Source: Lentisphaera profundi (lineage in GTDB: Bacteria > Verrucomicrobiota > Lentisphaeria > Lentisphaerales > Lentisphaeraceae). From it: a stretch of 64,000 bases of DNA. The translations under genes were made by a program, and so were the position numbers. The notes under the pieces were generated by a model. The model was not told the origin of the DNA and searched no databases. It saw only the letters and a list, made by a program, of their open reading frames with translations. This document shows, in pieces, positions 1-64,000 of the stretch; the stretch's first letter is position 1, and every line of letters starts with the position of its first letter. The stretch lies in NCBI RefSeq assembly GCF_028728065.1, contig NZ_CP117812.1, positions 2,046,001 through 2,110,000 on the forward strand, given 5' to 3'.

Positions 1-2
1 CC

Positions 3-224
3 AACAAAAAGAATTTTACCTCTCTAGGCATCAGCCAGATCCTCAATTTCACTAACACATCTACCCAACAAATGTCTATGCACACACTTCATAAACCGAA
101 GATGAGCGAAGACGAAAAACACAAAAACATTCTCGATGCTCACCAGGAACTCATTGATGCCAACGACGCCAACCGACCTGTTTTCCAAGACATCATCACT
201 TACTTAAAAGAAAATCAATCATAA
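3..224 (+). CDS. C-terminal end of an unidentified protein (partial)
   Basis: An open frame runs in from the left edge and stops with TAA at 222-224, giving the last 73 residues of a protein whose start lies outside the window. The visible part is hydrophilic, ends in TYLKENQS, and has no signal or membrane segment that I can see. It lies 17 bases before ompH on the same strand, so it may be the upstream gene of the same operon. I do not recognise the family. In many Gram-negatives bamA sits at this place, but this tail is not BamA-like and bamA is found near 40 kb. Confidence 0.55.
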   Translation, partial: NKKNFTSLGISQILNFTNTSTQQMSMHTLHKPKMSEDEKHKNILDAHQELIDANDANRPVFQDIITYLKENQS

Positions 225-241
225 ATCCCTTAGGATAACAC

Positions 242-844
242 ATGAAAAAAATCTTCCTCCTTGCTTTAATTCTCTCTGCACCACTCGTTCAAGCCCTAGA
301 AATTGTCACTGTAGACATGAATAAAGTATTCGAAAACTACTACCGAACTTTAATCGAAAATAAAAAGCTAGCTAAAGAAAAAGATATCACCCAATCTCGT
401 TTAAAAGAGATGCAAGCACAAGTCTATAAATTACAGACTGACTACCAAACGCTTATGCGTGAATCCATGAACCCCGCATTAAGCGAAGGTGCTCAGACTC
501 AAAAAAAGCAAGATGCTGAAGCGAAAGCAACTGAAGGCCAATCCACAATCAAAAACCTTAAATTCTTCCAGCAAAACCTACAAAAAGAAGCGGTAGCTAA
601 ACGACGCAGCATCACTGAAGAGCTCACTAAAGATATTAAAAAAGTAATCACTAAATATGCAAATGATAACGCCATCGATTTAGTTATTGATTCATCAGGA
701 AAATCTGTGAACGGCATCAACCTTATTATTCACAGCAATCCTTCTTTAGCGATAACAGAAAAGATCCTCGCAACAGTAAACAAAGGCCACGAAGACTTCG
801 TTAAAAAAATCCAAGACGACAAAAAATCTGAAACGAAAAAATAA
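242..844 (+). CDS. ompH: OmpH/Skp-family periplasmic chaperone
   Basis: This 200-residue protein starts with a signal peptide ([18 protein letters not shown]) and continues as a long charged, coiled-coil-rich region typical of Skp/OmpH. Family members are periplasmic trimers that hold unfolded outer membrane proteins on the way to the Bam complex. The Lys/Glu/Gln-rich middle (about residues 40-130) fits the tentacle helices. It is followed two bases later by lpxD, a gene order conserved in Gram-negative bacteria. The assignment rests on composition, signal peptide and context, because this family is poorly conserved in sequence. Confidence 0.85.
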
Positions 845-846
845 AC

Positions 847-1866
847 ATGAAAGCCTTAAAGCTCAGTCAAATCCTAGCCATAAGTGAGGGCACAGCTAAC
901 AGGGATAGTGATGTCATTATCAATGAAGTCAGTTCATTAATTGATGGTAACAATCACTCCATTTCTTTCCTTGGTAACAGAAGGTATATCTCTCAGATCA
1001 AAGATTCTAAAGCCGGGATTATACTGGTTGACAATGACTTTGATACTGCAGGATTTGATCGACTCTTTGTATCATGTGAAGATCCCTCTGCTTCTTTCAC
1101 CAAAATAGCCGACCATTTTGCTCCACCCATAATTGAATATACTCCTGGAATTGACTCCACTGCGCACATAGGACAAAACACCACTATCGGCGAAAATGTC
1201 TATATCGGCCCTGGCGCCATCATCATGGATGGCGCTTCGATTGACGACAATTCAGTCATCTGCGCCAATGCATATGTGGGACACCATGTGACCATAGGAG
1301 CTTATTCAATCCTCTATCCTAACTCAGCTGTTCGAGAACGCTGCGAAGTAGGACAAAGAGTCATTTTACATAGCTCATGCGTCATTGGCTCTGATGGATT
1401 TGGTTTTATACCCGGTAAAGATGGTCATAAGAAAATTCCACAAGTCGGCATCGTCCAGTTACAAGATGATGTAGAAGTCGGCTCATGCACTACAATTGAC
1501 CGCGCTCGTTTTGGTAAAACCATAATTGGCGAAGGTACAAAACTTGATAACCTCATACAAATTGGTCACAATGTCATCATTGGTAAGCATTGCTTTATTG
1601 TATCTCTAGTTGCCATCGCAGGCAGTGTACAAATTGGAAACTTTGTTACGATTGCTGGGCAAGCAGGTATTAGTGGCCATCTACAAATTGGCGACGGCTG
1701 TACCATCATGGGTAAAGCAGGTGTCACCAGAGACCTCAAGCCCGGCGAAGTTGTCATGGGAATGCCCGCGACATCTAGAAGGGAATTCATTGCCGACAGA
1801 ATTCAACTGCGGAAAATCTCTAAGCTTGAGAAACGTTTAAAAGAACTCGAAGATAAATTCAAGTAA
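847..1866 (+). CDS. lpxD: UDP-3-O-acylglucosamine N-acyltransferase LpxD
   Basis: LpxD adds the N-linked acyl chain to UDP-3-O-acylglucosamine in lipid A synthesis in the cytoplasm. The 339-residue protein has the N-terminal uridine-binding domain (about 1-95), then a long run of hexapeptide repeats (about 100-300) forming the left-handed beta helix, and a C-terminal helix. The general-base His expected in IQIxHN is visible as H241 in [12 protein letters not shown]. Length matches the family. The gene follows ompH by two bases and implies that the organism makes lipid A. Confidence 0.95.
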
Positions 1867-1872
1867 ATAAGC

Positions 1873-2787
1873 ATGAATGAAGACCGTAAAAAAATATGGG
1901 CTCTGACTATATACATAGTTGGCATTTTCATCATCGGCAGTTTGATTTGTCCACTTTTATGGAACATAATCCATTCAAGCCCTCTTCAAAATATCGACTC
2001 CATCGGCAAGGCCTCTTTTGGCAAAGTTTGTAACCGCGCCTTTATGCTTGTCGCCTTCATTGGATTATGGCCGCTAAGCAAGCAATTAAACTGCACTCGC
2101 AAAGACGATTTTGGCTTAGCCATCCCAAGAAAAAAATTCTGGAAGGAATTCGGCTCGGGTTTTCTACTAGGCGCCATCACTCTTTTGTGCTTAAGTCTTT
2201 TCTTTTATTTTATTGAATTGAGAACGCTTAAAAGTGGCCCTGTTATCCCAAGATTACTCAAGAGCGTACAAAAAGGGATTATTACTGGTGTGGCAGTTGG
2301 CTTAATCGAGGAGATATTTTTCCGAGGCATCTTAACCCGCGCGCTTTCACGTATAAGCCCTCTCATTAGCGCCATCCTTATTAGTTCAACCGTCTATGCT
2401 GCCGTCCATTTTATTCGTGGTGACTCCAGTACCGATTACGCAATCATACATTGGTACAGCGGTTTCACTTATTTAAAAAGCGCCTTTAGCTTATATAGCG
2501 ACCCTCGCTTCATCGGCTCTTTTTTAACTCTAGTCACTGTAGGTATTTTCTTAGCTTGGCTCACCTTAAAACGAGGAAATATTGCCTTGTGTGCCGGAAT
2601 TCACGCTGGTTGGGTCTGCATTATCAAAGGCACATCCCACGCGACTCGGACAGACAAAGAGTCTCCCTATTATTACTTAGTTGGCAACTATGATAAATTC
2701 ACTGGTTACGCTGCCTTCATCTGGCTAAGTATCATCTGTCTTTGTACATGGTTTTACTTAGAAAAAAAACAGCGCAAAGGTGCTTAA
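1873..2787 (+). CDS. CPBP-family intramembrane glutamic protease
   Basis: A 304-residue polytopic membrane protein with about six to eight hydrophobic segments. It has the CPBP (Abi/Rce1-like) motifs: EExxxR as E146-E147-R151 in IEEIFFRG, a His in AAVHF near residue 179, and a third conserved His in HAGW near residue 247. Such enzymes cleave within the membrane or process prenylated or signal-like substrates; the substrate here cannot be told. It starts six bases after lpxD and overlaps the comF start by eight bases, so it is translated as part of the same operon. Confidence 0.85.
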   Translation: MNEDRKKIWALTIYIVGIFIIGSLICPLLWNIIHSSPLQNIDSIGKASFGKVCNRAFMLVAFIGLWPLSKQLNCTRKDDFGLAIPRKKFWKEFGSGFLLGAITLLCLSLFFYFIELRTLKSGPVIPRLLKSVQKGIITGVAVGLIEEIFFRGILTRALSRISPLISAILISSTVYAAVHFIRGDSSTDYAIIHWYSGFTYLKSAFSLYSDPRFIGSFLTLVTVGIFLAWLTLKRGNIALCAGIHAGWVCIIKGTSHATRTDKESPYYYLVGNYDKFTGYAAFIWLSIICLCTWFYLEKKQRKGA

Positions 2788-3463
2788 GTACATCTACCCA
2801 GACATTTGCTTTGCCTGTAAAAAGCAATATTCTAAAGACAAACCTCTTTGCTCGGCCTGTACACAAAGAATCACCCCTATTGAGTTAAAACACACTTGCA
2901 CACTCTGCCATGCTCAGCTAGATACCGCCACCCAATTATGCTCTTCCTGTTTGCAGCATCCTCCTGCTTGGCAACAATCATCCTCTGCCTTTGAGTTCCA
3001 AGGACTCGGCAGGGAATTATTGCTACGATTTAAATACTCACGGCACCTTTACCTACTGCCTTTTCTAAGCCAACAAATAGAAATCAGCTTTCAAGAAGCG
3101 CAACTACCCGAACCTGACATCATTACCTACGTCCCCATGCATCCTTTCAAAAAACTCTACCGAGGATGGAACCAAAGCGAACTCATTGCTAGAGAATTCG
3201 CCAAATATCACCCTCAGGCTGAATGCCTATCGCTTTTAAAACGAAACCACTTAGGTAAAGCACAAGCCTCTAAAGCCAGGCGAGAGAGACTTAAGTCAGT
3301 AAAAGATCTTTTCTCTATCAAAAAAAGAGACAAGATAAAAGATCGAAGTATATTGCTTATAGATGATATATTAACAACTGGAGCCACTCTCGACGCCTGT
3401 TGCAAAGCTTTGCAAAAAGAAATGCCGAAAGAGATCTCCATATTAACGATTGCAAGAGGATAG
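2780..3463 (+). CDS. comF: ComF-family amidophosphoribosyltransferase-like protein
   Basis: The 227-residue protein opens with two four-Cys zinc-binding sites (C10, C13, C24, C27 and C40, C43, C54, C57) and ends with a phosphoribosyltransferase domain carrying the PRPP loop ILLIDDILTTGAT at 191-203. This is the ComF/GntX architecture, linked in other bacteria to uptake or use of external DNA. The start is GTG at 2780, inside the end of the preceding protease gene, which suggests coupled translation. No other competence genes are in the window, so a role in transformation is only inferred. Confidence 0.88.
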   Translation: MLKYIYPDICFACKKQYSKDKPLCSACTQRITPIELKHTCTLCHAQLDTATQLCSSCLQHPPAWQQSSSAFEFQGLGRELLLRFKYSRHLYLLPFLSQQIEISFQEAQLPEPDIITYVPMHPFKKLYRGWNQSELIAREFAKYHPQAECLSLLKRNHLGKAQASKARRERLKSVKDLFSIKKRDKIKDRSILLIDDILTTGATLDACCKALQKEMPKEISILTIARG

Positions 3464-3466
3464 AAA

Positions 3467-4336
3467 ATGCCTATTTTCGGAAAAACTAAATTTTCTACTG
3501 TCAACTATGACAAGACTACACCTACCGCCGCGATGCCTTCTATGGAAGACAGCGAAAACCCTCAAGAAGGTTTTACTAAATGCCGTAGCTGTAAAAGCCC
3601 CATTCTTATTGAAGAACTAGAAGCGAACCATTCAATCTGCCCGAAGTGCGACTTTCATTGTCCTCTCCGTGCAATGGATAGAATTAATTCTCTGATGACT
3701 GATTTCGAAGAAATTGATGCCAATATGCACTCAATTAATTTTCTTGGATTCGCAGGCTATGATAAAACACTCAAGTCTAAACAAGCAGCTTTAGACACGA
3801 AAGACGCCGTTATTTGCGGCTTTGGCAAAATCAAAAATCAGAAAGCTGCCATTGTTGTCATGGATTTCAAATTCATGGGCGGGAGTCTCGGCTCAGTCGT
3901 TGGTGAAAAAATCACTCGCTTAGTTGAAGCGGCTACTGAAAAGCGCCTTCCTGTAATCTTAGTAACTGCCTCTGGTGGTGCGCGTATGCAAGAAGGCTGT
4001 GTCAGCTTGATGCAAATGGCAAAAACTAGCGGTGCTCTGGCAAGATTATCGAATAGTGAACTCCCACTAATCTGCTTATTGACTAATCCAACATACGGTG
4101 GCGTCACTGCAAGCTTTGCTTCACTCGGGGATATCATACTTTCTGAGCCAAATGCACTCATTGGTTTTGCAGGTGCTCGAGTCATCGAAACGACGATCAA
4201 AGCTGAGCTTCCCGAGAACTTCCAAACTGCGGAATTCCTTGTAGACCATGGCCTTGTAGATCGCATCATTCATAGAGAGCAGCTGAAGGATGAATTAGCT
4301 TTAATTCTCGACTACGTATCAGGCAAATGCAAGTAA
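3467..4336 (+). CDS. accD: Acetyl-CoA carboxylase carboxyltransferase beta subunit
   Basis: AccD pairs with AccA to move CO2 from carboxybiotin to acetyl-CoA, giving malonyl-CoA for fatty acid synthesis. The N-terminal zinc ribbon is clear (C39, C42, C58, C61), followed by the crotonase-fold carboxyltransferase domain with the ASGGARMQEG segment. Length (289) is normal. It follows comF by three bases and is probably the last protein gene of the lpxD-led operon before the SRP RNA. AccA is not in this window. Confidence 0.96.
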   Translation: MPIFGKTKFSTVNYDKTTPTAAMPSMEDSENPQEGFTKCRSCKSPILIEELEANHSICPKCDFHCPLRAMDRINSLMTDFEEIDANMHSINFLGFAGYDKTLKSKQAALDTKDAVICGFGKIKNQKAAIVVMDFKFMGGSLGSVVGEKITRLVEAATEKRLPVILVTASGGARMQEGCVSLMQMAKTSGALARLSNSELPLICLLTNPTYGGVTASFASLGDIILSEPNALIGFAGARVIETTIKAELPENFQTAEFLVDHGLVDRIIHREQLKDELALILDYVSGKCK

Positions 4337-4404
4337 AGAATTATTTTAACACTTTTTACTATATTTCGACTGTAAAAGAACAGTCTTGATGTATAGTCGA
4401 ATCT

Positions 4405-4509
4405 CACAGTCCGGGCCCTCTGCGGCGTCTGCGTTCCGAACCTGGTCAGGCGGGGAACCGAGCAGCCATAAGGAACAATGTCGGGTGCAGGTGGTCAACC
4501 CGGGCTGTG
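4405..4509 (+). ncRNA. ffs: Bacterial small signal recognition particle RNA (4.5S-type)
   Basis: The segment folds as one long hairpin: cacagtccggg at the 5' end pairs with cccgggctgtg at the 3' end, allowing G-U. The conserved tip is present, with gttccgaacctggtcagg, then the ggaa side and agcagcc, closing with ggaac. These are the Ffh-binding internal loop and tetraloop region of SRP domain IV. At about 105 nt it is the short form without the Alu domain. The position just before dnaX is common for ffs. The ends are taken from the pairing and may be off by a few bases. Confidence 0.9.
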
Positions 4510-4543
4510 TTTTCAATTCCCCCCCTCCAAATGAGTACACCCT

Positions 4544-7336
4544 ATGACATATCAAGTTTTAGCACGTAAATGGCGTCCACAAACTTTTGATGATTTGGCC
4601 GGCCAGGATCATATTACAGCAACTCTCACAAATGCCATCAGAAATGAACGCGTTGGACATGCTTATATTTTTGTCGGCACCAGAGGCATCGGGAAAACAA
4701 CTTCAGCACGCATATTTGCAAAAGCCTTAAATTGCGAAAATCCCAGAGCCGATCTCAACCCCTGTGGCGAATGTACCAACTGTGTGGATATCACCAAAGG
4801 CTCAAGTATTGATGTCATTGAAATTGATGGCGCTTCTAACAATAGCGTAGATGATATCAGACAAATTCGCGAAGGTGCTCAATACACCCCTGCTCGCTGC
4901 CCCTATAAAATATTTATCATTGATGAAGTTCACATGCTTTCAAACGCAGCGTGGAATGCTTTACTAAAAACTCTAGAAGAGCCCCCACCACATATTAAAT
5001 TTCTTTTTGCAACTACGGAAGTCCATCGCGTCCTTCCCACAATTTTATCACGTTGCCAACGTCTAGAGCTCAAACCTATTCCCCGAAATGTTATTGCAGG
5101 CCGGCTCAAGCACATCTGCAACACAGAAAATGTCTCCATCGAAGATTCCGCAATCAACGCCATCTCACGTACAGCAAATGGTGGCATGCGTGATGGCCTA
5201 AGTATCCTAGATCAAATGATTTCTTTCTGCGCTGGTAATGAGACCATTTCTGAACAAGATGTTATTGATGTTTTTGGCATGAGCTCATCTAATGAACTCA
5301 ATCTCATAGCATCGGCAATTTTACGCAACCAAGCAGCTGCATTAATTGAAGCCATCGACACTCTTGCCAAAGCTGCACGTAACATGGAGCAACTTTACTC
5401 CGAGCTCTTCCAACTCTTCCGCGATGTGATGATCATTTTGGAATCCCCACATAAAGCAAGTATCATCTTAGATCTTGAAGATATCGAGATCCAACAGCTG
5501 CATTCTTTAGCTCAGAACGCCAATAACAAAATTTTACAGCGACTCCTAAATGGCTTCCTCGATTACGACGGCAAAATCCGCCATACATTAAATAAGCGTA
5601 CATATTTAGAAGTAACTCTTTTGCGCATCATGAAAGATGCTCATTCACTACGTGTTGAAGACTTATTAAAGCACATTCAAAGCCTTCGCAAAAAAGGTAA
5701 TCTTCAAGATTTAGATGGCGAACTGCCCCCAGTTGAGCTAGCACAAAAAAAAAATGATTTTGTAGAGGCTCGACCCCTACAAGCTTTGAGCAATGCTGAA
5801 ACACTCTCCATCGTAAAAAAACCAATTATCGACACCAAAGTTGAAGCCGCCGCAGACACAGTCTCTGACACCAGCAACATTAGTGAGAGCAGCTCAAGCG
5901 ACACCCAAAATGATTACTACGAAGAAGAGCTCACCAAGACTCCCGAAGAAATAGTTTCTGACATCACAGAATCAGCTGATACCACGCTATCGACTCTTGA
6001 GGCTTCGAGTGCAGAGATAGCTCCAAATACCGAAGATTCTCCCATTGATCAGTTCCAAGCTAGCCCCGAAGATTCTTCGACAAGCAGCGAGGAGCCTCAT
6101 TCCAACAGTCTCATACTCGAACAAATGTTAGCCGAGACGACTGCAGAGCAAGACAGCGCGATAGCTCAAGGTGAAACTATGCTTATAGATGAGCAAAGCC
6201 AAAGTAAGCTCTCGGATATTTTACTTACAGCTAATCAGGATGATCAACGCAATATTGAAACTGATATTCAGCAAGCCGAAGTTGCCGAAGTTGCCGAAGT
6301 TGCCGAAGTTGCCGAAGTTGCCGAAGTTGCCGAAGTTGCCGAAGTTGCCGAAGTTGCCGAAGTTGCCGAAGTTGCCGAAGTTGCCGAAGTTGCCGAAGTT
6401 GCCGAAGTTGCCGAAGTTGCCGAAGTTGCCGAAGTTGCCGAAGTTGCCGAAGTTGCCGAAGTTGCCGAAGAACTAATCCCTCTAGATATGACTAATCCAA
6501 GTCCTATAACTGACACTTTGCTTGATTTAAATAGTGAAACCATCACCCCAGAAGTTCAGCAAGATGTTCAGCAAGATGTTCAGCAAGATGTTCAGCTTAA
6601 CCCTCCTTCCTCCAATCCAAGTACTGAATCAAGTTCTGAGCTAAACACGAATAATAACGATGCTGTAAATCCCCGAGAAGATCAAGAACTCACAAGACAT
6701 ATTTTTGACGAGAGCGAAATCTCACTCTACCTCAAAGCAGACTACACTAAGCGTCCCTATGCCAAAGGCTTATCGCATACAGCGCCCAAATCTGACTTAC
6801 TTGGACTAGGGCTTGAACGCTTTCGCCTAGCGGATCTATCCGCACCAAATGACAAGAAAAATGCGACAGTCGCAAAAAATAGCTTGGCCATACGCTTGGA
6901 AAAAATCCATCAGCACTTGCCTCAGAGCAAAGTAGTAGGCACTGAACAAGCTCCGGATCACAAAAAGACGACTCCTATTATTGAAGTCAAAGAAATCCCA
7001 CCCCCCGATTGCTGGTTTGAGCTCTTAACTGGCTTAAAAGAACAAAATCGTTCGATACTCGAACAGTGTAAACCCATCTATGAAGCTGGAACGAGCTTCA
7101 TCATCCAAGCCTCACAGGACACTCTTTCAAATATCAAAGAAAAGAACGGCTTCTACGAATTCATACAAAAGAAACTCTCCGTCCTGACTGGCGAAAATGA
7201 ATTAAAACTTCATCTCGTTAATAGCAGCCCAACAGCGACTGACAACCCAGACTCAAATACTTATTCAAACCCCGTGGTTGATCGCTACCAAGAATTCTTT
7301 TCCGCATCAATTTTAAGTATAAAAGATACTAAATGA
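4544..7336 (+). CDS. dnaX: DNA polymerase III subunit gamma/tau (DnaX) with a long repeat-bearing linker
   Basis: DnaX is the ATPase of the sliding-clamp loader. The AAA+ core is complete: P-loop GTRGIGKT at 45-52, zinc module C64/C74/C77/C80, and DEVH Walker B, with domains I-III to about residue 370. The rest (about 390-800) is a Ser/Asp/Glu-rich linker holding 21 AEV units (residues 578-642) and 3.5 copies of VQQD, followed by a folded tail (about 815-930) that may correspond to the polymerase-binding region of tau. At 930 residues it is longer than E. coli tau (643), mainly because of the linker. Ten consecutive A at codons 401-404 could cause slippage and yield a short gamma form. The stop overlaps the recR start (ATGA). 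Confidence 0.96.
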   Translation: MTYQVLARKWRPQTFDDLAGQDHITATLTNAIRNERVGHAYIFVGTRGIGKTTSARIFAKALNCENPRADLNPCGECTNCVDITKGSSIDVIEIDGASNNSVDDIRQIREGAQYTPARCPYKIFIIDEVHMLSNAAWNALLKTLEEPPPHIKFLFATTEVHRVLPTILSRCQRLELKPIPRNVIAGRLKHICNTENVSIEDSAINAISRTANGGMRDGLSILDQMISFCAGNETISEQDVIDVFGMSSSNELNLIASAILRNQAAALIEAIDTLAKAARNMEQLYSELFQLFRDVMIILESPHKASIILDLEDIEIQQLHSLAQNANNKILQRLLNGFLDYDGKIRHTLNKRTYLEVTLLRIMKDAHSLRVEDLLKHIQSLRKKGNLQDLDGELPPVELAQKKNDFVEARPLQALSNAETLSIVKKPIIDTKVEAAADTVSDTSNISESSSSDTQNDYYEEELTKTPEEIVSDITESADTTLSTLEASSAEIAPNTEDSPIDQFQASPEDSSTSSEEPHSNSLILEQMLAETTAEQDSAIAQGETMLIDEQSQSKLSDILLTANQDDQRNIETDIQQAEVAEVAEVAEVAEVAEVAEVAEVAEVAEVAEVAEVAEVAEVAEVAEVAEVAEVAEVAEVAEVAEELIPLDMTNPSPITDTLLDLNSETITPEVQQDVQQDVQQDVQLNPPSSNPSTESSSELNTNNNDAVNPREDQELTRHIFDESEISLYLKADYTKRPYAKGLSHTAPKSDLLGLGLERFRLADLSAPNDKKNATVAKNSLAIRLEKIHQHLPQSKVVGTEQAPDHKKTTPIIEVKEIPPPDCWFELLTGLKEQNRSILEQCKPIYEAGTSFIIQASQDTLSNIKEKNGFYEFIQKKLSVLTGENELKLHLVNSSPTATDNPDSNTYSNPVVDRYQEFFSASILSIKDTK
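5745..5754 (+). promoter_or_regulatory. A10 slippage site within dnaX
   Basis: Ten A follow a single C in codons 401-404 (caa aaa aaa aat). In the -1 frame the next codon after the run is TGA at 5755-5757; in the +1 frame TAG follows at 5763-5765. Either RNA polymerase or ribosome slippage would therefore end translation just after the clamp-loader core, as known for dnaX in Thermus (transcriptional) and E. coli (ribosomal). That it works here is inferred. Confidence 0.6.
6275..6469 (+). repeat. Tandem 9-bp repeat (gccgaagtt), 21.7 copies, inside dnaX
   Basis: The unit gccgaagtt repeats without a mismatch for 195 bases and encodes Ala-Glu-Val. Because the unit is a multiple of three and contains no stop in any of the three forward frames or the complementary frame that I checked, copy changes keep the dnaX frame. 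The lack of any sequence drift points to recent expansion or ongoing slippage. Confidence 0.97.
6554..6595 (+). repeat. Tandem 12-bp repeat (gttcagcaagat), 3.5 copies, inside dnaX
   Basis: Three perfect copies and one half copy of gttcagcaagat encode Val-Gln-Gln-Asp in the acidic linker of DnaX, about 85 bases after the larger 9-bp array. Confidence 0.95.
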
Positions 7337-7935
7337 GACTTTATCCTGATCAATTCCAACAAGCCATAGAAACCATTGCCAGCCTTCCCGGCATCGGTAA
7401 AAAGGGCGCCGAAAAAATGGCCCTAGCCATATACTCATGGCCGGAATCCAAGCTGAAACATTTTGCAACTCTCATTGATTCAATGCAGCATGACTTACAT
7501 AACTGTGAGCAGTGCGGTTTTTTTTCACAAGACGACGAACTTTGCCCTATCTGCTCAGACCCGAAACGATTAAGTGAACAAATCTGCGTCGTCGAACAAG
7601 TCTCCCAATTACCCGTGATTGAAAAAAGTGGCTCATTCAAAGGCCTTTATCACGTACTTCACGGTAGACTAAGCCCCATGAGAGGCATTGGACCCGACGA
7701 TATTAACATCAACAAACTCCTTCAACGCTGCAAAGAAAGCCATGTCCACGAAGTCATCCTGGCAACGGCTACAGATATTGAGGGTCAAGCGACTGCTTCA
7801 TACATCGCAAAACTTTTAAACGAACAAGGCATAAGCACAACACGCATTGCTCAAGGAATCCCTATTGGGGCAGACCTGAATTATGCTGACGCTGCATCCA
7901 TTGCCATGGCAATCAATTCAAGAAGAGAACTCTAA
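7333..7935 (+). CDS. recR: Recombination mediator RecR
   Basis: RecR works with RecO (and RecF) to load RecA on SSB-coated gaps. The 200-residue protein shows the helix-hairpin-helix (LPGIGKKGAEKMA near residue 18), the four-Cys zinc finger (C58, C61, C71, C74) and the C-terminal Toprim domain with GR near LHGRLSPMRG. Its ATG overlaps the dnaX stop as ATGA and its own stop overlaps the pyrE start as TAATG, so the three genes are translationally coupled. dnaX-recR is a widely conserved pair. Confidence 0.96.
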   Translation: MRLYPDQFQQAIETIASLPGIGKKGAEKMALAIYSWPESKLKHFATLIDSMQHDLHNCEQCGFFSQDDELCPICSDPKRLSEQICVVEQVSQLPVIEKSGSFKGLYHVLHGRLSPMRGIGPDDININKLLQRCKESHVHEVILATATDIEGQATASYIAKLLNEQGISTTRIAQGIPIGADLNYADAASIAMAINSRREL

Positions 7936-8606
7936 TGGAACAATACAAAAAAGATTTTATTGATTTTATGGTAGAATCACAAGTTTTAACATTTGGTGAT
8001 TTCACCACTAAATCTGGCCGTAAAACTCCTTTTTTCGTTAATACTGGCAACTATGATACTGGCAAGAAAATTTCTAAGCTCGGTGAATTCTACGCCGAAA
8101 CAATCAAAGATCGCTATGGCCTCGAATTTGACTTAGTTTATGGCCCTGCCTATAAAGGCATCCCTCTAGCCGTGACCATTTCTTCTGCTATCTACACAAT
8201 GTACGATAAAAACATTGGTTTTACCTTTAATCGTAAAGAAGTGAAAAAGCATGGTGAAGGCGGCTCTTTCGTCGGCTATAAACTCGCTGACAAGCAAAAA
8301 GTCATCATTGTAGAAGATGTTATCACTGCAGGCACTGCCATGCGTGAAAACCTTCCTATCTTAAAAGAGGCTGCTGACTTAAGTATCGAAGCCATTATTG
8401 TCTCCGTTGACCGTATGGAAAAAGGAAGTGGCGAACTATCCGCCATCCAAGAAATCGAAAAAGATTATCAAATCCCAGTTCATCCCATCGTAAATATTGA
8501 CGAAGTTGTCGAATACCTCTACAAAAAAGAAATTAATGGCAAAGTCATCATTAATGATGAAATATTAGCTAGTATCAAAAACTATCGCTCACTCTACGGT
8601 ATCTAA
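7935..8606 (+). CDS. pyrE: Orotate phosphoribosyltransferase
   Basis: PyrE converts orotate and PRPP to OMP in pyrimidine synthesis. The 223-residue protein carries the PRPP loop VIIVEDVITAGTAM (about 123-136) and the KEVKKHGEGG flexible loop with the conserved Lys and His around 101-108. Length fits the E. coli-type enzyme (213). It starts on the A of the recR stop codon and is followed by a strong hairpin terminator, so it closes the forward operon. Confidence 0.94.
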   Translation: MEQYKKDFIDFMVESQVLTFGDFTTKSGRKTPFFVNTGNYDTGKKISKLGEFYAETIKDRYGLEFDLVYGPAYKGIPLAVTISSAIYTMYDKNIGFTFNRKEVKKHGEGGSFVGYKLADKQKVIIVEDVITAGTAMRENLPILKEAADLSIEAIIVSVDRMEKGSGELSAIQEIEKDYQIPVHPIVNIDEVVEYLYKKEINGKVIINDEILASIKNYRSLYGI

Positions 8607-8611
8607 GCTAT

Positions 8612-8641
8612 AAAGGCTGATCATATTGATCAGCCTTTTCT
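8612..8641. terminator. Hairpin terminator after pyrE
   Basis: aaggctgatca and tgatcagcctt form a near-perfect stem with a three-base loop, followed by tttt on the plus strand and preceded by a weaker A run. It lies between convergent genes and can serve pyrE; use by the reverse gene ending at 8694 is possible. Confidence 0.85.
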
Positions 8642-8693
8642 ACTTCCCTCCACAAAGACGACTGCATCCCTTAAGCAGTCCTCTACTCTATAA

Positions 8694-9824
8694 CTAAAGC
8701 AAGCAAACTTTCTCCACCAATTTCTCTTTGTGTATGAGCTTATCACTCAGTTTATCAATGAGTTTGAAACCATTTGTGTACACAAATGAATCGGTATTGA
8801 TATCAAAAGCATTAATATGCTTCTTCAGCTCCAAAATCGTAGCACCATCATGCGAGCATAATACCCAACTCTCTGGCACCAAATTTATTTCTCCTTGCTT
8901 GTTTTTCTTAAGCTTGGAACAATTAACCCATTCACCTAATAGATTAATTTCTTTCTCTTTTTTCGTTTGCTGAGCCGCACCCGCCTCTACACGGTCATGG
9001 TTGAAAATTTGCGTGAAGACTTTCAAGAAATTATAAATGGCACCCACGAAATAAAAGGGAAATAATACAATGTTTTTCAGCTGCTGAATAATCGTAACTT
9101 TCGGAGCTCCTTTATAAGGCGAGCTAATAAAAAACAACTCTCCGGATTTATTCGTTTTAGGCACAAGAGAATTTGTCTCCCCACGATATATATCGTCTGC
9201 TTGCATTGTTTTCTTATCGATTGAATGGAGAGAGAATATATCATGCGCTAAATAATTGCCCATTTCATCTCGTGCGATTCCCGCACTAGAATAAAAAATA
9301 AGATCAGGATTTTTACGACAAAAACTCGGATTTAAGTCCAAAGAGTCCCCTGCTGTAATACTATTGAGCATTCTCCCATCTTCATTGAGAACGATAAGAT
9401 TTGACGACCCATCTTCCTCCACAAAGCTACCAATAAATTCTTTATTTTCACTAGAGTAATCTATTGATCTTAGAGGGAAATTATTTTTATGGAATAGGCG
9501 AGTCTCTACTTTAGTCTCAAGCTCATATTTAAATAAGGCCGTAACCTCGCTATAATTTATCAAATAAAAAATAAAGCCTTCTTCACCTTTGCATACATCG
9601 ATAAAGCGTGGATAAATTTGTTGCGAGGCTCGCGCCTGACCACCCCAGACTGACGGGCTCATCGGATTAGTACTCTCCTGTTTCCAAGCACTAAGTTTTT
9701 CGCTCTTCTCTAACTTCAATATCAGATCTTCTACAAACTGACTTTTAATCTCTTCAACATTATCAGTTCTTTTAAAAAATAACTTGCCATCCGCAATGAA
9801 ACTTAATTTCACAATCGCCCCCAT
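8694..9824 (-). CDS. Unknown protein, possible TolB-like beta-propeller
   Basis: A 376-residue protein (364 from the alternative start) that I do not recognise with certainty. Several strand-rich blocks such as SLDLNPSFCRKNPDLIFYSS resemble the PD40/TolB-type propeller repeat, and one hydrophobic stretch near residue 250 (LFPFYFVGAIYNFL) could be a membrane or buried segment. No signal peptide is visible. The first ATG (9824) lacks a ribosome site, whereas GTG at 9812 has GGGGGCG five bases upstream, so translation may start there. It stands alone between the pyrE terminator and the divergent flavodoxin gene. Confidence 0.6.
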   Translation of the reverse strand: MGAIVKLSFIADGKLFFKRTDNVEEIKSQFVEDLILKLEKSEKLSAWKQESTNPMSPSVWGGQARASQQIYPRFIDVCKGEEGFIFYLINYSEVTALFKYELETKVETRLFHKNNFPLRSIDYSSENKEFIGSFVEEDGSSNLIVLNEDGRMLNSITAGDSLDLNPSFCRKNPDLIFYSSAGIARDEMGNYLAHDIFSLHSIDKKTMQADDIYRGETNSLVPKTNKSGELFFISSPYKGAPKVTIIQQLKNIVLFPFYFVGAIYNFLKVFTQIFNHDRVEAGAAQQTKKEKEINLLGEWVNCSKLKKNKQGEINLVPESWVLCSHDGATILELKKHINAFDINTDSFVYTNGFKLIDKLSDKLIHKEKLVEKVCLL

Positions 9825-10084
9825 TTATCTGAATATAAAGAAATATAGACATTAAGTGATCGTCAGTACAACTCAATTGACTTCTAAGCTAAGTGAAAAT
9901 GATTACTTTCTTCCTAATCACTCTTCATCCTGTACTAAATCCTAAATCCGCGAACTCGTATTAGAAAAATTACTTAGAGCTTTAGTTCACAGCTTTTTCC
10001 ACACAAATACTTTTTATCTATGACTCGTACTCGTCAGCTATACCATGTAGATGTAAAGTATACTTAATAAAATCCAGGAGATTA

Positions 10085-10648
10085 ATGATGTCAAAAATAC
10101 TTATACTTTTCCATAGTAACGACGGTAACACAGGAAAAATGGCCGATTTCGTTGCGGAAGGCGCAAAACAAATAGAAGGCGCTGAAATTCGTTGCCTTTC
10201 AGTTGATGATGCCTCACACGAAGATCTCACATGGTGCGATGGCATAGCCTTAGGTTCTCCTACTAATTACGGAACCGTATCTCATCAAATGAAAATGTGG
10301 TGGGACAAACTCCCTCCAGAAGGTTGGGGGAAAAGTGACGGTAAAATCGGCTGTGCTTTCAGTTCTGGCGGCGCATGGGGAGGTGGCCAAGAACTCACCT
10401 GTATGACTTTACTCACTATTTTAATGAACTATGGCTTTCTAACTTTTGGTGTTACCGACTATGTAGATAAACAATTCTCACCACACTACGGAAGTATTTG
10501 TGCCGGTGAGCCACGCGAAGAAAAAGTTAAAGAATCCTGCCGACGCCTAGGCCGACGCTTAGCTGAATGGGTCAGTACTCTTCATCATGGGAACAAACAT
10601 CATCATCCATTAGAACAAGATTACGACCGCTTCAAATACTTAGGTTAA
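10085..10648 (+). CDS. Flavodoxin-fold NAD(P)H dehydrogenase / WrbA-like protein
   Basis: The 187-residue protein begins with the FMN phosphate-binding loop of flavodoxins (ILILFHSNDGNTGKMA) and has the SPTNYGTVSHQMKMWWD block typical of WrbA-like and related reductases, where FMN's ring is held. It probably reduces quinones or a similar acceptor in the cytoplasm; the substrate cannot be read. A good ribosome site (ccaggag) precedes ATGATG at 10085, and either ATG could be used. It is a single-gene unit followed by a strong terminator. Confidence 0.85.
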   Translation: MMSKILILFHSNDGNTGKMADFVAEGAKQIEGAEIRCLSVDDASHEDLTWCDGIALGSPTNYGTVSHQMKMWWDKLPPEGWGKSDGKIGCAFSSGGAWGGGQELTCMTLLTILMNYGFLTFGVTDYVDKQFSPHYGSICAGEPREEKVKESCRRLGRRLAEWVSTLHHGNKHHHPLEQDYDRFKYLG

Positions 10649-10700
10649 GTTTAATTCACTTACGTAATGCGGGAATCAAAAACCGCGTACTCAGATAATA

Positions 10701-10735
10701 AAAAAGGGCTTTGGAATTTATCCAAAGCCCTTTTT
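10701..10735. terminator. Bidirectional hairpin terminator
   Basis: gggctttgga and tccaaagccc form a ten-pair stem around attta, with A5 before and T5 after. It sits between the convergent flavodoxin gene and gcvT and can terminate both. Confidence 0.92.
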
Positions 10736-10752
10736 GCTTATCTGCAAATAAT

Positions 10753-11832
10753 CTAGACGAAGATACGTTTACAAAGTGTACCAGTGATTACTTTACGAGC
10801 CGTTCTAATTTGAACGGTATCCTTATCGTAGCCAACAGGGAGATAACCTAGACCGATACCCTGCTTGAGCATCGGAGAATGAGTCGCAGAAGTGATAAGG
10901 CCAATAACATTGCCTTCTTCGTCGATAAATTCTTCACCATCACGAGCAATGGGACGCTCCGTTACAGTGAAGCCAATCAATTTACGAGATTTACCTTCAG
11001 CTTTAATTTTCTCAAGAGCCGCTTTCCCGATGAAGTTTTCTTTTGTATTAAGAGCACAAACCCACGCAAGACCCGCTTCGAGAGCATTTGTCTTGTCAGT
11101 GATTTCGTGACCGTATAAGGAAAAACCTTTTTCTAGTCGAAGTGTATCACGTGAACCTAAACCACAAGGGAGTACACCTGCCTCAACGATAGCGTCGAAA
11201 AGAGCGGGAGCTGCTTCATTTTTGATAATAATTTCGACACCGGCTTCACCCGTGTAACCAGAACGACAAATATAGCCGGATTGACCTTCGAATTCGATAG
11301 CTGCATGCCCAAAAGTCTCGAGCCCATCGTAGATACCTGGGAAAAATTTCTCAACCGTTTCAGAAGCCGTAGGTCCCTGGAGCGCGAGCAGTGAATATTC
11401 GTCAGACTTATTTTCGAGACTTACATCAAAATTGCCTTTATGAGATTCGAACCATGCAAAGTCTTTCTCGATATTACTAGCGTTAACGACGATGAAAATA
11501 TTTTCTTTATCTTCGAGATAAACGATAATATCGTCAACAAATGTACCGTTTTCATAGAGTAAACCAGAATACAGACCACGACCAGGAGCGATCTTATCTA
11601 GGTCATTGGAAATCATGTACTGAACGTATGCATAAGCATCTTTACCTGAGATAAAGAACTGCCCCATATGCGAACAGTCAAAGAGACCTGCCGCGGAACG
11701 AACAGCTTTATGTTCTTTGATCATAGATGTGAATTGAACGGGGAGAGCCCAGCCACCGAAGTCAACGATACGACCACCATGTTTGATATGTGTTTCGAGT
11801 AAAGCAGTTTTTTGAAGTTGATCGATTTCCAT
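10753..11832 (-). CDS. gcvT: Glycine cleavage system T protein (aminomethyltransferase)
   Basis: GcvT takes the aminomethyl group from lipoylated H protein and gives 5,10-methylenetetrahydrofolate and ammonia. The 359-residue protein shows the folate-binding N-terminal fold (HGGRIVDFGGWALPVQF), the GYTGEAG block near residue 205 and the C-terminal barrel. Length matches the family. It lies 90 bases downstream of gcvP on the same strand. The usual neighbour gcvH is missing from this cluster. Confidence 0.96.
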   Translation of the reverse strand: MEIDQLQKTALLETHIKHGGRIVDFGGWALPVQFTSMIKEHKAVRSAAGLFDCSHMGQFFISGKDAYAYVQYMISNDLDKIAPGRGLYSGLLYENGTFVDDIIVYLEDKENIFIVVNASNIEKDFAWFESHKGNFDVSLENKSDEYSLLALQGPTASETVEKFFPGIYDGLETFGHAAIEFEGQSGYICRSGYTGEAGVEIIIKNEAAPALFDAIVEAGVLPCGLGSRDTLRLEKGFSLYGHEITDKTNALEAGLAWVCALNTKENFIGKAALEKIKAEGKSRKLIGFTVTERPIARDGEEFIDEEGNVIGLITSATHSPMLKQGIGLGYLPVGYDKDTVQIRTARKVITGTLCKRIFV

Positions 11833-11922
11833 GTGGATACCTGTTATTATATATTCTTAAAATTTTTATTGCAGACTTAACTTTACTGAGTCAGAACTCA
11901 GTAAAACTAAGAATTAAAATAC

Positions 11923-14922
11923 TTAAACAAGTGCGAGTTTTTCCGTGTGAGCCTTAAGAATCAATTGCTTGATTTCATCAATCGGCATTTGTGCAAGAAC
12001 ATGTGGCTCAACTCGATTCGGGATAATAACCGGAAGGCTAGTCAATTTCTCGGACAGAACTGGCTTTTTGTTTGCTGTAAGGTCATCCACACGATCGATT
12101 GGCGTGAAGTGTGGCACTGTTTGTAAGACTTCAGGATTGGTGTCCACGAGCTTGAGGATTTCCAAACAAGCATCCGCAAAGCGATCGAGCTCATCTTTAG
12201 TGTAAGACTCAGTAGGCTCTACCATCAAACCGAACACCTCTGGAAAAGCCACCGTTGGAGCGTGAAAACCGAAGTCGAGGAAGAGCTTACCCACACGTGC
12301 AATAATCATAGATTTAGGTGTGCCCGCAGCTTCCGCCTTCGCAAATTGCTCAGGAGAAAGCGTGAGAATAAATTCATGCATTACTTTATCTATTTTATTA
12401 CCCGCGGGGAGAACCGTGTATGATTCACTCAAGCGTTTGAAGAGATAACGGGAACAAAGGACTGCAACTCCCGCCATGCGCTTTACTCCGTCGCAACCGA
12501 GCGCTTGGAGATAAGTGTAACAACGTACTTTGTGAGCAAAGTTACCATGGTGACGGTGAATTGAACCGATAGACTTGTCAGTCTTGCGCATAGAAAATAT
12601 GCCCTTCTCGTCTTTATCAACCTGAATTCCCGGGAGGAAATCGAGGAACTTATCAGATACAGCAACAAATGCATCACCAGGACCGCCACCACCATGTGGA
12701 ATTGACCAAGTTTTATGTGTGTTGTTGTGAACTGCATCAACACCGAGTTTATCGAGGTCAATCCAGCCCGCAATTGCATTCATATTGGCGCCATCCATGT
12801 AAACGAGTCCGCCAACACCGTGAATGAGTTTAGACATATCTTTAAAGTTGGTTTCGAAAACACCACAAGTATTTGGGTTTGTCACCATCACACCACAAAT
12901 TCGATCACCGTATTCTTTGATGAGTTCTTTGAGTTGTTCGTGATCTTTTTCACCGGATGGAAGTGCGTCGATTTCAACTATACCGTATTTAACACCTTCA
13001 ATAGTTTTTGTTTCAAAACCAGCATAAGTTGCCGTCGCTGGGTTGGTTCCGTGAGCAGAATGCGGAATGAGAATTATGTCGCGATTGAAATCACCGCGAG
13101 CTTCGTGGTAAGCTTGAAAAAGTTTAATCCCTACGAATTCACCTTGAGCTCCTGCGACTGGCTGAGTGGTCACACCTGCAAGACCCGTAATCGCTTTGAA
13201 GTATTCTTGCGTTTGGTAAATCATCTCGAGATTGCCCTGAACGTCAGACTCGTCAGACTCGGGGTGAGTATCCTGAAAGTCATCTAAGCCCGCTATGTAG
13301 TCGTTGAGGTAGGGATTGTATTTCATTGTACAAGACCCTAATGGATAGATAGAGCTATCTGGAGAGATATTCTGGTAACCAAGATCTTGGTAATACTTAG
13401 CAAGTTCTTCCGTAGAGTATGTCGCGATACCAACTACGTCTTCACGGAGGAAGGAAGTGTTATCTGCGAGTTCTTGAGCTGTAGTAGCAGTACCAAAAAC
13501 AGCTTCGAATGTTGCGTAAAGTGCGTCGAAGTCGGACTGCTCTTGGAGGTCTGTAAAAGTAAGCATGAGGAAGTTGTCTGCAGAAACGTCGATACGAGCC
13601 GATACATCGAGACCCGCGTAGATGCCATTCTCTTTAGCTTTGTCGAGAACTTTGCGAGCAGAAACAGAAAGCTTGAGCGTAAACTCGTTGTAGAATGCCG
13701 CATCGGGGAAAGCGAGTTCGACACCATCAAAAGATGTGAGCTTAGAAGCCGCTGCCGCCGCATTAACTCTAGAGAGAGTGGCCGCTTCTTTCATTCCTTC
13801 TTCACCGCGATTGAGGATAGCTGCACCAGCTACTGTAGCAATGTAAGCTTCGTTGGAACAAATATTGGAGTTTGCTTTTTCACGTTTGATATGTTGCTCA
13901 CGAGTGGAGAGTACGATAACTTTACAGTCACGACCAGCTATATCTTTAGCATTACCAATAAAACGACCGGCAGTGGCACGAATATGCTTAGCCGTTTTTT
14001 TATTATAGCGGATACCAAAAATACCAAGACCTGGGCCTCCGTAGTTTGGTGCTATCGCCAGGTGTTGACCTTCAGCAACAAATATATCCGCACCATTTTC
14101 GCCCCATTGTGAAGGAGGCACTAGACCGCCTGTCGCGAGCAGAATTGGGTCAACGATTGCAATTGCTAGAGCTTTTGCGGAATGAGCAAGGTCAGTCAAT
14201 GCATTAACGTTCTCGAGGGAACCAACACTATTGATTTGCGGGATTGCGATAGATGCGAGATCATCACCGATTTCTTCGACCTTAGCCGCTACTGCATCAA
14301 CGGAAATAAGACCTGTTTCAGCAAAAGAGGGATCATCGAGAATCACAACATTCAACTTTGTGTTTTTACACTGAGTTAATTGAACTTCGATGTCATTCGG
14401 AAAAAGAGAGGGCAGAAGAAGAACCGTATTCTTTTTCTTTTGGATTTTCTGTGAACACTTAAGTGCTTCGTAAAGAGTTGTTGCACGGTCATACATAGAA
14501 GCATTGACTGCTTCAAAACCAGTAAGCTGAGATATCAAGGATTGATAGATCCAGTGAGTCGTTAAAGTGCCCTGGGAACGCTCTGGCTGGTAAGGAGTGT
14601 AAGAAGTTGTTAGTTCGCGAATACCGAGAACGATATTTGTAATATCGGGAACTTTGTACGCTTTTAAACCACCGCCTTGGAAGGAAGGTTTAATATTGTT
14701 CTTTGCGGCCATCGCAGATAGTTCTTCGATAATTTGATTCGCGGATTTAGCTGGTGCGATGTCTACATCACCATCGAATTTAATATCATCTGCAATATGC
14801 GAGTAAAGATCTTCAAGTTTTTCTAGGCCTAGAGCACCAAGCATTCCTTTGATGTCTTCTTCAGTAGCAGATATATAGTGTTTTTTAGTTTCGCGTGGAT
14901 TGACGCTTGGGTCGTAAGTCAT
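11923..14922 (-). CDS. gcvP: Glycine dehydrogenase (decarboxylating), single-chain P protein
   Basis: GcvP decarboxylates glycine with PLP and loads the remainder on the H protein. At 999 residues both halves that are separate subunits in many bacteria are fused: the N-terminal half (about 1-450, starting with YISATEEDIKGML) and the C-terminal half with the PLP lysine in THKTWSIPHGGGGPG. It leads a two-gene operon with gcvT. I looked for a glycine riboswitch in the about 200 bases upstream and saw no convincing one. Confidence 0.96.
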   Translation of the reverse strand: MTYDPSVNPRETKKHYISATEEDIKGMLGALGLEKLEDLYSHIADDIKFDGDVDIAPAKSANQIIEELSAMAAKNNIKPSFQGGGLKAYKVPDITNIVLGIRELTTSYTPYQPERSQGTLTTHWIYQSLISQLTGFEAVNASMYDRATTLYEALKCSQKIQKKKNTVLLLPSLFPNDIEVQLTQCKNTKLNVVILDDPSFAETGLISVDAVAAKVEEIGDDLASIAIPQINSVGSLENVNALTDLAHSAKALAIAIVDPILLATGGLVPPSQWGENGADIFVAEGQHLAIAPNYGGPGLGIFGIRYNKKTAKHIRATAGRFIGNAKDIAGRDCKVIVLSTREQHIKREKANSNICSNEAYIATVAGAAILNRGEEGMKEAATLSRVNAAAAASKLTSFDGVELAFPDAAFYNEFTLKLSVSARKVLDKAKENGIYAGLDVSARIDVSADNFLMLTFTDLQEQSDFDALYATFEAVFGTATTAQELADNTSFLREDVVGIATYSTEELAKYYQDLGYQNISPDSSIYPLGSCTMKYNPYLNDYIAGLDDFQDTHPESDESDVQGNLEMIYQTQEYFKAITGLAGVTTQPVAGAQGEFVGIKLFQAYHEARGDFNRDIILIPHSAHGTNPATATYAGFETKTIEGVKYGIVEIDALPSGEKDHEQLKELIKEYGDRICGVMVTNPNTCGVFETNFKDMSKLIHGVGGLVYMDGANMNAIAGWIDLDKLGVDAVHNNTHKTWSIPHGGGGPGDAFVAVSDKFLDFLPGIQVDKDEKGIFSMRKTDKSIGSIHRHHGNFAHKVRCYTYLQALGCDGVKRMAGVAVLCSRYLFKRLSESYTVLPAGNKIDKVMHEFILTLSPEQFAKAEAAGTPKSMIIARVGKLFLDFGFHAPTVAFPEVFGLMVEPTESYTKDELDRFADACLEILKLVDTNPEVLQTVPHFTPIDRVDDLTANKKPVLSEKLTSLPVIIPNRVEPHVLAQMPIDEIKQLILKAHTEKLALV

Positions 14923-15246
14923 GATTTAGTGAACTCTAATTATATTGTTTTAAAATTATCGCTAAATATAGTCGAAAAGCTCTAAGTCGCAAAAGTTACT
15001 TTCATTAAAATCTATCTTTTATCACACCTAAAAATCCATCTTCTGGGACTGCTTACTCAGAACCCCCCACAAGATATATTTCTACTTAATAACAAGAAGC
15101 TTATGACTCTTAAATCATGATTTAAAAAGGACCACTAAAACTCAATAATTTCAAAATTCCTGTCACCTCGAGAGGCACAGCTGAATTTGAGCGCCATAAA
15201 GAGTAAATTATAGAACAATATTAGATTCTTCCATTTAATCCAGGCA

Positions 15247-15277
15247 AAGAAAAAGCCCCAATCTTGCGAAAGGGGCT
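15247..15277 (-). terminator. Terminator downstream of tRNA-Leu
   Basis: On the minus strand agcccc and ggggct pair around a 12-base loop and are followed by a T-rich run (tttttcttt). It lies directly after the 3' end of tRNA-Leu. Confidence 0.8.
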
Positions 15278-15280
15278 CAG

Positions 15281-15362
15281 TACCTGAGGCCGGACTTGAA
15301 CCGGCACGCCGTGAGGCAACGGATTTTAAGTCCGTCGTGTCTGCCAATTCCACCACTCAGGC
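15281..15362 (-). tRNA. tRNA-Leu (anticodon TAA)
   Basis: Read on the minus strand the segment folds as a class II tRNA: acceptor GCCTGAG with CTCAGGT (one G-U pair), anticodon loop CTTAAAA giving TAA, a long variable arm (TGCCTCACGGCGT), and T arm GCCGGTTCAAGTCCGGC. The discriminator base is A, as expected for Leu. CCA is not encoded. Confidence 0.96.
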
Positions 15363-15542
15363 ATTTGACATCTAAGTCATCATCAGATGATTTAGTGAGC
15401 TGAACATAGCTATCTTTTACCTGGCTTCAAGCCAATAATTTTAGGAAAAGAATGTTTTATAAAGGTTTTTTATCTTTTTGTAAAAAGATCAATAAATTTA
15501 GCTACTTTTACAGAGAAAAACTACTAAAAACAAGCGGGCCTA

Positions 15543-17423
15543 TTAAGCCTTTTTCGCCTCAAGTTCTTCCCAACGAGCATAAGCTTGGTTTAATTTTACT
15601 TTAGAGGATTCGAGTTCATCAGTTTTTTCTTGAATCTCAACTGCTGTCTTTTGAAAAAACACTGGTTTATTCATCTCTGCTTCGATTGTAGAAATGATTT
15701 CATCCAAGCTCATAACAAAATCTTCCATGCCTTCGAGCTCTCGTTCTTCTTTCCAAGTCAGTTTCTTTGATACTTGCTTCGGCACCTCAACTTCAATCGG
15801 TTTAGTTTCGACAATAATTTTTGCTACGCTCTCCCCTCTCTCAGCTTTTTTGTCGAGATAGTAGTCATAATCACCATCTTGATAATACACCTGGCCATCG
15901 CCTTCAAAACCAAGGATACCATTACAGACACGATTCACGAACCATCTATCGTGCGATACCAAGAGCAAAGTTCCTTTCCACGCCACTAGCGCTTCTTCTA
16001 AAACTTGTAGAGTCGACAAATCTAAATCATTGGTTGGTTCATCGAGAATCAACAGATTACAAGGCTTACGCAATAAACGCGCAAGTAACAAACGATTTCT
16101 TTCTCCACCAGATAACTTACTTACCTTTGTATTAATACGGTCATCAGTAAAAAGAAAACGACGTAAGTAAGAACGAGTCGACAAAGTAACAGCACCTAAT
16201 TGTATAGATTCTGCACCGCCAGCGACTTCATTGAAAACTGTATTTTCTTCATTTAATTGACTACGACTCTGATCTACGTAATTATAATCTAAACTTGCAC
16301 CTCGAATAATAATACCAGAATCGGGCTCTTCTTGTCCAATAATCATCTTGAGTAAAGTTGTCTTACCCATACCGTTGCCACCCATAAGGGCAATGCGTCG
16401 GCCAGGCTCTAATTCAAAACTTAAATCTTTAAAGAGCTGCTTATCACCAAATGATTTACAGATATTCTCCAAGCTTATACTGACATTACCAATAACTTTT
16501 GCAGGAGGCAATACCAATTCGGCATCTGCCTGTAGTGCAAAACTATCTTTATCATTCAAGTCATTAAAACGATCTACTCGACTCTGAGACTTGGTTGAAC
16601 GGGCTTTCGGACTTCTGCGTACCCATTCGAGTTCTTTCTTCAAGAATTGATGACGTTTATTGTCTGCCCTTAATAAGGCGATATCACGTGCCGTACTCTG
16701 CTCTAAATAAACTGAGTAATTCCCCGGGAAAAACTCAGCCTGGCCATCACAAAGTTCCAAAATTCGATTACACACGCTATCTAAAAAGCAACGATCATGC
16801 GTTACCATTATCAAGGCTCCGGAGTAAGTCTCTAACCACTTCTCCAACCATTCTACTGCATGCGAATCCAAATGATTCGTCGGTTCATCTAAAATCAATA
16901 AGTCGGGTTTTGACACTAATACTTTTGCTAAATTCACGCGACGTTTTTCTCCACCAGAAAGATCTTTACAAGACGTTTCTGGACTAGGACATGATAATCT
17001 CGTAATAAGTTCTAAGACATAGGCATCTAAATCCCAAGCATCTAAATCTGTAATCTCATCTTGTATGCGAAACATTTCATCTGAATCGTGATCACCGCTT
17101 TCGTATTTTTTCAGAAGCTCATAAATGTAACCCGCACCTTCTCGAATATTCTCTATTACAGTTAAATCAGGATTAATATCAAAATCTTGGGATAAGTAAG
17201 AAACTTTTAAACCTTTACTGAAACGAATGTCGGAAATCTCAAAAGGTTCAAGTTTTTTGGATAAGATTTTAAGTAAGGTTGATTTACCTGTACCATTGCG
17301 ACCAATTAAGCCTACTCGGTCATTATTATGAATAGTAAAAGAGATATGATCTAACAACATTCTATGCCCAATCGCATAAGTTAAATCAATCGCATCTAGT
17401 AAAGGGATTCCACGTTCTTTCAT
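15543..17423 (-). CDS. uup: ABC-F family ATPase, Uup-like
   Basis: The 626-residue protein has two ABC ATPase domains in one chain and no membrane segments, which defines ABC-F proteins acting on ribosomes or nucleic acids. Walker A motifs are GRNGTGKST (about 41) and GGNGMGKTT (about 350); signatures LSGGEKRR and LSGGERNR precede the two DEPTN Walker B motifs. The C-terminal coiled coil (about 545-625) after a Lys/Glu-rich linker is typical of Uup, which is linked to precise excision of transposons and to ribosome assembly. Its start overlaps the stop of the upstream regulator by four bases. Confidence 0.92.
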   Translation of the reverse strand: MKERGIPLLDAIDLTYAIGHRMLLDHISFTIHNNDRVGLIGRNGTGKSTLLKILSKKLEPFEISDIRFSKGLKVSYLSQDFDINPDLTVIENIREGAGYIYELLKKYESGDHDSDEMFRIQDEITDLDAWDLDAYVLELITRLSCPSPETSCKDLSGGEKRRVNLAKVLVSKPDLLILDEPTNHLDSHAVEWLEKWLETYSGALIMVTHDRCFLDSVCNRILELCDGQAEFFPGNYSVYLEQSTARDIALLRADNKRHQFLKKELEWVRRSPKARSTKSQSRVDRFNDLNDKDSFALQADAELVLPPAKVIGNVSISLENICKSFGDKQLFKDLSFELEPGRRIALMGGNGMGKTTLLKMIIGQEEPDSGIIIRGASLDYNYVDQSRSQLNEENTVFNEVAGGAESIQLGAVTLSTRSYLRRFLFTDDRINTKVSKLSGGERNRLLLARLLRKPCNLLILDEPTNDLDLSTLQVLEEALVAWKGTLLLVSHDRWFVNRVCNGILGFEGDGQVYYQDGDYDYYLDKKAERGESVAKIIVETKPIEVEVPKQVSKKLTWKEERELEGMEDFVMSLDEIISTIEAEMNKPVFFQKTAVEIQEKTDELESSKVKLNQAYARWEELEAKKA

Positions 17424-17983
17424 TTTGATACATCACGTAATTTGTTAACAAAGTCTTTAATTCCTATCGGCTTACATATCAAGTCATGTACATCACCGAC
17501 TTTTGCTCGTGTTTCTTCATCTGCATAGGCAGTTAAAACAATAATTTTTGTATCCTTGAACTGCTCATCTCGTCGAAGTTGTTCAATAAATTCATAACCA
17601 TCCATTTGTGGCATGTGTAAATCAAGTAAAATAATATTTGGTTTCCATGAGCCTGTAATTAAAGCGGCTTCAATACCATTGACGGCTTCTTTTACTTCGA
17701 AATTTCCAGCTAGCTCTAAGGTCTCTAGAGAAAATTGACGAAAGTCTTTATCATCATCAACGACTAATACACGATTCGTATCTGCTTTGCTTGATTCTTC
17801 ACTATCTAATTGAATACCACGCTTGGTGGCAAAGGCCTGGATATCTTCCATCTCAAAGCGGCGATGACCACCTGGAGTTAAGAATGATTTGAGTTCACCT
17901 TTCTCTACCCAGTTAATAACACTCGTACGAGCAAAACCTAACAAGCCCGCTGCTTCATTTGTAGTCAGAGCATGTTTTTTCAT
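17420..17983 (-). CDS. HTH (MerR/excisionase type) plus response-regulator receiver protein
   Basis: The 187-residue protein starts with a winged-helix DNA-binding domain of the HTH_17/MerR type (about 5-60; TPGGHRRF is the wing signature) and ends with a REC domain (about 70-185). The REC residues are intact: VVDDD acidic pocket, phosphoacceptor Asp in LLDLHMP (about residue 120) and the Lys in CKP. Most response regulators have REC first, so the order is reversed. It is translationally coupled to uup. No histidine kinase is nearby, so the signal source is unknown. Confidence 0.88.
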   Translation of the reverse strand: MKKHALTTNEAAGLLGFARTSVINWVEKGELKSFLTPGGHRRFEMEDIQAFATKRGIQLDSEESSKADTNRVLVVDDDKDFRQFSLETLELAGNFEVKEAVNGIEAALITGSWKPNIILLDLHMPQMDGYEFIEQLRRDEQFKDTKIIVLTAYADEETRAKVGDVHDLICKPIGIKDFVNKLRDVSK

Positions 17984-18010
17984 AAATAAACAAGGGAGTT
18001 AAAGTTTTAA

Positions 18011-18087
18011 TGGGGTGGCTAACCGGACTTGAACCGGCGACAGCCGGAATCACAATCCGGTGCTCTACCAACTGAGCTATAGCCACC
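18011..18087 (-). tRNA. tRNA-His (anticodon GTG), copy 1
   Basis: On the minus strand GTGGCTA pairs with TAGCCAC, anticodon loop TTGTGAT reads GTG, and the T arm GCCGGTTCAAGTCCGGT is normal. The extra G before the acceptor stem (G-1) and C73 mark tRNA-His. CCA follows directly in the DNA. It differs from the second copy at position 26 (A here, G there). Confidence 0.97.
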
Positions 18088-18103
18088 ATAAAATAAAAAA
18101 AGG

Positions 18104-18180
18104 TGGGGTGGCTAACCGGACTTGAACCGGCGACAGCCGGAATCACAATCCGGCGCTCTACCAACTGAGCTATAGCCACC
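18104..18180 (-). tRNA. tRNA-His (anticodon GTG), copy 2
   Basis: A near-identical tandem copy of the neighbouring tRNA-His, with G-1, C73 and encoded CCA, and one base change at position 26. This copy is upstream in transcription; only 16 bases separate the two, so they are probably one transcript. Recent duplication is the simplest explanation. Confidence 0.97.
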
Positions 18181-18244
18181 ACCTAGGTAGGCCAGCATAG
18201 TACATGCACAGACAAAAAATGCAAAACCAATTTTTAGAGATTTT

Positions 18245-18925
18245 TTATCTTTTTAATAAGGGGTCTTCAATTCCGCATTCTTTGAACGCCAAAGCGCGCT
18301 CTACACAGGAGGGACATACCTCACACGGCAGCTCACCACCACGGTAACAAGTCCATGTCTGAGCGTAGTCAATCCCCAAAGCTAAACCGATTTTTGCCAC
18401 GTGCCCTTTACTCATATTTACGAAAGGGGCTTCTACACGAACACCCGTACGTCGATTCAGAGAAAAAACATCATTCATCCTAGCCAAAAAGTCTTCCGTA
18501 CAATCCCAGTAACCATACTCGTCCTGGGCTTGAGCTCCATAATAAAGCTGACGGCAATCACGACTTTCCGCAAAGGAAGCTGCAATAGATAAAAGCATCA
18601 TATTCCTATTGGGAACATAAGTCACGGGCTGATCTAAATCGCCTTCTGCAATATCCTTTAAGTCAGGAACGTCTACTCCCCCTTTTACTAAGGCTGAGCT
18701 CGCCCCCAAAAAACCACCCATATAGGAGATATCGAGGACATTATGCTCTTTAACTTCAGCTAAGCTATCACATTGTTTTTTAGCAAGAACTAATTCCTGC
18801 GAATGTTTTTGCCCATAATCAAAAGATAAGGCATATACTTCATCATAGCCTAAACTTTTAATTACGTGATGTAACAAAGTGGTCGAATCTAGACCACCAG
18901 AAATCAAAACTGCTGCTTTTTTCAT
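18245..18925 (-). CDS. queC: 7-cyano-7-deazaguanine synthase QueC
   Basis: QueC makes preQ0 from 7-carboxy-7-deazaguanine with ATP and ammonia, a step to queuosine in tRNA. The 226-residue protein has the PP-loop SGGLDST (9-15) and the C-terminal zinc cysteines (TCYRGG, CEVCPSC). Length is normal. It starts two bases after the end of the PilB-like gene and is probably transcribed with it. Queuosine modifies GTN anticodons, including the tRNA-His genes just downstream; this proximity may be chance. Confidence 0.95.
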   Translation of the reverse strand: MKKAAVLISGGLDSTTLLHHVIKSLGYDEVYALSFDYGQKHSQELVLAKKQCDSLAEVKEHNVLDISYMGGFLGASSALVKGGVDVPDLKDIAEGDLDQPVTYVPNRNMMLLSIAASFAESRDCRQLYYGAQAQDEYGYWDCTEDFLARMNDVFSLNRRTGVRVEAPFVNMSKGHVAKIGLALGIDYAQTWTCYRGGELPCEVCPSCVERALAFKECGIEDPLLKR

Positions 18926-18927
18926 GA

Positions 18928-21192
18928 TTAATGTGCTTGCACCCTTCTTAACTGAGCAAGATCAGAAACTCCTTCAAAAATCTTCCAGACACCATCTTGC
19001 ATCAGAGTGCGCATACCATCTTTCACCGCTTGCTCTTTCAAGAGAGCTACAGGGGATGCTTTTGCCACAAGCTTCTTCATCTCTGGAGTGGCTTCCATTA
19101 GTTCATGAATACCCACTCGACCCTTATATCCCGTTTCACCACATTTATCACAACCGCGAGCTTCCATAATCTCGTGCGTGTCAAAATCGTAACCCAGCTC
19201 ATCTACGAATTCCTCTCCATAGAAATGGATCAATTTATCAAGATCATCTTTTTCGGGCTTAACGGGCTGTTTACACTTCCCACAAAGCGTACGCATAAGA
19301 CGCTGAGCTAATACGCCCACTAAAGCATCTGCAAAGTTCATTGGATCTAAGCCAATATCAAGCAGACGAATAACAGTCTCAGGAGCCGAGTTCGTATGTA
19401 GTGTCGAGAACACTAAGTGACCTGTCAAGGACGCTTCTACACCCGCTTCCGCTGTTTCCGCATCACGCATTTCCCCAATTAGAATAATATCAGGGTCACA
19501 TCGTAAGAATGCACGTAAGGCAATCGCGAAAGTTAAGCCTTTACGAGGCTGCATCTGCACCTGCTGAAGTCCTGCCTGAGTAATCTCCACAGGGTCTTCT
19601 GCTGTTAAAATTTTTCTTTCTTCGTTATTAAGTGTACCAAGAACCGCGTGAAGCGTGGTTGTTTTACCTGATCCCGTCGGGCCTACCACAAGCATAATTC
19701 CATGAGGGTTTTTCAGAAGGTCTAGAAGCTTTGATTCGTTTCCAGGTGAAAGCATAAGCTTATTGAAGGGAAGTGGCTCACCCTGAGCTAGAATACGCAT
19801 CACTGCAGACTCACCATTAACTACTGGAAGCGTCGCTACACGAAGTTCCAGTGTAGCACCTTGAAAACGGAGCCCCATCTTACCATCCTGAGGTTTTCTT
19901 TTTTCTGCAATATCTAGATTAGAAAGAATCTTGATACGAGAAAGTACCGCTCCCATAAGTGATGCAGGTATATCAAAAACTTTACTGCAGACACCATCAA
20001 TACGGAAACGTACTTCACCTGGACGCTTGCCTTTATGTGGCTCAATATGAATATCTGAACAACCATCCATTGTCGCCCTAACAATAATTTTATTTACTAA
20101 TTGAATGATTTTTGACTCTTCATTTGAGTCAAGAATATCACCATCTTCTTCACTCTCTCCTAACTCATCAGAAGCTACAGAAGCAGACTCGCCCTCCATT
20201 ATATCATCAAGCTGACCAAAGGCTTTAAGTCGCTCTTCTTCCTTGGAACTCAAGCCAAGGTACTGATCGATATCTTCTCTAAATGCAACATGAAAATCAT
20301 AGTAAATCGCTTTTACGATATTCTGAATTTCCATGATGAGTTCTTCATTAGCTGGATCTGACATCAAAACTACAGCATGCTCACCATCATTCATAATTGG
20401 CACCCAGCTATTACTCGCCAAGAAACCAACATTCAAATTCTCAATTAAACTAGGGTCAAGCTCAAAACTAGGGTCAAAAGGATGATAAGGAACCTGATAG
20501 AAATCAGAAAGTGCATTACCTAGATCGGCCGCATTAACACTGAATTTATTTTTCAGTACCGATGCCAAAGGAATCCCTTCTTCACTGGACATCTCTTCTG
20601 CTTCTTCAAAAGTCTCTACACTAATAACACCTGCTTCTACCAGCTGATCAAAGGCTCCGCGACTACTTTTTAATTCATAGCGGAAGTTTTCAGACACAAC
20701 TTTGGCAAATTCCACAGTTCTGAAATATGTTTCATCTGGAAAAGCACCACCATCGATATTATTAATAACTTGAAAAATACCATAGAGCTTATCTTTATGA
20801 ATAATTGGCACCATAATCATCGCTTCTGACATATAACCAGAAGATCTATCATATGCATCATCAAAACGAAGTTCAGGGTGAACACTTTCTAGATACTCAG
20901 AATCATAGGCATCATCAACCATCAAGGCCTGACGTGTCATCGCCACGTAACCAGCTAACGATGATGGTGAGGTGTAGAGGCGAATCTCATCTACAGAATC
21001 TGAAGATGTCCTGTACCATGAAACGATCTCTTTATCATTCTCATCTTTTTGAAAAATGGTAAATCTTTCCGCCCCAAAAATATCTAATAAATCGGCTTCG
21101 ATTTCCCAGAGTGTGTCCTCTAATTTATCTGCTTCCTGTAAGCGCTCAACGACTTCTTTAAAGCGTAGATCTAACTCTTCGTTCGTATCCAT
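18928..21192 (-). CDS. GAF-domain-fused PilB/GspE-type assembly ATPase
   Basis: The 754-residue protein has three parts: an N-terminal GAF domain (about 20-175), a MshEN/T2SSE N-terminal domain (about 180-315), and the hexameric secretion ATPase (about 360-750) with Walker A GPTGSGKT at 504-511, Asp and His boxes, and the zinc cysteines CGKC and CDKC near 655-705. These ATPases power pilin or pseudopilin assembly from the cytoplasm. A GAF domain at the front is not standard and suggests control by a small ligand. No other pilus or type II secretion gene is in the window. Confidence 0.9.
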   Translation of the reverse strand: MDTNEELDLRFKEVVERLQEADKLEDTLWEIEADLLDIFGAERFTIFQKDENDKEIVSWYRTSSDSVDEIRLYTSPSSLAGYVAMTRQALMVDDAYDSEYLESVHPELRFDDAYDRSSGYMSEAMIMVPIIHKDKLYGIFQVINNIDGGAFPDETYFRTVEFAKVVSENFRYELKSSRGAFDQLVEAGVISVETFEEAEEMSSEEGIPLASVLKNKFSVNAADLGNALSDFYQVPYHPFDPSFELDPSLIENLNVGFLASNSWVPIMNDGEHAVVLMSDPANEELIMEIQNIVKAIYYDFHVAFREDIDQYLGLSSKEEERLKAFGQLDDIMEGESASVASDELGESEEDGDILDSNEESKIIQLVNKIIVRATMDGCSDIHIEPHKGKRPGEVRFRIDGVCSKVFDIPASLMGAVLSRIKILSNLDIAEKRKPQDGKMGLRFQGATLELRVATLPVVNGESAVMRILAQGEPLPFNKLMLSPGNESKLLDLLKNPHGIMLVVGPTGSGKTTTLHAVLGTLNNEERKILTAEDPVEITQAGLQQVQMQPRKGLTFAIALRAFLRCDPDIILIGEMRDAETAEAGVEASLTGHLVFSTLHTNSAPETVIRLLDIGLDPMNFADALVGVLAQRLMRTLCGKCKQPVKPEKDDLDKLIHFYGEEFVDELGYDFDTHEIMEARGCDKCGETGYKGRVGIHELMEATPEMKKLVAKASPVALLKEQAVKDGMRTLMQDGVWKIFEGVSDLAQLRRVQAH

Positions 21193-21350
21193 AAAAAACC
21201 TTAGCTATTTTCATTTATTCTCTAATATTTCACTGGCTCTAAATCTTTGCAACTCATCTAAAGCACCATAAGGAACCCAAGCACAGCTTTTCTGTATATT
21301 TCTCTTCAAGATCACTTCAAATACACGATCTTCGCTTTTTTAAGCATGCC

Positions 21351-21686
21351 CTACTGCTCTTTCTTGAGCACCTCTGCTTGTCTTTCTAAAATCTTTGCGT
21401 AATCAGCCATATTCATTTGCTGAATAAGAACAAAAGGCGATACAATCAAAGTTAAAAAACGAACTTTTTCGTTCTTCCATTTCTCAACTTGAAAACCATC
21501 TGGACGATAAATAGCACCAGACTCTATTGCACCCACGATAACTTGACTATCATTTTGGGCAATTGACTCTGCTAAAACAAAGCAATCTTCACATTCTTTA
21601 ACCGCAAACAAAATATCTCGTAGAAACGAATCATGTAAATCGTGCCACTCACACCAATCAGCTTCTTTTAATAGTTTTTCATTCAT
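21351..21686 (-). CDS. Unknown small protein
   Basis: A 111-residue acidic protein starting MNEKLLKEADWCEW. I take the inner ATG at 21686 because a ribosome site (caggga) lies before it; the frame stays open upstream to 21725, but that stretch overlaps the terminator of the neighbouring gene. There is no signal peptide or motif I recognise; the C terminus is rich in charged residues. The mix of Trp, Cys and a hydrophobic segment (VRFLTLIVSPFVLI) suggests a folded domain. Function unknown. Confidence 0.65.
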   Translation of the reverse strand: MNEKLLKEADWCEWHDLHDSFLRDILFAVKECEDCFVLAESIAQNDSQVIVGAIESGAIYRPDGFQVEKWKNEKVRFLTLIVSPFVLIQQMNMADYAKILERQAEVLKKEQ

Positions 21687-21704
21687 ATTTTTGTAATCCC
21701 TGTA

Positions 21705-21742
21705 AAAAATAAAAAAGTGAAACACTTTACACAGCGTTTCAC
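21705..21742 (-). terminator. Terminator of the 69-residue gene
   Basis: On the minus strand gtgaaac and gtttcac pair around 12 bases and are followed by ttttttatttttt. It ends the gene at 21777-21986, and the ribosome site of the next gene comes just after it. Confidence 0.8.
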
Positions 21743-21776
21743 TTCCTTAATACGTCTTTACAGAAAAAAACGAAGT

Positions 21777-21986
21777 TTATTTCACTTCAAACGAGAGAAA
21801 TATATCATCCCTTAAACGACGCGCTTCACCAAGTGATTTCGTTTTTAACGAGCGTCTAATACGTTTTTTAGTCACAGCAGTTGGATATACCGTGTAATGG
21901 ATAAACCATGTACCATTGTTGTTCCACAAATGGTGATTGTCATTCGCTTCATCTGTTCTAATAGCTAATTCAGCTTCTATAATCAT
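21777..21986 (-). CDS. Small basic protein resembling an integrase arm-binding domain
   Basis: The 69-residue protein has the pattern of the arm-type DNA-binding domain at the N terminus of tyrosine recombinases: a GTWFIHYTVYP strand pair, a basic KKRIRRSLKTKS turn and a helix GEARRLRDDIF. No catalytic domain follows; the frame stops with TAA and a strong terminator comes next. A good ribosome site (aaggaag) precedes the ATG, so it looks like a real free-standing gene and not just debris. Whether it binds DNA is inferred from the pattern alone. Confidence 0.65.
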   Translation of the reverse strand: MIIEAELAIRTDEANDNHHLWNNNGTWFIHYTVYPTAVTKKRIRRSLKTKSLGEARRLRDDIFLSFEVK

Positions 21987-22357
21987 AATTGACTTCCTTA
22001 AAGTATTACAAACAGTTCTCTAATTAATCGACAGTAAACTTTATTTTATTCTTGAACTGCCAATTTCGACGCTAACTTAAACACCTTAGTACATTTTCGA
22101 AGTGCCATTCATCGTACTTTTATATTTTTTAATATAATCAGCGCTAATGTCATAAAATATATACGATATACGGGGGGAGCAAGGCTAAAGCTTTACGATA
22201 TTCGTATACTGAGAGGTTTCAAAAGCTCCTCTAAGAGCATTTTTCTTGGCTTTTTATAAAATTAATCATTAAATTTTATAACAAACTATATATTTTCGAT
22301 ATAATCGTGGCATATTTATAAATCAAACTTAAGCAAAATAAATAATTCGTAAACAAG
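21987..22357. other. AT-rich intergenic region between divergent genes
   Basis: The 371 bases contain the leader of the reverse 69-residue gene and the promoter side of the forward SelW-like gene. A GC-richer island (about 22170-22250) holds a short hairpin gctc-ctctaa-gagc followed by atttttc, and the octamer tacgatat twice. A TATAAT-like hexamer occurs at about 22299. I see no convincing gene or named RNA here. Confidence 0.4.
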
Positions 22358-22633
22358 ATGAAACAGAATAAAATAACGATCATTTACTGCCCTGGCTGTA
22401 GGTGGCTAACAAGAGCTTCTTGGATCAGCCAAGAATTACTCACCACTTTTGAGAAAGAAATTACTGAACTAGCACTATGCCCATCCGAAATAGCGGGCAC
22501 TTTTCAAGTTTTCGTAAACGATAAAATAATTCACTGCCGAAAAAAGAACCAGGGCTTCCCTGAGTTAAAAATCCTAAAGCAAAAAGTCCGCTCAATCATA
22601 TGCCCTGATAAGAACTTGGGCCATTCAGAATAA
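22358..22633 (+). CDS. SelT/SelW/SelH-family (Rdx) redox protein
   Basis: The 91-residue protein has the Rdx fold signature: a first strand ending in the redox motif CPGC (IIYCPGCRW), then the long helix ASWISQELLTTF, an edge strand FQVFVNDKII and GFPELKILKQKVR. In selenoproteins of this family the second active residue is Sec; here both are Cys. Family members are thought to act on thiol redox state in the cytoplasm. It stands alone just before the RNase P RNA gene. Confidence 0.88.
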   Translation: MKQNKITIIYCPGCRWLTRASWISQELLTTFEKEITELALCPSEIAGTFQVFVNDKIIHCRKKNQGFPELKILKQKVRSIICPDKNLGHSE

Positions 22634-22702
22634 AAGCTCAAATAAGCTTCTATAAATACGCAAAGGCAGATTGCGTAGACATAATAGTAAACTAAGTTAG
22701 CG

Positions 22703-23066
22703 ACGCAACCGGTTGACGGTCGCTATGGTTTACCATAGAGGAAAGTCCAGACACCGTAGAGTAGGATGTCCTTTCGTAAAGTAGGATACTGTGTCCCATA
22801 AAGTCACAGGAAGGAAAGTGCCACAGAAATTAAACCGCCTTGCTTGCAAGGTAAGGGTGAAATGGTGAAGTAAGAGCTCACCGTGCTTTTAGCGAAAGCG
22901 GAGCAGCATGGCAAACCCCGTCCGGTGCAAGATCAAATAGGGAACAAAGATGCTACTCGTATCGTTTTTCTTTGGAAATATAGTTCCGGGTTCTGATCGC
23001 ATAGTCAAATGACCGTCCATTTGCGTTTTTCGCAAAAGACAGGATCTGGCTTACAGCCGGTTGCAA
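22703..23066 (+). ncRNA. rnpB: RNase P RNA
   Basis: The catalytic RNA that trims tRNA 5' leaders. Helix P1 pairs gcaaccgg at the 5' end with ccggttgc at the 3' end. The conserved core blocks are seen: gaggaaagtccagac (with P4), gcgaaagcgg, cagcatggcaaaccccgtccggtgcaag, caaatagggaac, and the 3' aagacaggatctggcttacag. About 360 nt, bacterial type A layout. A T run follows P1 and can serve as terminator. Ends are set by the P1 pairing. Confidence 0.96.
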
Positions 23067-23098
23067 TTTTTTAATTTTATTTTTAGGTAGCACTTAAA

Positions 23099-23893
23099 AT
23101 GAGTCAAGAATCACTAGGCCAGCTATATTTACTTACCACCCCTATAGGTAATTTAGACGACATGACTTTTCGGGCTGTAAAAACGCTTCAACAAGCTGAT
23201 CTAATTGCAGCCGAAGACACTAGACGTGCAGGAATTTTACTAAAACATTTTGATATAAAATGCAAAACTACTTCATATCACATGCATAACGAAAAGGAAA
23301 AGACCTCTTACCTTATTCAACAAGTCAAGGAAGGCAAAAAAGTCGTTGTCTTATCAGATGCTGGCACACCCGTCATTTCTGATCCTGGATTCTTAGCGGT
23401 TCGCGAAGCTGTCAACGAAGGAATAGAACCCAATATTATACCCGGCGTATGCGCCTTAACTTTTGCGGCAGTGGCCTGTGCATTCCCTCTTGATTCTTTC
23501 ACCTTTGCTGCGTTTCTTCCTGCCAAAGCCGGTAAACGTAAAGTTCTTTTAGAAAAATACTTATCCACGGGACTCTGTACCTTTTTCTATGAATCGCCCT
23601 ATAAAATAGATAAACTCCTCAATGACATAAATGACATATGTGGCCCCAACACTCCCGTAGCACTTGTTCGAGAAGCGACAAAAATGTATGAAGAAACCAT
23701 TCGCGGATCAGTTTCTGAACTTATTGAACTTGGAAAAGATAAAAGATGGCGCGGGGAGTTTGTTGTCGCTGTAAATATGAGAGAAGCAGATCATATTATC
23801 CTAGATGAACCTAAGAAAAATAAGAAGAACTATGATAGATTTAGTACAAATAAAACAGAAAATCCAGCAAACCTTCTCCCCCGTCTCCCTTGA
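23099..23893 (+). CDS. rsmI: 16S rRNA (cytidine-1402-2'-O)-methyltransferase RsmI
   Basis: RsmI methylates the ribose of C1402 in the decoding centre using SAM. The 264-residue protein has the tetrapyrrole-methylase fold with TPIGNLDD at the start, AAEDTRRAGILLKH, the SDAGTPVISDPG loop near residue 85 and FYESPYKI. The usual C-terminal part is short. Its last 62 bases overlap the start of the bolA-like gene in another frame, an unusually long overlap for this genome. Confidence 0.95.
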   Translation: MSQESLGQLYLLTTPIGNLDDMTFRAVKTLQQADLIAAEDTRRAGILLKHFDIKCKTTSYHMHNEKEKTSYLIQQVKEGKKVVVLSDAGTPVISDPGFLAVREAVNEGIEPNIIPGVCALTFAAVACAFPLDSFTFAAFLPAKAGKRKVLLEKYLSTGLCTFFYESPYKIDKLLNDINDICGPNTPVALVREATKMYEETIRGSVSELIELGKDKRWRGEFVVAVNMREADHIILDEPKKNKKNYDRFSTNKTENPANLLPRLP

Positions 23894-24119
23894 TATCGTT
23901 GATGAAAGCCATCAACATGCAGGCCATAGTGGCGCAATCCCCGGACAAATAACGCACCTCCGAATAAATATCTGCTCAGAATTATTTAGCGATATTAATA
24001 CAATTAAACAACACCGCTTGGTAAACCAGTGCTTACAAGAAGAGTTCGAACAAGGTTTACACGCCCTATCTTTAAAAACCTACACTGTAAAGCAATGGAC
24101 AGGACTTAATAATGGATGA
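23832..24119 (+). CDS. BolA-family protein
   Basis: The 95-residue protein starting MIDLVQIKQKI shows the BolA pattern: VDESHQHAGHSG, a strand THLRINICS, the RLVNQCLQEEF helix and the final GLHALSLKTYT. BolA proteins bind [2Fe-2S] clusters with monothiol glutaredoxins and help iron-sulphur delivery or regulation. I choose the ATG at 23832 because it gives the normal N-terminal helix, although it lies inside rsmI; the frame stays open to 23805. Translation is likely coupled to rsmI. Confidence 0.9.
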   Translation: MIDLVQIKQKIQQTFSPVSLDIVDESHQHAGHSGAIPGQITHLRINICSELFSDINTIKQHRLVNQCLQEEFEQGLHALSLKTYTVKQWTGLNNG

Positions 24120-24207
24120 CTACGAATGGAAGAAAACAGCAATCACTGTCGTGTTGGTTCTACTAATTTTGGCAGGCTTAGTTTATGGCATGCTAAAAAT
24201 TGTTTAA
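24112..24207 (+). CDS. 31-residue single-pass membrane protein
   Basis: An ATG inside the last codons of the bolA-like gene opens a frame of 31 residues: a charged start MDDYEWKKT, then a hydrophobic segment of about 17 residues (ITVVLVLLILAGLVYGM), then LKIV and stop. It fills the gap between bolA and the nudix gene, which starts five bases later, and its layout is that of a small membrane peptide with a cytosolic acidic head. It could still be chance; the tight packing and the clean membrane segment support it. Confidence 0.5.
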   Translation: MDDYEWKKTAITVVLVLLILAGLVYGMLKIV

Positions 24208-24211
24208 TTAA

Positions 24212-24616
24212 ATGCCTTTCGACATAATCAATGTTTGTGCTGGTATCATCAGGAAAAATGACAAAATTTTAATCTGTCAGAGAAGTGAAAGTAAATTCAA
24301 TGGTGCTTGGGAATTTCCCGGTGGAAAAGTAGAAATAAACGAAAGTCAAGAACAAGCACTTAAGAGAGAACTCGAGGAAGAACTTGGAATTAAAGCTAAA
24401 ATCGGGCACCACTTTCACACTGTATACTTCAAGGATTCACCAACTCAACAAATAAATTTACACAGCTATATAATTAATAGCTATACAGGGCAAATAACTT
24501 GCCACGTACATGCTCAATATAAATGGGTATCTATAGACAACATCGCATTACATAATTACCTGCCAGCTGACTTACCTATTGTAGCACAAATCACAAAACT
24601 AAAAAAGCATCCATGA
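24212..24616 (+). CDS. MutT-like Nudix hydrolase
   Basis: The 134-residue protein has the full Nudix box from GGKVEINESQEQALKRELEE onward, ending EELGI, with all Gly, Glu and Arg positions kept, and the substrate loop GAWEFPGGK. Size and the AGIIRKNDKILICQRS start match the MutT/8-oxo-dGTP diphosphatase group, so cleaning of oxidised nucleotides is likely. It ends the rsmI-bolA operon and is followed by a strong terminator. Confidence 0.92.
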   Translation: MPFDIINVCAGIIRKNDKILICQRSESKFNGAWEFPGGKVEINESQEQALKRELEEELGIKAKIGHHFHTVYFKDSPTQQINLHSYIINSYTGQITCHVHAQYKWVSIDNIALHNYLPADLPIVAQITKLKKHP

Positions 24617-24633
24617 ATCATGGATGCTTTTTT
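24601..24633. terminator. Bidirectional terminator between the nudix and lipoprotein genes
   Basis: aagcatccatga and tcatggatgctt pair perfectly around one base, with A6 before and T7 after. It overlaps the last codons of the forward nudix gene and serves both convergent genes. Confidence 0.92.
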
Positions 24634-24650
24634 AGTCAATAAAGAAAAAC

Positions 24651-25037
24651 TTACTTAGCTTCTTCTTTAGCAGGCTCTTCAGTCTTAGCAGGCTCTACTA
24701 CTTTTTCTTTCTTAACTGGCGATAAGCCTTTCGCACGATTATCAACGGCTTCGTCTAGTGTAAAACCACCAGACATCCAATTTTTTGAAGCTTCAGCACT
24801 GAATTTACTGCCGTTCCAGGCGATAATTGTTTCTGGATCAGTAATTTTCACTGCTTTCCAAGCGCCATATTTTTCTGGTGTAATTGCATTCTCAGTCAAT
24901 TCAGAAGCCAACTCTGCATCTACCCCTTGAGTCTTCCATGCCGCAATCTTTTCTTCAGACATATTGTCCCAAGTTGCCTTACTTGCACACGCACTGATAA
25001 AAAGTGTAATAAATAATATCGCTATGACTTTTTTCAT
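24651..25037 (-). CDS. Small lipoprotein with Lys/Glu/Pro-rich tail
   Basis: Starting at the ATG at 25037, which has a ribosome site (agagga), the protein has a lipoprotein signal with lipobox ISAC (MKKVIAILFITLFISAC), so it should be lipid-anchored. The body (about 20-100) has repeated WK/W-turn motifs (WDNMSEEKIAAWKTQGVD, KYGAWKAVKITD, NWMSGGFTLDEA), which look like three related helical units. The tail repeats EPAKTEEPAKEE. Function unknown; the repeats may bind other envelope proteins. Confidence 0.8.
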   Translation of the reverse strand: MKKVIAILFITLFISACASKATWDNMSEEKIAAWKTQGVDAELASELTENAITPEKYGAWKAVKITDPETIIAWNGSKFSAEASKNWMSGGFTLDEAVDNRAKGLSPVKKEKVVEPAKTEEPAKEEAK

Positions 25038-25142
25038 TTTAAATTCCTCTTTGTTTATTGATGACACTATGTCGAGTTAAATATAAAGGCTCGAATAGAT
25101 TTGTGTAATTACTTAAGCTTGAGTTTTCATTTTTTTATGATT

Positions 25143-25877
25143 TTAATCATCTCGCCTTGTTTCATCTAGAATAAAAGTCCATAACTCACCTCTGAGATGC
25201 AACGCTTTTGCGACAGCTATATTCGCTTCATTTTTTTTATCTTCTGTATCACAAAAATAATCTAATAACTTTTCTGATGCAGGACCGTGATCTCCACCAT
25301 CCACCTCAATGTGACGAGTGAGGTAATAATGAAAGATACTCCACTCTTCAGGAAGATCGATTGAGAGTTTTTCCACAATAGAAGTAAACATATCGGGAAT
25401 CAAACTCTCTCTTCCACCTGCAAAGACGGCCATGATCTCATGATCTTTTCCATCGTAAATGAGCTTGAAGGAAAAATCCATAAAGTCTTGTAGCGATCTA
25501 GGCAAGGATTGATTAGCCACAAAGACATCACCTTCAACTGCCACTTCATTTAAATATGATTCATGAAAACTCTTATCCGCTCCTACTTGGGTCATAGCCT
25601 TCAGGTACAATTCATAATGAGAACAATAACCTCCAGTTGGATCAACATCCGTTTCTTCTTCTAATACAATTTCATTTATCAAACGTCTAAACTCAGGCCT
25701 TTCACTCGGCATCCAAGGCATCGTTCTAGGGCTGCATACGTCTTGAATTTTCTTAATTAAACTTTGAAAATCCCAAACACAGAAAACATGGTACTTCATA
25801 AAAACTCTCAAAGCATCCGAATTCCATAAATCCGTATACAAATCGTGATTAAGAAGCTTATTTCGTTCTTTCAACAA
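25143..25877 (-). CDS. DUF3050 family protein, haem-oxygenase-like fold
   Basis: The 244-residue protein matches the DUF3050 pattern: LLNHDLYTDL near the start, MKYHVFCVWDFQSLIK, PWMPS, RLINEIVLEEETD, SHYELYLKAMTQVGAD and HYYLTRHIEVDGGDHGP. The family is related to TenA/haem-oxygenase helical bundles and often has metal ligands in EExxD and HxE positions; its reaction is unknown. The start appears to be TTG at 25877, with aagga seven bases upstream. It is a single gene following the rRNA operon's end in the same direction. Confidence 0.85.
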   Translation of the reverse strand: MLKERNKLLNHDLYTDLWNSDALRVFMKYHVFCVWDFQSLIKKIQDVCSPRTMPWMPSERPEFRRLINEIVLEEETDVDPTGGYCSHYELYLKAMTQVGADKSFHESYLNEVAVEGDVFVANQSLPRSLQDFMDFSFKLIYDGKDHEIMAVFAGGRESLIPDMFTSIVEKLSIDLPEEWSIFHYYLTRHIEVDGGDHGPASEKLLDYFCDTEDKKNEANIAVAKALHLRGELWTFILDETRRDD

Positions 25878-26012
25878 AGTGACATCCTTATTTTTTGCTA
25901 ACCTTATTCATTATTAATACTTTAGCAAACAAATACATATGTTAAATGACACTAAAATATGGCAAGACATCAATATAACAGCCTCAATCGCCCCTACGGC
26001 AACGTCTGGGCA

Positions 26013-26044
26013 CAAAAAAAAGCGTATATCAAATAATATACGCT
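26013..26044 (-). terminator. rRNA operon terminator
   Basis: On the minus strand agcgtatatt and gatatacgct pair and are followed by eight T. It lies about 55 bases past the 5S rRNA end, with a second hairpin (ctgcctatttataggcag, about 26070-26090) between. Confidence 0.88.
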
Positions 26045-26100
26045 CTAGAATGTTTCCGGTCTTAGCCGAACTGCCTATAAATAGGCAGCAAAAAAAAAAG

Positions 26101-26215
26101 GCTGGCAACGACCTGCTCTCCCACAGTCTTAACTGCAGTACCATCGGCGCTGGAGGTCTTAACTACCGAGTTCGGGATGGGATCGGGTGTGGCTCCTCCG
26201 CTGTGGTTACCAGCC
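26101..26215 (-). rRNA. rrf: 5S ribosomal RNA
   Basis: On the minus strand the segment reads ggctggtaaccacagcgg, has the conserved cccgatcccatcccgaactcgg block, and ends cgttgccagc, pairing with the 5' end. Length is about 115 nt. It is the last gene of the 16S-23S-5S operon. Confidence 0.96.
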
Positions 26216-26337
26216 GGAAAATGTTGGGAAGAAAACTTAGTGTGGAAAGATTAAGATCGCAAACTCGACTTAACTCGAATTTGTGTGTGTGCTTATTGTC
26301 TTTTTTACTGAGCATTTGAGTGCTAAGTAAAAAAGAG

Positions 26338-29255
<2,918 letters not shown>

Positions 29256-29577
29256 CAAAAATCTTAAAAAATTAACATTTTCGGCGACACACCTATTTCT
29301 TACTAAGTCGTTCTATCTTGTATTCTTTGGTTTGCGATCTTGGTATAAATTGTTTCTTACTTTGCGTCTTTTGATTAAAATCAAAAGACATCAATTATAC
29401 TTTGACTCTTTCATTCTATTGTTTTCTTCCTTTCAAGGATCTATATCGAAGACTGAGCGCTGTCGCTCGGTCCAATATTTGAATTATATGATAGTAACGG
29501 GGTAATAAGTCATGTAAAAAGCACTCATGTTATAGAACCGAAGTTCTAAATAGAGGTTAGTCTTTTTTCATTCCTTA
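29256..29577 (-). other. 16S-23S internal transcribed spacer without tRNA
   Basis: About 320 bases of AT-rich spacer. I looked for tRNA-Ile and tRNA-Ala, which are common here, and found neither. It holds the 3' arm of the 16S stem and, at 29330-29341 and 29304-29310, stretches complementary to 26253-26264 and 26267-26273 past the 23S 3' end, which could form the 23S processing stem. Confidence 0.8.
29479..29501 (-). other. 3' arm of the 16S processing stem
   Basis: This 23-base stretch is the exact inverted complement of 31191-31213. In the precursor RNA the two would form a perfect 23-pair stem enclosing 16S rRNA, the usual RNase III substrate. Confidence 0.85.
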
Positions 29578-31097
<1,520 letters not shown>

Positions 31098-31190
31098 TGA
31101 TTGTGTTTGATTCTGACTTATTACTTTTTTTATTCTATTGAGTTTTCTCTCTCGAAAAAATTAACTCTTAAATCATAAATGATTTAGGAG

Positions 31191-31213
31191 CCCGTTACTA
31201 TCATATAATTCAA
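31191..31213 (-). other. 5' arm of the 16S processing stem
   Basis: Exact inverted complement of 29479-29501; lies in the leader about 95 bases before the 16S 5' end. Confidence 0.85.
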
Positions 31214-31384
31214 CTATCAAAAATCTTCGTTTTTTTACTCTCAACTAGCTCGCTTTCGGCCCCGTTGTTTGCCCGTCGTTTCTGACGAGGCCTTAGAATA
31301 TCCCCAGTTCGTTTTTCCGCAAACCTCTTTACCATCTTTTATTGACTTTTTTTATCATCACCTATCATCGATCATCAAAAAACC

Positions 31385-31390
31385 ATTATA
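31385..31390 (-). promoter_or_regulatory. Candidate rRNA operon promoter (extended -10)
   Basis: On the minus strand tgcTATAATgg is a perfect -10 with the TG extension. The -35 position (tatttt, 17 bases upstream) is weak. It sits just past the hemD stop codon and about 290 bases before 16S, so the rRNA leader would start near 31378. No other good promoter was seen in the leader. Confidence 0.55.
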
Positions 31391-31401
31391 GCATGAGATA
31401 C

Positions 31402-32088
31402 TTATGAAAATAAAACTTTCACAGCTTCTTCCGCACTAGGCTGATTAGCTACTAAGAAATCTGCATTTGAGTACTGTCGAAAGGTAATAGCCGTAGATTC
31501 TCCTATAAGAGAAACCTTCTTCAAAGCTAGATCGGCCGGGTCACTTAAAGAAAAATACGCCTCGACTGCCGAAGAACTAAAGAAACACACTGCATCAAAA
31601 TGGGGCAGCACCCCCGCTTGACTTTGCTCTGGCTCATAAAAATTATGCCTCGTCACATCCAAGCCGACTTCACTCAGTTCCCTCATTAAGTCGTCTTTTG
31701 CTAAACGAGAACAGGGAAACAATATTTTTTTAGCCCTAAACAAGCTCAAATTATTAATAATCTCTTCTGCCAGAGCTTTTGCCGAGTAGTTTTTTGCAGG
31801 GACTAAAGAGCAAGCTCTTCCATAATCTTCCTCCAAAGCCCCTGCCGTCGCAGGCCCTACACAGGCAGCTTTTATAAAGTGGTTAAGGGGATAGAGGTGC
31901 TGCATATATAAACGCACTGCTGCCGGGGAGGTAAAAATAACCCAATCACTTTTCCCCAAAAGCTTAATAGACCCATCTATAATCTTCATTTTTTGCAGAG
32001 GAAAATCTAAAGCGACTCCAGAATAATGCTCTAAAGTTTTCTTCGCTTTTTTATTTGTATCGGGAAAGCCAGTTAATAAAACTCGCAA
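31402..32088 (-). CDS. hemD: Uroporphyrinogen-III synthase
   Basis: HemD cyclises hydroxymethylbilane with ring-D inversion. The 228-residue protein has the two-domain layout, with VIFTSPAAVRLYMQHL near residue 50, a middle ALAEEI block and the C-terminal VCFFSSSAVEAYF, all typical of this poorly conserved family. It ends a reverse cluster that begins with hemF, so the cluster serves haem synthesis. hemD stops about 20 bases before the candidate rRNA promoter. Confidence 0.88.
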   Translation of the reverse strand: MRVLLTGFPDTNKKAKKTLEHYSGVALDFPLQKMKIIDGSIKLLGKSDWVIFTSPAAVRLYMQHLYPLNHFIKAACVGPATAGALEEDYGRACSLVPAKNYSAKALAEEIINNLSLFRAKKILFPCSRLAKDDLMRELSEVGLDVTRHNFYEPEQSQAGVLPHFDAVCFFSSSAVEAYFSLSDPADLALKKVSLIGESTAITFRQYSNADFLVANQPSAEEAVKVLFS

Positions 32089-32091
32089 AAA

Positions 32092-32997
32092 TCACTCCTT
32101 AACACTAGGCCTAGACTTTAGAGCAGGGATCAAAGTAATGGTATTCGTAAAATACTGAGAAACCATCAAAGCATTTTTCTCAGGATAGTAATAAATAGAC
32201 TGAGGAGTTACTACCCCATCCTTAAACAGACGCACACCTCTTTTACTGCTCCAATCTAAGTCAAATAAATAAATACTTTCTCGAGATTTATGCAACAGAT
32301 ATAACTCACCCTCTGCACCTTCACACAAATCCAAGAAGCCTTCACCATCGGAATCCGTCTTGGATGTCAGTTTAATTGCTCTCTCAGGCTTAGCGGTCTG
32401 GCAGTTATACACATACATCAAATTCTTGGAGAGACTTAAAATATATAAGCGTCCATCTCTATAAATCATACCACTAGGCTTGGGGATTTTATTACTTGCT
32501 AGCTCGACCTCAGGCTCAGCAGAATACAAATTCTTCACCTTATATAGTTTATTAGCTAAAACATCAGTAAAATATAAATCTCCATTATCTGTCAAAGCCA
32601 TCGATTTTAAGTGCTTGACTTTCGGCAAGGGAATTAACTTTTTCGGCTTCAAACTTAATCCATCAAGATCGAATAAAGCAATTTGCTTACTGTCACCAAC
32701 TATTAATGACTTATTGTCTAAAATCATTTTCACTGGTGCATGTAAATCCTTACGCTTGCCAGAATTGGAATGTAAAACCTTAAAGACATTTCTTCTAGGC
32801 TTTTCAAAAGGACTCGAAATAAGAACGATTTCGGCATAGCCATCTGCTACATTTTCCATCCCCTTCATATTACTCACCATAAAAGCCTGCTTTTCAGGGT
32901 AGTATAAAACCGATGACGGACGATCTAAACCAGGGTTTTGAACCTGCTGAGCATAAAGTGACGTCGCGATAAAAAGTAAAAGTGAAAATCTATACAT
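32092..32997 (-). CDS. Exported beta-propeller protein of the haem cluster
   Basis: The 301-residue protein has a signal peptide (MYRFSLLLFIATSLYA) and then repeated blade-like units: VLYYPEKQAFMVSNM, MALTDNGDLYFTDVLANKLYKV, MIYRDGRLYILSLSKN and IYYYPEKNALMVSQYF. This resembles NHL/SMP-30-type six-bladed propellers. The first and last units are nearly alike, as expected for ring closure. It overlaps its upstream neighbour by eight bases and hemD follows three bases later. Its role in a haem operon is unknown; a periplasmic sensor or lactonase-like fold is possible. Confidence 0.75.
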   Translation of the reverse strand: MYRFSLLLFIATSLYAQQVQNPGLDRPSSVLYYPEKQAFMVSNMKGMENVADGYAEIVLISSPFEKPRRNVFKVLHSNSGKRKDLHAPVKMILDNKSLIVGDSKQIALFDLDGLSLKPKKLIPLPKVKHLKSMALTDNGDLYFTDVLANKLYKVKNLYSAEPEVELASNKIPKPSGMIYRDGRLYILSLSKNLMYVYNCQTAKPERAIKLTSKTDSDGEGFLDLCEGAEGELYLLHKSRESIYLFDLDWSSKRGVRLFKDGVVTPQSIYYYPEKNALMVSQYFTNTITLIPALKSRPSVKE

Positions 32998-33304
32998 ATA
33001 ATTTCCTAAATAAAGCTAAAGTTACATATTGATCGAGAGTGACCGTAGCAATCATCAAATGACTGCCCTGCCAATAAGCCTTAATATCTTGCTCCAAAAC
33101 AGCTTCATCATCAATTGAAATCTGTTGGAAAAATGATTTTTCGCTCCTTTCTGCAGGCTCAAAAAACACCCATACCTCATAAGCATTTTCATGCAAGCCA
33201 TAAGCCTGCATCGGGTTCGCTAATTTAGCCATGTCCGCAAGGCGAGAATTTGCATCCTCTACACTTAGGATGAGATCCTCTTTTGAAAACTTTAAAATTC
33301 TCAT
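32990..33304 (-). CDS. Unknown 104-residue protein between hemF and the propeller gene
   Basis: Starts with ATG at 33304 on the last base of the hemF stop (TAATG), so it is coupled to hemF; an ATG three codons earlier is also in frame. The protein starts [18 protein letters not shown] and is predicted cytoplasmic, with helical first and strand-rich second half (AYEVWVFFEP, HLMIATVTLDQYVTL). I do not recognise a family. Its strict coupling suggests a function in or near coproporphyrinogen oxidation. Confidence 0.75.
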   Translation of the reverse strand: MRILKFSKEDLILSVEDANSRLADMAKLANPMQAYGLHENAYEVWVFFEPAERSEKSFFQQISIDDEAVLEQDIKAYWQGSHLMIATVTLDQYVTLALFRKLYV

Positions 33305-34218
33305 TATACCCAATCCTTCGGCTTTAAAAAATAATTAGTAAGACGACTTTCTTCAGATTCTTCCGCATAAGTTGCACAATAATCCCAGCTTACCATTGGT
33401 GGCATTGACATAAGAATAGCTTCTGTCCGACCTCCTGATTGTAAACCGAATAAAGTTCCACGATCATAAACCAAATTAAACTCTACATAGCGCCCACGTC
33501 GTTGAATCTGAAAATTACGCTCACGTTCACCATAGGGATGATCTTTTCTTTTTTCTGCTATGGGAAGGTATGCATCTAAAAATGAATCGCCTATTGCCTG
33601 CATAAACTCAAAAGACTTATCAAAACCCGCCTCGTTTAGATCATCAAAAAATAAGCCCCCTATGCCACGATGTTCATCTCTATGTTTAATATAGAAGTAA
33701 TCATCACACCATTTCTTATAACGAGGATAAACTTCTTCTCCAAAAGGGGCACAAGCTTTTTTTGCCGTTTGATGCCAATGACGACAATCTTCTTCAAAAG
33801 CATAGTAGGGGGTCAAATCATAACCGCCTCCAAACCACCATGTCGGATTTTCCTCACCTGCACTAAAAAACCTTACATTTGCATGAGTTGTCGGCATGTA
33901 GGGATTACGTGGGTGCAAAACTAAAGAAACCCCGGCCGCTTTAAAAGGCTGATTGGCAATTTCTCCTCTGTGAGCTGACGCTGAGGCGGGTAAACGAAGC
34001 CCTTCTACACAAGAAAAGTTAACTCCTCCCTTCTCAAATACATCACCATCTTTTATAACCGCACTAATGCCAAAGCCATTGAGGCCCTTTTCTCCATTTT
34101 TATCCCAACGATCAAATTCAAATGATTTCCCACCATCAAAATCAGCAATACCTTTACAAATATTTTTTTGTAAGGCTTGTAGGTAAGTGGTAACCTGATG
34201 AAAATCCACCTGTGACAT
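33304..34218 (-). CDS. hemF: Oxygen-dependent coproporphyrinogen-III oxidase
   Basis: HemF decarboxylates two propionates of coproporphyrinogen III using O2. The 304 residues from MSQVDFHQ match the family length (E. coli 299) with [11 protein letters not shown] (near 75), [30 protein letters not shown], the [10 protein letters not shown] block and the C-terminal [14 protein letters not shown] and [18 protein letters not shown] chose the start at 34218, which has GGAG upstream; the frame is open to 34335 but the extra residues do not fit the family. The enzyme implies aerobic growth. Confidence 0.96.
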
Positions 34219-34467
34219 ATAAACAACTCCGAAATTACTATTGACTGCCAATATAGTTTTCAATTGATGAATGTTAAGTGGAAACGACTTGCTTCGTTTA
34301 ATAAACTTGAAAGCCTTTACATTTTTCATACACAAAAGATACTTTCAGCTCAAGTCATCATAAGGTGATCCATTTTTTAGTTAATCAATACAAAAATTAC
34401 ATTATCAACTTTTGCATTAAGAAAGCAATAGCATATTAACTTATTATCATTCATAATAGGAACCAAC

Positions 34468-34890
34468 ATGAAATTTCTTTACATACTTATTGCCCTTGCT
34501 TCTTTTCAAGTCATGTCTGCCGAAACAAAAAAACAGAACTTCTCTGATTTCATCCTCGGTAGATGGACCTTCGATATACCGAACTCCATTAAAGAACAAG
34601 AAAAAACACTTAAAAAAGCTCTTCCTGAAAAGCTGAAAAACCAAATCAAGGAGCAACTTGAGGGCTCTATTGTCATTATCAAAAAAAATGAAATAGAAGT
34701 TTTATTAATTGCATCTGAGAAAAAACTTAAGTACACAGTAGACGAAGTGGGACCCAATTACATCAAAACTTCGATAACCTACCCCTTAGGTGCCGTTGAA
34801 AAACGTACTTTCATCTATGAGAAAGAATCTTTATATATTCGTGAAGGCTCAAAAAACTATATGATCCTTAAAAAGGTTATAAAGAAGTAG
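34468..34890 (+). CDS. Small exported protein of unknown function
   Basis: A 140-residue protein with signal peptide MKFLYILIALASFQVMSA and a ribosome site (atagga) before the ATG. The mature part starts FSDFILGRWTFDIP, which resembles the opening of lipocalin-like domains (a Gly-x-Trp then strands), and continues with helix KEQEKTLKKALPEKL and strands. Lipocalin-like is a guess. It is a single-gene unit with its own terminator. Confidence 0.75.
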   Translation: MKFLYILIALASFQVMSAETKKQNFSDFILGRWTFDIPNSIKEQEKTLKKALPEKLKNQIKEQLEGSIVIIKKNEIEVLLIASEKKLKYTVDEVGPNYIKTSITYPLGAVEKRTFIYEKESLYIREGSKNYMILKKVIKK

Positions 34891-34897
34891 CCCTCTT

Positions 34898-34943
34898 ACG
34901 ACACAAAAAAAAGCTCATCAAATGATGAGCTTTTTTGTGTCGT
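34898..34943. terminator. Long bidirectional terminator
   Basis: acgacacaaaaa ... tttttgtgtcgt encloses the stem aagctcatca/tgatgagctt. Lies between the convergent small exported protein gene and purQ and fits both directions. Confidence 0.92.
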
Positions 34944-34957
34944 ACTGAAAACTCTAA

Positions 34958-35764
34958 TTAGAGTAATTCAGTCTCTGCAAAATGAACCGCATTGCGGAAA
35001 ATCTGCATCCCTAAACCTTCTTCAGGTAAAGTTCCATTGATCTTTTGCTGAGTCCAATGCGGGTGATTAAATGGTGAAATATAAGCTTCCGGATGAGGCA
35101 TAAGTCCAAAAACACGTCCACTCTTATCACAAATACCCGCAATACTATTCTGAGCACCATTAGGATTTAGAGGAAATTCTTGAGTTGGCTCGAGAGAAAC
35201 TGGATCTGCATAACGAAGGCAGACATGACCGCCCTCCTCTAACTGATTCAAAGTTTCTTCATCCATAGCAACGAATTTACCTTCTCCGTGACGAATTGGA
35301 ACAGGAAGAACGTGAATGCCTTTGGTGAAAATACACTGCGACTCCTCTTCAACTTTTAAAGTAACCCAATTATCGCGAAAGGTTCCACAGTCATTATGCT
35401 GCAATGCCACTTCTTGATTAAAAAGGCCTTTCAAAGATGGCACAATACCTAAGCGAGTCATGGCCTGAAAACCATTGCATATGCCAATGATTAATTTTCC
35501 CGACTCAATAAACTGCTCAAGTTCTGCACGTAAACCATGCTTTATACGATTGGCTAACACTGTACCTGAACCCAAATGGTCACCAAAAGAGAAACCTCCA
35601 ATAAATGCCAGGATATGGTAATCGTTAAGCTTACTTGGATCGTTCAATAAATCATTTAAATGAATTTTACTTGCCGTTGCTCCTGCCGCCTCAAATGCTA
35701 CTGCAGTTTCCTTTTCGCAATTCAGACCAAGACCAGTAATTATTAATGCTTTAACTCGGCTCAT
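34958..35764 (-). CDS. purQ: FGAM synthase glutaminase subunit PurQ
   Basis: PurQ makes ammonia from glutamine for FGAM synthesis in purine biosynthesis. The 268-residue class I amidotransferase has the nucleophile Cys in GICNGFQ (about 97), the oxyanion region IGGFSFGDHLGSG and the His/Glu pair in PHPEA. It is longer than Gram-positive PurQ (about 227), closer to the C-terminal domain of the large one-chain PurL. It follows purL by three bases. Confidence 0.93.
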   Translation of the reverse strand: MSRVKALIITGLGLNCEKETAVAFEAAGATASKIHLNDLLNDPSKLNDYHILAFIGGFSFGDHLGSGTVLANRIKHGLRAELEQFIESGKLIIGICNGFQAMTRLGIVPSLKGLFNQEVALQHNDCGTFRDNWVTLKVEEESQCIFTKGIHVLPVPIRHGEGKFVAMDEETLNQLEEGGHVCLRYADPVSLEPTQEFPLNPNGAQNSIAGICDKSGRVFGLMPHPEAYISPFNHPHWTQQKINGTLPEEGLGMQIFRNAVHFAETELL

Positions 35765-35766
35765 GA

Positions 35767-38730
35767 TTACACTCCATCCAATGTCTTTTTATAAGACTTA
35801 ACTAAGTTTTCTAAATTAAGTGCCGCTACAATGTGCTTACCCTGACGAATCACAACTTCATCATCAAGAGTAACCAGACCAACTTTAGCGAAAGACAAAC
35901 CTTTCATTTGCTCTTCAAATTGCTCTGCTTTATCAGGTGCGACCGTCGCAATCAAACGACTATTTGATTCTGAGAATAATATCTCAGTTTCACTTAAATC
36001 ATCTGACGGGATTAAGTTTATGTCAATATCCATACCTAAACGGCCTGCTATAGACTTCCTTGCGAATGCCGCCGCTAAACCACCAAAAACAGGTGCATGC
36101 AAAGAATGAACTAATTCAGCATCTGTTGCTTTGTGAATTTGCTTATAAATCTTCTTCGCTTCTTCAGCATTAACTTTTGGGACATTATTACCGACATAAC
36201 CCTTGAGTGATGCATACTGCGATCCACCCAACTCTGCAAAAGTTTCACCAATTATGTAGACATAATCACCTGCACGCTTAGAAGAAAGCGTCACTGATTT
36301 GGAGACATCCATCATAGGGGCAATAACAGAGAAAAGTAATGTTGGTGGAATAGAGATCTTTTTACCACCGCGAGTACTATCATTTTTCATTGAATCTTTA
36401 CCAGATATACACGGAAGTGTAAATGCTTTACAATAATCATAAAGAGCTTGATTCGAACGTACGAGTTGAGCTAATTTATACTGGCCATCTGGCGTCTTTG
36501 CTGACTCTACAGGATCTGGCCAACAGAAATTATCTAAACCTGCGACTTTCTCAATTGAACCACCAACTGCGACGACACGACGAAGACACATATCTATAAC
36601 AGACGCCGTCATGTGGTAAGTATCAATATCTGAATAAGAAGGGGCAATACCACAAGAGAGGACAAAACCTTCTTGCGTCATGGGCTCAGCCATAAATACT
36701 GTCGCATCTGAATCTACATCTGCTTCAACACCTATAAAAGGCTTGATGACTGAGAGAGCTTTAACTTCATGATCATATTGACGAGATTTATATTCACTGG
36801 AACAAAGATTTAAACTCGCAAGTAATTCATGGATATCGTCTGATATCTCACTATCGAATTCTTCCGGGATTTCTTCAAAAACTGGCGCATCCCATTTAGC
36901 TTTCAATTGTAGCTTAGGATTACCGCCATGCATAAAGTCCAAATCAAGGAATGCCACTGTGAGATCATTATAAATTAGATGACACTTACCTGAATCATTA
37001 AATTCACCCAAGACGGCCGCTTCTACATCGCGCTGTTCTGCAAGAGCTAAAAATGCTTCGATTTTATCTGTAGGAACAGCAAAACTCATACGCTCTTGTG
37101 CTTCCGAAACAAAAATCTCCCAAGGTTGAAGGCCTGCATATTTCAATGGTGCTTTTGCCAAATCAACATAGCAACCATTGCATTCTGTGGCCATTTCACC
37201 AATAGATGAAGAAAGACCGCCTGCCCCATTATCCGTTACAAAGCGGTAAAGGTCAGCATCCCTAGCTTCATAAAGGAAGTCAGCTGCTTTTTTCTGAGTA
37301 ATTGGATCGCCAATTTGAACTGCTGCAACTGGAGAATCTTTGTGAAGCTCTTCTGAAGAGAACGTGGCACCATGGATTCCATCTTTACCAATACGACCAC
37401 CAACCATGACAATAACATCGCCGGTCTCGATTGTTTTGAGTGACGCAGATTTACCGTGCTGCTTATGAGGTAAAATCCCCACTGTTCCACAGTATACTAA
37501 TGGCTTACCGATATAACGTGCATCGAAGTACTCCCAACCTAGACCATAAGGGATTCCAGACTGATTGCCACCTTCGATAACTCCTTGATGAACACCATCA
37601 CGAATGCGGCGAGGATGATGAAGACCTTCTGGAACTTCTTGCTCATCAACAAAAGGAGAACCTAGACAATAGCCCCAAACATTCACGAGCATCTCTGCTC
37701 CCGTGCCTGTGCCCATGATATCACGATTAACTCCAACAATACCTGTCATCGCTCCGCCGTATGGGTCGAGTGCTGAAGGACTATTGTGCGTTTCTAATTT
37801 AAATGCTAAATCGTACTTTTCGTTAAAAGTAATAACGCCTGCATTATCGTGGAAGACTGAAACTAGCCAATCTACTTGTTCGTCAATTTCGAAAGTGGCT
37901 TTCTTGATGTAGCTTTTATAGAGAGAATTAATCTTTTCGACTTTTCCTTCACCATCGGTATACTCAATATCAGCGGCAAAAATCTTATGCGAACAATGCT
38001 CACTCCAACTCTGTGCTAAACATTCCAACTCTGCATCAGTTAACTTACCTTTAAGGCCTAATTCTTCGCGTCGAGGATCATTATTATTAATCGCATAGTC
38101 ACGAATCGCCTGCATCTCGTCAAGCTGCAAAGCTAAAGTCTTGGAGTTAGAAATCTCCATCAACTCATCATCACTCACATCAATGTTGATGAAATCTACT
38201 TTTGGCTCATCTGTAACAACAAACTCAGGAATATTGATGGGACTACCATTATGCTTCCAGTCTTCAAATGACATGATTGTCAGACTCTGGATAAGTACAT
38301 TCGCTAAAAGGTCTTTAGCAATGTGCTCAAGATCTGATTTCTTGAGCTTTGCTGAACTAACAAAATATTCTCTTGAACTATATACTTTCTCATCATCCGT
38401 AAGTGGACGGCCAATTATATCACGAATAGCTTCACGTGCAGTACGAGAAACATTGTCTGTTACTCCAGCCAAAAAACCTATCGAAATAAACCAATCAAAA
38501 TTTCTATCTTCACGAGCGCCAATTAGGCCCCCTTGAAGCACAGGATTGACGATTTCTTTTAGTACTTCTTCGGCAGCTTTCCTATCAACATTCGCATCAA
38601 TAGTTAAAATCTCTGCTGTATCCACCTTAGCTAAGTCGTAAGAGAGAATGGATTTTGCTTTTCTTTGAATAGCATGCCCTGCTGGGTCATCCATTCCAGT
38701 ACGTGGACTGATTTCCAAACGATAAATCAT
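35767..38730 (-). CDS. purL: FGAM synthase, PurS-PurL fused form without glutaminase domain
   Basis: The 987 residues start with a PurS-like domain (MIYRLEISPRTGMDDPAG, about 1-85), then the PurL linker and ATPase core with GLKGKLTDAELECLAQSWSEHCSHKIF, LETHNSPSALDPYGGAMTGI and the C-terminal half DIDTYHMTASVIDMCLRR. The glutaminase domain that ends the 1,295-residue E. coli enzyme is absent and is encoded by the adjacent purQ. I chose ATG 38730 because it begins the PurS domain and has AAAGGTAACG before it; the longer frame to 38781 reaches into fur. Confidence 0.94.
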   Translation of the reverse strand: MIYRLEISPRTGMDDPAGHAIQRKAKSILSYDLAKVDTAEILTIDANVDRKAAEEVLKEIVNPVLQGGLIGAREDRNFDWFISIGFLAGVTDNVSRTAREAIRDIIGRPLTDDEKVYSSREYFVSSAKLKKSDLEHIAKDLLANVLIQSLTIMSFEDWKHNGSPINIPEFVVTDEPKVDFINIDVSDDELMEISNSKTLALQLDEMQAIRDYAINNNDPRREELGLKGKLTDAELECLAQSWSEHCSHKIFAADIEYTDGEGKVEKINSLYKSYIKKATFEIDEQVDWLVSVFHDNAGVITFNEKYDLAFKLETHNSPSALDPYGGAMTGIVGVNRDIMGTGTGAEMLVNVWGYCLGSPFVDEQEVPEGLHHPRRIRDGVHQGVIEGGNQSGIPYGLGWEYFDARYIGKPLVYCGTVGILPHKQHGKSASLKTIETGDVIVMVGGRIGKDGIHGATFSSEELHKDSPVAAVQIGDPITQKKAADFLYEARDADLYRFVTDNGAGGLSSSIGEMATECNGCYVDLAKAPLKYAGLQPWEIFVSEAQERMSFAVPTDKIEAFLALAEQRDVEAAVLGEFNDSGKCHLIYNDLTVAFLDLDFMHGGNPKLQLKAKWDAPVFEEIPEEFDSEISDDIHELLASLNLCSSEYKSRQYDHEVKALSVIKPFIGVEADVDSDATVFMAEPMTQEGFVLSCGIAPSYSDIDTYHMTASVIDMCLRRVVAVGGSIEKVAGLDNFCWPDPVESAKTPDGQYKLAQLVRSNQALYDYCKAFTLPCISGKDSMKNDSTRGGKKISIPPTLLFSVIAPMMDVSKSVTLSSKRAGDYVYIIGETFAELGGSQYASLKGYVGNNVPKVNAEEAKKIYKQIHKATDAELVHSLHAPVFGGLAAAFARKSIAGRLGMDIDINLIPSDDLSETEILFSESNSRLIATVAPDKAEQFEEQMKGLSFAKVGLVTLDDEVVIRQGKHIVAALNLENLVKSYKKTLDGV

Positions 38731-38740
38731 TGCGTTACCT

Positions 38741-39196
38741 TTAATTTTTACCTTCAGCATCATCATCTGTGCAATCGCCACAAATTCCGAATAGCTGTAA
38801 GCTATGATCTTTAATTACAAAACCATGATCTTGGCAGACCTTCTCTTGAAGCTCTTCAATTCTTGGTTCTAAAAATTCAACAACCTTATCACATTTGAGA
38901 CAAACTAAATGGTCATGATGTGCTCTATCTACCATATTCTCATAATGCTGGTGCTTGTGCCCCAAAGTTGTTTTATGAACAATCTTCATATCATGAAGAA
39001 TATCCAAAGTACGATACACTGTCGCACGAGAAACTTTGACACCACCCACACTCAAGTCTGCAGCAAACTGATCGGCATCAAAATGGTCCTTCCGCTTCAT
39101 CACTTCTTCTAGAATAATCACTCTTTCACGAGTAACTTTCAAGCTCATGATTTTAAGCTGTGATTTGAAACGTTCTAAAATCTCTTCGTACGCCAT
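38741..39196 (-). CDS. fur: Fur-family metal-responsive regulator
   Basis: The 151-residue protein has the Fur winged helix (about 10-90; KVSRATVYRTLDILHD is the recognition helix) and a dimer/metal domain with HKHQHYEN, AHHDHLVCLKCDKVVEF and a final CGDC zinc pair. It could sense iron, zinc, manganese or peroxide; the sequence alone does not tell. It is eight bases after bamA's start region on the same strand. A porin gene near 53.3 kb has palindromes of Fur-like type that this protein might bind. Confidence 0.92.
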   Translation of the reverse strand: MAYEEILERFKSQLKIMSLKVTRERVIILEEVMKRKDHFDADQFAADLSVGGVKVSRATVYRTLDILHDMKIVHKTTLGHKHQHYENMVDRAHHDHLVCLKCDKVVEFLEPRIEELQEKVCQDHGFVIKDHSLQLFGICGDCTDDDAEGKN

Positions 39197-39204
39197 AATT
39201 ACTC

Positions 39205-41460
39205 CTAAAAATTGTAACCCATATTAAAATGGAAACTTCCTGAATCATCTTCTTCTGCGGCATTATCCACGATAGGCTTACCATAATAAAGTTCAACTAC
39301 ACCAATAGGCAGATTGATCCTCAGACCCGGGCCGGTGGTTAAACTAGCATCACTAATATCCGTGAAGTCGAAAGAATCTTCCCAAACATTACCCACATCA
39401 ACAAACCACACACCATTAAATGTTTTATTAAATGGCACATCAAGCTCCGCGGACAAGAGTAAAAAAGACGCTCCACCAATTGGGTCACCATTCGAATCGA
39501 CTGGCCCTAATTCACGTTCATCGTAACCACGAACTCGACCTATACCACCACCAAAATAGCGATCATAAATGGGATCATCTCCGATTAAGCTATTAATCTC
39601 TGCGTGAAGCTTCAGAACCGAATCCTCAAAAGCCTCATTATAAGTTGTCCAACGGATTTTTAATTTAGCAGACTCATTATCCGAAGCTATAGCGACTGAT
39701 TGCCATTCCGATTTGAACTCCATAATCCCGCCCTCATTGGGACGACGAGTACTATTACGAGTATCTTTTCGCAAGGTCAAAATATACGCAGAAGAAATAT
39801 CTGAAGTTTCTTCATCTTCAAGTTCTTTGGAAACATCATCATCCATATTAATATCAATTTGATAGAGACGGTGAGCATGGCGAATTGTCCATAGAGGATA
39901 CTTTGAGAGCCTTTTAGTAAGACCTATTTCGTAACCCACTTTTTCTTGATCATAATCATCATAATATCTTTCAGATAGAAAAAATGATGTACTGAGAGAT
40001 AATGGCTTACCTAAAAACCAAGGATCTACCCAGCCTACCGTGAGATCTTGCCTCTCAGAACCAAACTGTGCACGTGATTGAAATCTCTGCCCTCCACCAA
40101 TAAAAGGCCAGCCATCATAAAGGTCGAAGTTTGACTGCGAGAAATTAACACTACCAACAAATGAGTCTGCAGAAGAAAAACCGCCACCTAAGCCGAGTTG
40201 ACCAGTGCTTTTTTCTGTCACTTTTAACTGTAAGTCTTTCAAGCCTTCAATTTCAGTATTAACGGGAGTTACATCAACTTTTTCAAAATAATTCATATTC
40301 ATAAGACGTGTTTTTGATTTATTTATCAAATCCTTATTAGCCTTGTCATCTGGTTGAATTGCTAATTCACGGCGAATTACATATTCTTTTGTATCTGTAT
40401 TTCCCGTAATAATAATATCTCTGATTCTCGATGGGACACCCTCTGATATACGGTAATCTATATCCACAATATGCGTCTGTGGGTTGGGATTTAATTGAGC
40501 CGAACAATATAGATCTAAGTAACCTTCATTTTGATATTTAGTCGTAATCCGATCAATATCCGCATCTTCAACTAAACTAGAATAAGAAAAACCTTTCTTG
40601 ACTGTTACCAATTTATTTAATTCCACGGTAGAAAAAATACTATTGCCAGAGATACTCACATTGCCGACAATATAGGGGCGTCCTTCCGTAATAAATATAT
40701 CGAGTTCTAAATACTCCCCATCGTCTTTTTTCACAACTTTTTCAATTTTAAAATCGAGATAACCACGCGCTTTATATAGGCGCTTAATTAACTTAAGGTC
40801 CGCTTCAAAAATGAGCTCATTAAAAAAGCCGGTATCAAACATATACCGCCAAAAGCTTGGCTTCGTAGTAATTGATGAAGCAAGGTCATCATCGATAATA
40901 ACTGTATTCCCATGGAATCTAACTTCATCTACCTGCAAACTACTTTTTTCATCGACAATTATGCGTAGTACTACTTCTTCCGGATTATCGGTAGTTTCTA
41001 GATTGAATAATACCTCGGCACTGTAGTAACCTTCATCATCGTAAAGCTTACTTATTTTATGCTTATCAGATGCCATGACAGTTTCATCTAATGGCTCCCC
41101 TACTACTAGCTCTAATTCGTCTCTAATATCGTCTTCATCGATTTCCTCATAACCTTCAATGACAATTTCTAAAAGCTTCGGCCTACGAGTTATAGTGATT
41201 TTTAAAACTCCCGTCCCCTCATCAAACTCTGTTTCAACATTAATAAATTCATTTGTTTGATACAAACGACGTATATCACTCGAAAGCACCCTAGGAGCTA
41301 AAGTAGTTCCAGGTTTTGATTTTATATTATTCAGCACAAAGCCTGACTGAATCTCTTTGCCTTGGGCATTAAAAACTTTGACTTCTTTAATACTATTCGC
41401 ACACACAGTTGCTGTAAGTAGTAATAAGATTGAAAATATTTTATACATTTGTGTTAACAT
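39205..41460 (-). CDS. bamA: Outer membrane protein assembly factor BamA
   Basis: BamA inserts beta-barrel proteins in the outer membrane. The 751-residue protein has a signal peptide (YKIFSILLLLTATVCA), about five POTRA domains (about 20-420, e.g. VDEVRFHGNTVIID and VGNVSISGNSIFSTVELNKL) and a C-terminal barrel with the VRGYDERELGP motif and a final aromatic FHFNMGYNF. The start could be at 41460 (aaggg four bases before) or 41448. Unusually it is not next to ompH-lpxD but between dnaB and fur. Confidence 0.95.
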   Translation of the reverse strand: MLTQMYKIFSILLLLTATVCANSIKEVKVFNAQGKEIQSGFVLNNIKSKPGTTLAPRVLSSDIRRLYQTNEFINVETEFDEGTGVLKITITRRPKLLEIVIEGYEEIDEDDIRDELELVVGEPLDETVMASDKHKISKLYDDEGYYSAEVLFNLETTDNPEEVVLRIIVDEKSSLQVDEVRFHGNTVIIDDDLASSITTKPSFWRYMFDTGFFNELIFEADLKLIKRLYKARGYLDFKIEKVVKKDDGEYLELDIFITEGRPYIVGNVSISGNSIFSTVELNKLVTVKKGFSYSSLVEDADIDRITTKYQNEGYLDLYCSAQLNPNPQTHIVDIDYRISEGVPSRIRDIIITGNTDTKEYVIRRELAIQPDDKANKDLINKSKTRLMNMNYFEKVDVTPVNTEIEGLKDLQLKVTEKSTGQLGLGGGFSSADSFVGSVNFSQSNFDLYDGWPFIGGGQRFQSRAQFGSERQDLTVGWVDPWFLGKPLSLSTSFFLSERYYDDYDQEKVGYEIGLTKRLSKYPLWTIRHAHRLYQIDINMDDDVSKELEDEETSDISSAYILTLRKDTRNSTRRPNEGGIMEFKSEWQSVAIASDNESAKLKIRWTTYNEAFEDSVLKLHAEINSLIGDDPIYDRYFGGGIGRVRGYDERELGPVDSNGDPIGGASFLLLSAELDVPFNKTFNGVWFVDVGNVWEDSFDFTDISDASLTTGPGLRINLPIGVVELYYGKPIVDNAAEEDDSGSFHFNMGYNF

Positions 41461-41468
41461 GACACCCT

Positions 41469-42929
41469 TTAAAATTGATCATTATCATAATCTCCCGCAA
41501 AACCTGCTACAGGGTCATTATCCAAAAATTTTGTGAACTGCGGCATGAACTTAAGCTCAACTATACCCGTCTCACCATTACGGTTTTTTGCCACTATCAG
41601 CTCAGTCACCATCCCTTCTGCTTCAATCTTCGCCTGATCTTCCTCGATCTGTCGTCCGCGATCTCTATGGAGAATCATCACAATATCGGCATCCTGCTCG
41701 ATAGATCCAGATTCCCTCAACTGAGAAAGCTTTGGCCGTGCGGCTTCTTTATTTGCTCCACCCTGCTCTGCTTGACGATTCATCTGCGCCAAAATAATCA
41801 CTGGGATATTTAACTCTTTTGCTATTGCTTTAATGGCCCCTGAAATCTGTGCAACTTCTTGCTCTCGACTTGAATTACTATTCAAGCCTCGACCACGTAA
41901 AAGCTGCAAGTAATCAATAACAATTAAATCTACATTAAATTTTTCTTTCATGCGACGCGATTTCGCACGTAGCTCCATCACATCTAACTGCGCCGAATCA
42001 TCAATATGAATCTCTGTTTCAGCTAATACGTTTGCCGCTTTTTGAATATTCGTAAAATCATTGGTCGTCACATTCATATTGCCAACATCTTTTAGGCTGA
42101 TCTCAGCTTCTGAGGAAACCATCCTTAAGACAAGTGACTGCGTGTTCATCTCCAAGGAGAAAACACCCACTGCGATTTTCTCATCCGATGCACCTCTAGT
42201 ATGTGACAATGCCACATTAGCCGCAATATTCATCGCCAGTGTGGTCTTACCAATTGATGGACGCGCCGCCAAAACGATCATTTCGCCTCGCTTAAGCCCT
42301 CCAATCTTATCATCTAAATCGCGGTAGCCAGTAGAGAAACCCTTCTCGCCCTTATTACCTTCTGCTAATCTGAAAATAGTATCAATTGCCCGGCCTAATT
42401 CAGCTTTTAATGCGACTGATTCTTCCCTAAATAAGTTATCTGAAATATCGATAACTTCCTTATGGAGCTGATCTAAAACATCACCCGCTGTTGCTTCATC
42501 CTGCAAACATTGCTGAAGAGTTTCGCTCGAACGTCTAATCAAACGACGAAGAACGGAGGCATCTTGTACAATATCTATATACTTATCAAAGTTAGCAGTA
42601 CTCGGCACTGAATTCATCAGCTCTAACAAATAGATTTCGCCACCTGCTTGAACAAGTTCAGAACCCTTTTTGAGTGCATTTGCTAAGGTAAGTACATCAA
42701 TGGCTTCTTCATTCTTGGCCATTTCGAACATAGCACCAGATATATACCGATGAGCCGCAGAGAAAAAAGCATCTCGCGTCTTCAGTACAGACATGGCATT
42801 AACAATCAAAGAAGGGTCATTGAGCATACAGCCCAAGACCCCTTTTTCCGCATCTAGATTATGCGGTAAAGGCCGCTCCCCTGAGAGGAGCGACCCAAAA
42901 TTCACTGCAGTATCAGTTTTCTTTTCCAC
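41469..42929 (-). CDS. dnaB: Replicative DNA helicase DnaB
   Basis: The hexameric fork helicase. The 486 residues contain the N-terminal domain (about 15-125; PHNLDAEKGVLGCML), linker, and RecA-like motor with ARPSIGKTTLAMNIA (Walker A), VIDYLQLL (Walker B), the QISGAIKAIAKELNIPV block and LRESGSIEQDADIVMILHR. No intein. It ends the rpsF-ssb-rpsR-rplI-dnaB group found in many bacteria. Confidence 0.97.
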   Translation of the reverse strand: MEKKTDTAVNFGSLLSGERPLPHNLDAEKGVLGCMLNDPSLIVNAMSVLKTRDAFFSAAHRYISGAMFEMAKNEEAIDVLTLANALKKGSELVQAGGEIYLLELMNSVPSTANFDKYIDIVQDASVLRRLIRRSSETLQQCLQDEATAGDVLDQLHKEVIDISDNLFREESVALKAELGRAIDTIFRLAEGNKGEKGFSTGYRDLDDKIGGLKRGEMIVLAARPSIGKTTLAMNIAANVALSHTRGASDEKIAVGVFSLEMNTQSLVLRMVSSEAEISLKDVGNMNVTTNDFTNIQKAANVLAETEIHIDDSAQLDVMELRAKSRRMKEKFNVDLIVIDYLQLLRGRGLNSNSSREQEVAQISGAIKAIAKELNIPVIILAQMNRQAEQGGANKEAARPKLSQLRESGSIEQDADIVMILHRDRGRQIEEDQAKIEAEGMVTELIVAKNRNGETGIVELKFMPQFTKFLDNDPVAGFAGDYDNDQF

Positions 42930-42935
42930 TGCTGT

Positions 42936-43385
42936 TTATGCTTTTACCACCCATACTTTAAGCGTAGCACTAACTTCTGCATGAACTTTCACAGAGACTT
43001 CGTGTACACCTAATGTTTTGATAGCTTCGCCAACAGCAATTTTGCGACGGTCAACTACGATACCATCTTTCTCAAGAAGGTCGTGAATTTCCGTTACAGT
43101 TACTGAACCGAATAATTTATCATCTTCGCCAGCCTGCATAGGGATAGTGATAGATGTTTCATTGATTTTAGCTGCGAGCTCGTTTGCAACGACAACTTCT
43201 GCTTCATGTGCAGCTGCAACTTTAGCACGACGTGCATCAATTTGCTTTAACACTACACCGCTTGCATGTGCTGCTAAATCGCGGGGGAAAAGATAGTTAC
43301 GTGCGTAACCGTTAGCCACTTTAACTGTGTCGCCAACTTTACCGAGTTTTTCGATATTGTCTAAAAGTACTACTTCGATAGCCAT
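42936..43385 (-). CDS. rplI: 50S ribosomal protein L9
   Basis: The 149-residue protein has the L9 N-terminal domain (VVLLDNIEKLGKVGDTVKVANGYARNYL), the long connecting helix and the C-terminal rRNA-binding domain (DDKLFGSVTVTEI). It is separated by six bases from dnaB. Confidence 0.98.
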   Translation of the reverse strand: MAIEVVLLDNIEKLGKVGDTVKVANGYARNYLFPRDLAAHASGVVLKQIDARRAKVAAAHEAEVVVANELAAKINETSITIPMQAGEDDKLFGSVTVTEIHDLLEKDGIVVDRRKIAVGEAIKTLGVHEVSVKVHAEVSATLKVWVVKA

Positions 43386-43395
43386 AATAAACTCC

Positions 43396-43632
43396 TTATT
43401 TTACCAATGCGATATTGCGGGCACGTTTGATTGCTGATGCAAGCATTGCTTGATATCTTTTGCCTACGCCAGTAATACGACGTGGTAGGATACGGCCACC
43501 CTCAGTCATGAATTTTTTTAATACATCTGCTTCAGTGAAATCGATGTATGTAACTTTTTGCTCGCTGAAGCGACAAACTTTTGCTCTTACAGGAGTCTTT
43601 TTACGATTTGATTTTTTTCTTGGATTAGCCAT
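43396..43632 (-). CDS. rpsR: 30S ribosomal protein S18
   Basis: The 78-residue basic protein has the S18 core ILPRRITGVGKRYQAMLASAIKRAR. The N terminus is Lys/Arg-rich (NPRKKSNRKK) with one Cys, so a complete zinc site of the C+ form is not present. Normal position between ssb and rplI. Confidence 0.97.
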   Translation of the reverse strand: MANPRKKSNRKKTPVRAKVCRFSEQKVTYIDFTEADVLKKFMTEGGRILPRRITGVGKRYQAMLASAIKRARNIALVK

Positions 43633-43667
43633 TTGCTTATTCCTTATAAATTATAATTTTTCCAGAT

Positions 43668-44282
43668 TCAGAAAGGTATATCGTCTTCAACATCATCTAC
43701 ATCAAATACAGGTGCCGGAGGAATCTCCGCCTGCATGACTTGAGGCGCTTGTGTACTAACTGCTGCTGGAGCTGTATTCATTGCCTGGCCTTGATCAACT
43801 GTGATCGGGGCACTTGGTTGAATAGCGGAACTCGTTGGTGCTGCAGTAGGCGCCATGTAAACTGGTGTTTGGACATCCATCGACGGTACCGATGCGGCTT
43901 GTTGATACGAAGCCTGCACATCCCCTTGAGGACTAGCACCATCAGATTTACTTGTGTTCAAGAACTGCACTCTTTCTGCGGTCACTGAGTGACGCTGCCT
44001 AGATTGTCCGGTAGTTTTATCCTGCCATTGCTCTAGTCTGAGTGATCCTTCAACAAAAATAGATGAACCTTTTCTGAGGTATGTATTGGATGTCTCTGCC
44101 TGGCGTCCCCATGCAACTACGTCTACAAATAAAGTATCTTCACGATTTTCTCCTGAAGCGGTACGATACGGTCGGCTTACAGCCATACGCAAAGTACAAA
44201 CAGCCTGACCAGAAGCCAACTGTCTCAATTCAGGGTCTCTTGTTAGATTTCCCATCAAAAATACTTTATTAAAAGATGCCAT
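43668..44282 (-). CDS. ssb: Single-stranded DNA-binding protein
   Basis: The 204-residue protein starts with the SSB OB fold (about 1-110; NKVFLMGNLTRDPELRQLASG), continues with a Gln/Ala/Pro/Thr-rich linker and ends with the acidic partner-binding tip DDVEDDIPF. It sits between rpsF and rpsR as usual. Confidence 0.97.
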   Translation of the reverse strand: MASFNKVFLMGNLTRDPELRQLASGQAVCTLRMAVSRPYRTASGENREDTLFVDVVAWGRQAETSNTYLRKGSSIFVEGSLRLEQWQDKTTGQSRQRHSVTAERVQFLNTSKSDGASPQGDVQASYQQAASVPSMDVQTPVYMAPTAAPTSSAIQPSAPITVDQGQAMNTAPAAVSTQAPQVMQAEIPPAPVFDVDDVEDDIPF

Positions 44283-44307
44283 GGTTTATTCCAGTAAAGA
44301 TCCTTTA

Positions 44308-44628
44308 CTACTTATTAAGATCGAGTTTAACTGGGTTTTCTGGGATCTCGTAGTTGTATACTACAGTTCTAAGAACTGTGTTATCCAAACGGTAACTCTC
44401 GATAAACTCAGTTACTTTATCTTCTGGAAGATTAAGGAAGAAACGTAGGTAAAGACCTGAAGTACGCTTGCCGATTGCACGTGCAAACTGCTTTCTACCC
44501 ATGTTATTAACTGTAACATCATTACCACCGAGGGCAACGATCTGTTCTTCGACCTTTTTAGAGAAGGCTTCTCCGCCATCTTCATACTTGCGGTCATTCA
44601 AGATGAATATTGCATCATACTTTTTCAT
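44308..44628 (-). CDS. rpsF: 30S ribosomal protein S6
   Basis: The 106-residue protein starts MKKYDAIFILNDR and contains GRKQFARAIGKRTSGLYLRFFLNLPEDKVTEF, the S6 core that binds S18 and 16S rRNA. Its ATG overlaps the pth stop (ATGA). Confidence 0.96.
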   Translation of the reverse strand: MKKYDAIFILNDRKYEDGGEAFSKKVEEQIVALGGNDVTVNNMGRKQFARAIGKRTSGLYLRFFLNLPEDKVTEFIESYRLDNTVLRTVVYNYEIPENPVKLDLNK

Positions 44629-45269
44629 TTTTTTGTCTCCTGATTCGGTTGACTTGAAACGCTCGGCACCGTGCCATTGAACGTGTTCATTGCAGCATCA
44701 CACCCCTTGGTGCAAAGCATCAGTGCAGCATCTGCAGATGCAAATACCGCGGGTGAAATGAGTGCCTTTTCTGATAAAGTAAAGTCCGACAGTACATAAT
44801 CTGCAATATCTGCGCCCTTACCTGGATGGTCGACCCCAATACGGATACGATAAAAGTCAGCACCCCCAAAATACTGTAAAATTGACTTTACTCCATTATG
44901 ACCACCAGCGCTACCTCCTAAACGAAGCCGCAAACGCCCCACCTTTATACTCATCTCATCATAGATAACAATTATATCTTCAGTCTTGATCGAGTTTTTT
45001 TTAGCAAATTTCTTGATCGCTTCACCAGAATTATTCATATAATCCATTGGCTTCATGAAAATATACCGGTCCCCCTCATACTCACATTCCGCATACTCCG
45101 CACGCCATTTCTTTTTAACTACTAAAGAGAACCTCTCCAAGAGCACGTCAATCGCTTTAAAACCTACATTGTGTCGTGTGTTTTCATACATACTACCAGG
45201 GTTGCCTAAGCCACACACTAGATAAGTTTTTGGAGCACTTTCACTCCGATTATTCAAAAAGGAAAACAT
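44625..45269 (-). CDS. pth: Peptidyl-tRNA hydrolase
   Basis: Pth frees tRNA from dropped-off peptidyl-tRNA. The 214-residue protein has VCGLGNPGSMYENTRHNVGF with the catalytic His, KPMDYMNNSGEAI, and VIYDEMSIKVGRLRLRLGGSAGGHNGVKS. An extra N-terminal dozen residues and a Ser/Gln-rich tail make it slightly longer than E. coli Pth (194). It leads the reverse pth-rpsF-ssb-rpsR-rplI-dnaB group. Confidence 0.96.
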   Translation of the reverse strand: MFSFLNNRSESAPKTYLVCGLGNPGSMYENTRHNVGFKAIDVLLERFSLVVKKKWRAEYAECEYEGDRYIFMKPMDYMNNSGEAIKKFAKKNSIKTEDIIVIYDEMSIKVGRLRLRLGGSAGGHNGVKSILQYFGGADFYRIRIGVDHPGKGADIADYVLSDFTLSEKALISPAVFASADAALMLCTKGCDAAMNTFNGTVPSVSSQPNQETKK

Positions 45270-45384
45270 TTCATAACCTATTTCTTAAAATTGTCTGTGA
45301 AAATAACTGTAAAAAAAGCTAATACACCCTCTCGTATTTGATGATTTTCTTTTTTTTTGAATTAAGTGGAGTTATTATTCAGTT

Positions 45385-47121
45385 ATGCCCCAAAACAAAT
45401 CCACCATATTAGCCCTCTCGAGTGACTACGATACTAGAATGTTTTTCTTTGATCAAATCAAAAGGAAAGACGTCAACCTTCTCGTTAGACAAACACGTGA
45501 ACGCGCCCTTCATCTACTTGCTATTTCTGACATATCGCTACTCATCATCGACCGCAATCTCGAAGATTGCACCGGACTAGAGCTTATTAAAGAAATCAAA
45601 CAAAGTGACTTATACTTTAACGATGTACCTATCTACGCTCTCGGCCACAACGACAGGGAAGAAGAGGAATGCCCTGAACTATTTGACGCTGGTGCTGACG
45701 ATTATTCAGCAAGCCCCACACCCCCAGCTATCTTCAAAGCCCGAGTCGACAAGCTACTCAACTGGTCCATCAAACAAAAAAACAACCCCGTAAAACTCTC
45801 TACGCAAATGGATTCCAAAGAAATCCCGGGCATCTTTCAACTTCTCGAGACTGAACAATCCACAGGGATTCTACAAGCATCCCACTCCAAAGACTATGCT
45901 CAAGCCATCCTTCACAAGGGAAAAATTATTGATGCTAATACTGAGTACTGCACGGGAAAAGACGCCATCACCGAGATACTTGCATGGCCTTTTGCACAAA
46001 TAAAATTTACGGAAGATGAATCAGCCCCTGATCAAATCGACAAACCTAAGCCTCTAAATATTTCTGCAGCACTCATGGATTGTGTACTTGATGTAGACAT
46101 ATATAATGACGCAAAAAAACGCCTGAATGACACTGAACTAGCCTTCATTCATGGAACGAGATCTCTTCCAAACAATAGTAACCGAGTCGCCAAACAAGTG
46201 GTAACCATGGCTAATTCAGGCCTCAGTCTTGGTGAAATCTACGATGCTGTCAGAGTCAACAAGCGCCATCTTACCCTGATGATCGATCAGATGATTAAGG
46301 CAGACTATATAAAAATTGCTCCTCCTCCATTTGATAACTACACCAAAGATAATGCCGTAGTTCTTCAAAGTATTCGTACAACCTACATCATGGAACAGTG
46401 CAAAGATACGATCAGCAAACTATCCTTCCCCCTCGCCAAAGAACTCTCCGAAATACCTTATGCGAGTTCATCACTCGTAATCGATCACAACTCCCCTGCA
46501 ATAATCCTTGCAGGTGATAACCCTATCATAGTAAAACATGCCTTCGAAACCATGCTTAAAGTAGCGGCCAACTCTTCACAAGTTCATGCGACAACTAGCT
46601 CACAACGAAAGGGAGAAAAACGAACGACCCTTATCTTCGATAAAAGTACAACCATAGATCTCATCTGCTGTGCTCAAAAACTCGACCACCACTATTTGAG
46701 CAACCTCGAAAAAGATTACCCCACTTGTGCGTCTGTCATCTACTGCATCTCCTCCTTAGACAACCCATCTAATCAAGCTAACCACAGGAGCCTCAGAAAA
46801 CTTCGCAAGGTTTTTTCAGTTCCATTTACTGTAGCACTCCTCTCCGAACCTGCGGAAGGCTACGAACCCACTTTTACTTTTGAATGCTCTAAATGTACAC
46901 ACAAGCTAAAGATCGAAATGAGCCATGAAGGATCGATTGGCACTTGCCCCATATGTAGCACAGAAGTTCAAACACCCGACTGCCTAAACTATGCTAAAGA
47001 AAAACTCCATATAGTAGAAAGCGTCCCCATAGTTACACTGCCCGCAAGCTCTGACTCATCATGGACGACCCTCATCTCCATGGTTTGTGACGATATCTTA
47101 GATACAAAAATTTATAGGTGA
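45385..47121 (+). CDS. REC - DUF4388/PATAN - pseudo-GTPase-like - zinc ribbon regulatory protein
   Basis: The 578-residue protein combines four parts. (1) A REC domain, 1-130, with phosphoacceptor-like D56 (LLIIDRN) but SPT where the conserved Lys-Pro should be, so it may be degenerate. (2) A DUF4388/PATAN-like domain, about 135-240 (GIFQLLETEQSTGILQA, AILHKGKIIDA), followed by a winged-helix-like part 275-315. (3) A region at 340-495 whose strand order recalls small Ras-like GTPases, with ILAGDNPIIVK where a P-loop would be (no GK[ST]). (4) A zinc ribbon C501, C504, C521, C524. No signal peptide. Adjacent to msrBA (four bases apart). Confidence 0.75.
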   Translation: MPQNKSTILALSSDYDTRMFFFDQIKRKDVNLLVRQTRERALHLLAISDISLLIIDRNLEDCTGLELIKEIKQSDLYFNDVPIYALGHNDREEEECPELFDAGADDYSASPTPPAIFKARVDKLLNWSIKQKNNPVKLSTQMDSKEIPGIFQLLETEQSTGILQASHSKDYAQAILHKGKIIDANTEYCTGKDAITEILAWPFAQIKFTEDESAPDQIDKPKPLNISAALMDCVLDVDIYNDAKKRLNDTELAFIHGTRSLPNNSNRVAKQVVTMANSGLSLGEIYDAVRVNKRHLTLMIDQMIKADYIKIAPPPFDNYTKDNAVVLQSIRTTYIMEQCKDTISKLSFPLAKELSEIPYASSSLVIDHNSPAIILAGDNPIIVKHAFETMLKVAANSSQVHATTSSQRKGEKRTTLIFDKSTTIDLICCAQKLDHHYLSNLEKDYPTCASVIYCISSLDNPSNQANHRSLRKLRKVFSVPFTVALLSEPAEGYEPTFTFECSKCTHKLKIEMSHEGSIGTCPICSTEVQTPDCLNYAKEKLHIVESVPIVTLPASSDSSWTTLISMVCDDILDTKIYR

Positions 47122-47125
47122 TTCC

Positions 47126-48097
47126 ATGAAAAACATACTCATTATTATTAGCCTCATCTTTTCTCTCAACACTCTATTAGCCGAGACTAACACTCCTGGC
47201 GCAAGCGATAAAGGAAACAAAGCCATGCCATACAATAAACTCACAGCTGAAGAAGCTTATGTCATCGAACAAAAAGGTACCGAGCGCCCTTTCACAGGCG
47301 AATACGACAAAAATAAAGCTAGCGGTACTTACATCTGTCGCAAATGTAATACTCCTTTATACGAATCAAAGGATAAGTTCGACTCTCGTTGTGGCTGGCC
47401 CAGCTTTGATGACGAAATAAAAGATGCGGTTAAACACAAAACTGATGCTGATGGCAGAAGAACTGAAATCCTTTGTCAAAACTGCGATGGTCACCTAGGA
47501 CACGTCTTTTCAGGAGAAGGTTTCACCCCCAAGGACACTCGTCACTGCGTCAATTCACTGTCTATGAAATTCATTGCTGAGGGTGACAAACTGCCGACAC
47601 CTATTCCTGAACCAAAAAAAGCAAAAGCCATCTTTGCTTCGGGCTGCTTCTGGGGAACAGAATACTGGCTCCAACAAGTACCTGGCGTCATCTCTGCAAC
47701 TTCTGGCTATATTGGTGGCCACGTAGACAACCCCACCTATAAACAAGTCTGTTCAGGACTCACTGGTCATTACGAAGCGGTAGAAGTTGTCTATAATCCT
47801 GAGGTCACTAATTTTGAAGCTCTAGCAAAAATATACTTCGAGACTCATAACTCCGAGCAAGCTAATGGCCAGGGCCCAGATATTGGCACTCAATACCTTC
47901 CTGCTGTTTTCTATTTTGATGATGAACAGAAAGCCACCATAGAGAAACTGATCCAAACACTAAAAGACAAGGGCTATAAACCTGCAACTGAAATTAAAAA
48001 GACCACCACATTCTGGCCTGCTGAAGCTTATCATCAAGATTATTATTTCAAAACTCGCAAGACTCCTTATTGCCATAAGTATAAAAAAATATTTTAA
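47126..48097 (+). CDS. msrBA: Exported MsrB-MsrA fusion (methionine sulfoxide reductases)
   Basis: The 323 residues begin with a signal peptide (ILIIISLIFSLNTLLA), so the enzyme acts outside the cytoplasm. MsrB comes first (about 30-150) with two zinc CxxC pairs (CRKC, CQNC), CGWPSF and the catalytic Cys in RHCVNSLSMKF; MsrA follows (about 165-320) with GCFWGTEYWL and YHQDYY. Together they reduce R- and S-methionine sulfoxide. The order is the reverse of the MsrA-MsrB fusion of Neisseria PilB, and no thioredoxin domain is attached. The 3' end overlaps the convergent MEKHLA gene. Confidence 0.93.
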   Translation: MKNILIIISLIFSLNTLLAETNTPGASDKGNKAMPYNKLTAEEAYVIEQKGTERPFTGEYDKNKASGTYICRKCNTPLYESKDKFDSRCGWPSFDDEIKDAVKHKTDADGRRTEILCQNCDGHLGHVFSGEGFTPKDTRHCVNSLSMKFIAEGDKLPTPIPEPKKAKAIFASGCFWGTEYWLQQVPGVISATSGYIGGHVDNPTYKQVCSGLTGHYEAVEVVYNPEVTNFEALAKIYFETHNSEQANGQGPDIGTQYLPAVFYFDDEQKATIEKLIQTLKDKGYKPATEIKKTTTFWPAEAYHQDYYFKTRKTPYCHKYKKIF

Positions 48098-48561
48098 TCT
48101 AAGTCCTGCCACTCGGAGAATGCTGCGGCCTGCCCACAGTATTTTCCTTCTTTATCTAACAGATTCCAGACACTGGCACGCTTAATTAAAAAACGTTTTC
48201 CTGTAGATGAAATTCGCACACCTTGGTAATCATCTATAAAACCATACTGATTGACTCGATCCAAAAGAGCTTTGCGCTCTTCGCGATTAGGCGCCTCTGC
48301 AGACAAGCGAGATGGCATCTGAAGCAAGTCACTCCAACTAAGCTCAAAAAGCTCGAGTGCTTGTGAACTCGCGAAATTAAAAAGGGGATCCGCCTCAACT
48401 CCGTGAGATAAGATAGCCATTGGCGCTTTAAATATCTGCTCTGCTAACGAAGCTTCATTACAAATTTTAAATAAATCTTTACCCAAAAACTTTTTGTGGC
48501 TACTTAATATCATAGCAGCCTGTGCTTCGGAATCTTTGCGCTTATTAATCATCACAAACAC
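48094..48561 (-). CDS. MEKHLA-domain protein
   Basis: The 155-residue protein matches MEKHLA, a PAS-like domain: ILSHGVEADPLFNFASSQALELFELSWSDLLQMPSRLSAE and then RKALLDRVNQYGFIDDYQGVRISSTGKRF with AAAFSEW at the end. In plants this domain ends HD-ZIP III regulators; bacterial stand-alone forms have no proven role. Its start overlaps the cupin gene stop by 17 bases, so the two are coupled. Confidence 0.88.
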   Translation of the reverse strand: MFVMINKRKDSEAQAAMILSSHKKFLGKDLFKICNEASLAEQIFKAPMAILSHGVEADPLFNFASSQALELFELSWSDLLQMPSRLSAEAPNREERKALLDRVNQYGFIDDYQGVRISSTGKRFLIKRASVWNLLDKEGKYCGQAAAFSEWQDLD

Positions 48562-48871
48562 CCTTATAGAATATTGCCAAGCAAATACACTTGGGCTCAG
48601 AAGATGTATAGGCCACTCGATGCTTGCAATGAGCAGGTATCAATAAAGTATCCGCTACCGCGAGCTCGACCTTACTTCCGTCGAGGTACTCCAAGCTTAT
48701 CTCACCCTGTAAGACACACAAGTATTCAGACTCACCTTGGTCATACCAAAAATCTTTTACGGAACTCTGTCCTTGAGAAACAATACGTTCAATCCGCAAG
48801 CTTTTGTGTTTTAATAAATCCGTCACTAATTCTTCAGGTAGGTCCTGAGGAATATCATTAAAGAGATTCAA
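48545..48871 (-). CDS. Small cupin protein
   Basis: The 108-residue protein reads NLFNDIPQDLPEELVTDLL, then a cupin core with FWYDQGESEYLCVLQGEISLEY and LLIPAHCKHRVAYT, where E, H and H could be metal ligands. I choose TTG at 48871, which has GGAG six bases upstream and begins the conserved part; the frame is open to 48946, but that would lie inside yaaA. The reaction is unknown. It follows yaaA and precedes the MEKHLA gene in one operon. Confidence 0.8.
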   Translation of the reverse strand: MNLFNDIPQDLPEELVTDLLKHKSLRIERIVSQGQSSVKDFWYDQGESEYLCVLQGEISLEYLDGSKVELAVADTLLIPAHCKHRVAYTSSEPKCICLAIFYKGVCDD

Positions 48872-48881
48872 ACAAGTCTCC

Positions 48882-49652
48882 CTACAACTTACGCGTAAAA
48901 ATATACTTATCCTCTGTACTGCGCTCTGGACAATAAGCATAGCCAACGGTATCGAAGTTCATCATTTGCTCAGGATTCTTTAAATCATTCTTTATTATGT
49001 AAGCCGCCATCATTCCACGCGCTTTTTTAGCATAAAAAGAAATGATTTTATACTTATCAGTTTTCCAGTCCAGGAAATCAACTTCAATAAGCGGCTTAAT
49101 CAAAGAGGCCTTTTTTACTGATTTGAAGTATTCATTCGACGCGAGGTTTATTAAGTAGTCATGTCCGCCGCTCTTCATCTCAGCATTAATTGCATCCGTA
49201 ACTTTCGTCCCCCAAAACTCATAGAGATTAGCTCCACGCGAGTTAGCAAACCTAGTCCCCATCTCAAGACGATAGGGATGAATAAGATCTATAGGCTTTA
49301 ATAAACCATACAGACCCGATAAAATTCTTAAATGCTTATTGGCCAAATCGACTTCAGTCTCAGAAAAATCATAAGGATTCATACCCGTGTAAACATCCCC
49401 CTTAAAGGCAAATACCGCCTGACGCGCCATTGGCAAGGCATGTGCAGAATTCCACTCATGAAAACGCATTTCATTCAAAGTAGATAATTTTTCGCTCAGC
49501 TTCATTAATTTTGCGATCCCCGCAGCATTCAGCTTACGTAAATCTCCAATTAATTCTTCCGCTTCTTTAACAAAGCTTGGCTGGCTAAACTTCTCTGTCG
49601 GTACAGAGCTCTCGTAATCTAGAGTTTTCGCAGGTGAAACAACACAAAGCAT
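48882..49652 (-). CDS. yaaA: YaaA family protein (peroxide stress, DUF328)
   Basis: YaaA lowers free iron and limits DNA damage during peroxide stress in E. coli. The 256-residue protein starts MLCVVSPAKTLDYES and has ALPMARQAVFAFKGDVYTG, LRILSGLYGLLKP and SFYAKKARGMMAAYI, all hallmarks of the family; length is the same as in E. coli (258). With msrBA nearby this area concentrates oxidative-stress functions. Confidence 0.94.
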   Translation of the reverse strand: MLCVVSPAKTLDYESSVPTEKFSQPSFVKEAEELIGDLRKLNAAGIAKLMKLSEKLSTLNEMRFHEWNSAHALPMARQAVFAFKGDVYTGMNPYDFSETEVDLANKHLRILSGLYGLLKPIDLIHPYRLEMGTRFANSRGANLYEFWGTKVTDAINAEMKSGGHDYLINLASNEYFKSVKKASLIKPLIEVDFLDWKTDKYKIISFYAKKARGMMAAYIIKNDLKNPEQMMNFDTVGYAYCPERSTEDKYIFTRKL

Positions 49653-49843
49653 AACTAATCTCTCTTCATTATTAAGTCTTTTAACTTAGCTCAATTCAGG
49701 CTTTTAAAGTGATTTTAAGAAAGAGCTAATTTTTCAATTTGCAAGGGCTAAAAATCGGTTTACATTCACAGGCGATTTTTAACGTCTTTATATAGATGTA
49801 AATATTTTGAATAATAAAACACTAAACTAAGGAAATGACGATT

Positions 49844-51934
49844 ATGTCTAGACCACTCGACAATGTGAGAAACATTGGTATTTCTGCACACATTGACTCT
49901 GGTAAAACTACTCTTACCGAACGTATTCTTTTCTACACAGGCCGTATCCACGCTATCCACGAAGTTCGTGGTAAAGACGGTGTTGGCGCTACTATGGATC
50001 ACATGGAGCTTGAGAAAGAAAAGGGTATCACTATTACTTCTGCATGTACTTTCGCTCAGTGGGAAGATGATCGCGGTAACGAAATCAATATTAATATCAT
50101 TGATACACCTGGTCACGTTGACTTCACAATTGAAGTAGAACGTTCACTTCGCGTACTCGATGGTGCTATCCTTGTTCTTTGTGGTACTTCTGGCGTTCAG
50201 TCACAGTCTATCACGGTTGACCGTCAAATGAAGCGTTACAATGTTCCACGTATTGCTTTCGTAAACAAACTCGATAACCCTGGTTCTTCACCTTTCATCG
50301 TTAGTGAGCAACTACGTACTAAGCTCGGCCATAACGCTGTTATGTTTCAAATACCAATCGGTGCGGAGTCAGAGCTTAAGGGTATAGTTGACCTCGTTAA
50401 AATGCGTTCATTCATCTTCGAAGGCGAAAATGGCGAAAACGTTACTGAAGGCGAAATCGCTGCTGACATGCTCGATCTAGCTACTGAGAAACGCGAAGAG
50501 CTTCTCGAAGCACTCTCAGAGTATGATGATGAGCTCATGGAGATCGTCATGAATGGCGAAGACGCACCTGAAGACATGGTCAATGCGGCCGCTCGTAAAG
50601 GTACGATCACACTCGGTTTGACTCCTGTATTCATGGGTTCTGCTTACAAGAACGTTGGTGTTCAAAAGCTTCTCCATGCTGTTTCACTCTACCTCCCTTC
50701 TCCTTATGATGTTGACAATGTTGCATTTGACCTCGATAACGATGAAGCTTCTGTAACTCTTGAATCAGATTCAACTAAACCATTCGTGGGTTACGTCTTC
50801 AAACTTGAAGATGGTGCTTATGGTCAGCTTTCTTACATGCGTGTCTACCAGGGTAAAATCTCTAAAGGCGACGCTATGTACAACATGACTAACGGCAAAA
50901 AACATTCTATCGGCCGTCTCATGCGCGTTCACTCTGCTGACACAGAAGATATTCTAGTGGCTGAAGCTGGTGACATCATCGCTGTATTTGGTGTTGACTG
51001 TGCGACTGGTACGACATTCACAAACGGTGACCTACGTTATAACATGACTTCAATGTTCGTTCCTGCTCCAGTTATCGACATGAAACTCATCCTTAACGAT
51101 CGTAAGAATTCTGCCAACCTTTCTAAAGCTCTTAACCGCTTTGGTAAAGAAGACCCAACTTTCCGCGTTCGTGTTGACGAAGAATCGGGCGAAACAATTA
51201 TCTCTGGAATGGGTGAACTTCACCTCGAGATCTATGTTGAACGTATGAAGCGTGAATACCAGGTTGACCTCGAAGTGGGACGTCCTCAAGTAGCTTACCG
51301 CGAATCTATCGAACAAGATTCACCTTTCGATTACTCTCACAAGAAACAATCTGGTGGTCGTGGTCAGTACGGTAAAGTTGTTGGTGCTCTCAGAAAAACT
51401 GAAGAAGACTTCGTAATGGAGAACAACGTTTCTGGTGGTAACATTCCTAAAGAATATATCAGTTCTTGTGAAAAAGGTTTCCGTGGCTGCCTCAAAGAGG
51501 GTGCTCTTATTGGCTTCCCTGTTGTTAACGTTATGGTTGATCTCCAAGACGGTGCTTACCACAATGTCGACTCGGACGATATCTCTTTCCAACTTGCTGC
51601 TCGTGGTGCTTTCCGCGAAGCTTACAGCAGAGCTAATCCAATTATCCTTGAACCTATCATGCTTGTAGACATCGAAACTCCTACTGAGTTCCAAGGTACT
51701 GTAATGGGTAACCTCAACTCACGTCGTGGTATCATCACTGGCACTACAGAAGATGAAACTTTCTGTAAAATCAACGCTGAAGTACCTCTTTCTGAGATGT
51801 TCGGTTACGTTGGTGAGCTTCGCTCAATGACTCAAGGTAAAGCTGAATACACCATGGAATTTGCTAAGTACGCTAAAGTACCTAAGACTCTCCATGACGA
51901 ATTAGTAAAAGAATTCTCTGAGAAGAAAAAATAA
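49844..51934 (+). CDS. fusA: Elongation factor G of the EFG1/spdEFG1 type
   Basis: A translocation GTPase. The 696 residues have G1 [10 protein letters not shown], the G2/switch region [27 protein letters not shown]3 DTPGHVDF, G4 NKLD and domains II-V to the C terminus. [23 protein letters not shown] and the KTTL form are typical of mitochondrial EFG1 and the spdEFG1 group of spirochaetes and planctomycetes, where translocation and recycling are split between two paralogues. I choose ATG 49844, ten bases after aagga; the ATG at 49835 overlaps that site. It stands alone with its own terminator. Confidence 0.94.
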
Positions 51935-51956
51935 TTTTTTAATCTCAGAGTCTTAA

Positions 51957-51989
51957 GAAAAGCCCGGATCTTACGATCCGGGCTTTTTA
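51957..51989 (+). terminator. fusA terminator
   Basis: agcccggatc and gatccgggct pair around ttac, followed by T5. Strong GC stem, 25 bases after the fusA stop. Confidence 0.93.
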
Positions 51990-52101
51990 TTGCCTTCCTC
52001 TTATCTAGTCTGATAATCTTTAACTATTATCCTCCACCCTCGCAACACTCTCCAAGCTAACACATAGATAAAATACCTCAGCACTTTATACCACCGCCAT
52101 A

Positions 52102-52130
52102 AAAAAGCCCCGTAGAAAATCTACGAGGCT
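52102..52130 (-). terminator. Terminator of the His-rich porin gene
   Basis: On the minus strand agcctcgtaga and tctacggggct pair (with G-U) and are followed by ttttttat. Lies just after the porin stop. Confidence 0.85.
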
Positions 52131-52151
52131 ACAACACACTAGTTACATGAA

Positions 52152-53327
52152 TTAAAATTCATAGACATAGGACAGTGAAATACCAGGCCCTTCTGAGTCA
52201 TCTTCTTCTCCAACTTCTTTGAGCTTTTGATAACCGACTTCCACACCTAAACCAAAATCGAAGTAATATCCTGCAGATACTTGAACATGACGACCATTAT
52301 GTTCTTCGTCAGCTTCTTCATGGTCCTGAAGGTAATCAGTATAAGTACCACCTACACGCCAGTTGTAATACGTGAACTGAGCACCCCAATTAATCGCAGT
52401 CATATCGTATTCACTTTCAGCACCAACAGAAGAAATATCGACAACTTCATTCATCAAGGACATACGAATATTTTCATCATAGTGGAAAATATACTTACCA
52501 CCAAGTACAAAACGTTCTTCATCGTCACCATGCTCATCGCTGTAATCAGCTTCAGCTTGAAGTGCATAACCACCGAGTACAACAAATTCGTGAATATATT
52601 CATCGCTCATGAAATAGAGGTTATCGAGACGGAATCCTAAAGCATACGAAGAGAAATCTTCTGTATTTGCAGGACCACCATCTTTATGATCAATATCTCC
52701 TCCATCACGATCATTAATAGCAGACTCGTTGAGAGTGGTATCTGAAAAGAATGTCGATGCATCTAAGGTCAAAACTGAACCATTATCTAGATTCATGGCG
52801 TATTTTAAATTAAAGGCAATTTTTTCAAGAAGCATTAGCTCTTCTTGGACTTCATAACCATAATAACCTGGATATTCATGTAAACCAAAACCTAGAGGAA
52901 TTCTCATTTTACCTGCTTGGAGTGAAAGGTCTTCTACAAGTACTAAATCTAGATATAATTGATCAATATATAGAACGTGATCTTCGAAATACTTGTTATC
53001 AGTATCTTCATCATCATGACCGCCACCACCATGCTCCTCATGACCATGTGAGTGATCCTGCTCAAGTTTTAAGCCGACAAATACACCAATTTTATCTGTA
53101 AAGTTAAGCATAAAGTCAGCGTGGGTGTGAGTTTTTGCTACCTTTTGATTATTCTCGTTAAAATCAAAATGGTTTATTGTATGAATGTGACCGGTGAAAA
53201 ACTCCTCTTTACTATGCTCACATAGCCCTGAATCAGCTGTATGCGTATGCCCTTTACCACTAGGGGCAGCTATTGCCGTTGAGGCTAGAAGAAAACTAAA
53301 AGTCGTGATAAATCGCTTTTTAAACAT
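52152..53327 (-). CDS. Histidine-rich outer membrane porin-like protein
   Basis: Starting from ATG 53327 (aagga upstream), the 391-residue protein has a signal peptide (KKRFITTFSFLLASTAIAA). The mature part starts with a His-rich stretch (GKGHTHTADSGLCEH) and has another at about 105-125 (DHSHGHEEHGGGGHDDED). The rest is alternating, aromatic-rich strands such as LYLDLVLVEDLSLQAGKMRIPLGFG, ending in ISLSYVYEF with a terminal Phe, as expected for an outer membrane barrel. The His/Asp clusters suggest binding of a metal, perhaps zinc. Three palindromes cover the promoter. Confidence 0.85.
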   Translation of the reverse strand: MFKKRFITTFSFLLASTAIAAPSGKGHTHTADSGLCEHSKEEFFTGHIHTINHFDFNENNQKVAKTHTHADFMLNFTDKIGVFVGLKLEQDHSHGHEEHGGGGHDDEDTDNKYFEDHVLYIDQLYLDLVLVEDLSLQAGKMRIPLGFGLHEYPGYYGYEVQEELMLLEKIAFNLKYAMNLDNGSVLTLDASTFFSDTTLNESAINDRDGGDIDHKDGGPANTEDFSSYALGFRLDNLYFMSDEYIHEFVVLGGYALQAEADYSDEHGDDEERFVLGGKYIFHYDENIRMSLMNEVVDISSVGAESEYDMTAINWGAQFTYYNWRVGGTYTDYLQDHEEADEEHNGRHVQVSAGYYFDFGLGVEVGYQKLKEVGEEDDSEGPGISLSYVYEF

Positions 53328-53348
53328 TACATATTCCTTTTTTAAGTA

Positions 53349-53366
53349 TTGATAATTGATTATCAA
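53349..53366. promoter_or_regulatory. Palindromic operator 1 (Fur/Zur-like)
   Basis: TTGATAATTGATTATCAA, a perfect 8-2-8 palindrome 21 bases before the porin start codon. Close to the 7-1-7 Fur/PerR/Zur family pattern (TGATAATnATTATCA) but with a two-base centre. Confidence 0.75.
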
Positions 53367-53376
53367 TATAGTCTAG

Positions 53377-53394
53377 TTGATAATCCATTATCAA
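53377..53394. promoter_or_regulatory. Palindromic operator 2 (Fur/Zur-like)
   Basis: TTGATAATCCATTATCAA, with the same arms as operator 1 and a different centre. Its centre is 28 bases from that of operator 1. Confidence 0.78.
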
Positions 53395-53415
53395 TCAAGT
53401 GCGTATCTCGAAATA

Positions 53416-53433
53416 TTGATAACTAATTATCAA
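53416..53433. promoter_or_regulatory. Palindromic operator 3 (Fur/Zur-like)
   Basis: TTGATAACTAATTATCAA, with one base different in the left arm. Its centre is 39 bases from that of operator 2. The pgk gene starts 143 bases further on the other strand, so effect on pgk is possible but less likely. Confidence 0.7.
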
Positions 53434-53513
53434 TAAGTGATTATTTATATTTAATTAAGTCACTTTATTCCATGCTTATGCCACGCTTAGTAAATGAATC
53501 TAAATAAGATAAA

Positions 53514-53541
53514 TTGCTCTTTATTAAGTTCATGTTATTAT
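53514..53541 (+). promoter_or_regulatory. Candidate pgk promoter
   Basis: ttgctc and tattat are spaced by 16 bases and lie 35 bases before the pgk ATG. Reasonable sigma-70-like match; not tested. Confidence 0.4.
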
Positions 53542-53575
53542 AGGCGCATCTATTCTAAACTGGAGAAATATAGAA

Positions 53576-54763
53576 ATGAAAAAAACTGTCGATGATGTAA
53601 ACTTCGAAGGTAAAAGAACCTTCATTCGTTGCGATTTTAACGTACCTGTAGTAGATGGTGCCATCAGTAATGATCTTCGTATCGTATCTGCCCTTCCCAC
53701 AATCAAAAAAGTACTCGCTGATGGCGGCCGTGCTGTCCTCGCTTCTCACATGGGTCGTCCAGGCGGAAAACGTGATGAGAAATTCAGCCTTAAACTTGTA
53801 GCTGCACGTCTCACTGAGCTTCTCGGTCAAGATGTTGTCCTGCTCAATGACTGCTTTGGTGCTGATGTTGAAGCTGCTGTTAACGCCCTCGAAAACGGCC
53901 AAGTTGTTCTTCTCGAAAATGTTCGTTTCCACGCTGCTGAAACTTCTAAGGATTCAGCTGAAATCGAAGCTATGTCTGCAGAATTCGCAAAATTCACTGA
54001 TATCTTCGTTGGCGATGCTTTCGGTTCTGCTCACCGTGCACACGCATCGGTCGTTGGCCTTGCTAAGCATGTAGAAGCTATCTCTGGCTACCTAATGGCA
54101 AAAGAACTTGAATACTTCGGTAAAGTTCTTGAGTCTCCAGAGAAACCAGTCGTTGCTATTCTTGGCGGCGCTAAAGTTTCTGACAAAATTATGCTTATCG
54201 AAAATATGCTTGACAAAGTTGACAAAATTATTGTTGGCGGCGGCATGGCTTACACTTTCCAATACGCACAAGGTCGTGATGTTGGTAACTCTCTCCTCGA
54301 GAAAGATAAAGCTCCACTTGCACTCGAACTCATTGAAAAAGCTAAAGCCAAAGGCGTTGAGCTTATCCTTCCATTAGACACAGTCATTGCCGACGATTTC
54401 TCAGCTTCAGCTAATACTGAAGTTGTTTCTGGCGATATCAAAGCTGGCTGGGAAGGCATTGACGTTGGACCTGCAGCAATAAAGCAATTTAGCGACGCAG
54501 TTGCAGACGCAAAAGTTGTTGTTTGGAATGGTCCTTTAGGCGTTTTCGAAATTGAACCTTTCAGTCACGGTACTCGTGGTATGGGTGAAGTCCTTGCCAA
54601 GTCTTCTGCTACGACAATTATTGGTGGTGGCGACACGGCTTCTGCAGTCGTGAAATTCGGTATTGCTGACAAAATGTCTCATATCTCTACTGGTGGCGGC
54701 GCTTCACTCGAACTTCTCGAAGGTAAAGTACTTCCAGGTGTTGCTTGCTTAAACGAAAAATAA
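53576..54763 (+). CDS. pgk: Phosphoglycerate kinase
   Basis: The glycolytic enzyme that makes ATP from 1,3-bisphosphoglycerate. The 395 residues include RCDFNVPV (17-25), SHMGRPGG, LLENVRFH, GDAFGSAHRAHAS and the nucleotide-binding GGGDTASAV and STGGGASLELLEGK at the C terminus. Single gene with its own terminator; gap or tpi are not adjacent. Confidence 0.97.
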   Translation: MKKTVDDVNFEGKRTFIRCDFNVPVVDGAISNDLRIVSALPTIKKVLADGGRAVLASHMGRPGGKRDEKFSLKLVAARLTELLGQDVVLLNDCFGADVEAAVNALENGQVVLLENVRFHAAETSKDSAEIEAMSAEFAKFTDIFVGDAFGSAHRAHASVVGLAKHVEAISGYLMAKELEYFGKVLESPEKPVVAILGGAKVSDKIMLIENMLDKVDKIIVGGGMAYTFQYAQGRDVGNSLLEKDKAPLALELIEKAKAKGVELILPLDTVIADDFSASANTEVVSGDIKAGWEGIDVGPAAIKQFSDAVADAKVVVWNGPLGVFEIEPFSHGTRGMGEVLAKSSATTIIGGGDTASAVVKFGIADKMSHISTGGGASLELLEGKVLPGVACLNEK

Positions 54764-54781
54764 TCGTTTAACGCACACTAC

Positions 54782-54816
54782 AAAAAAGGCCGCTGATCAT
54801 TCAGCGGCCTTTTTTA
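54782..54816. terminator. pgk terminator
   Basis: aaggccgctga and tcagcggcctt pair around tcat and are followed by T6. Positioned between pgk and the convergent pirin remnant; usable in both directions. Confidence 0.93.
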
Positions 54817-55135
54817 TTTCGCCATATCAAAAAGTAAAACCTCAGCATCCTGCTTAGCTTCAATCTTTAAGTTTTGCCGGCTGTCGAAACTCATAGCATC
54901 TCCACTTCTAATCAATTCATCATTGATCAAGAGCTCTCCCCGCGCCAACTGTAACCACACTAGGCGGCCTTCCTTTACTTCGTATTTCTGCGCCTTCCCC
55001 TGCTCGAGCTCCATTACAGAAAATTTTATATTTTGAGCAATAGCAAACGACTCATCCACTCCTGCTTCGGAAGCAATAAGCTGACAGTTATTTCTTCTAT
55101 ATTTGTTAGAAACAAAATTCTATTCATAGTTAGTT
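54814..55135 (-). pseudogene. Remnant of a pirin-family gene (C-terminal half)
   Basis: The readable frame gives a polypeptide that matches the C-terminal cupin of pirin/YhhW proteins: VWLQLARGELLINDELIRSGDAMSF and DAEVLLFDM near the end. In the same frame upstream of the first usable start (GTG near 55059) the DNA still encodes pirin-like text, NCQLIASEAGVDESFAIAQN, and further back YE, a TAG stop, NF, where pirins have YEQ-x-F. Another stop follows and the metal-binding N-terminal half is gone. So this is probably a decayed gene; a short C-terminal protein could still be made. Confidence 0.7.
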
Positions 55136-55362
55136 TTTCACGTAAAAATATCAGATAAATCACCACACTTTTTTAACAAGTCGCCAAAAAAAATCCATGG
55201 GCCTATCGCTTCTGCCTTATGAGAGCAGTTAAAATCACTTAACTAATGACAAGTTATCACCAATAAAACCGCCATCAAATTTACAGTATTTTTACACTGC
55301 GCCTCTACCCTTCAATTTAAGCCCAGCTATTATTAGCAATAACTGAATTACGGGGAGCCAAT

Positions 55363-57375
55363 GTGAAAAAAATTATTCTACTAATGATCTGTTTAAATTG
55401 TAATCTTGCCTGGTCTCAAGACAAAGTGAACACTTGGCATGATTACTTAGCCATTAACAAAAATGACCGCAGCTTAGACTTTTATTCAAAACAACTCTCT
55501 GAACTCAAACTTTATACACAAAAGCTAAGCCCCTCCAAAATAACACAATGCCTACAGATCATTGAAAAACAACTTAGTGCTTTAGTCGCCTCAAAGAAAT
55601 TTCTCATAGAAAACAAAAATTTGCTTTTCGAAAAAGAGATAAAAGTAGGCTCCAAAAAAATCCGCGTAACAGATTTTTCCGATAAGTCGATCTCCTACAT
55701 GATGAATGACAAGGAGATAAAGGCCGATAACAATAAAATGCCGACGAGTTTTTTCTATGCTCTACTAAAATCTGCAAATTATTCAAACTCTATTGAAGCT
55801 AGTTTTTCTTACTCACTATTCACCGGAGATCTTAAAAGCTCCCAACAATTATTGAAACTCTTACAGAAGAAAAAGCTACTCACACCAGAGCAGACATTAG
55901 CCTATAGATACATAACACAATCTCAATTAATAGTAGATACTTCTCTTCGTTTCACTGTTCTGAAACAAACTCTAATCGAGGAAGATCTCACGCAGAGCCA
56001 AACTGAATTAAAAAATATATCAGCGCTCATTAGTCAATCGTCTACACTCAATGACCTATTCCTCACATCGCTGTCTGATTTCCAAAAAAGAGTTCTCCAA
56101 TTAAAAGATAAACTCCGAGAACAAGAACTGAAACTATTTTTAGATTTCCCTCTTAATGCGGGGCAATCACGCAAAATCCCATGCTTAAATTACCCCACTT
56201 TTTCCTATGACGTCTACCTTCCCCCTCAATACAAACACGATGGTTCAGTTTTACTCCCTATCATGTACACTTTTAGCCCAGGTGGCGGCGGCATGGTTAA
56301 TCACTTCAAACAGCTAGCTGCCGCACAAGGTATTATTCTCATTGGCAATTTAGAAAGCCGCAATAATCAAAGCTATGATAAGATTAAAAATTCATGGTAT
56401 GCTATCAAGCGAGACATCAATAAACGTATTCACTTCGAACCCGGACGTCAATTCTCTTCGGGCATGTCGGGTGGTGGCGCTGCAACCTACGTTTTTGCAC
56501 GACGCTTCTATAGTCAAATATCTGGCAGTATCCCCATGGGCGCGTGGCTAGGCTACAGCTCCAAACCAGAGGATCACTGGCAAATGACGGGGTACAAAGT
56601 CGCAAGAACCTGTGGCGATAAAGACAAAGGAGCCAAGTCTTATGTAGAGCGCGATAAAAATATCCTCAAGGAACACGGAGTCGAAGTTAGCGATACATTT
56701 TTTCCCGGTGGTCACACCCCTGCTCCCCGAGATGTACAAACAACTAGTTTTACATGGCTCATGGAAAAGCGTGCCGCCGCAACAGATAAAGAAATTGGCG
56801 AAAAATTTTACTCTCAGAGCAACAACTTAATCCAATCGAAACAAGCAGGAAAACTACTCCTCCAATGTTTAAAAATACTTCGTGAGGAGCCCTACACATG
56901 GAAAAGTTTTAAAGCTAGAATGATCTATGAGAATATCCTAGCAAGCCATGGCAAAAATATAATGAAATTTAAAACTGATCTTAGTAAACTAAAAATGGAT
57001 AACATCTCCATAAAAACTTTTGGTGAAGATCTTCATGGTTCCGCTCTTGTAGGGGATAAAAACACATTTTGGGCCTGCCTGAAAATCATGGAGACTCACG
57101 ATTCCCTTGACACTTATTTCCGTACAGCAGTTTGGCACCTCTGCCAATCTAAACACCCCCAAATCATTGACTTGAAAACCGCGCGAACACTTATCGAATC
57201 ACGCCGCACACTCACTTTAGATGAAAGCATTGTCAAAGCTGGGCTCGCCCTAGCTGAATCCGACAAAAAAGCCTACCTGAAGGAAATCAAAGAAATTGAA
57301 CAAAGAATTGCCGACAAAGAGAAATACTGGAAAACTCGTTACCAAGAACTTCTTCAATTAGCGAAAAAGCTCTAA
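55363..57375 (+). CDS. Exported alpha/beta-hydrolase (esterase-like) with long N-terminal region
   Basis: The 670-residue protein starts at GTG 55363 with gggag before it (the overlapping ATG at 55361 runs into TGA). A signal peptide ends near residue 18 (CNLAWSQ). Residues 25-260 are helical and unrecognised. An esterase domain (about 260-475) resembles feruloyl-esterase/LpqC-type hydrolases: YDVYLPPQY, PIMYTFSPGGGG, the nucleophile S369 in SGMSGGGAA and a His in PGGHTPAP near 450. Residues 480-670 are helical again. Action on a plant or algal ester is possible but not shown. Confidence 0.82.
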   Translation: MKKIILLMICLNCNLAWSQDKVNTWHDYLAINKNDRSLDFYSKQLSELKLYTQKLSPSKITQCLQIIEKQLSALVASKKFLIENKNLLFEKEIKVGSKKIRVTDFSDKSISYMMNDKEIKADNNKMPTSFFYALLKSANYSNSIEASFSYSLFTGDLKSSQQLLKLLQKKKLLTPEQTLAYRYITQSQLIVDTSLRFTVLKQTLIEEDLTQSQTELKNISALISQSSTLNDLFLTSLSDFQKRVLQLKDKLREQELKLFLDFPLNAGQSRKIPCLNYPTFSYDVYLPPQYKHDGSVLLPIMYTFSPGGGGMVNHFKQLAAAQGIILIGNLESRNNQSYDKIKNSWYAIKRDINKRIHFEPGRQFSSGMSGGGAATYVFARRFYSQISGSIPMGAWLGYSSKPEDHWQMTGYKVARTCGDKDKGAKSYVERDKNILKEHGVEVSDTFFPGGHTPAPRDVQTTSFTWLMEKRAAATDKEIGEKFYSQSNNLIQSKQAGKLLLQCLKILREEPYTWKSFKARMIYENILASHGKNIMKFKTDLSKLKMDNISIKTFGEDLHGSALVGDKNTFWACLKIMETHDSLDTYFRTAVWHLCQSKHPQIIDLKTARTLIESRRTLTLDESIVKAGLALAESDKKAYLKEIKEIEQRIADKEKYWKTRYQELLQLAKKL

Positions 57376-57386
57376 GTATTATTCTT

Positions 57387-57521
57387 CACGATTACCCATA
57401 AAGCGGTGCAAAGCCCCTAATTGCCTGGTCAAGGAAAGGCATTTCCTTGCTGGGGGAGCTCGAGGGGGACAGCGTCCCTATCGTATGCGAAGCATCATTC
57501 CCTCTATTCTGGGTAATCGTG
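57387..57521. mobile_element. MITE-like element, 135 bp, with 12-bp inverted ends
   Basis: The element begins CACGATTACCCA and ends TGGGTAATCGTG, perfect inverted repeats of 12 bases. TTATTCTT stands directly outside both ends (57379-57386 and 57522-57529), an 8-bp target duplication. Inside are small hairpins (aaggaaa-ggca-tttcctt and atgc-gaa-gcat) and no coding frame of note. This is the pattern of a non-autonomous element moved by a transposase encoded elsewhere. It lies between convergent genes and breaks none. Confidence 0.85.
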
Positions 57522-57563
57522 TTATTCTTTACCAAGCGCTCCTGCTACACGACCCCATTTTTC

Positions 57564-57947
57564 TTAAGAACGTTTTGCGATCACCGCAATTTCTATTAAT
57601 GAGTTCATTGGCAAAGACGCAACTCCCACAGCAAAACGTGCGGGCTTCGGCTCTTCCGAAAAATACTGTACATAGATTTCGTTCACTTTTCCGAAATTAT
57701 CCATATTGGTCAGAAACACTTCCGCCCTCACCACATCGCTATAAGTTAGATTAGCAGCGTCTAAAATGGCTCCGATATTTTTCATCACTTGCTCAGTTTG
57801 AGTTTCGATTCCTCCTGAAACAATACTACCCAGCTTAGGATCTAAGGGAATTTGTCCCGAAACAAAAATCAAATCACCTAAATCAATTGCCTGAGAATAA
57901 GGGCCTATGGCTCCCGGTGCTTGATCTGTTTGAATTTTCTTTTTCAT
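57564..57947 (-). CDS. ridA: RidA-family enamine/imine deaminase
   Basis: RidA hydrolyses reactive 2-aminoacrylate and similar imines. The protein has the whole signature: APGAIGPYSQAI, LIFVSGQIPLDP, the Arg in RAEVFLTNMDNF and the C-terminal PARFAVGVASLPMNSLIEIAVIAKR. Residue count is 127 if started at the second ATG (57947), six bases after aagga; the first ATG (57953) is in contact with that site. It follows surE by a few bases and is coupled to it. Confidence 0.95.
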   Translation of the reverse strand: MKKKIQTDQAPGAIGPYSQAIDLGDLIFVSGQIPLDPKLGSIVSGGIETQTEQVMKNIGAILDAANLTYSDVVRAEVFLTNMDNFGKVNEIYVQYFSEEPKPARFAVGVASLPMNSLIEIAVIAKRS

Positions 57948-57956
57948 CTTCATTCC

Positions 57957-58733
57957 TTATAGATTAATTTTTTCTTGACCAATCACACGGATATCTATTT
58001 TAGCGACGCTTACATTGCCTCTTCCTATAATATTGACGTCCGCGTTGGCTCGCTCATCTAAATCATGCCTTTTCAAATTATGGCCAAAATTTCCTTGCTG
58101 ATTTTTTTCAAATAAGCTACCATAAAAACTATGCCCCAAAACTCCTGCTTCCAAGTTCCAGTTATCAGCAAGATCCTGTGGCATCTCGACTTGCCAGGTT
58201 ACAGGCTCAGATAAAAAATCTTCACGAGTCATCAATTTATTTTTAAGTTCAGTCATCACTAATTTAATCTCACGTCGGAGCTGAGTCATCTCTTTTTCAG
58301 TAAAACTGCGCTCATTCGACCAACGCTGATAACTCTCTGGCGCCATCCTTCTCGACAAAGATAAAGCTGGAATACCAGCAATATTAGCCTCCAGACAAGC
58401 ACCTACAGTTCCAGATGACAAAATGTAGCTGACTCCACAGTTGTAACCAATATTGATACCGCTAATGACTAAATCTGGCTTTTCGTCTCCCAGTTGGTAT
58501 ACACCAAAATTCACACAATCCGCCGGCCTCCCTGAAACAGTGTAGGATTTATTCCCCGCAATCTCAACTTCTTTTTTCTCAAGAACCTCAAAACGACTAA
58601 TACTTTTTCCCGTCCAAGACTGCTCTTCTTCTGGCACGACAATTTCCAAGTCCCCCAAACCCTTTAACTCATCTAACAAGAATTCCAAAAGCGGAGAATC
58701 TTGACTATCATCATTCGTCACTAATATTTTCAT
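57957..58733 (-). CDS. surE: 5'/3'-nucleotidase SurE
   Basis: SurE is a metal-dependent phosphatase on nucleoside monophosphates, linked to stationary-phase survival. The 258 residues start MKILVTNDDSQDSPLL, where the metal-binding Asp pair is kept although the usual NDDG is NDDS, and include VSGRPADCVNFGVYQL and VISGINIGYNCGVSYILSSGTVGACLEA. It is the first gene of a two-gene operon with ridA. Confidence 0.94.
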   Translation of the reverse strand: MKILVTNDDSQDSPLLEFLLDELKGLGDLEIVVPEEEQSWTGKSISRFEVLEKKEVEIAGNKSYTVSGRPADCVNFGVYQLGDEKPDLVISGINIGYNCGVSYILSSGTVGACLEANIAGIPALSLSRRMAPESYQRWSNERSFTEKEMTQLRREIKLVMTELKNKLMTREDFLSEPVTWQVEMPQDLADNWNLEAGVLGHSFYGSLFEKNQQGNFGHNLKRHDLDERANADVNIIGRGNVSVAKIDIRVIGQEKINL

Positions 58734-58935
58734 TTTTCACCCGTTTCATTACACATTTTTTCAACCCTAAAATGCGCTCTTTTTGGCAAGTTTCAATAGC
58801 CTTTAATTTTCCTCACAAAATCATAGAAAACGCCTTGATTGATAGTGATTAAAGATTATGTTCTTGCCGATTTTATTAGCTCCCATGAGCCGCATTTAAC
58901 TATTTTTAATATACTTATTATAAAGGATTTAACTT

Positions 58936-59238
58936 ATGACGAAACGTGACCTCGTTGTTCGCATTGCCGACGAATCAAAGCTCAATCAACAAGAAGTTAT
59001 GAACGTTGTTCAAAAGACTCTTGATTACATTACAAATGAACTTGCTGCGGGCAGAAACGTAGAGCTCCGTAACTTCGGTGTTTTTGAACTTAAAGTTAGA
59101 AAGCAGCGCATTGGTCGTAATCCGAATAAACCAGAGAACGAAGTGCCCATCCCTGAGCGCGTTGTCGTGAAATTCAAATCTGGAAAAGTTATGAAAGAAA
59201 AAGTTTCGACTATCTCACCAGAAGATATCGAAGTTTAA
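58936..59238 (+). CDS. HU/IHF-family DNA-binding protein
   Basis: The 100-residue protein matches the family: MTKRDLVVRIADESKLNQQEV dimer helices, ELRNFGVFELKVRKQRIGRNP with the Arg-Asn-Pro DNA-bending tip, and VVKFKSGKVMKEKV at the end. The first helix and IGRNPNKPE look slightly closer to IHF, but it cannot be firmly placed. Ribosome site aaagga is 10 bases upstream. Followed by a terminator. Confidence 0.95.
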   Translation: MTKRDLVVRIADESKLNQQEVMNVVQKTLDYITNELAAGRNVELRNFGVFELKVRKQRIGRNPNKPENEVPIPERVVVKFKSGKVMKEKVSTISPEDIEV

Positions 59239-59256
59239 TTCACCCCACTTTATACT

Positions 59257-59284
59257 AAGGCCGGCTTCAGCCGGCCTTTTTTGT
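59257..59284 (+). terminator. Terminator after the HU/IHF gene
   Basis: aaggccggc and gccggcctt pair around ttca and are followed by T6. Confidence 0.93.
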
Positions 59285-59309
59285 ATCAATCATTCAAGCG
59301 AGAATTACC

Positions 59310-61085
59310 ATGAAAAGAACTCACAAATGTGGCGACCTTCGCCCCGAAAATAAAGATCAGGAAGTCATTCTTTCTGGCTGGATCAAAAGCCGTCGCGATT
59401 TAGGCGGACTCATTTTCCTCGACCTTCGCGACCGCTCGGGCTTCGTTCAAATAAATATGGAACCAGATGTAGGTGAAGAACTTATGTCTCTGGGTAACTC
59501 TCTTCGCGAAGAATGGGTTATTACTGTAAAGGGCACAGTTCGCTGCCGTCCAGAAAACATGATTAACAAAAAGCTTGCGACTGGTGCAGTAGAAGTCGTA
59601 CTACAAGATCTGAAAATCGAAAATAAAGCGCGCCCGATGCCCTTCAATCTCGATGATGATAAAGTTAATGAAGAGATGCGCTTACGCTACCGTTACCTCG
59701 ACTTCCGTCGCCCTGCACTCACCGAGAAAATGGTCCTTCGTCACCGCATCACAAAAACTATTCGCGACCATTTTGACGAGCACAATTTTTTAGAGATCGA
59801 AACTCCTATCCTTTCTAAAAGTACTCCTGAAGGCGCTCGTGACTACCTCGTCCCAAGCCGCGTTCATCCAGGTGAATTTTACGCTCTTCCACAAGCTCCA
59901 CAACAATATAAGCAATTGCTTATGGTTGGTGGACTTGAACGTTATTTCCAAATCGCTCGTTGCTTCCGTGATGAAGATTTACGCGCAGATCGTCAGCCTG
60001 AGTTCACTCAAGTCGACCTTGAAATGTCCTTCATTGACGAAGAAGACATCTACACTCTACTCGAAAGCCTTATGGGCCGGGTTATGAAAGAAGTGATGGA
60101 AATCGACATCCCAAGTTCTTTCCCACGCCTCGATTATTTCGAAGCTATGACTCGCTTCGGCAGCGATAAGCCTGATACTCGTTTTGGCATGGAGCTCATT
60201 AATCTTGAGTCAGCACTGAAAAATTCTGAGTTCAAAGTTTTTGCAGATACACTCGCCAATGGCGGACGTATTGGTGCTATTAACATCAAAGGTGGCAACA
60301 AATTCGCCACTAACAAAACGATTAAAGAATGGATTGCTCATGCTCAACTCTACGGAGCCAAAGGCTTAGCCACTATTCAAGTAAAAGAAGATGGTAGCTG
60401 GAAAAGTTCTATCACTAAATTCTTAACTGAAGACGAAGTTGCTGCAATCACGGCAACGGCTAATCTTGAAGTTGATGACGTACTTCTCATTGCTGCGGAT
60501 AATTTCACCACTTCATGTGAAGTTTTAGGTCAACTACGCCTACATATTGCCAAGCAAATGGATCTCATCCCTGAAGGCCTATGGAATTACCTTTGGGTTA
60601 CAGACTTCCCTCTTCTCGTTCAAGATGAAGAGACACAAGATTGGCACGCCATGCATCATCCATTCACTGCACCTCACGAAGCTGATCGCGATAAAATGCA
60701 AAATGATCGTGGCTCAATTCGTGCCCGCGCTTATGACTTGGTACTCAATGGCTGTGAACTCGGCGGTGGATCCATTCGTATTCACGATACTCAGTTGCAA
60801 TCTGAAATGTTTGAAGCTCTCGGAATTAGCCAAGAAGAAGCACAACATCAGTTTGGTCACATCCTTGATGCCCTCGCATTTGGTGCGCCTCCCCATGGTG
60901 GCTTAGCTCTCGGTCTTGACCGTATGGTTATGCTTCTTACTGGTGCTAGCTCACTTCGCGAAGTTATTCCCTTCCCGAAAACGTCTAAAGCTTCTTGCCT
61001 CATGACGCAATCACCTTCACCAGTGAGTGACGATCAACTCGAAGAACTCTCCATCAAAACTGATGTCAAAGAAAAAAGCGAATAA
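59310..61085 (+). CDS. aspS: Aspartyl-tRNA synthetase
   Basis: The 591-residue class II synthetase has the anticodon-binding OB domain (about 1-110; VILSGWIKSRRDLGGLIFLDLRDRSG), motif 2 (RYFQIARCFRDEDLRADRQPEF), the bacterial GAD insert (about 280-410) and motif 3 (GLALGLDRMVMLLTG). The insert and length mark the bacterial AspRS. Whether it is discriminating or also charges tRNA-Asn cannot be told. Own terminator downstream. Confidence 0.97.
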   Translation: MKRTHKCGDLRPENKDQEVILSGWIKSRRDLGGLIFLDLRDRSGFVQINMEPDVGEELMSLGNSLREEWVITVKGTVRCRPENMINKKLATGAVEVVLQDLKIENKARPMPFNLDDDKVNEEMRLRYRYLDFRRPALTEKMVLRHRITKTIRDHFDEHNFLEIETPILSKSTPEGARDYLVPSRVHPGEFYALPQAPQQYKQLLMVGGLERYFQIARCFRDEDLRADRQPEFTQVDLEMSFIDEEDIYTLLESLMGRVMKEVMEIDIPSSFPRLDYFEAMTRFGSDKPDTRFGMELINLESALKNSEFKVFADTLANGGRIGAINIKGGNKFATNKTIKEWIAHAQLYGAKGLATIQVKEDGSWKSSITKFLTEDEVAAITATANLEVDDVLLIAADNFTTSCEVLGQLRLHIAKQMDLIPEGLWNYLWVTDFPLLVQDEETQDWHAMHHPFTAPHEADRDKMQNDRGSIRARAYDLVLNGCELGGGSIRIHDTQLQSEMFEALGISQEEAQHQFGHILDALAFGAPPHGGLALGLDRMVMLLTGASSLREVIPFPKTSKASCLMTQSPSPVSDDQLEELSIKTDVKEKSE

Positions 61086-61106
61086 GCTTTTCTTCCAAGA
61101 CTAAGT

Positions 61107-61148
61107 AAAAAAAGGCTTTTGCGATCTTCGCAAAAGCCTTTTTATTTG
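61107..61148. terminator. Terminator after aspS (copy 1 of a 40-bp repeat)
   Basis: aaggcttttgcga and tcgcaaaagcctt pair around tct and T5 follows. A 40-base stretch (61109-61148) recurs unchanged at 62197-62236. Confidence 0.93.
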
Positions 61149-61163
61149 TGTCGTCAGCTATAT

Positions 61164-62165
61164 TTAGAAAATATCTATAGTCTCTTCTATCGCTTCGCCT
61201 TCTTTTTTAGGTGTATTATGATTTCCTCGAGATCTAAAGTATTGTCTTGGCCACATCCGCATCGTTGCTTCGCTAATTGTACTAATTGCCGTCTGAAAAA
61301 GCTTTTCTTCACTTGTTAAATCTTGCTCAGATTTACCTCCAATACCTATACTGCCATCCTCTGCTTGGCATTTATAACTTTCTCTTAAAGCATTCCATTT
61401 TTTCCATTCGCTTCCGCCGCAATAAAATGATGAGAAATTCATTGCGTAGTATTTCACTGCTTTTTGCTTAGCACTCAGCTCTTTGAAAAAGACCTTATTT
61501 TCAAGCTCCGTAAAGTATCTTTTTAAAATATCCTCCATCTGGCTTGGTAACTGTCCATAGCTCGACTGTATCGACAAACTTAACAAAGGAAATAAACTCA
61601 AGTCTTCTTTATCGTATTTGATGAACTCAAGTTTTTTCCAAAATTGCTTGATTAAGGTTTCCCTCTCTTCAAAATCAATTCCCGTAGAATACACTGATTT
61701 AAAAGCGCGTAACTGAAGGATATCATCCTCGCTATCTACAGCCTTAATATCCCTACTTAGGTAGTGAATATTCTTCTGTAAGTAGGCTTCCAAATCATAG
61801 TTACCCGTCATCGTATACGTTTCTGCCATAATGGCTAAAATCAAAAACCGATTGCCTTCAGATTCTTTTGAGAGATCCACTTTAACGAGATAATTAATTG
61901 CACGTACTAAACTCTTGCCATAGCTTTTACTCTTAGGCGTTTCTCCTTGGCTTAAATATGCGGCAATACACAAACCACATAGAACTGAATCATTTTCCCA
62001 AGAGCCATTGGCGCTCTGCTTTAACTTTATAAAATCTAAAGCTTTGTTTCTATGATCCTCTGCTATTTCTGGTGGTGGCTCATGATTCACTTTATCTTCA
62101 GCAAATAAACGAGGACTCGTAAATTGAACTAGGAACATGATTATTAGTAGATTACTGATCTGCAT
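61164..62165 (-). CDS. Exported protein with squalene-cyclase-like helical repeats
   Basis: The 333-residue protein has a signal peptide (LLIIMFLVQFTSPRLFA). Residues 30-110 hold the pattern of prenyltransferase/squalene-oxidase repeats: ALDFIKLKQSANGSWEND is like the QxxxGSW motif, and LCGLCIAAYL and AINYLVKVD follow; the later QAEDGSIGIGGKS (about 285) is a second QxxxGS motif. Such alpha/alpha toroids are widespread in exported proteins of planctomycete relatives, where the substrate is unknown. No DXDD catalytic motif is seen. Alone between two identical terminators. Confidence 0.75.
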   Translation of the reverse strand: MQISNLLIIMFLVQFTSPRLFAEDKVNHEPPPEIAEDHRNKALDFIKLKQSANGSWENDSVLCGLCIAAYLSQGETPKSKSYGKSLVRAINYLVKVDLSKESEGNRFLILAIMAETYTMTGNYDLEAYLQKNIHYLSRDIKAVDSEDDILQLRAFKSVYSTGIDFEERETLIKQFWKKLEFIKYDKEDLSLFPLLSLSIQSSYGQLPSQMEDILKRYFTELENKVFFKELSAKQKAVKYYAMNFSSFYCGGSEWKKWNALRESYKCQAEDGSIGIGGKSEQDLTSEEKLFQTAISTISEATMRMWPRQYFRSRGNHNTPKKEGEAIEETIDIF

Positions 62166-62196
62166 CTGAACTCCATAAAGTGATCTTAGTATATTT

Positions 62197-62236
62197 AAAA
62201 AGGCTTTTGCGATCTTCGCAAAAGCCTTTTTATTTG
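62197..62236. terminator. Terminator-type hairpin (copy 2 of a 40-bp repeat)
   Basis: Identical over 40 bases to 61109-61148. It lies between the start of the cyclase-like gene and the end of the Cys-rich lipoprotein gene, where it can end the latter's transcript on the minus strand. Confidence 0.88.
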
Positions 62237-62252
62237 AGTTGGATCTACGTGC

Positions 62253-62399
62253 TTATTTAACTTCGCAAGTTCCACACTCACAAGTTCCGCCCGTACACTC
62301 ACAGGCACCACTGCTTCCTGGACAAGTACAACTTGATTCACTACTTGAGCAACCCCATACAGAGAGTAATACCGCCGCTACTATTATAATCTTTTTCAT
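62253..62399 (-). CDS. Small Cys-rich (CxC) lipoprotein
   Basis: A 48-residue protein with ATG at 62399 and GGAG eight bases upstream. It has a lipoprotein signal ending VWGC with C17 as the lipid site, a short Ser linker and a tail with seven Cys: C24, C26, C33, C35, C40, C42, C45, as CTC, CEC and CECGTC. The spacing recalls metallothionein-like or copper-binding peptides, but no named family is recognised. Being surface- or periplasm-anchored it might capture soft metals. A gene of its own with a terminator below. Confidence 0.8.
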   Translation of the reverse strand: MKKIIIVAAVLLSVWGCSSSESSCTCPGSSGACECTGGTCECGTCEVK

Positions 62400-62496
62400 G
62401 AAGTACTCCGTTTTTTAAATAATCTAAATTCTCATCTCTTGAAATCCAAATTATTTATCGGTCTTTTTATATTAGGAATGATTGTAAACCAATCAA

Positions 62497-63861
62497 TCAC
62501 TTAAGCTGTTTTGCTTTTACTCGCAGTTCTTGTGCTACCGTTAAATAATAATTTCGCCCGGTTGCGGTGATTAACTTTTCTGCCAAGATATCTAAAGCAC
62601 TCGCTTTTAATAGTAAATATTTTTTATTAGCAGGATTTAAGTAGATAAGGTGATCTGATAATTGGGCACACCATTGAGCTTCATTATTTTGTAAAGCCTG
62701 ATGAGCTTTTAGACTCAAAGCCTCTTCTCCTCCTACCAGCCTAGCCATATTTTGAGCCTCTTTCTGAGGACTTAAAGAAAATAAAGTCGTCGGATTACCA
62801 TCAAACCAACCTAAGTACCCACTAAAAATAGCTCGGACACTCCATTCTATATTTCCGTAGTACTCTCGTAAATGATCTTTCTCGGCTAATTCCTTAGGTA
62901 ATTTAACATATTGAACGAGTTCATCTGGAGTCATACCCTGATTAATACCTTTGACTGATTGATCAAGAACAAAAGCTATTGCTTTTCGATAATCATCTAA
63001 AACTTCCGTCGTTTCTTCTACTCCAATTAAGGGCAATGTATGGCCAGGCACAGTATGATGCGGCTTCTCTTCTATCATCATCGTTAAACTTTCTATCCAT
63101 AATTTCACATCCCTATAATGAGTTCCTCGAATAGCATAGGTATTCGGCCATGATCGATAAAAATTATCCCCTGTGAAAATAACTTTTTCTTCTGGTAACC
63201 AACAGTAAAGCTGATCCGAAGTTTCTCCTGGAGCAGCCACGAGCTCGAACTTAATCCCCGCCACATTATACTCATGTCGACCTTCTGAAAAATTCACACT
63301 AGGAACAATATGCTCCCCCAGAAAAACATTTTTCTCTTTGGGTGGGTAAAAAGCTGGCGCAATGCCATTATTAATACGCTTATTTGGTGGCAATAAAAAA
63401 CCACCTTGGCGAGCACCACGAATTTTATTTTCTTTAATCCCCCCATCCTGAAAATGCTGCCCCTCAGTATTAAAAGGACTACGAGCATAAATAAGCACCT
63501 CTGACTTCTTTCCCTTCTCATGGGTAAATGCCTTAATCCCACCTGTATGATCTCCGTGACCATGAGTTAAAATAACCCCGACGATTGGTAGCTTTGTTAT
63601 TTTTCTGAATTCTTTTAACACCGCCTCGCCATGAGCAGGAAACATCCCACTATCAACAATAAGAATACCACTTACACCAATAATCATTGAAATATTCGCT
63701 GGACTAAAGCCCGTGGCACAATATACAGATTTAGAGACTTGAGTTATTTTTGGAGTCAAAACTTTTGAACGTTCTTTAAGCAATTGAGTTGCTTTTGAAT
63801 CACTTGCCCAAAGTGATATACTTACCAAAGTCATACAAATTAATTTAAAATAGGTTTTCAT
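62497..63861 (-). CDS. Exported metallo-beta-lactamase-fold hydrolase, alkylsulfatase-like
   Basis: The 454-residue protein has a signal peptide (TYFKLICMTLVSISLWA), an MBL domain (about 40-290) with THGHGDHTGG (H100, H102, D104, H105), FTGDNFYRSWPN and VPGHTLPL, and then the alkylsulfatase dimerisation region (about 305-420; ELAEKDHLREYYGNIEWSVRAI, GWFDGNPTTLFSL). This is the SdsA1/YjcS layout, without the full C-terminal SCP-2-like domain, which is shortened here. It may cut sulfate esters such as alkyl sulfates outside the cytoplasm; the exact substrate is inferred only. Confidence 0.9.
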   Translation of the reverse strand: MKTYFKLICMTLVSISLWASDSKATQLLKERSKVLTPKITQVSKSVYCATGFSPANISMIIGVSGILIVDSGMFPAHGEAVLKEFRKITKLPIVGVILTHGHGDHTGGIKAFTHEKGKKSEVLIYARSPFNTEGQHFQDGGIKENKIRGARQGGFLLPPNKRINNGIAPAFYPPKEKNVFLGEHIVPSVNFSEGRHEYNVAGIKFELVAAPGETSDQLYCWLPEEKVIFTGDNFYRSWPNTYAIRGTHYRDVKLWIESLTMMIEEKPHHTVPGHTLPLIGVEETTEVLDDYRKAIAFVLDQSVKGINQGMTPDELVQYVKLPKELAEKDHLREYYGNIEWSVRAIFSGYLGWFDGNPTTLFSLSPQKEAQNMARLVGGEEALSLKAHQALQNNEAQWCAQLSDHLIYLNPANKKYLLLKASALDILAEKLITATGRNYYLTVAQELRVKAKQLK

Positions 63862-63914
63862 AGCCTCGCCTTCTTTATATTTTTGAATACAATCTAACTA
63901 AAAAGCACCTCTTA

Positions 63915-64000
63915 TTACTCTTTATCCGCCTTTTTAAATTCCTTTGAAATAAAAGGCATTTGACGAATGATTGCCGCTTTCCAGTAATCCCAATTATGCG
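63915..64000 (-). CDS. C-terminal end of a hydrolase-like protein (partial)
   Basis: The last 27 residues of a reverse gene that enters from the right edge: HNWDYWKAAIIRQ, then MPFISKEFKKADKE and stop at 63915. A His-x-Trp-x-x-Trp near the C terminus is typical of esterase-D/tributyrin-esterase-like alpha/beta hydrolases, where the His is catalytic, so such an enzyme is suggested. It would be upstream of the MBL hydrolase in the same direction. Confidence 0.5.
   Translation of the reverse strand, partial: HNWDYWKAAIIRQMPFISKEFKKADKE

Follow-up and report, generated by a model that had tools for sequence, protein, structure and literature searches.

Two convergent genes of Lentisphaera profundi are separated, from stop codon to stop codon, by 188 bases, 151 of which are occupied by a short element with inverted ends and by the direct repeats that border it. 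The locus is part of a 64-kb stretch of DNA, the whole of which is called the window here. Which kind of element is this, how did it come to be there, and what might its inner hairpins do? Considering all the data below, the element is best explained, as a whole and with high confidence, as one copy of a MITE family found throughout the genus Lentisphaera.

The element and its neighbours

An earlier note had described inverted ends of 12 bp around 135 bases together with an exact 8-bp duplication, and this description holds at 57379-57529. The exact inverted pair, CACGATTACCCA and its inverse, bounds exactly 135 bp, and TTATTCTT directly abuts both ends of the element (Table 1). By our estimate, an exact 12-bp inverted pair with an adjacent 8-bp repeat, counted for spans of up to 500 bp, would be expected by chance less than 1e-4 times per 64 kb. 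The small size of the element, its non-coding nature and its TIRs, which match at 12 of 12 positions in the window copy, are those of a bacterial MITE.

Table 1. Features of the MITE locus, in window positions.
Feature	Position	Strand	Remark
Upstream neighbour gene of the element	55363-57375	+	
Left target duplication copy, TTATTCTT, 8 bp	57379-57386		8-bp flanks match at other copies too
MITE, 135 bp	57387-57521		No ORF of at least 50 aa wholly inside
Left TIR, CACGATTACCCA	57387-57398	+	Identical to the L. marina IS1595 element end
Hairpin H0, consensus GGGGC-AAA-GCCCC	57405-57417	+	Window copy GGTGCAAAGCCCC, one pair broken
Hairpin H1, CAAGGAAA-GGCA-TTTCCTTG	57430-57449	+	Covariation of arm-apex bases between copies
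Hairpin H2, CGAGGGGGAC-AGC-GTCCCTATCG	57461-57483	+	Family consensus GTCCCTCTCG
Hairpin H3, ATGC-GAA-GCAT	57485-57495	+	Less well conserved across the family
Right TIR, + strand reads TGGGTAATCGTG	57510-57521	-	
Right target duplication copy, TTATTCTT	57522-57529		
Convergent downstream gene, ridA	57564-57953	-	

The name ridA, previously given to the convergent gene, is borne out by PF01042 and TIGR00004. The label of esterase proposed for the product of the upstream neighbour finds no support in any Pfam or NCBIfam family. This protein has 670 aa, with a GMSGG motif visible by eye; a relative 52% identical was found in one sister species (G002) and none in the other, L. marina (G001). In both sister species, the locus of the window copy is rearranged, with a different gene order. 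The gene that follows ridA is there of the LysR type; the upstream neighbour is absent in L. marina and, in G002, is some 8 kb away from ridA.

Copies in the genus and a probable IS1595-family partner

In the genome to which the window belongs (5.46 Mb, two contigs), BLAST returned 49 pieces of the element. With a covariance model trained on 35 full-length copies and a threshold of E ≤ 0.01, about 100 matches were obtained in this genome, 33 in L. marina and 63 in G002; three other genomes of the same taxonomic family had none. The element was also absent from the 146 other genomes of a sample of 149 from the class, which included the three Lentisphaera. No match was obtained in viral contigs by pattern search or in plasmids and phages by blastn, and no earlier description of repeats in Lentisphaera was found in the literature searched.

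Among 77 of the own-genome matches that were inspected, both ends are recognisable, with no more than four mismatches, in 41, and neither end in 14. Target duplications were evaluated with 40 both-end copies, one of the 41 being removed because of a misassigned left end. The 8-bp flanks agree with at most one mismatch in 25 of these 40 copies, against a mean of 1.05 and a maximum of 7 when right flanks are shuffled among copies (20000 shuffles); an exact match is found in 11 copies, against a shuffled mean of 0.32. The target duplications are thereby specific to each copy, as in a MITE. Their A+T content is 91%, compared with 59% across the window.

Two of the checks put forward in the earlier note concerned further copies with different 8-bp flanks, of which dozens occur in the genome, and an empty site, which was found for other copies of the family. 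Copy L026 (C2:2277463-2277597) is missing from both sister species, where the alignment is continuous through both flanks. Copy L004 splits a repeat, the neighbouring paralogue of which (95% identity over 166 bp) is uninterrupted and carries ATAATTTT only once. Both of these copies are insertions. Dispersed copies and empty sites, as known for MITEs, are thus both present, the latter at copies other than that of the window. For another copy, L028, inheritance in common with L. marina was considered and rejected, the site in that species being occupied by a different hairpin repeat in the opposite orientation. The repeat at this orthologous site (L132, L. marina C2, near 1184100) perhaps reflects repeated insertion at one site.

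An IS with the same ends was looked for, as had also been suggested. A genome scan for the end sequence revealed CACGATTAACCA in five pairs, spaced by about 1.04 kb, with one transposase gene inside each pair; the whole IS, with ends CACGATTAACCAGTTA, measures 1039 bp and occurs in five copies. Its transposase is of the IS1595 family (PF12762, 1.2e-29; PF12760, 2.5e-13; NF033547, 7.5e-54). IS1595 was indeed among the families with 8-bp duplications that had been listed beforehand (IS66, IS1595, ISL3, IS256 and ISAs1). The IS copies are flanked by exact, AT-rich 8-bp duplications (AATCATTA, AATTCTTT, TAAAAATT, AATACTTT and TTTTATTT), and in one of them the open frame covers 200 aa instead of 324. 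A second, diverged IS1595-like transposase is encoded in the same genome (C2:2468929); its ends were looked for and not found.

The ends of the window copy match those of the IS in its own genome at 11 of 12 positions (C for A), and CACGATTAACCA is the right end of several MITE copies. The match is complete with a relative of the IS in L. marina: its end, CACGATTACCCAGTTA, agrees at 12 of 12 positions with the left end of the MITE and at 13 of 13 with the right one. Beyond these terminal 12-13 bp, no similarity was detected between the interior of the MITE and the IS1595 element. Ends that match, together with 8-bp duplications around both the MITE copies and the IS, correspond to what is expected of a non-autonomous element of the IS1595 family. 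Judging from the matching ends and the length of the duplications, the MITE very probably owes its mobility to an IS1595 transposase acting in trans, a partnership in which the match of the ends spans just 12-13 bp. In this mechanism, the transposase of the resident 1039-bp IS would bind the shared CACGATTAMCCA ends and move the MITE in trans; it would act on the ends alone, with an interior unrelated to the IS. The view of a transposed non-autonomous element, proposed from the window copy, is thus supported by the other copies, by an IS with the same ends and by empty sites elsewhere.

Inner hairpins and the core without transposon ends

The interior of the MITE is a chain of short hairpins. 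Among the 35 full-length copies, the pairs 46-65, 52-59 and 53-58 of H1 switch Watson-Crick form in 11, 16 and 8 copies, respectively, with a single mismatched cell for the three pairs together. Shuffling yields 14.1 two-sided changes for H1 and H2, in which 40 were counted; their covariation score of 0.228 compares with at most 0.079 in slid versions. A wider census gave several fully paired types of H1 arms (ATT/AAT, AAA/TTT, AAT/ATT, ACT/AGT and ACC/GGT). A tree built without the columns concerned requires at least 12 switches of arm type, two of which separate sister copies with good support (L001/L005 and L006/L013); its overall resolution is low, with good support for 5 of its 32 inner branches. 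Pairing reaches 97% in H1 and 95% in H2, as compared with 77% in the TIRs. Thus, the pairing of H1 and H2 is maintained, and selection on an RNA, a requirement of transposition, the correction of palindromes and the swapping of hairpins between copies are all possible reasons. In a distinct form of the element (L031, L035, L040, L069, L068 and others), bounded by TIRs and about 170-180 bp long, the apex of H1 is replaced by a CTTGCCAGACAGGCGGATAAAAAGCATTTGCCCATACGGC-like segment, which is also seen elsewhere in the genome.

TIRs do not always accompany the core made of H1 and H2, which is also found between genes on its own, singly or repeated in tandem. For instance, one intergenic array of L. 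marina (L064:750-1096) contains three units of 111 bp, and another, from the genome of the window copy (L036:1345-1846; C2, near 1132200), has a period of about 103 bp. Many TIR-less copies retain good hairpins, bearing in mind that hairpins raise the score in the model used to detect these copies, which introduces a bias in this respect. The pairing of H0 (0.84) is largely lost in TIR-less copies (0.50), and H0 seems to belong to the arms of the MITE. Because the core occurs alone and in tandem without TIRs, the most likely origin of the MITE is the acquisition of flanking IS1595 ends by a hairpin repeat that already existed, the reverse order being possible.

As for the genomic setting, nearly all of the 35 full-length copies sit between ORFs. 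With genes called by a simple ORF rule only, 22 copies lie between co-directional genes, 7 between convergent and 3 between divergent ones. In the co-directional pairs neither orientation of the element is preferred (11 versus 11), and by our count 17 of these 22 copies are closer to the 3′ end of the upstream gene. Such a placement fits the loss of insertions that hit promoters, and a function is not needed to account for it. The inner hairpins had been proposed to serve as a terminator for the two convergent genes. This role is unsupported: no intrinsic terminator, in the form of a G+C-rich hairpin followed by a T run, was detected on either strand inside 57379-57529, the sole terminator-like site found (57575-57589) is outside the element, and the family has no fixed orientation with respect to genes.

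It may be imagined, although it is unlikely, that the element is chiefly a structured RNA under selection, providing hairpins at mRNA 3′ ends or regulatory hairpins, and that the IS1595 ends are only its means of spread. The paired changes of H1, the excess of two-sided changes in H1 and H2, the several fully paired arms with their repeated changes on the tree, the better pairing of these hairpins than of the TIRs, their retention in many TIR-less copies and the proximity of most co-directional copies to a 3′ end would all agree with such a view. However, palindrome correction during replication or the exchange of whole hairpins also yields paired changes, the tree is weak, the TIR-less copies carry the detection bias mentioned above, and a 3′-side position is expected as well if insertions in promoters are lost. 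Moreover, an Rfam covariance-model search of the element was negative for E values up to 1, the window copy lacks any terminator-like signal, the orientation relative to genes is evenly divided and the range is limited to one genus. A more specific version, in which H1 and H2 would form a genus-specific RNA, selected for its fold, captured by IS1595 ends and acting on mRNA 3′ ends, is more doubtful still.

It is very improbable that the element is a REP-type repeat moved by RAYT/Y1 (tyrosine) transposases rather than by IS1595. The genome does have 17 Y1_Tnp matches, and the intergenic arrays of the core alone resemble REP/BIME arrays. However, the MITE copies carry 8-bp duplications, which Y1 transposases are not known to make; furthermore, inspection of ten Y1 loci did not reveal the core hairpins around them, and one of these loci carries a different palindromic repeat. 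Neither the linkage to a Y1 gene nor the insertion without duplications that would mark a member of this class is thus observed, and a RAYT/Y1 origin of the TIR-bounded form is largely refuted. As a separate observation, three copies of a palindrome, GCTGAAAGCAT ... CCCAATGGCGTAAGCCTTGGG, surround a Y1 transposase gene (L102, C1, near 772221, and L010 flanks), one MITE copy being inserted in a member; this palindrome is possibly the REP of a RAYT. Finally, the MITE might be what is left of the IS1595 element after internal deletion and decay, with an interior that has no separate history. This would reflect a common origin of bacterial MITEs and account for the shared ends, but there is very little chance that it applies here, given a match that stops at the terminal 12-13 bp, a dissimilar interior and a core that exists independently of the ends.

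Comparison with known elements

The interpretation as a MITE moved by an IS1595 element has precedents. Members of the IS1595 family usually make 8-bp duplications and have an N-terminal zinc domain (PMC8101967). Such duplications and the terminal 12-13 bp are common to these ISs and to the Lentisphaera MITE; the partner IS has the zinc-ribbon and DDE domains of the family, whereas the MITE lacks a transposase gene and its interior is unrelated. An ISHwa6-related MITE of Haloquadratum walsbyi is listed with 165 bp, seven copies, inverted repeats of 25 bp, direct repeats of 8 bp and an assignment to IS1595 (PMC3852290). As far as this table entry goes, the two elements are alike in size, ends and duplication, and the Haloquadratum one differs in being archaeal, in its fewer copies and in its longer inverted repeats.

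In Streptococcus pneumoniae, the non-coding RUP, of less than 200 bp, is believed to depend, for its movement in trans, on the transposase of an IS whose ends match its own (PMC2229807). Its partner is IS630-Spn1 with TA targets, in contrast to IS1595 and 8-bp duplications in Lentisphaera. Folded transcripts are usual for bacterial MITEs; Correia/NEMIS, ERIC and CIR are short intergenic repeats with transcripts that would form stable folds, and some of them alter mRNA processing or stability (PMC2229807). Most of these consist of one long stem, whereas the Lentisphaera MITE has several short hairpins. The IS1595-associated MITE is therefore a known kind of element, of which the hairpins with kept pairs and the free-standing core are the less ordinary features.

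A MITE family of high copy number is thus documented in Lentisphaerota, with a likely IS1595 partner, target duplications and empty sites. In addition, the paired changes and the existence of the core outside the transposon make the upkeep of MITE hairpins a testable matter, in which selection on RNA, the needs of transposition and palindrome correction can be set against one another.
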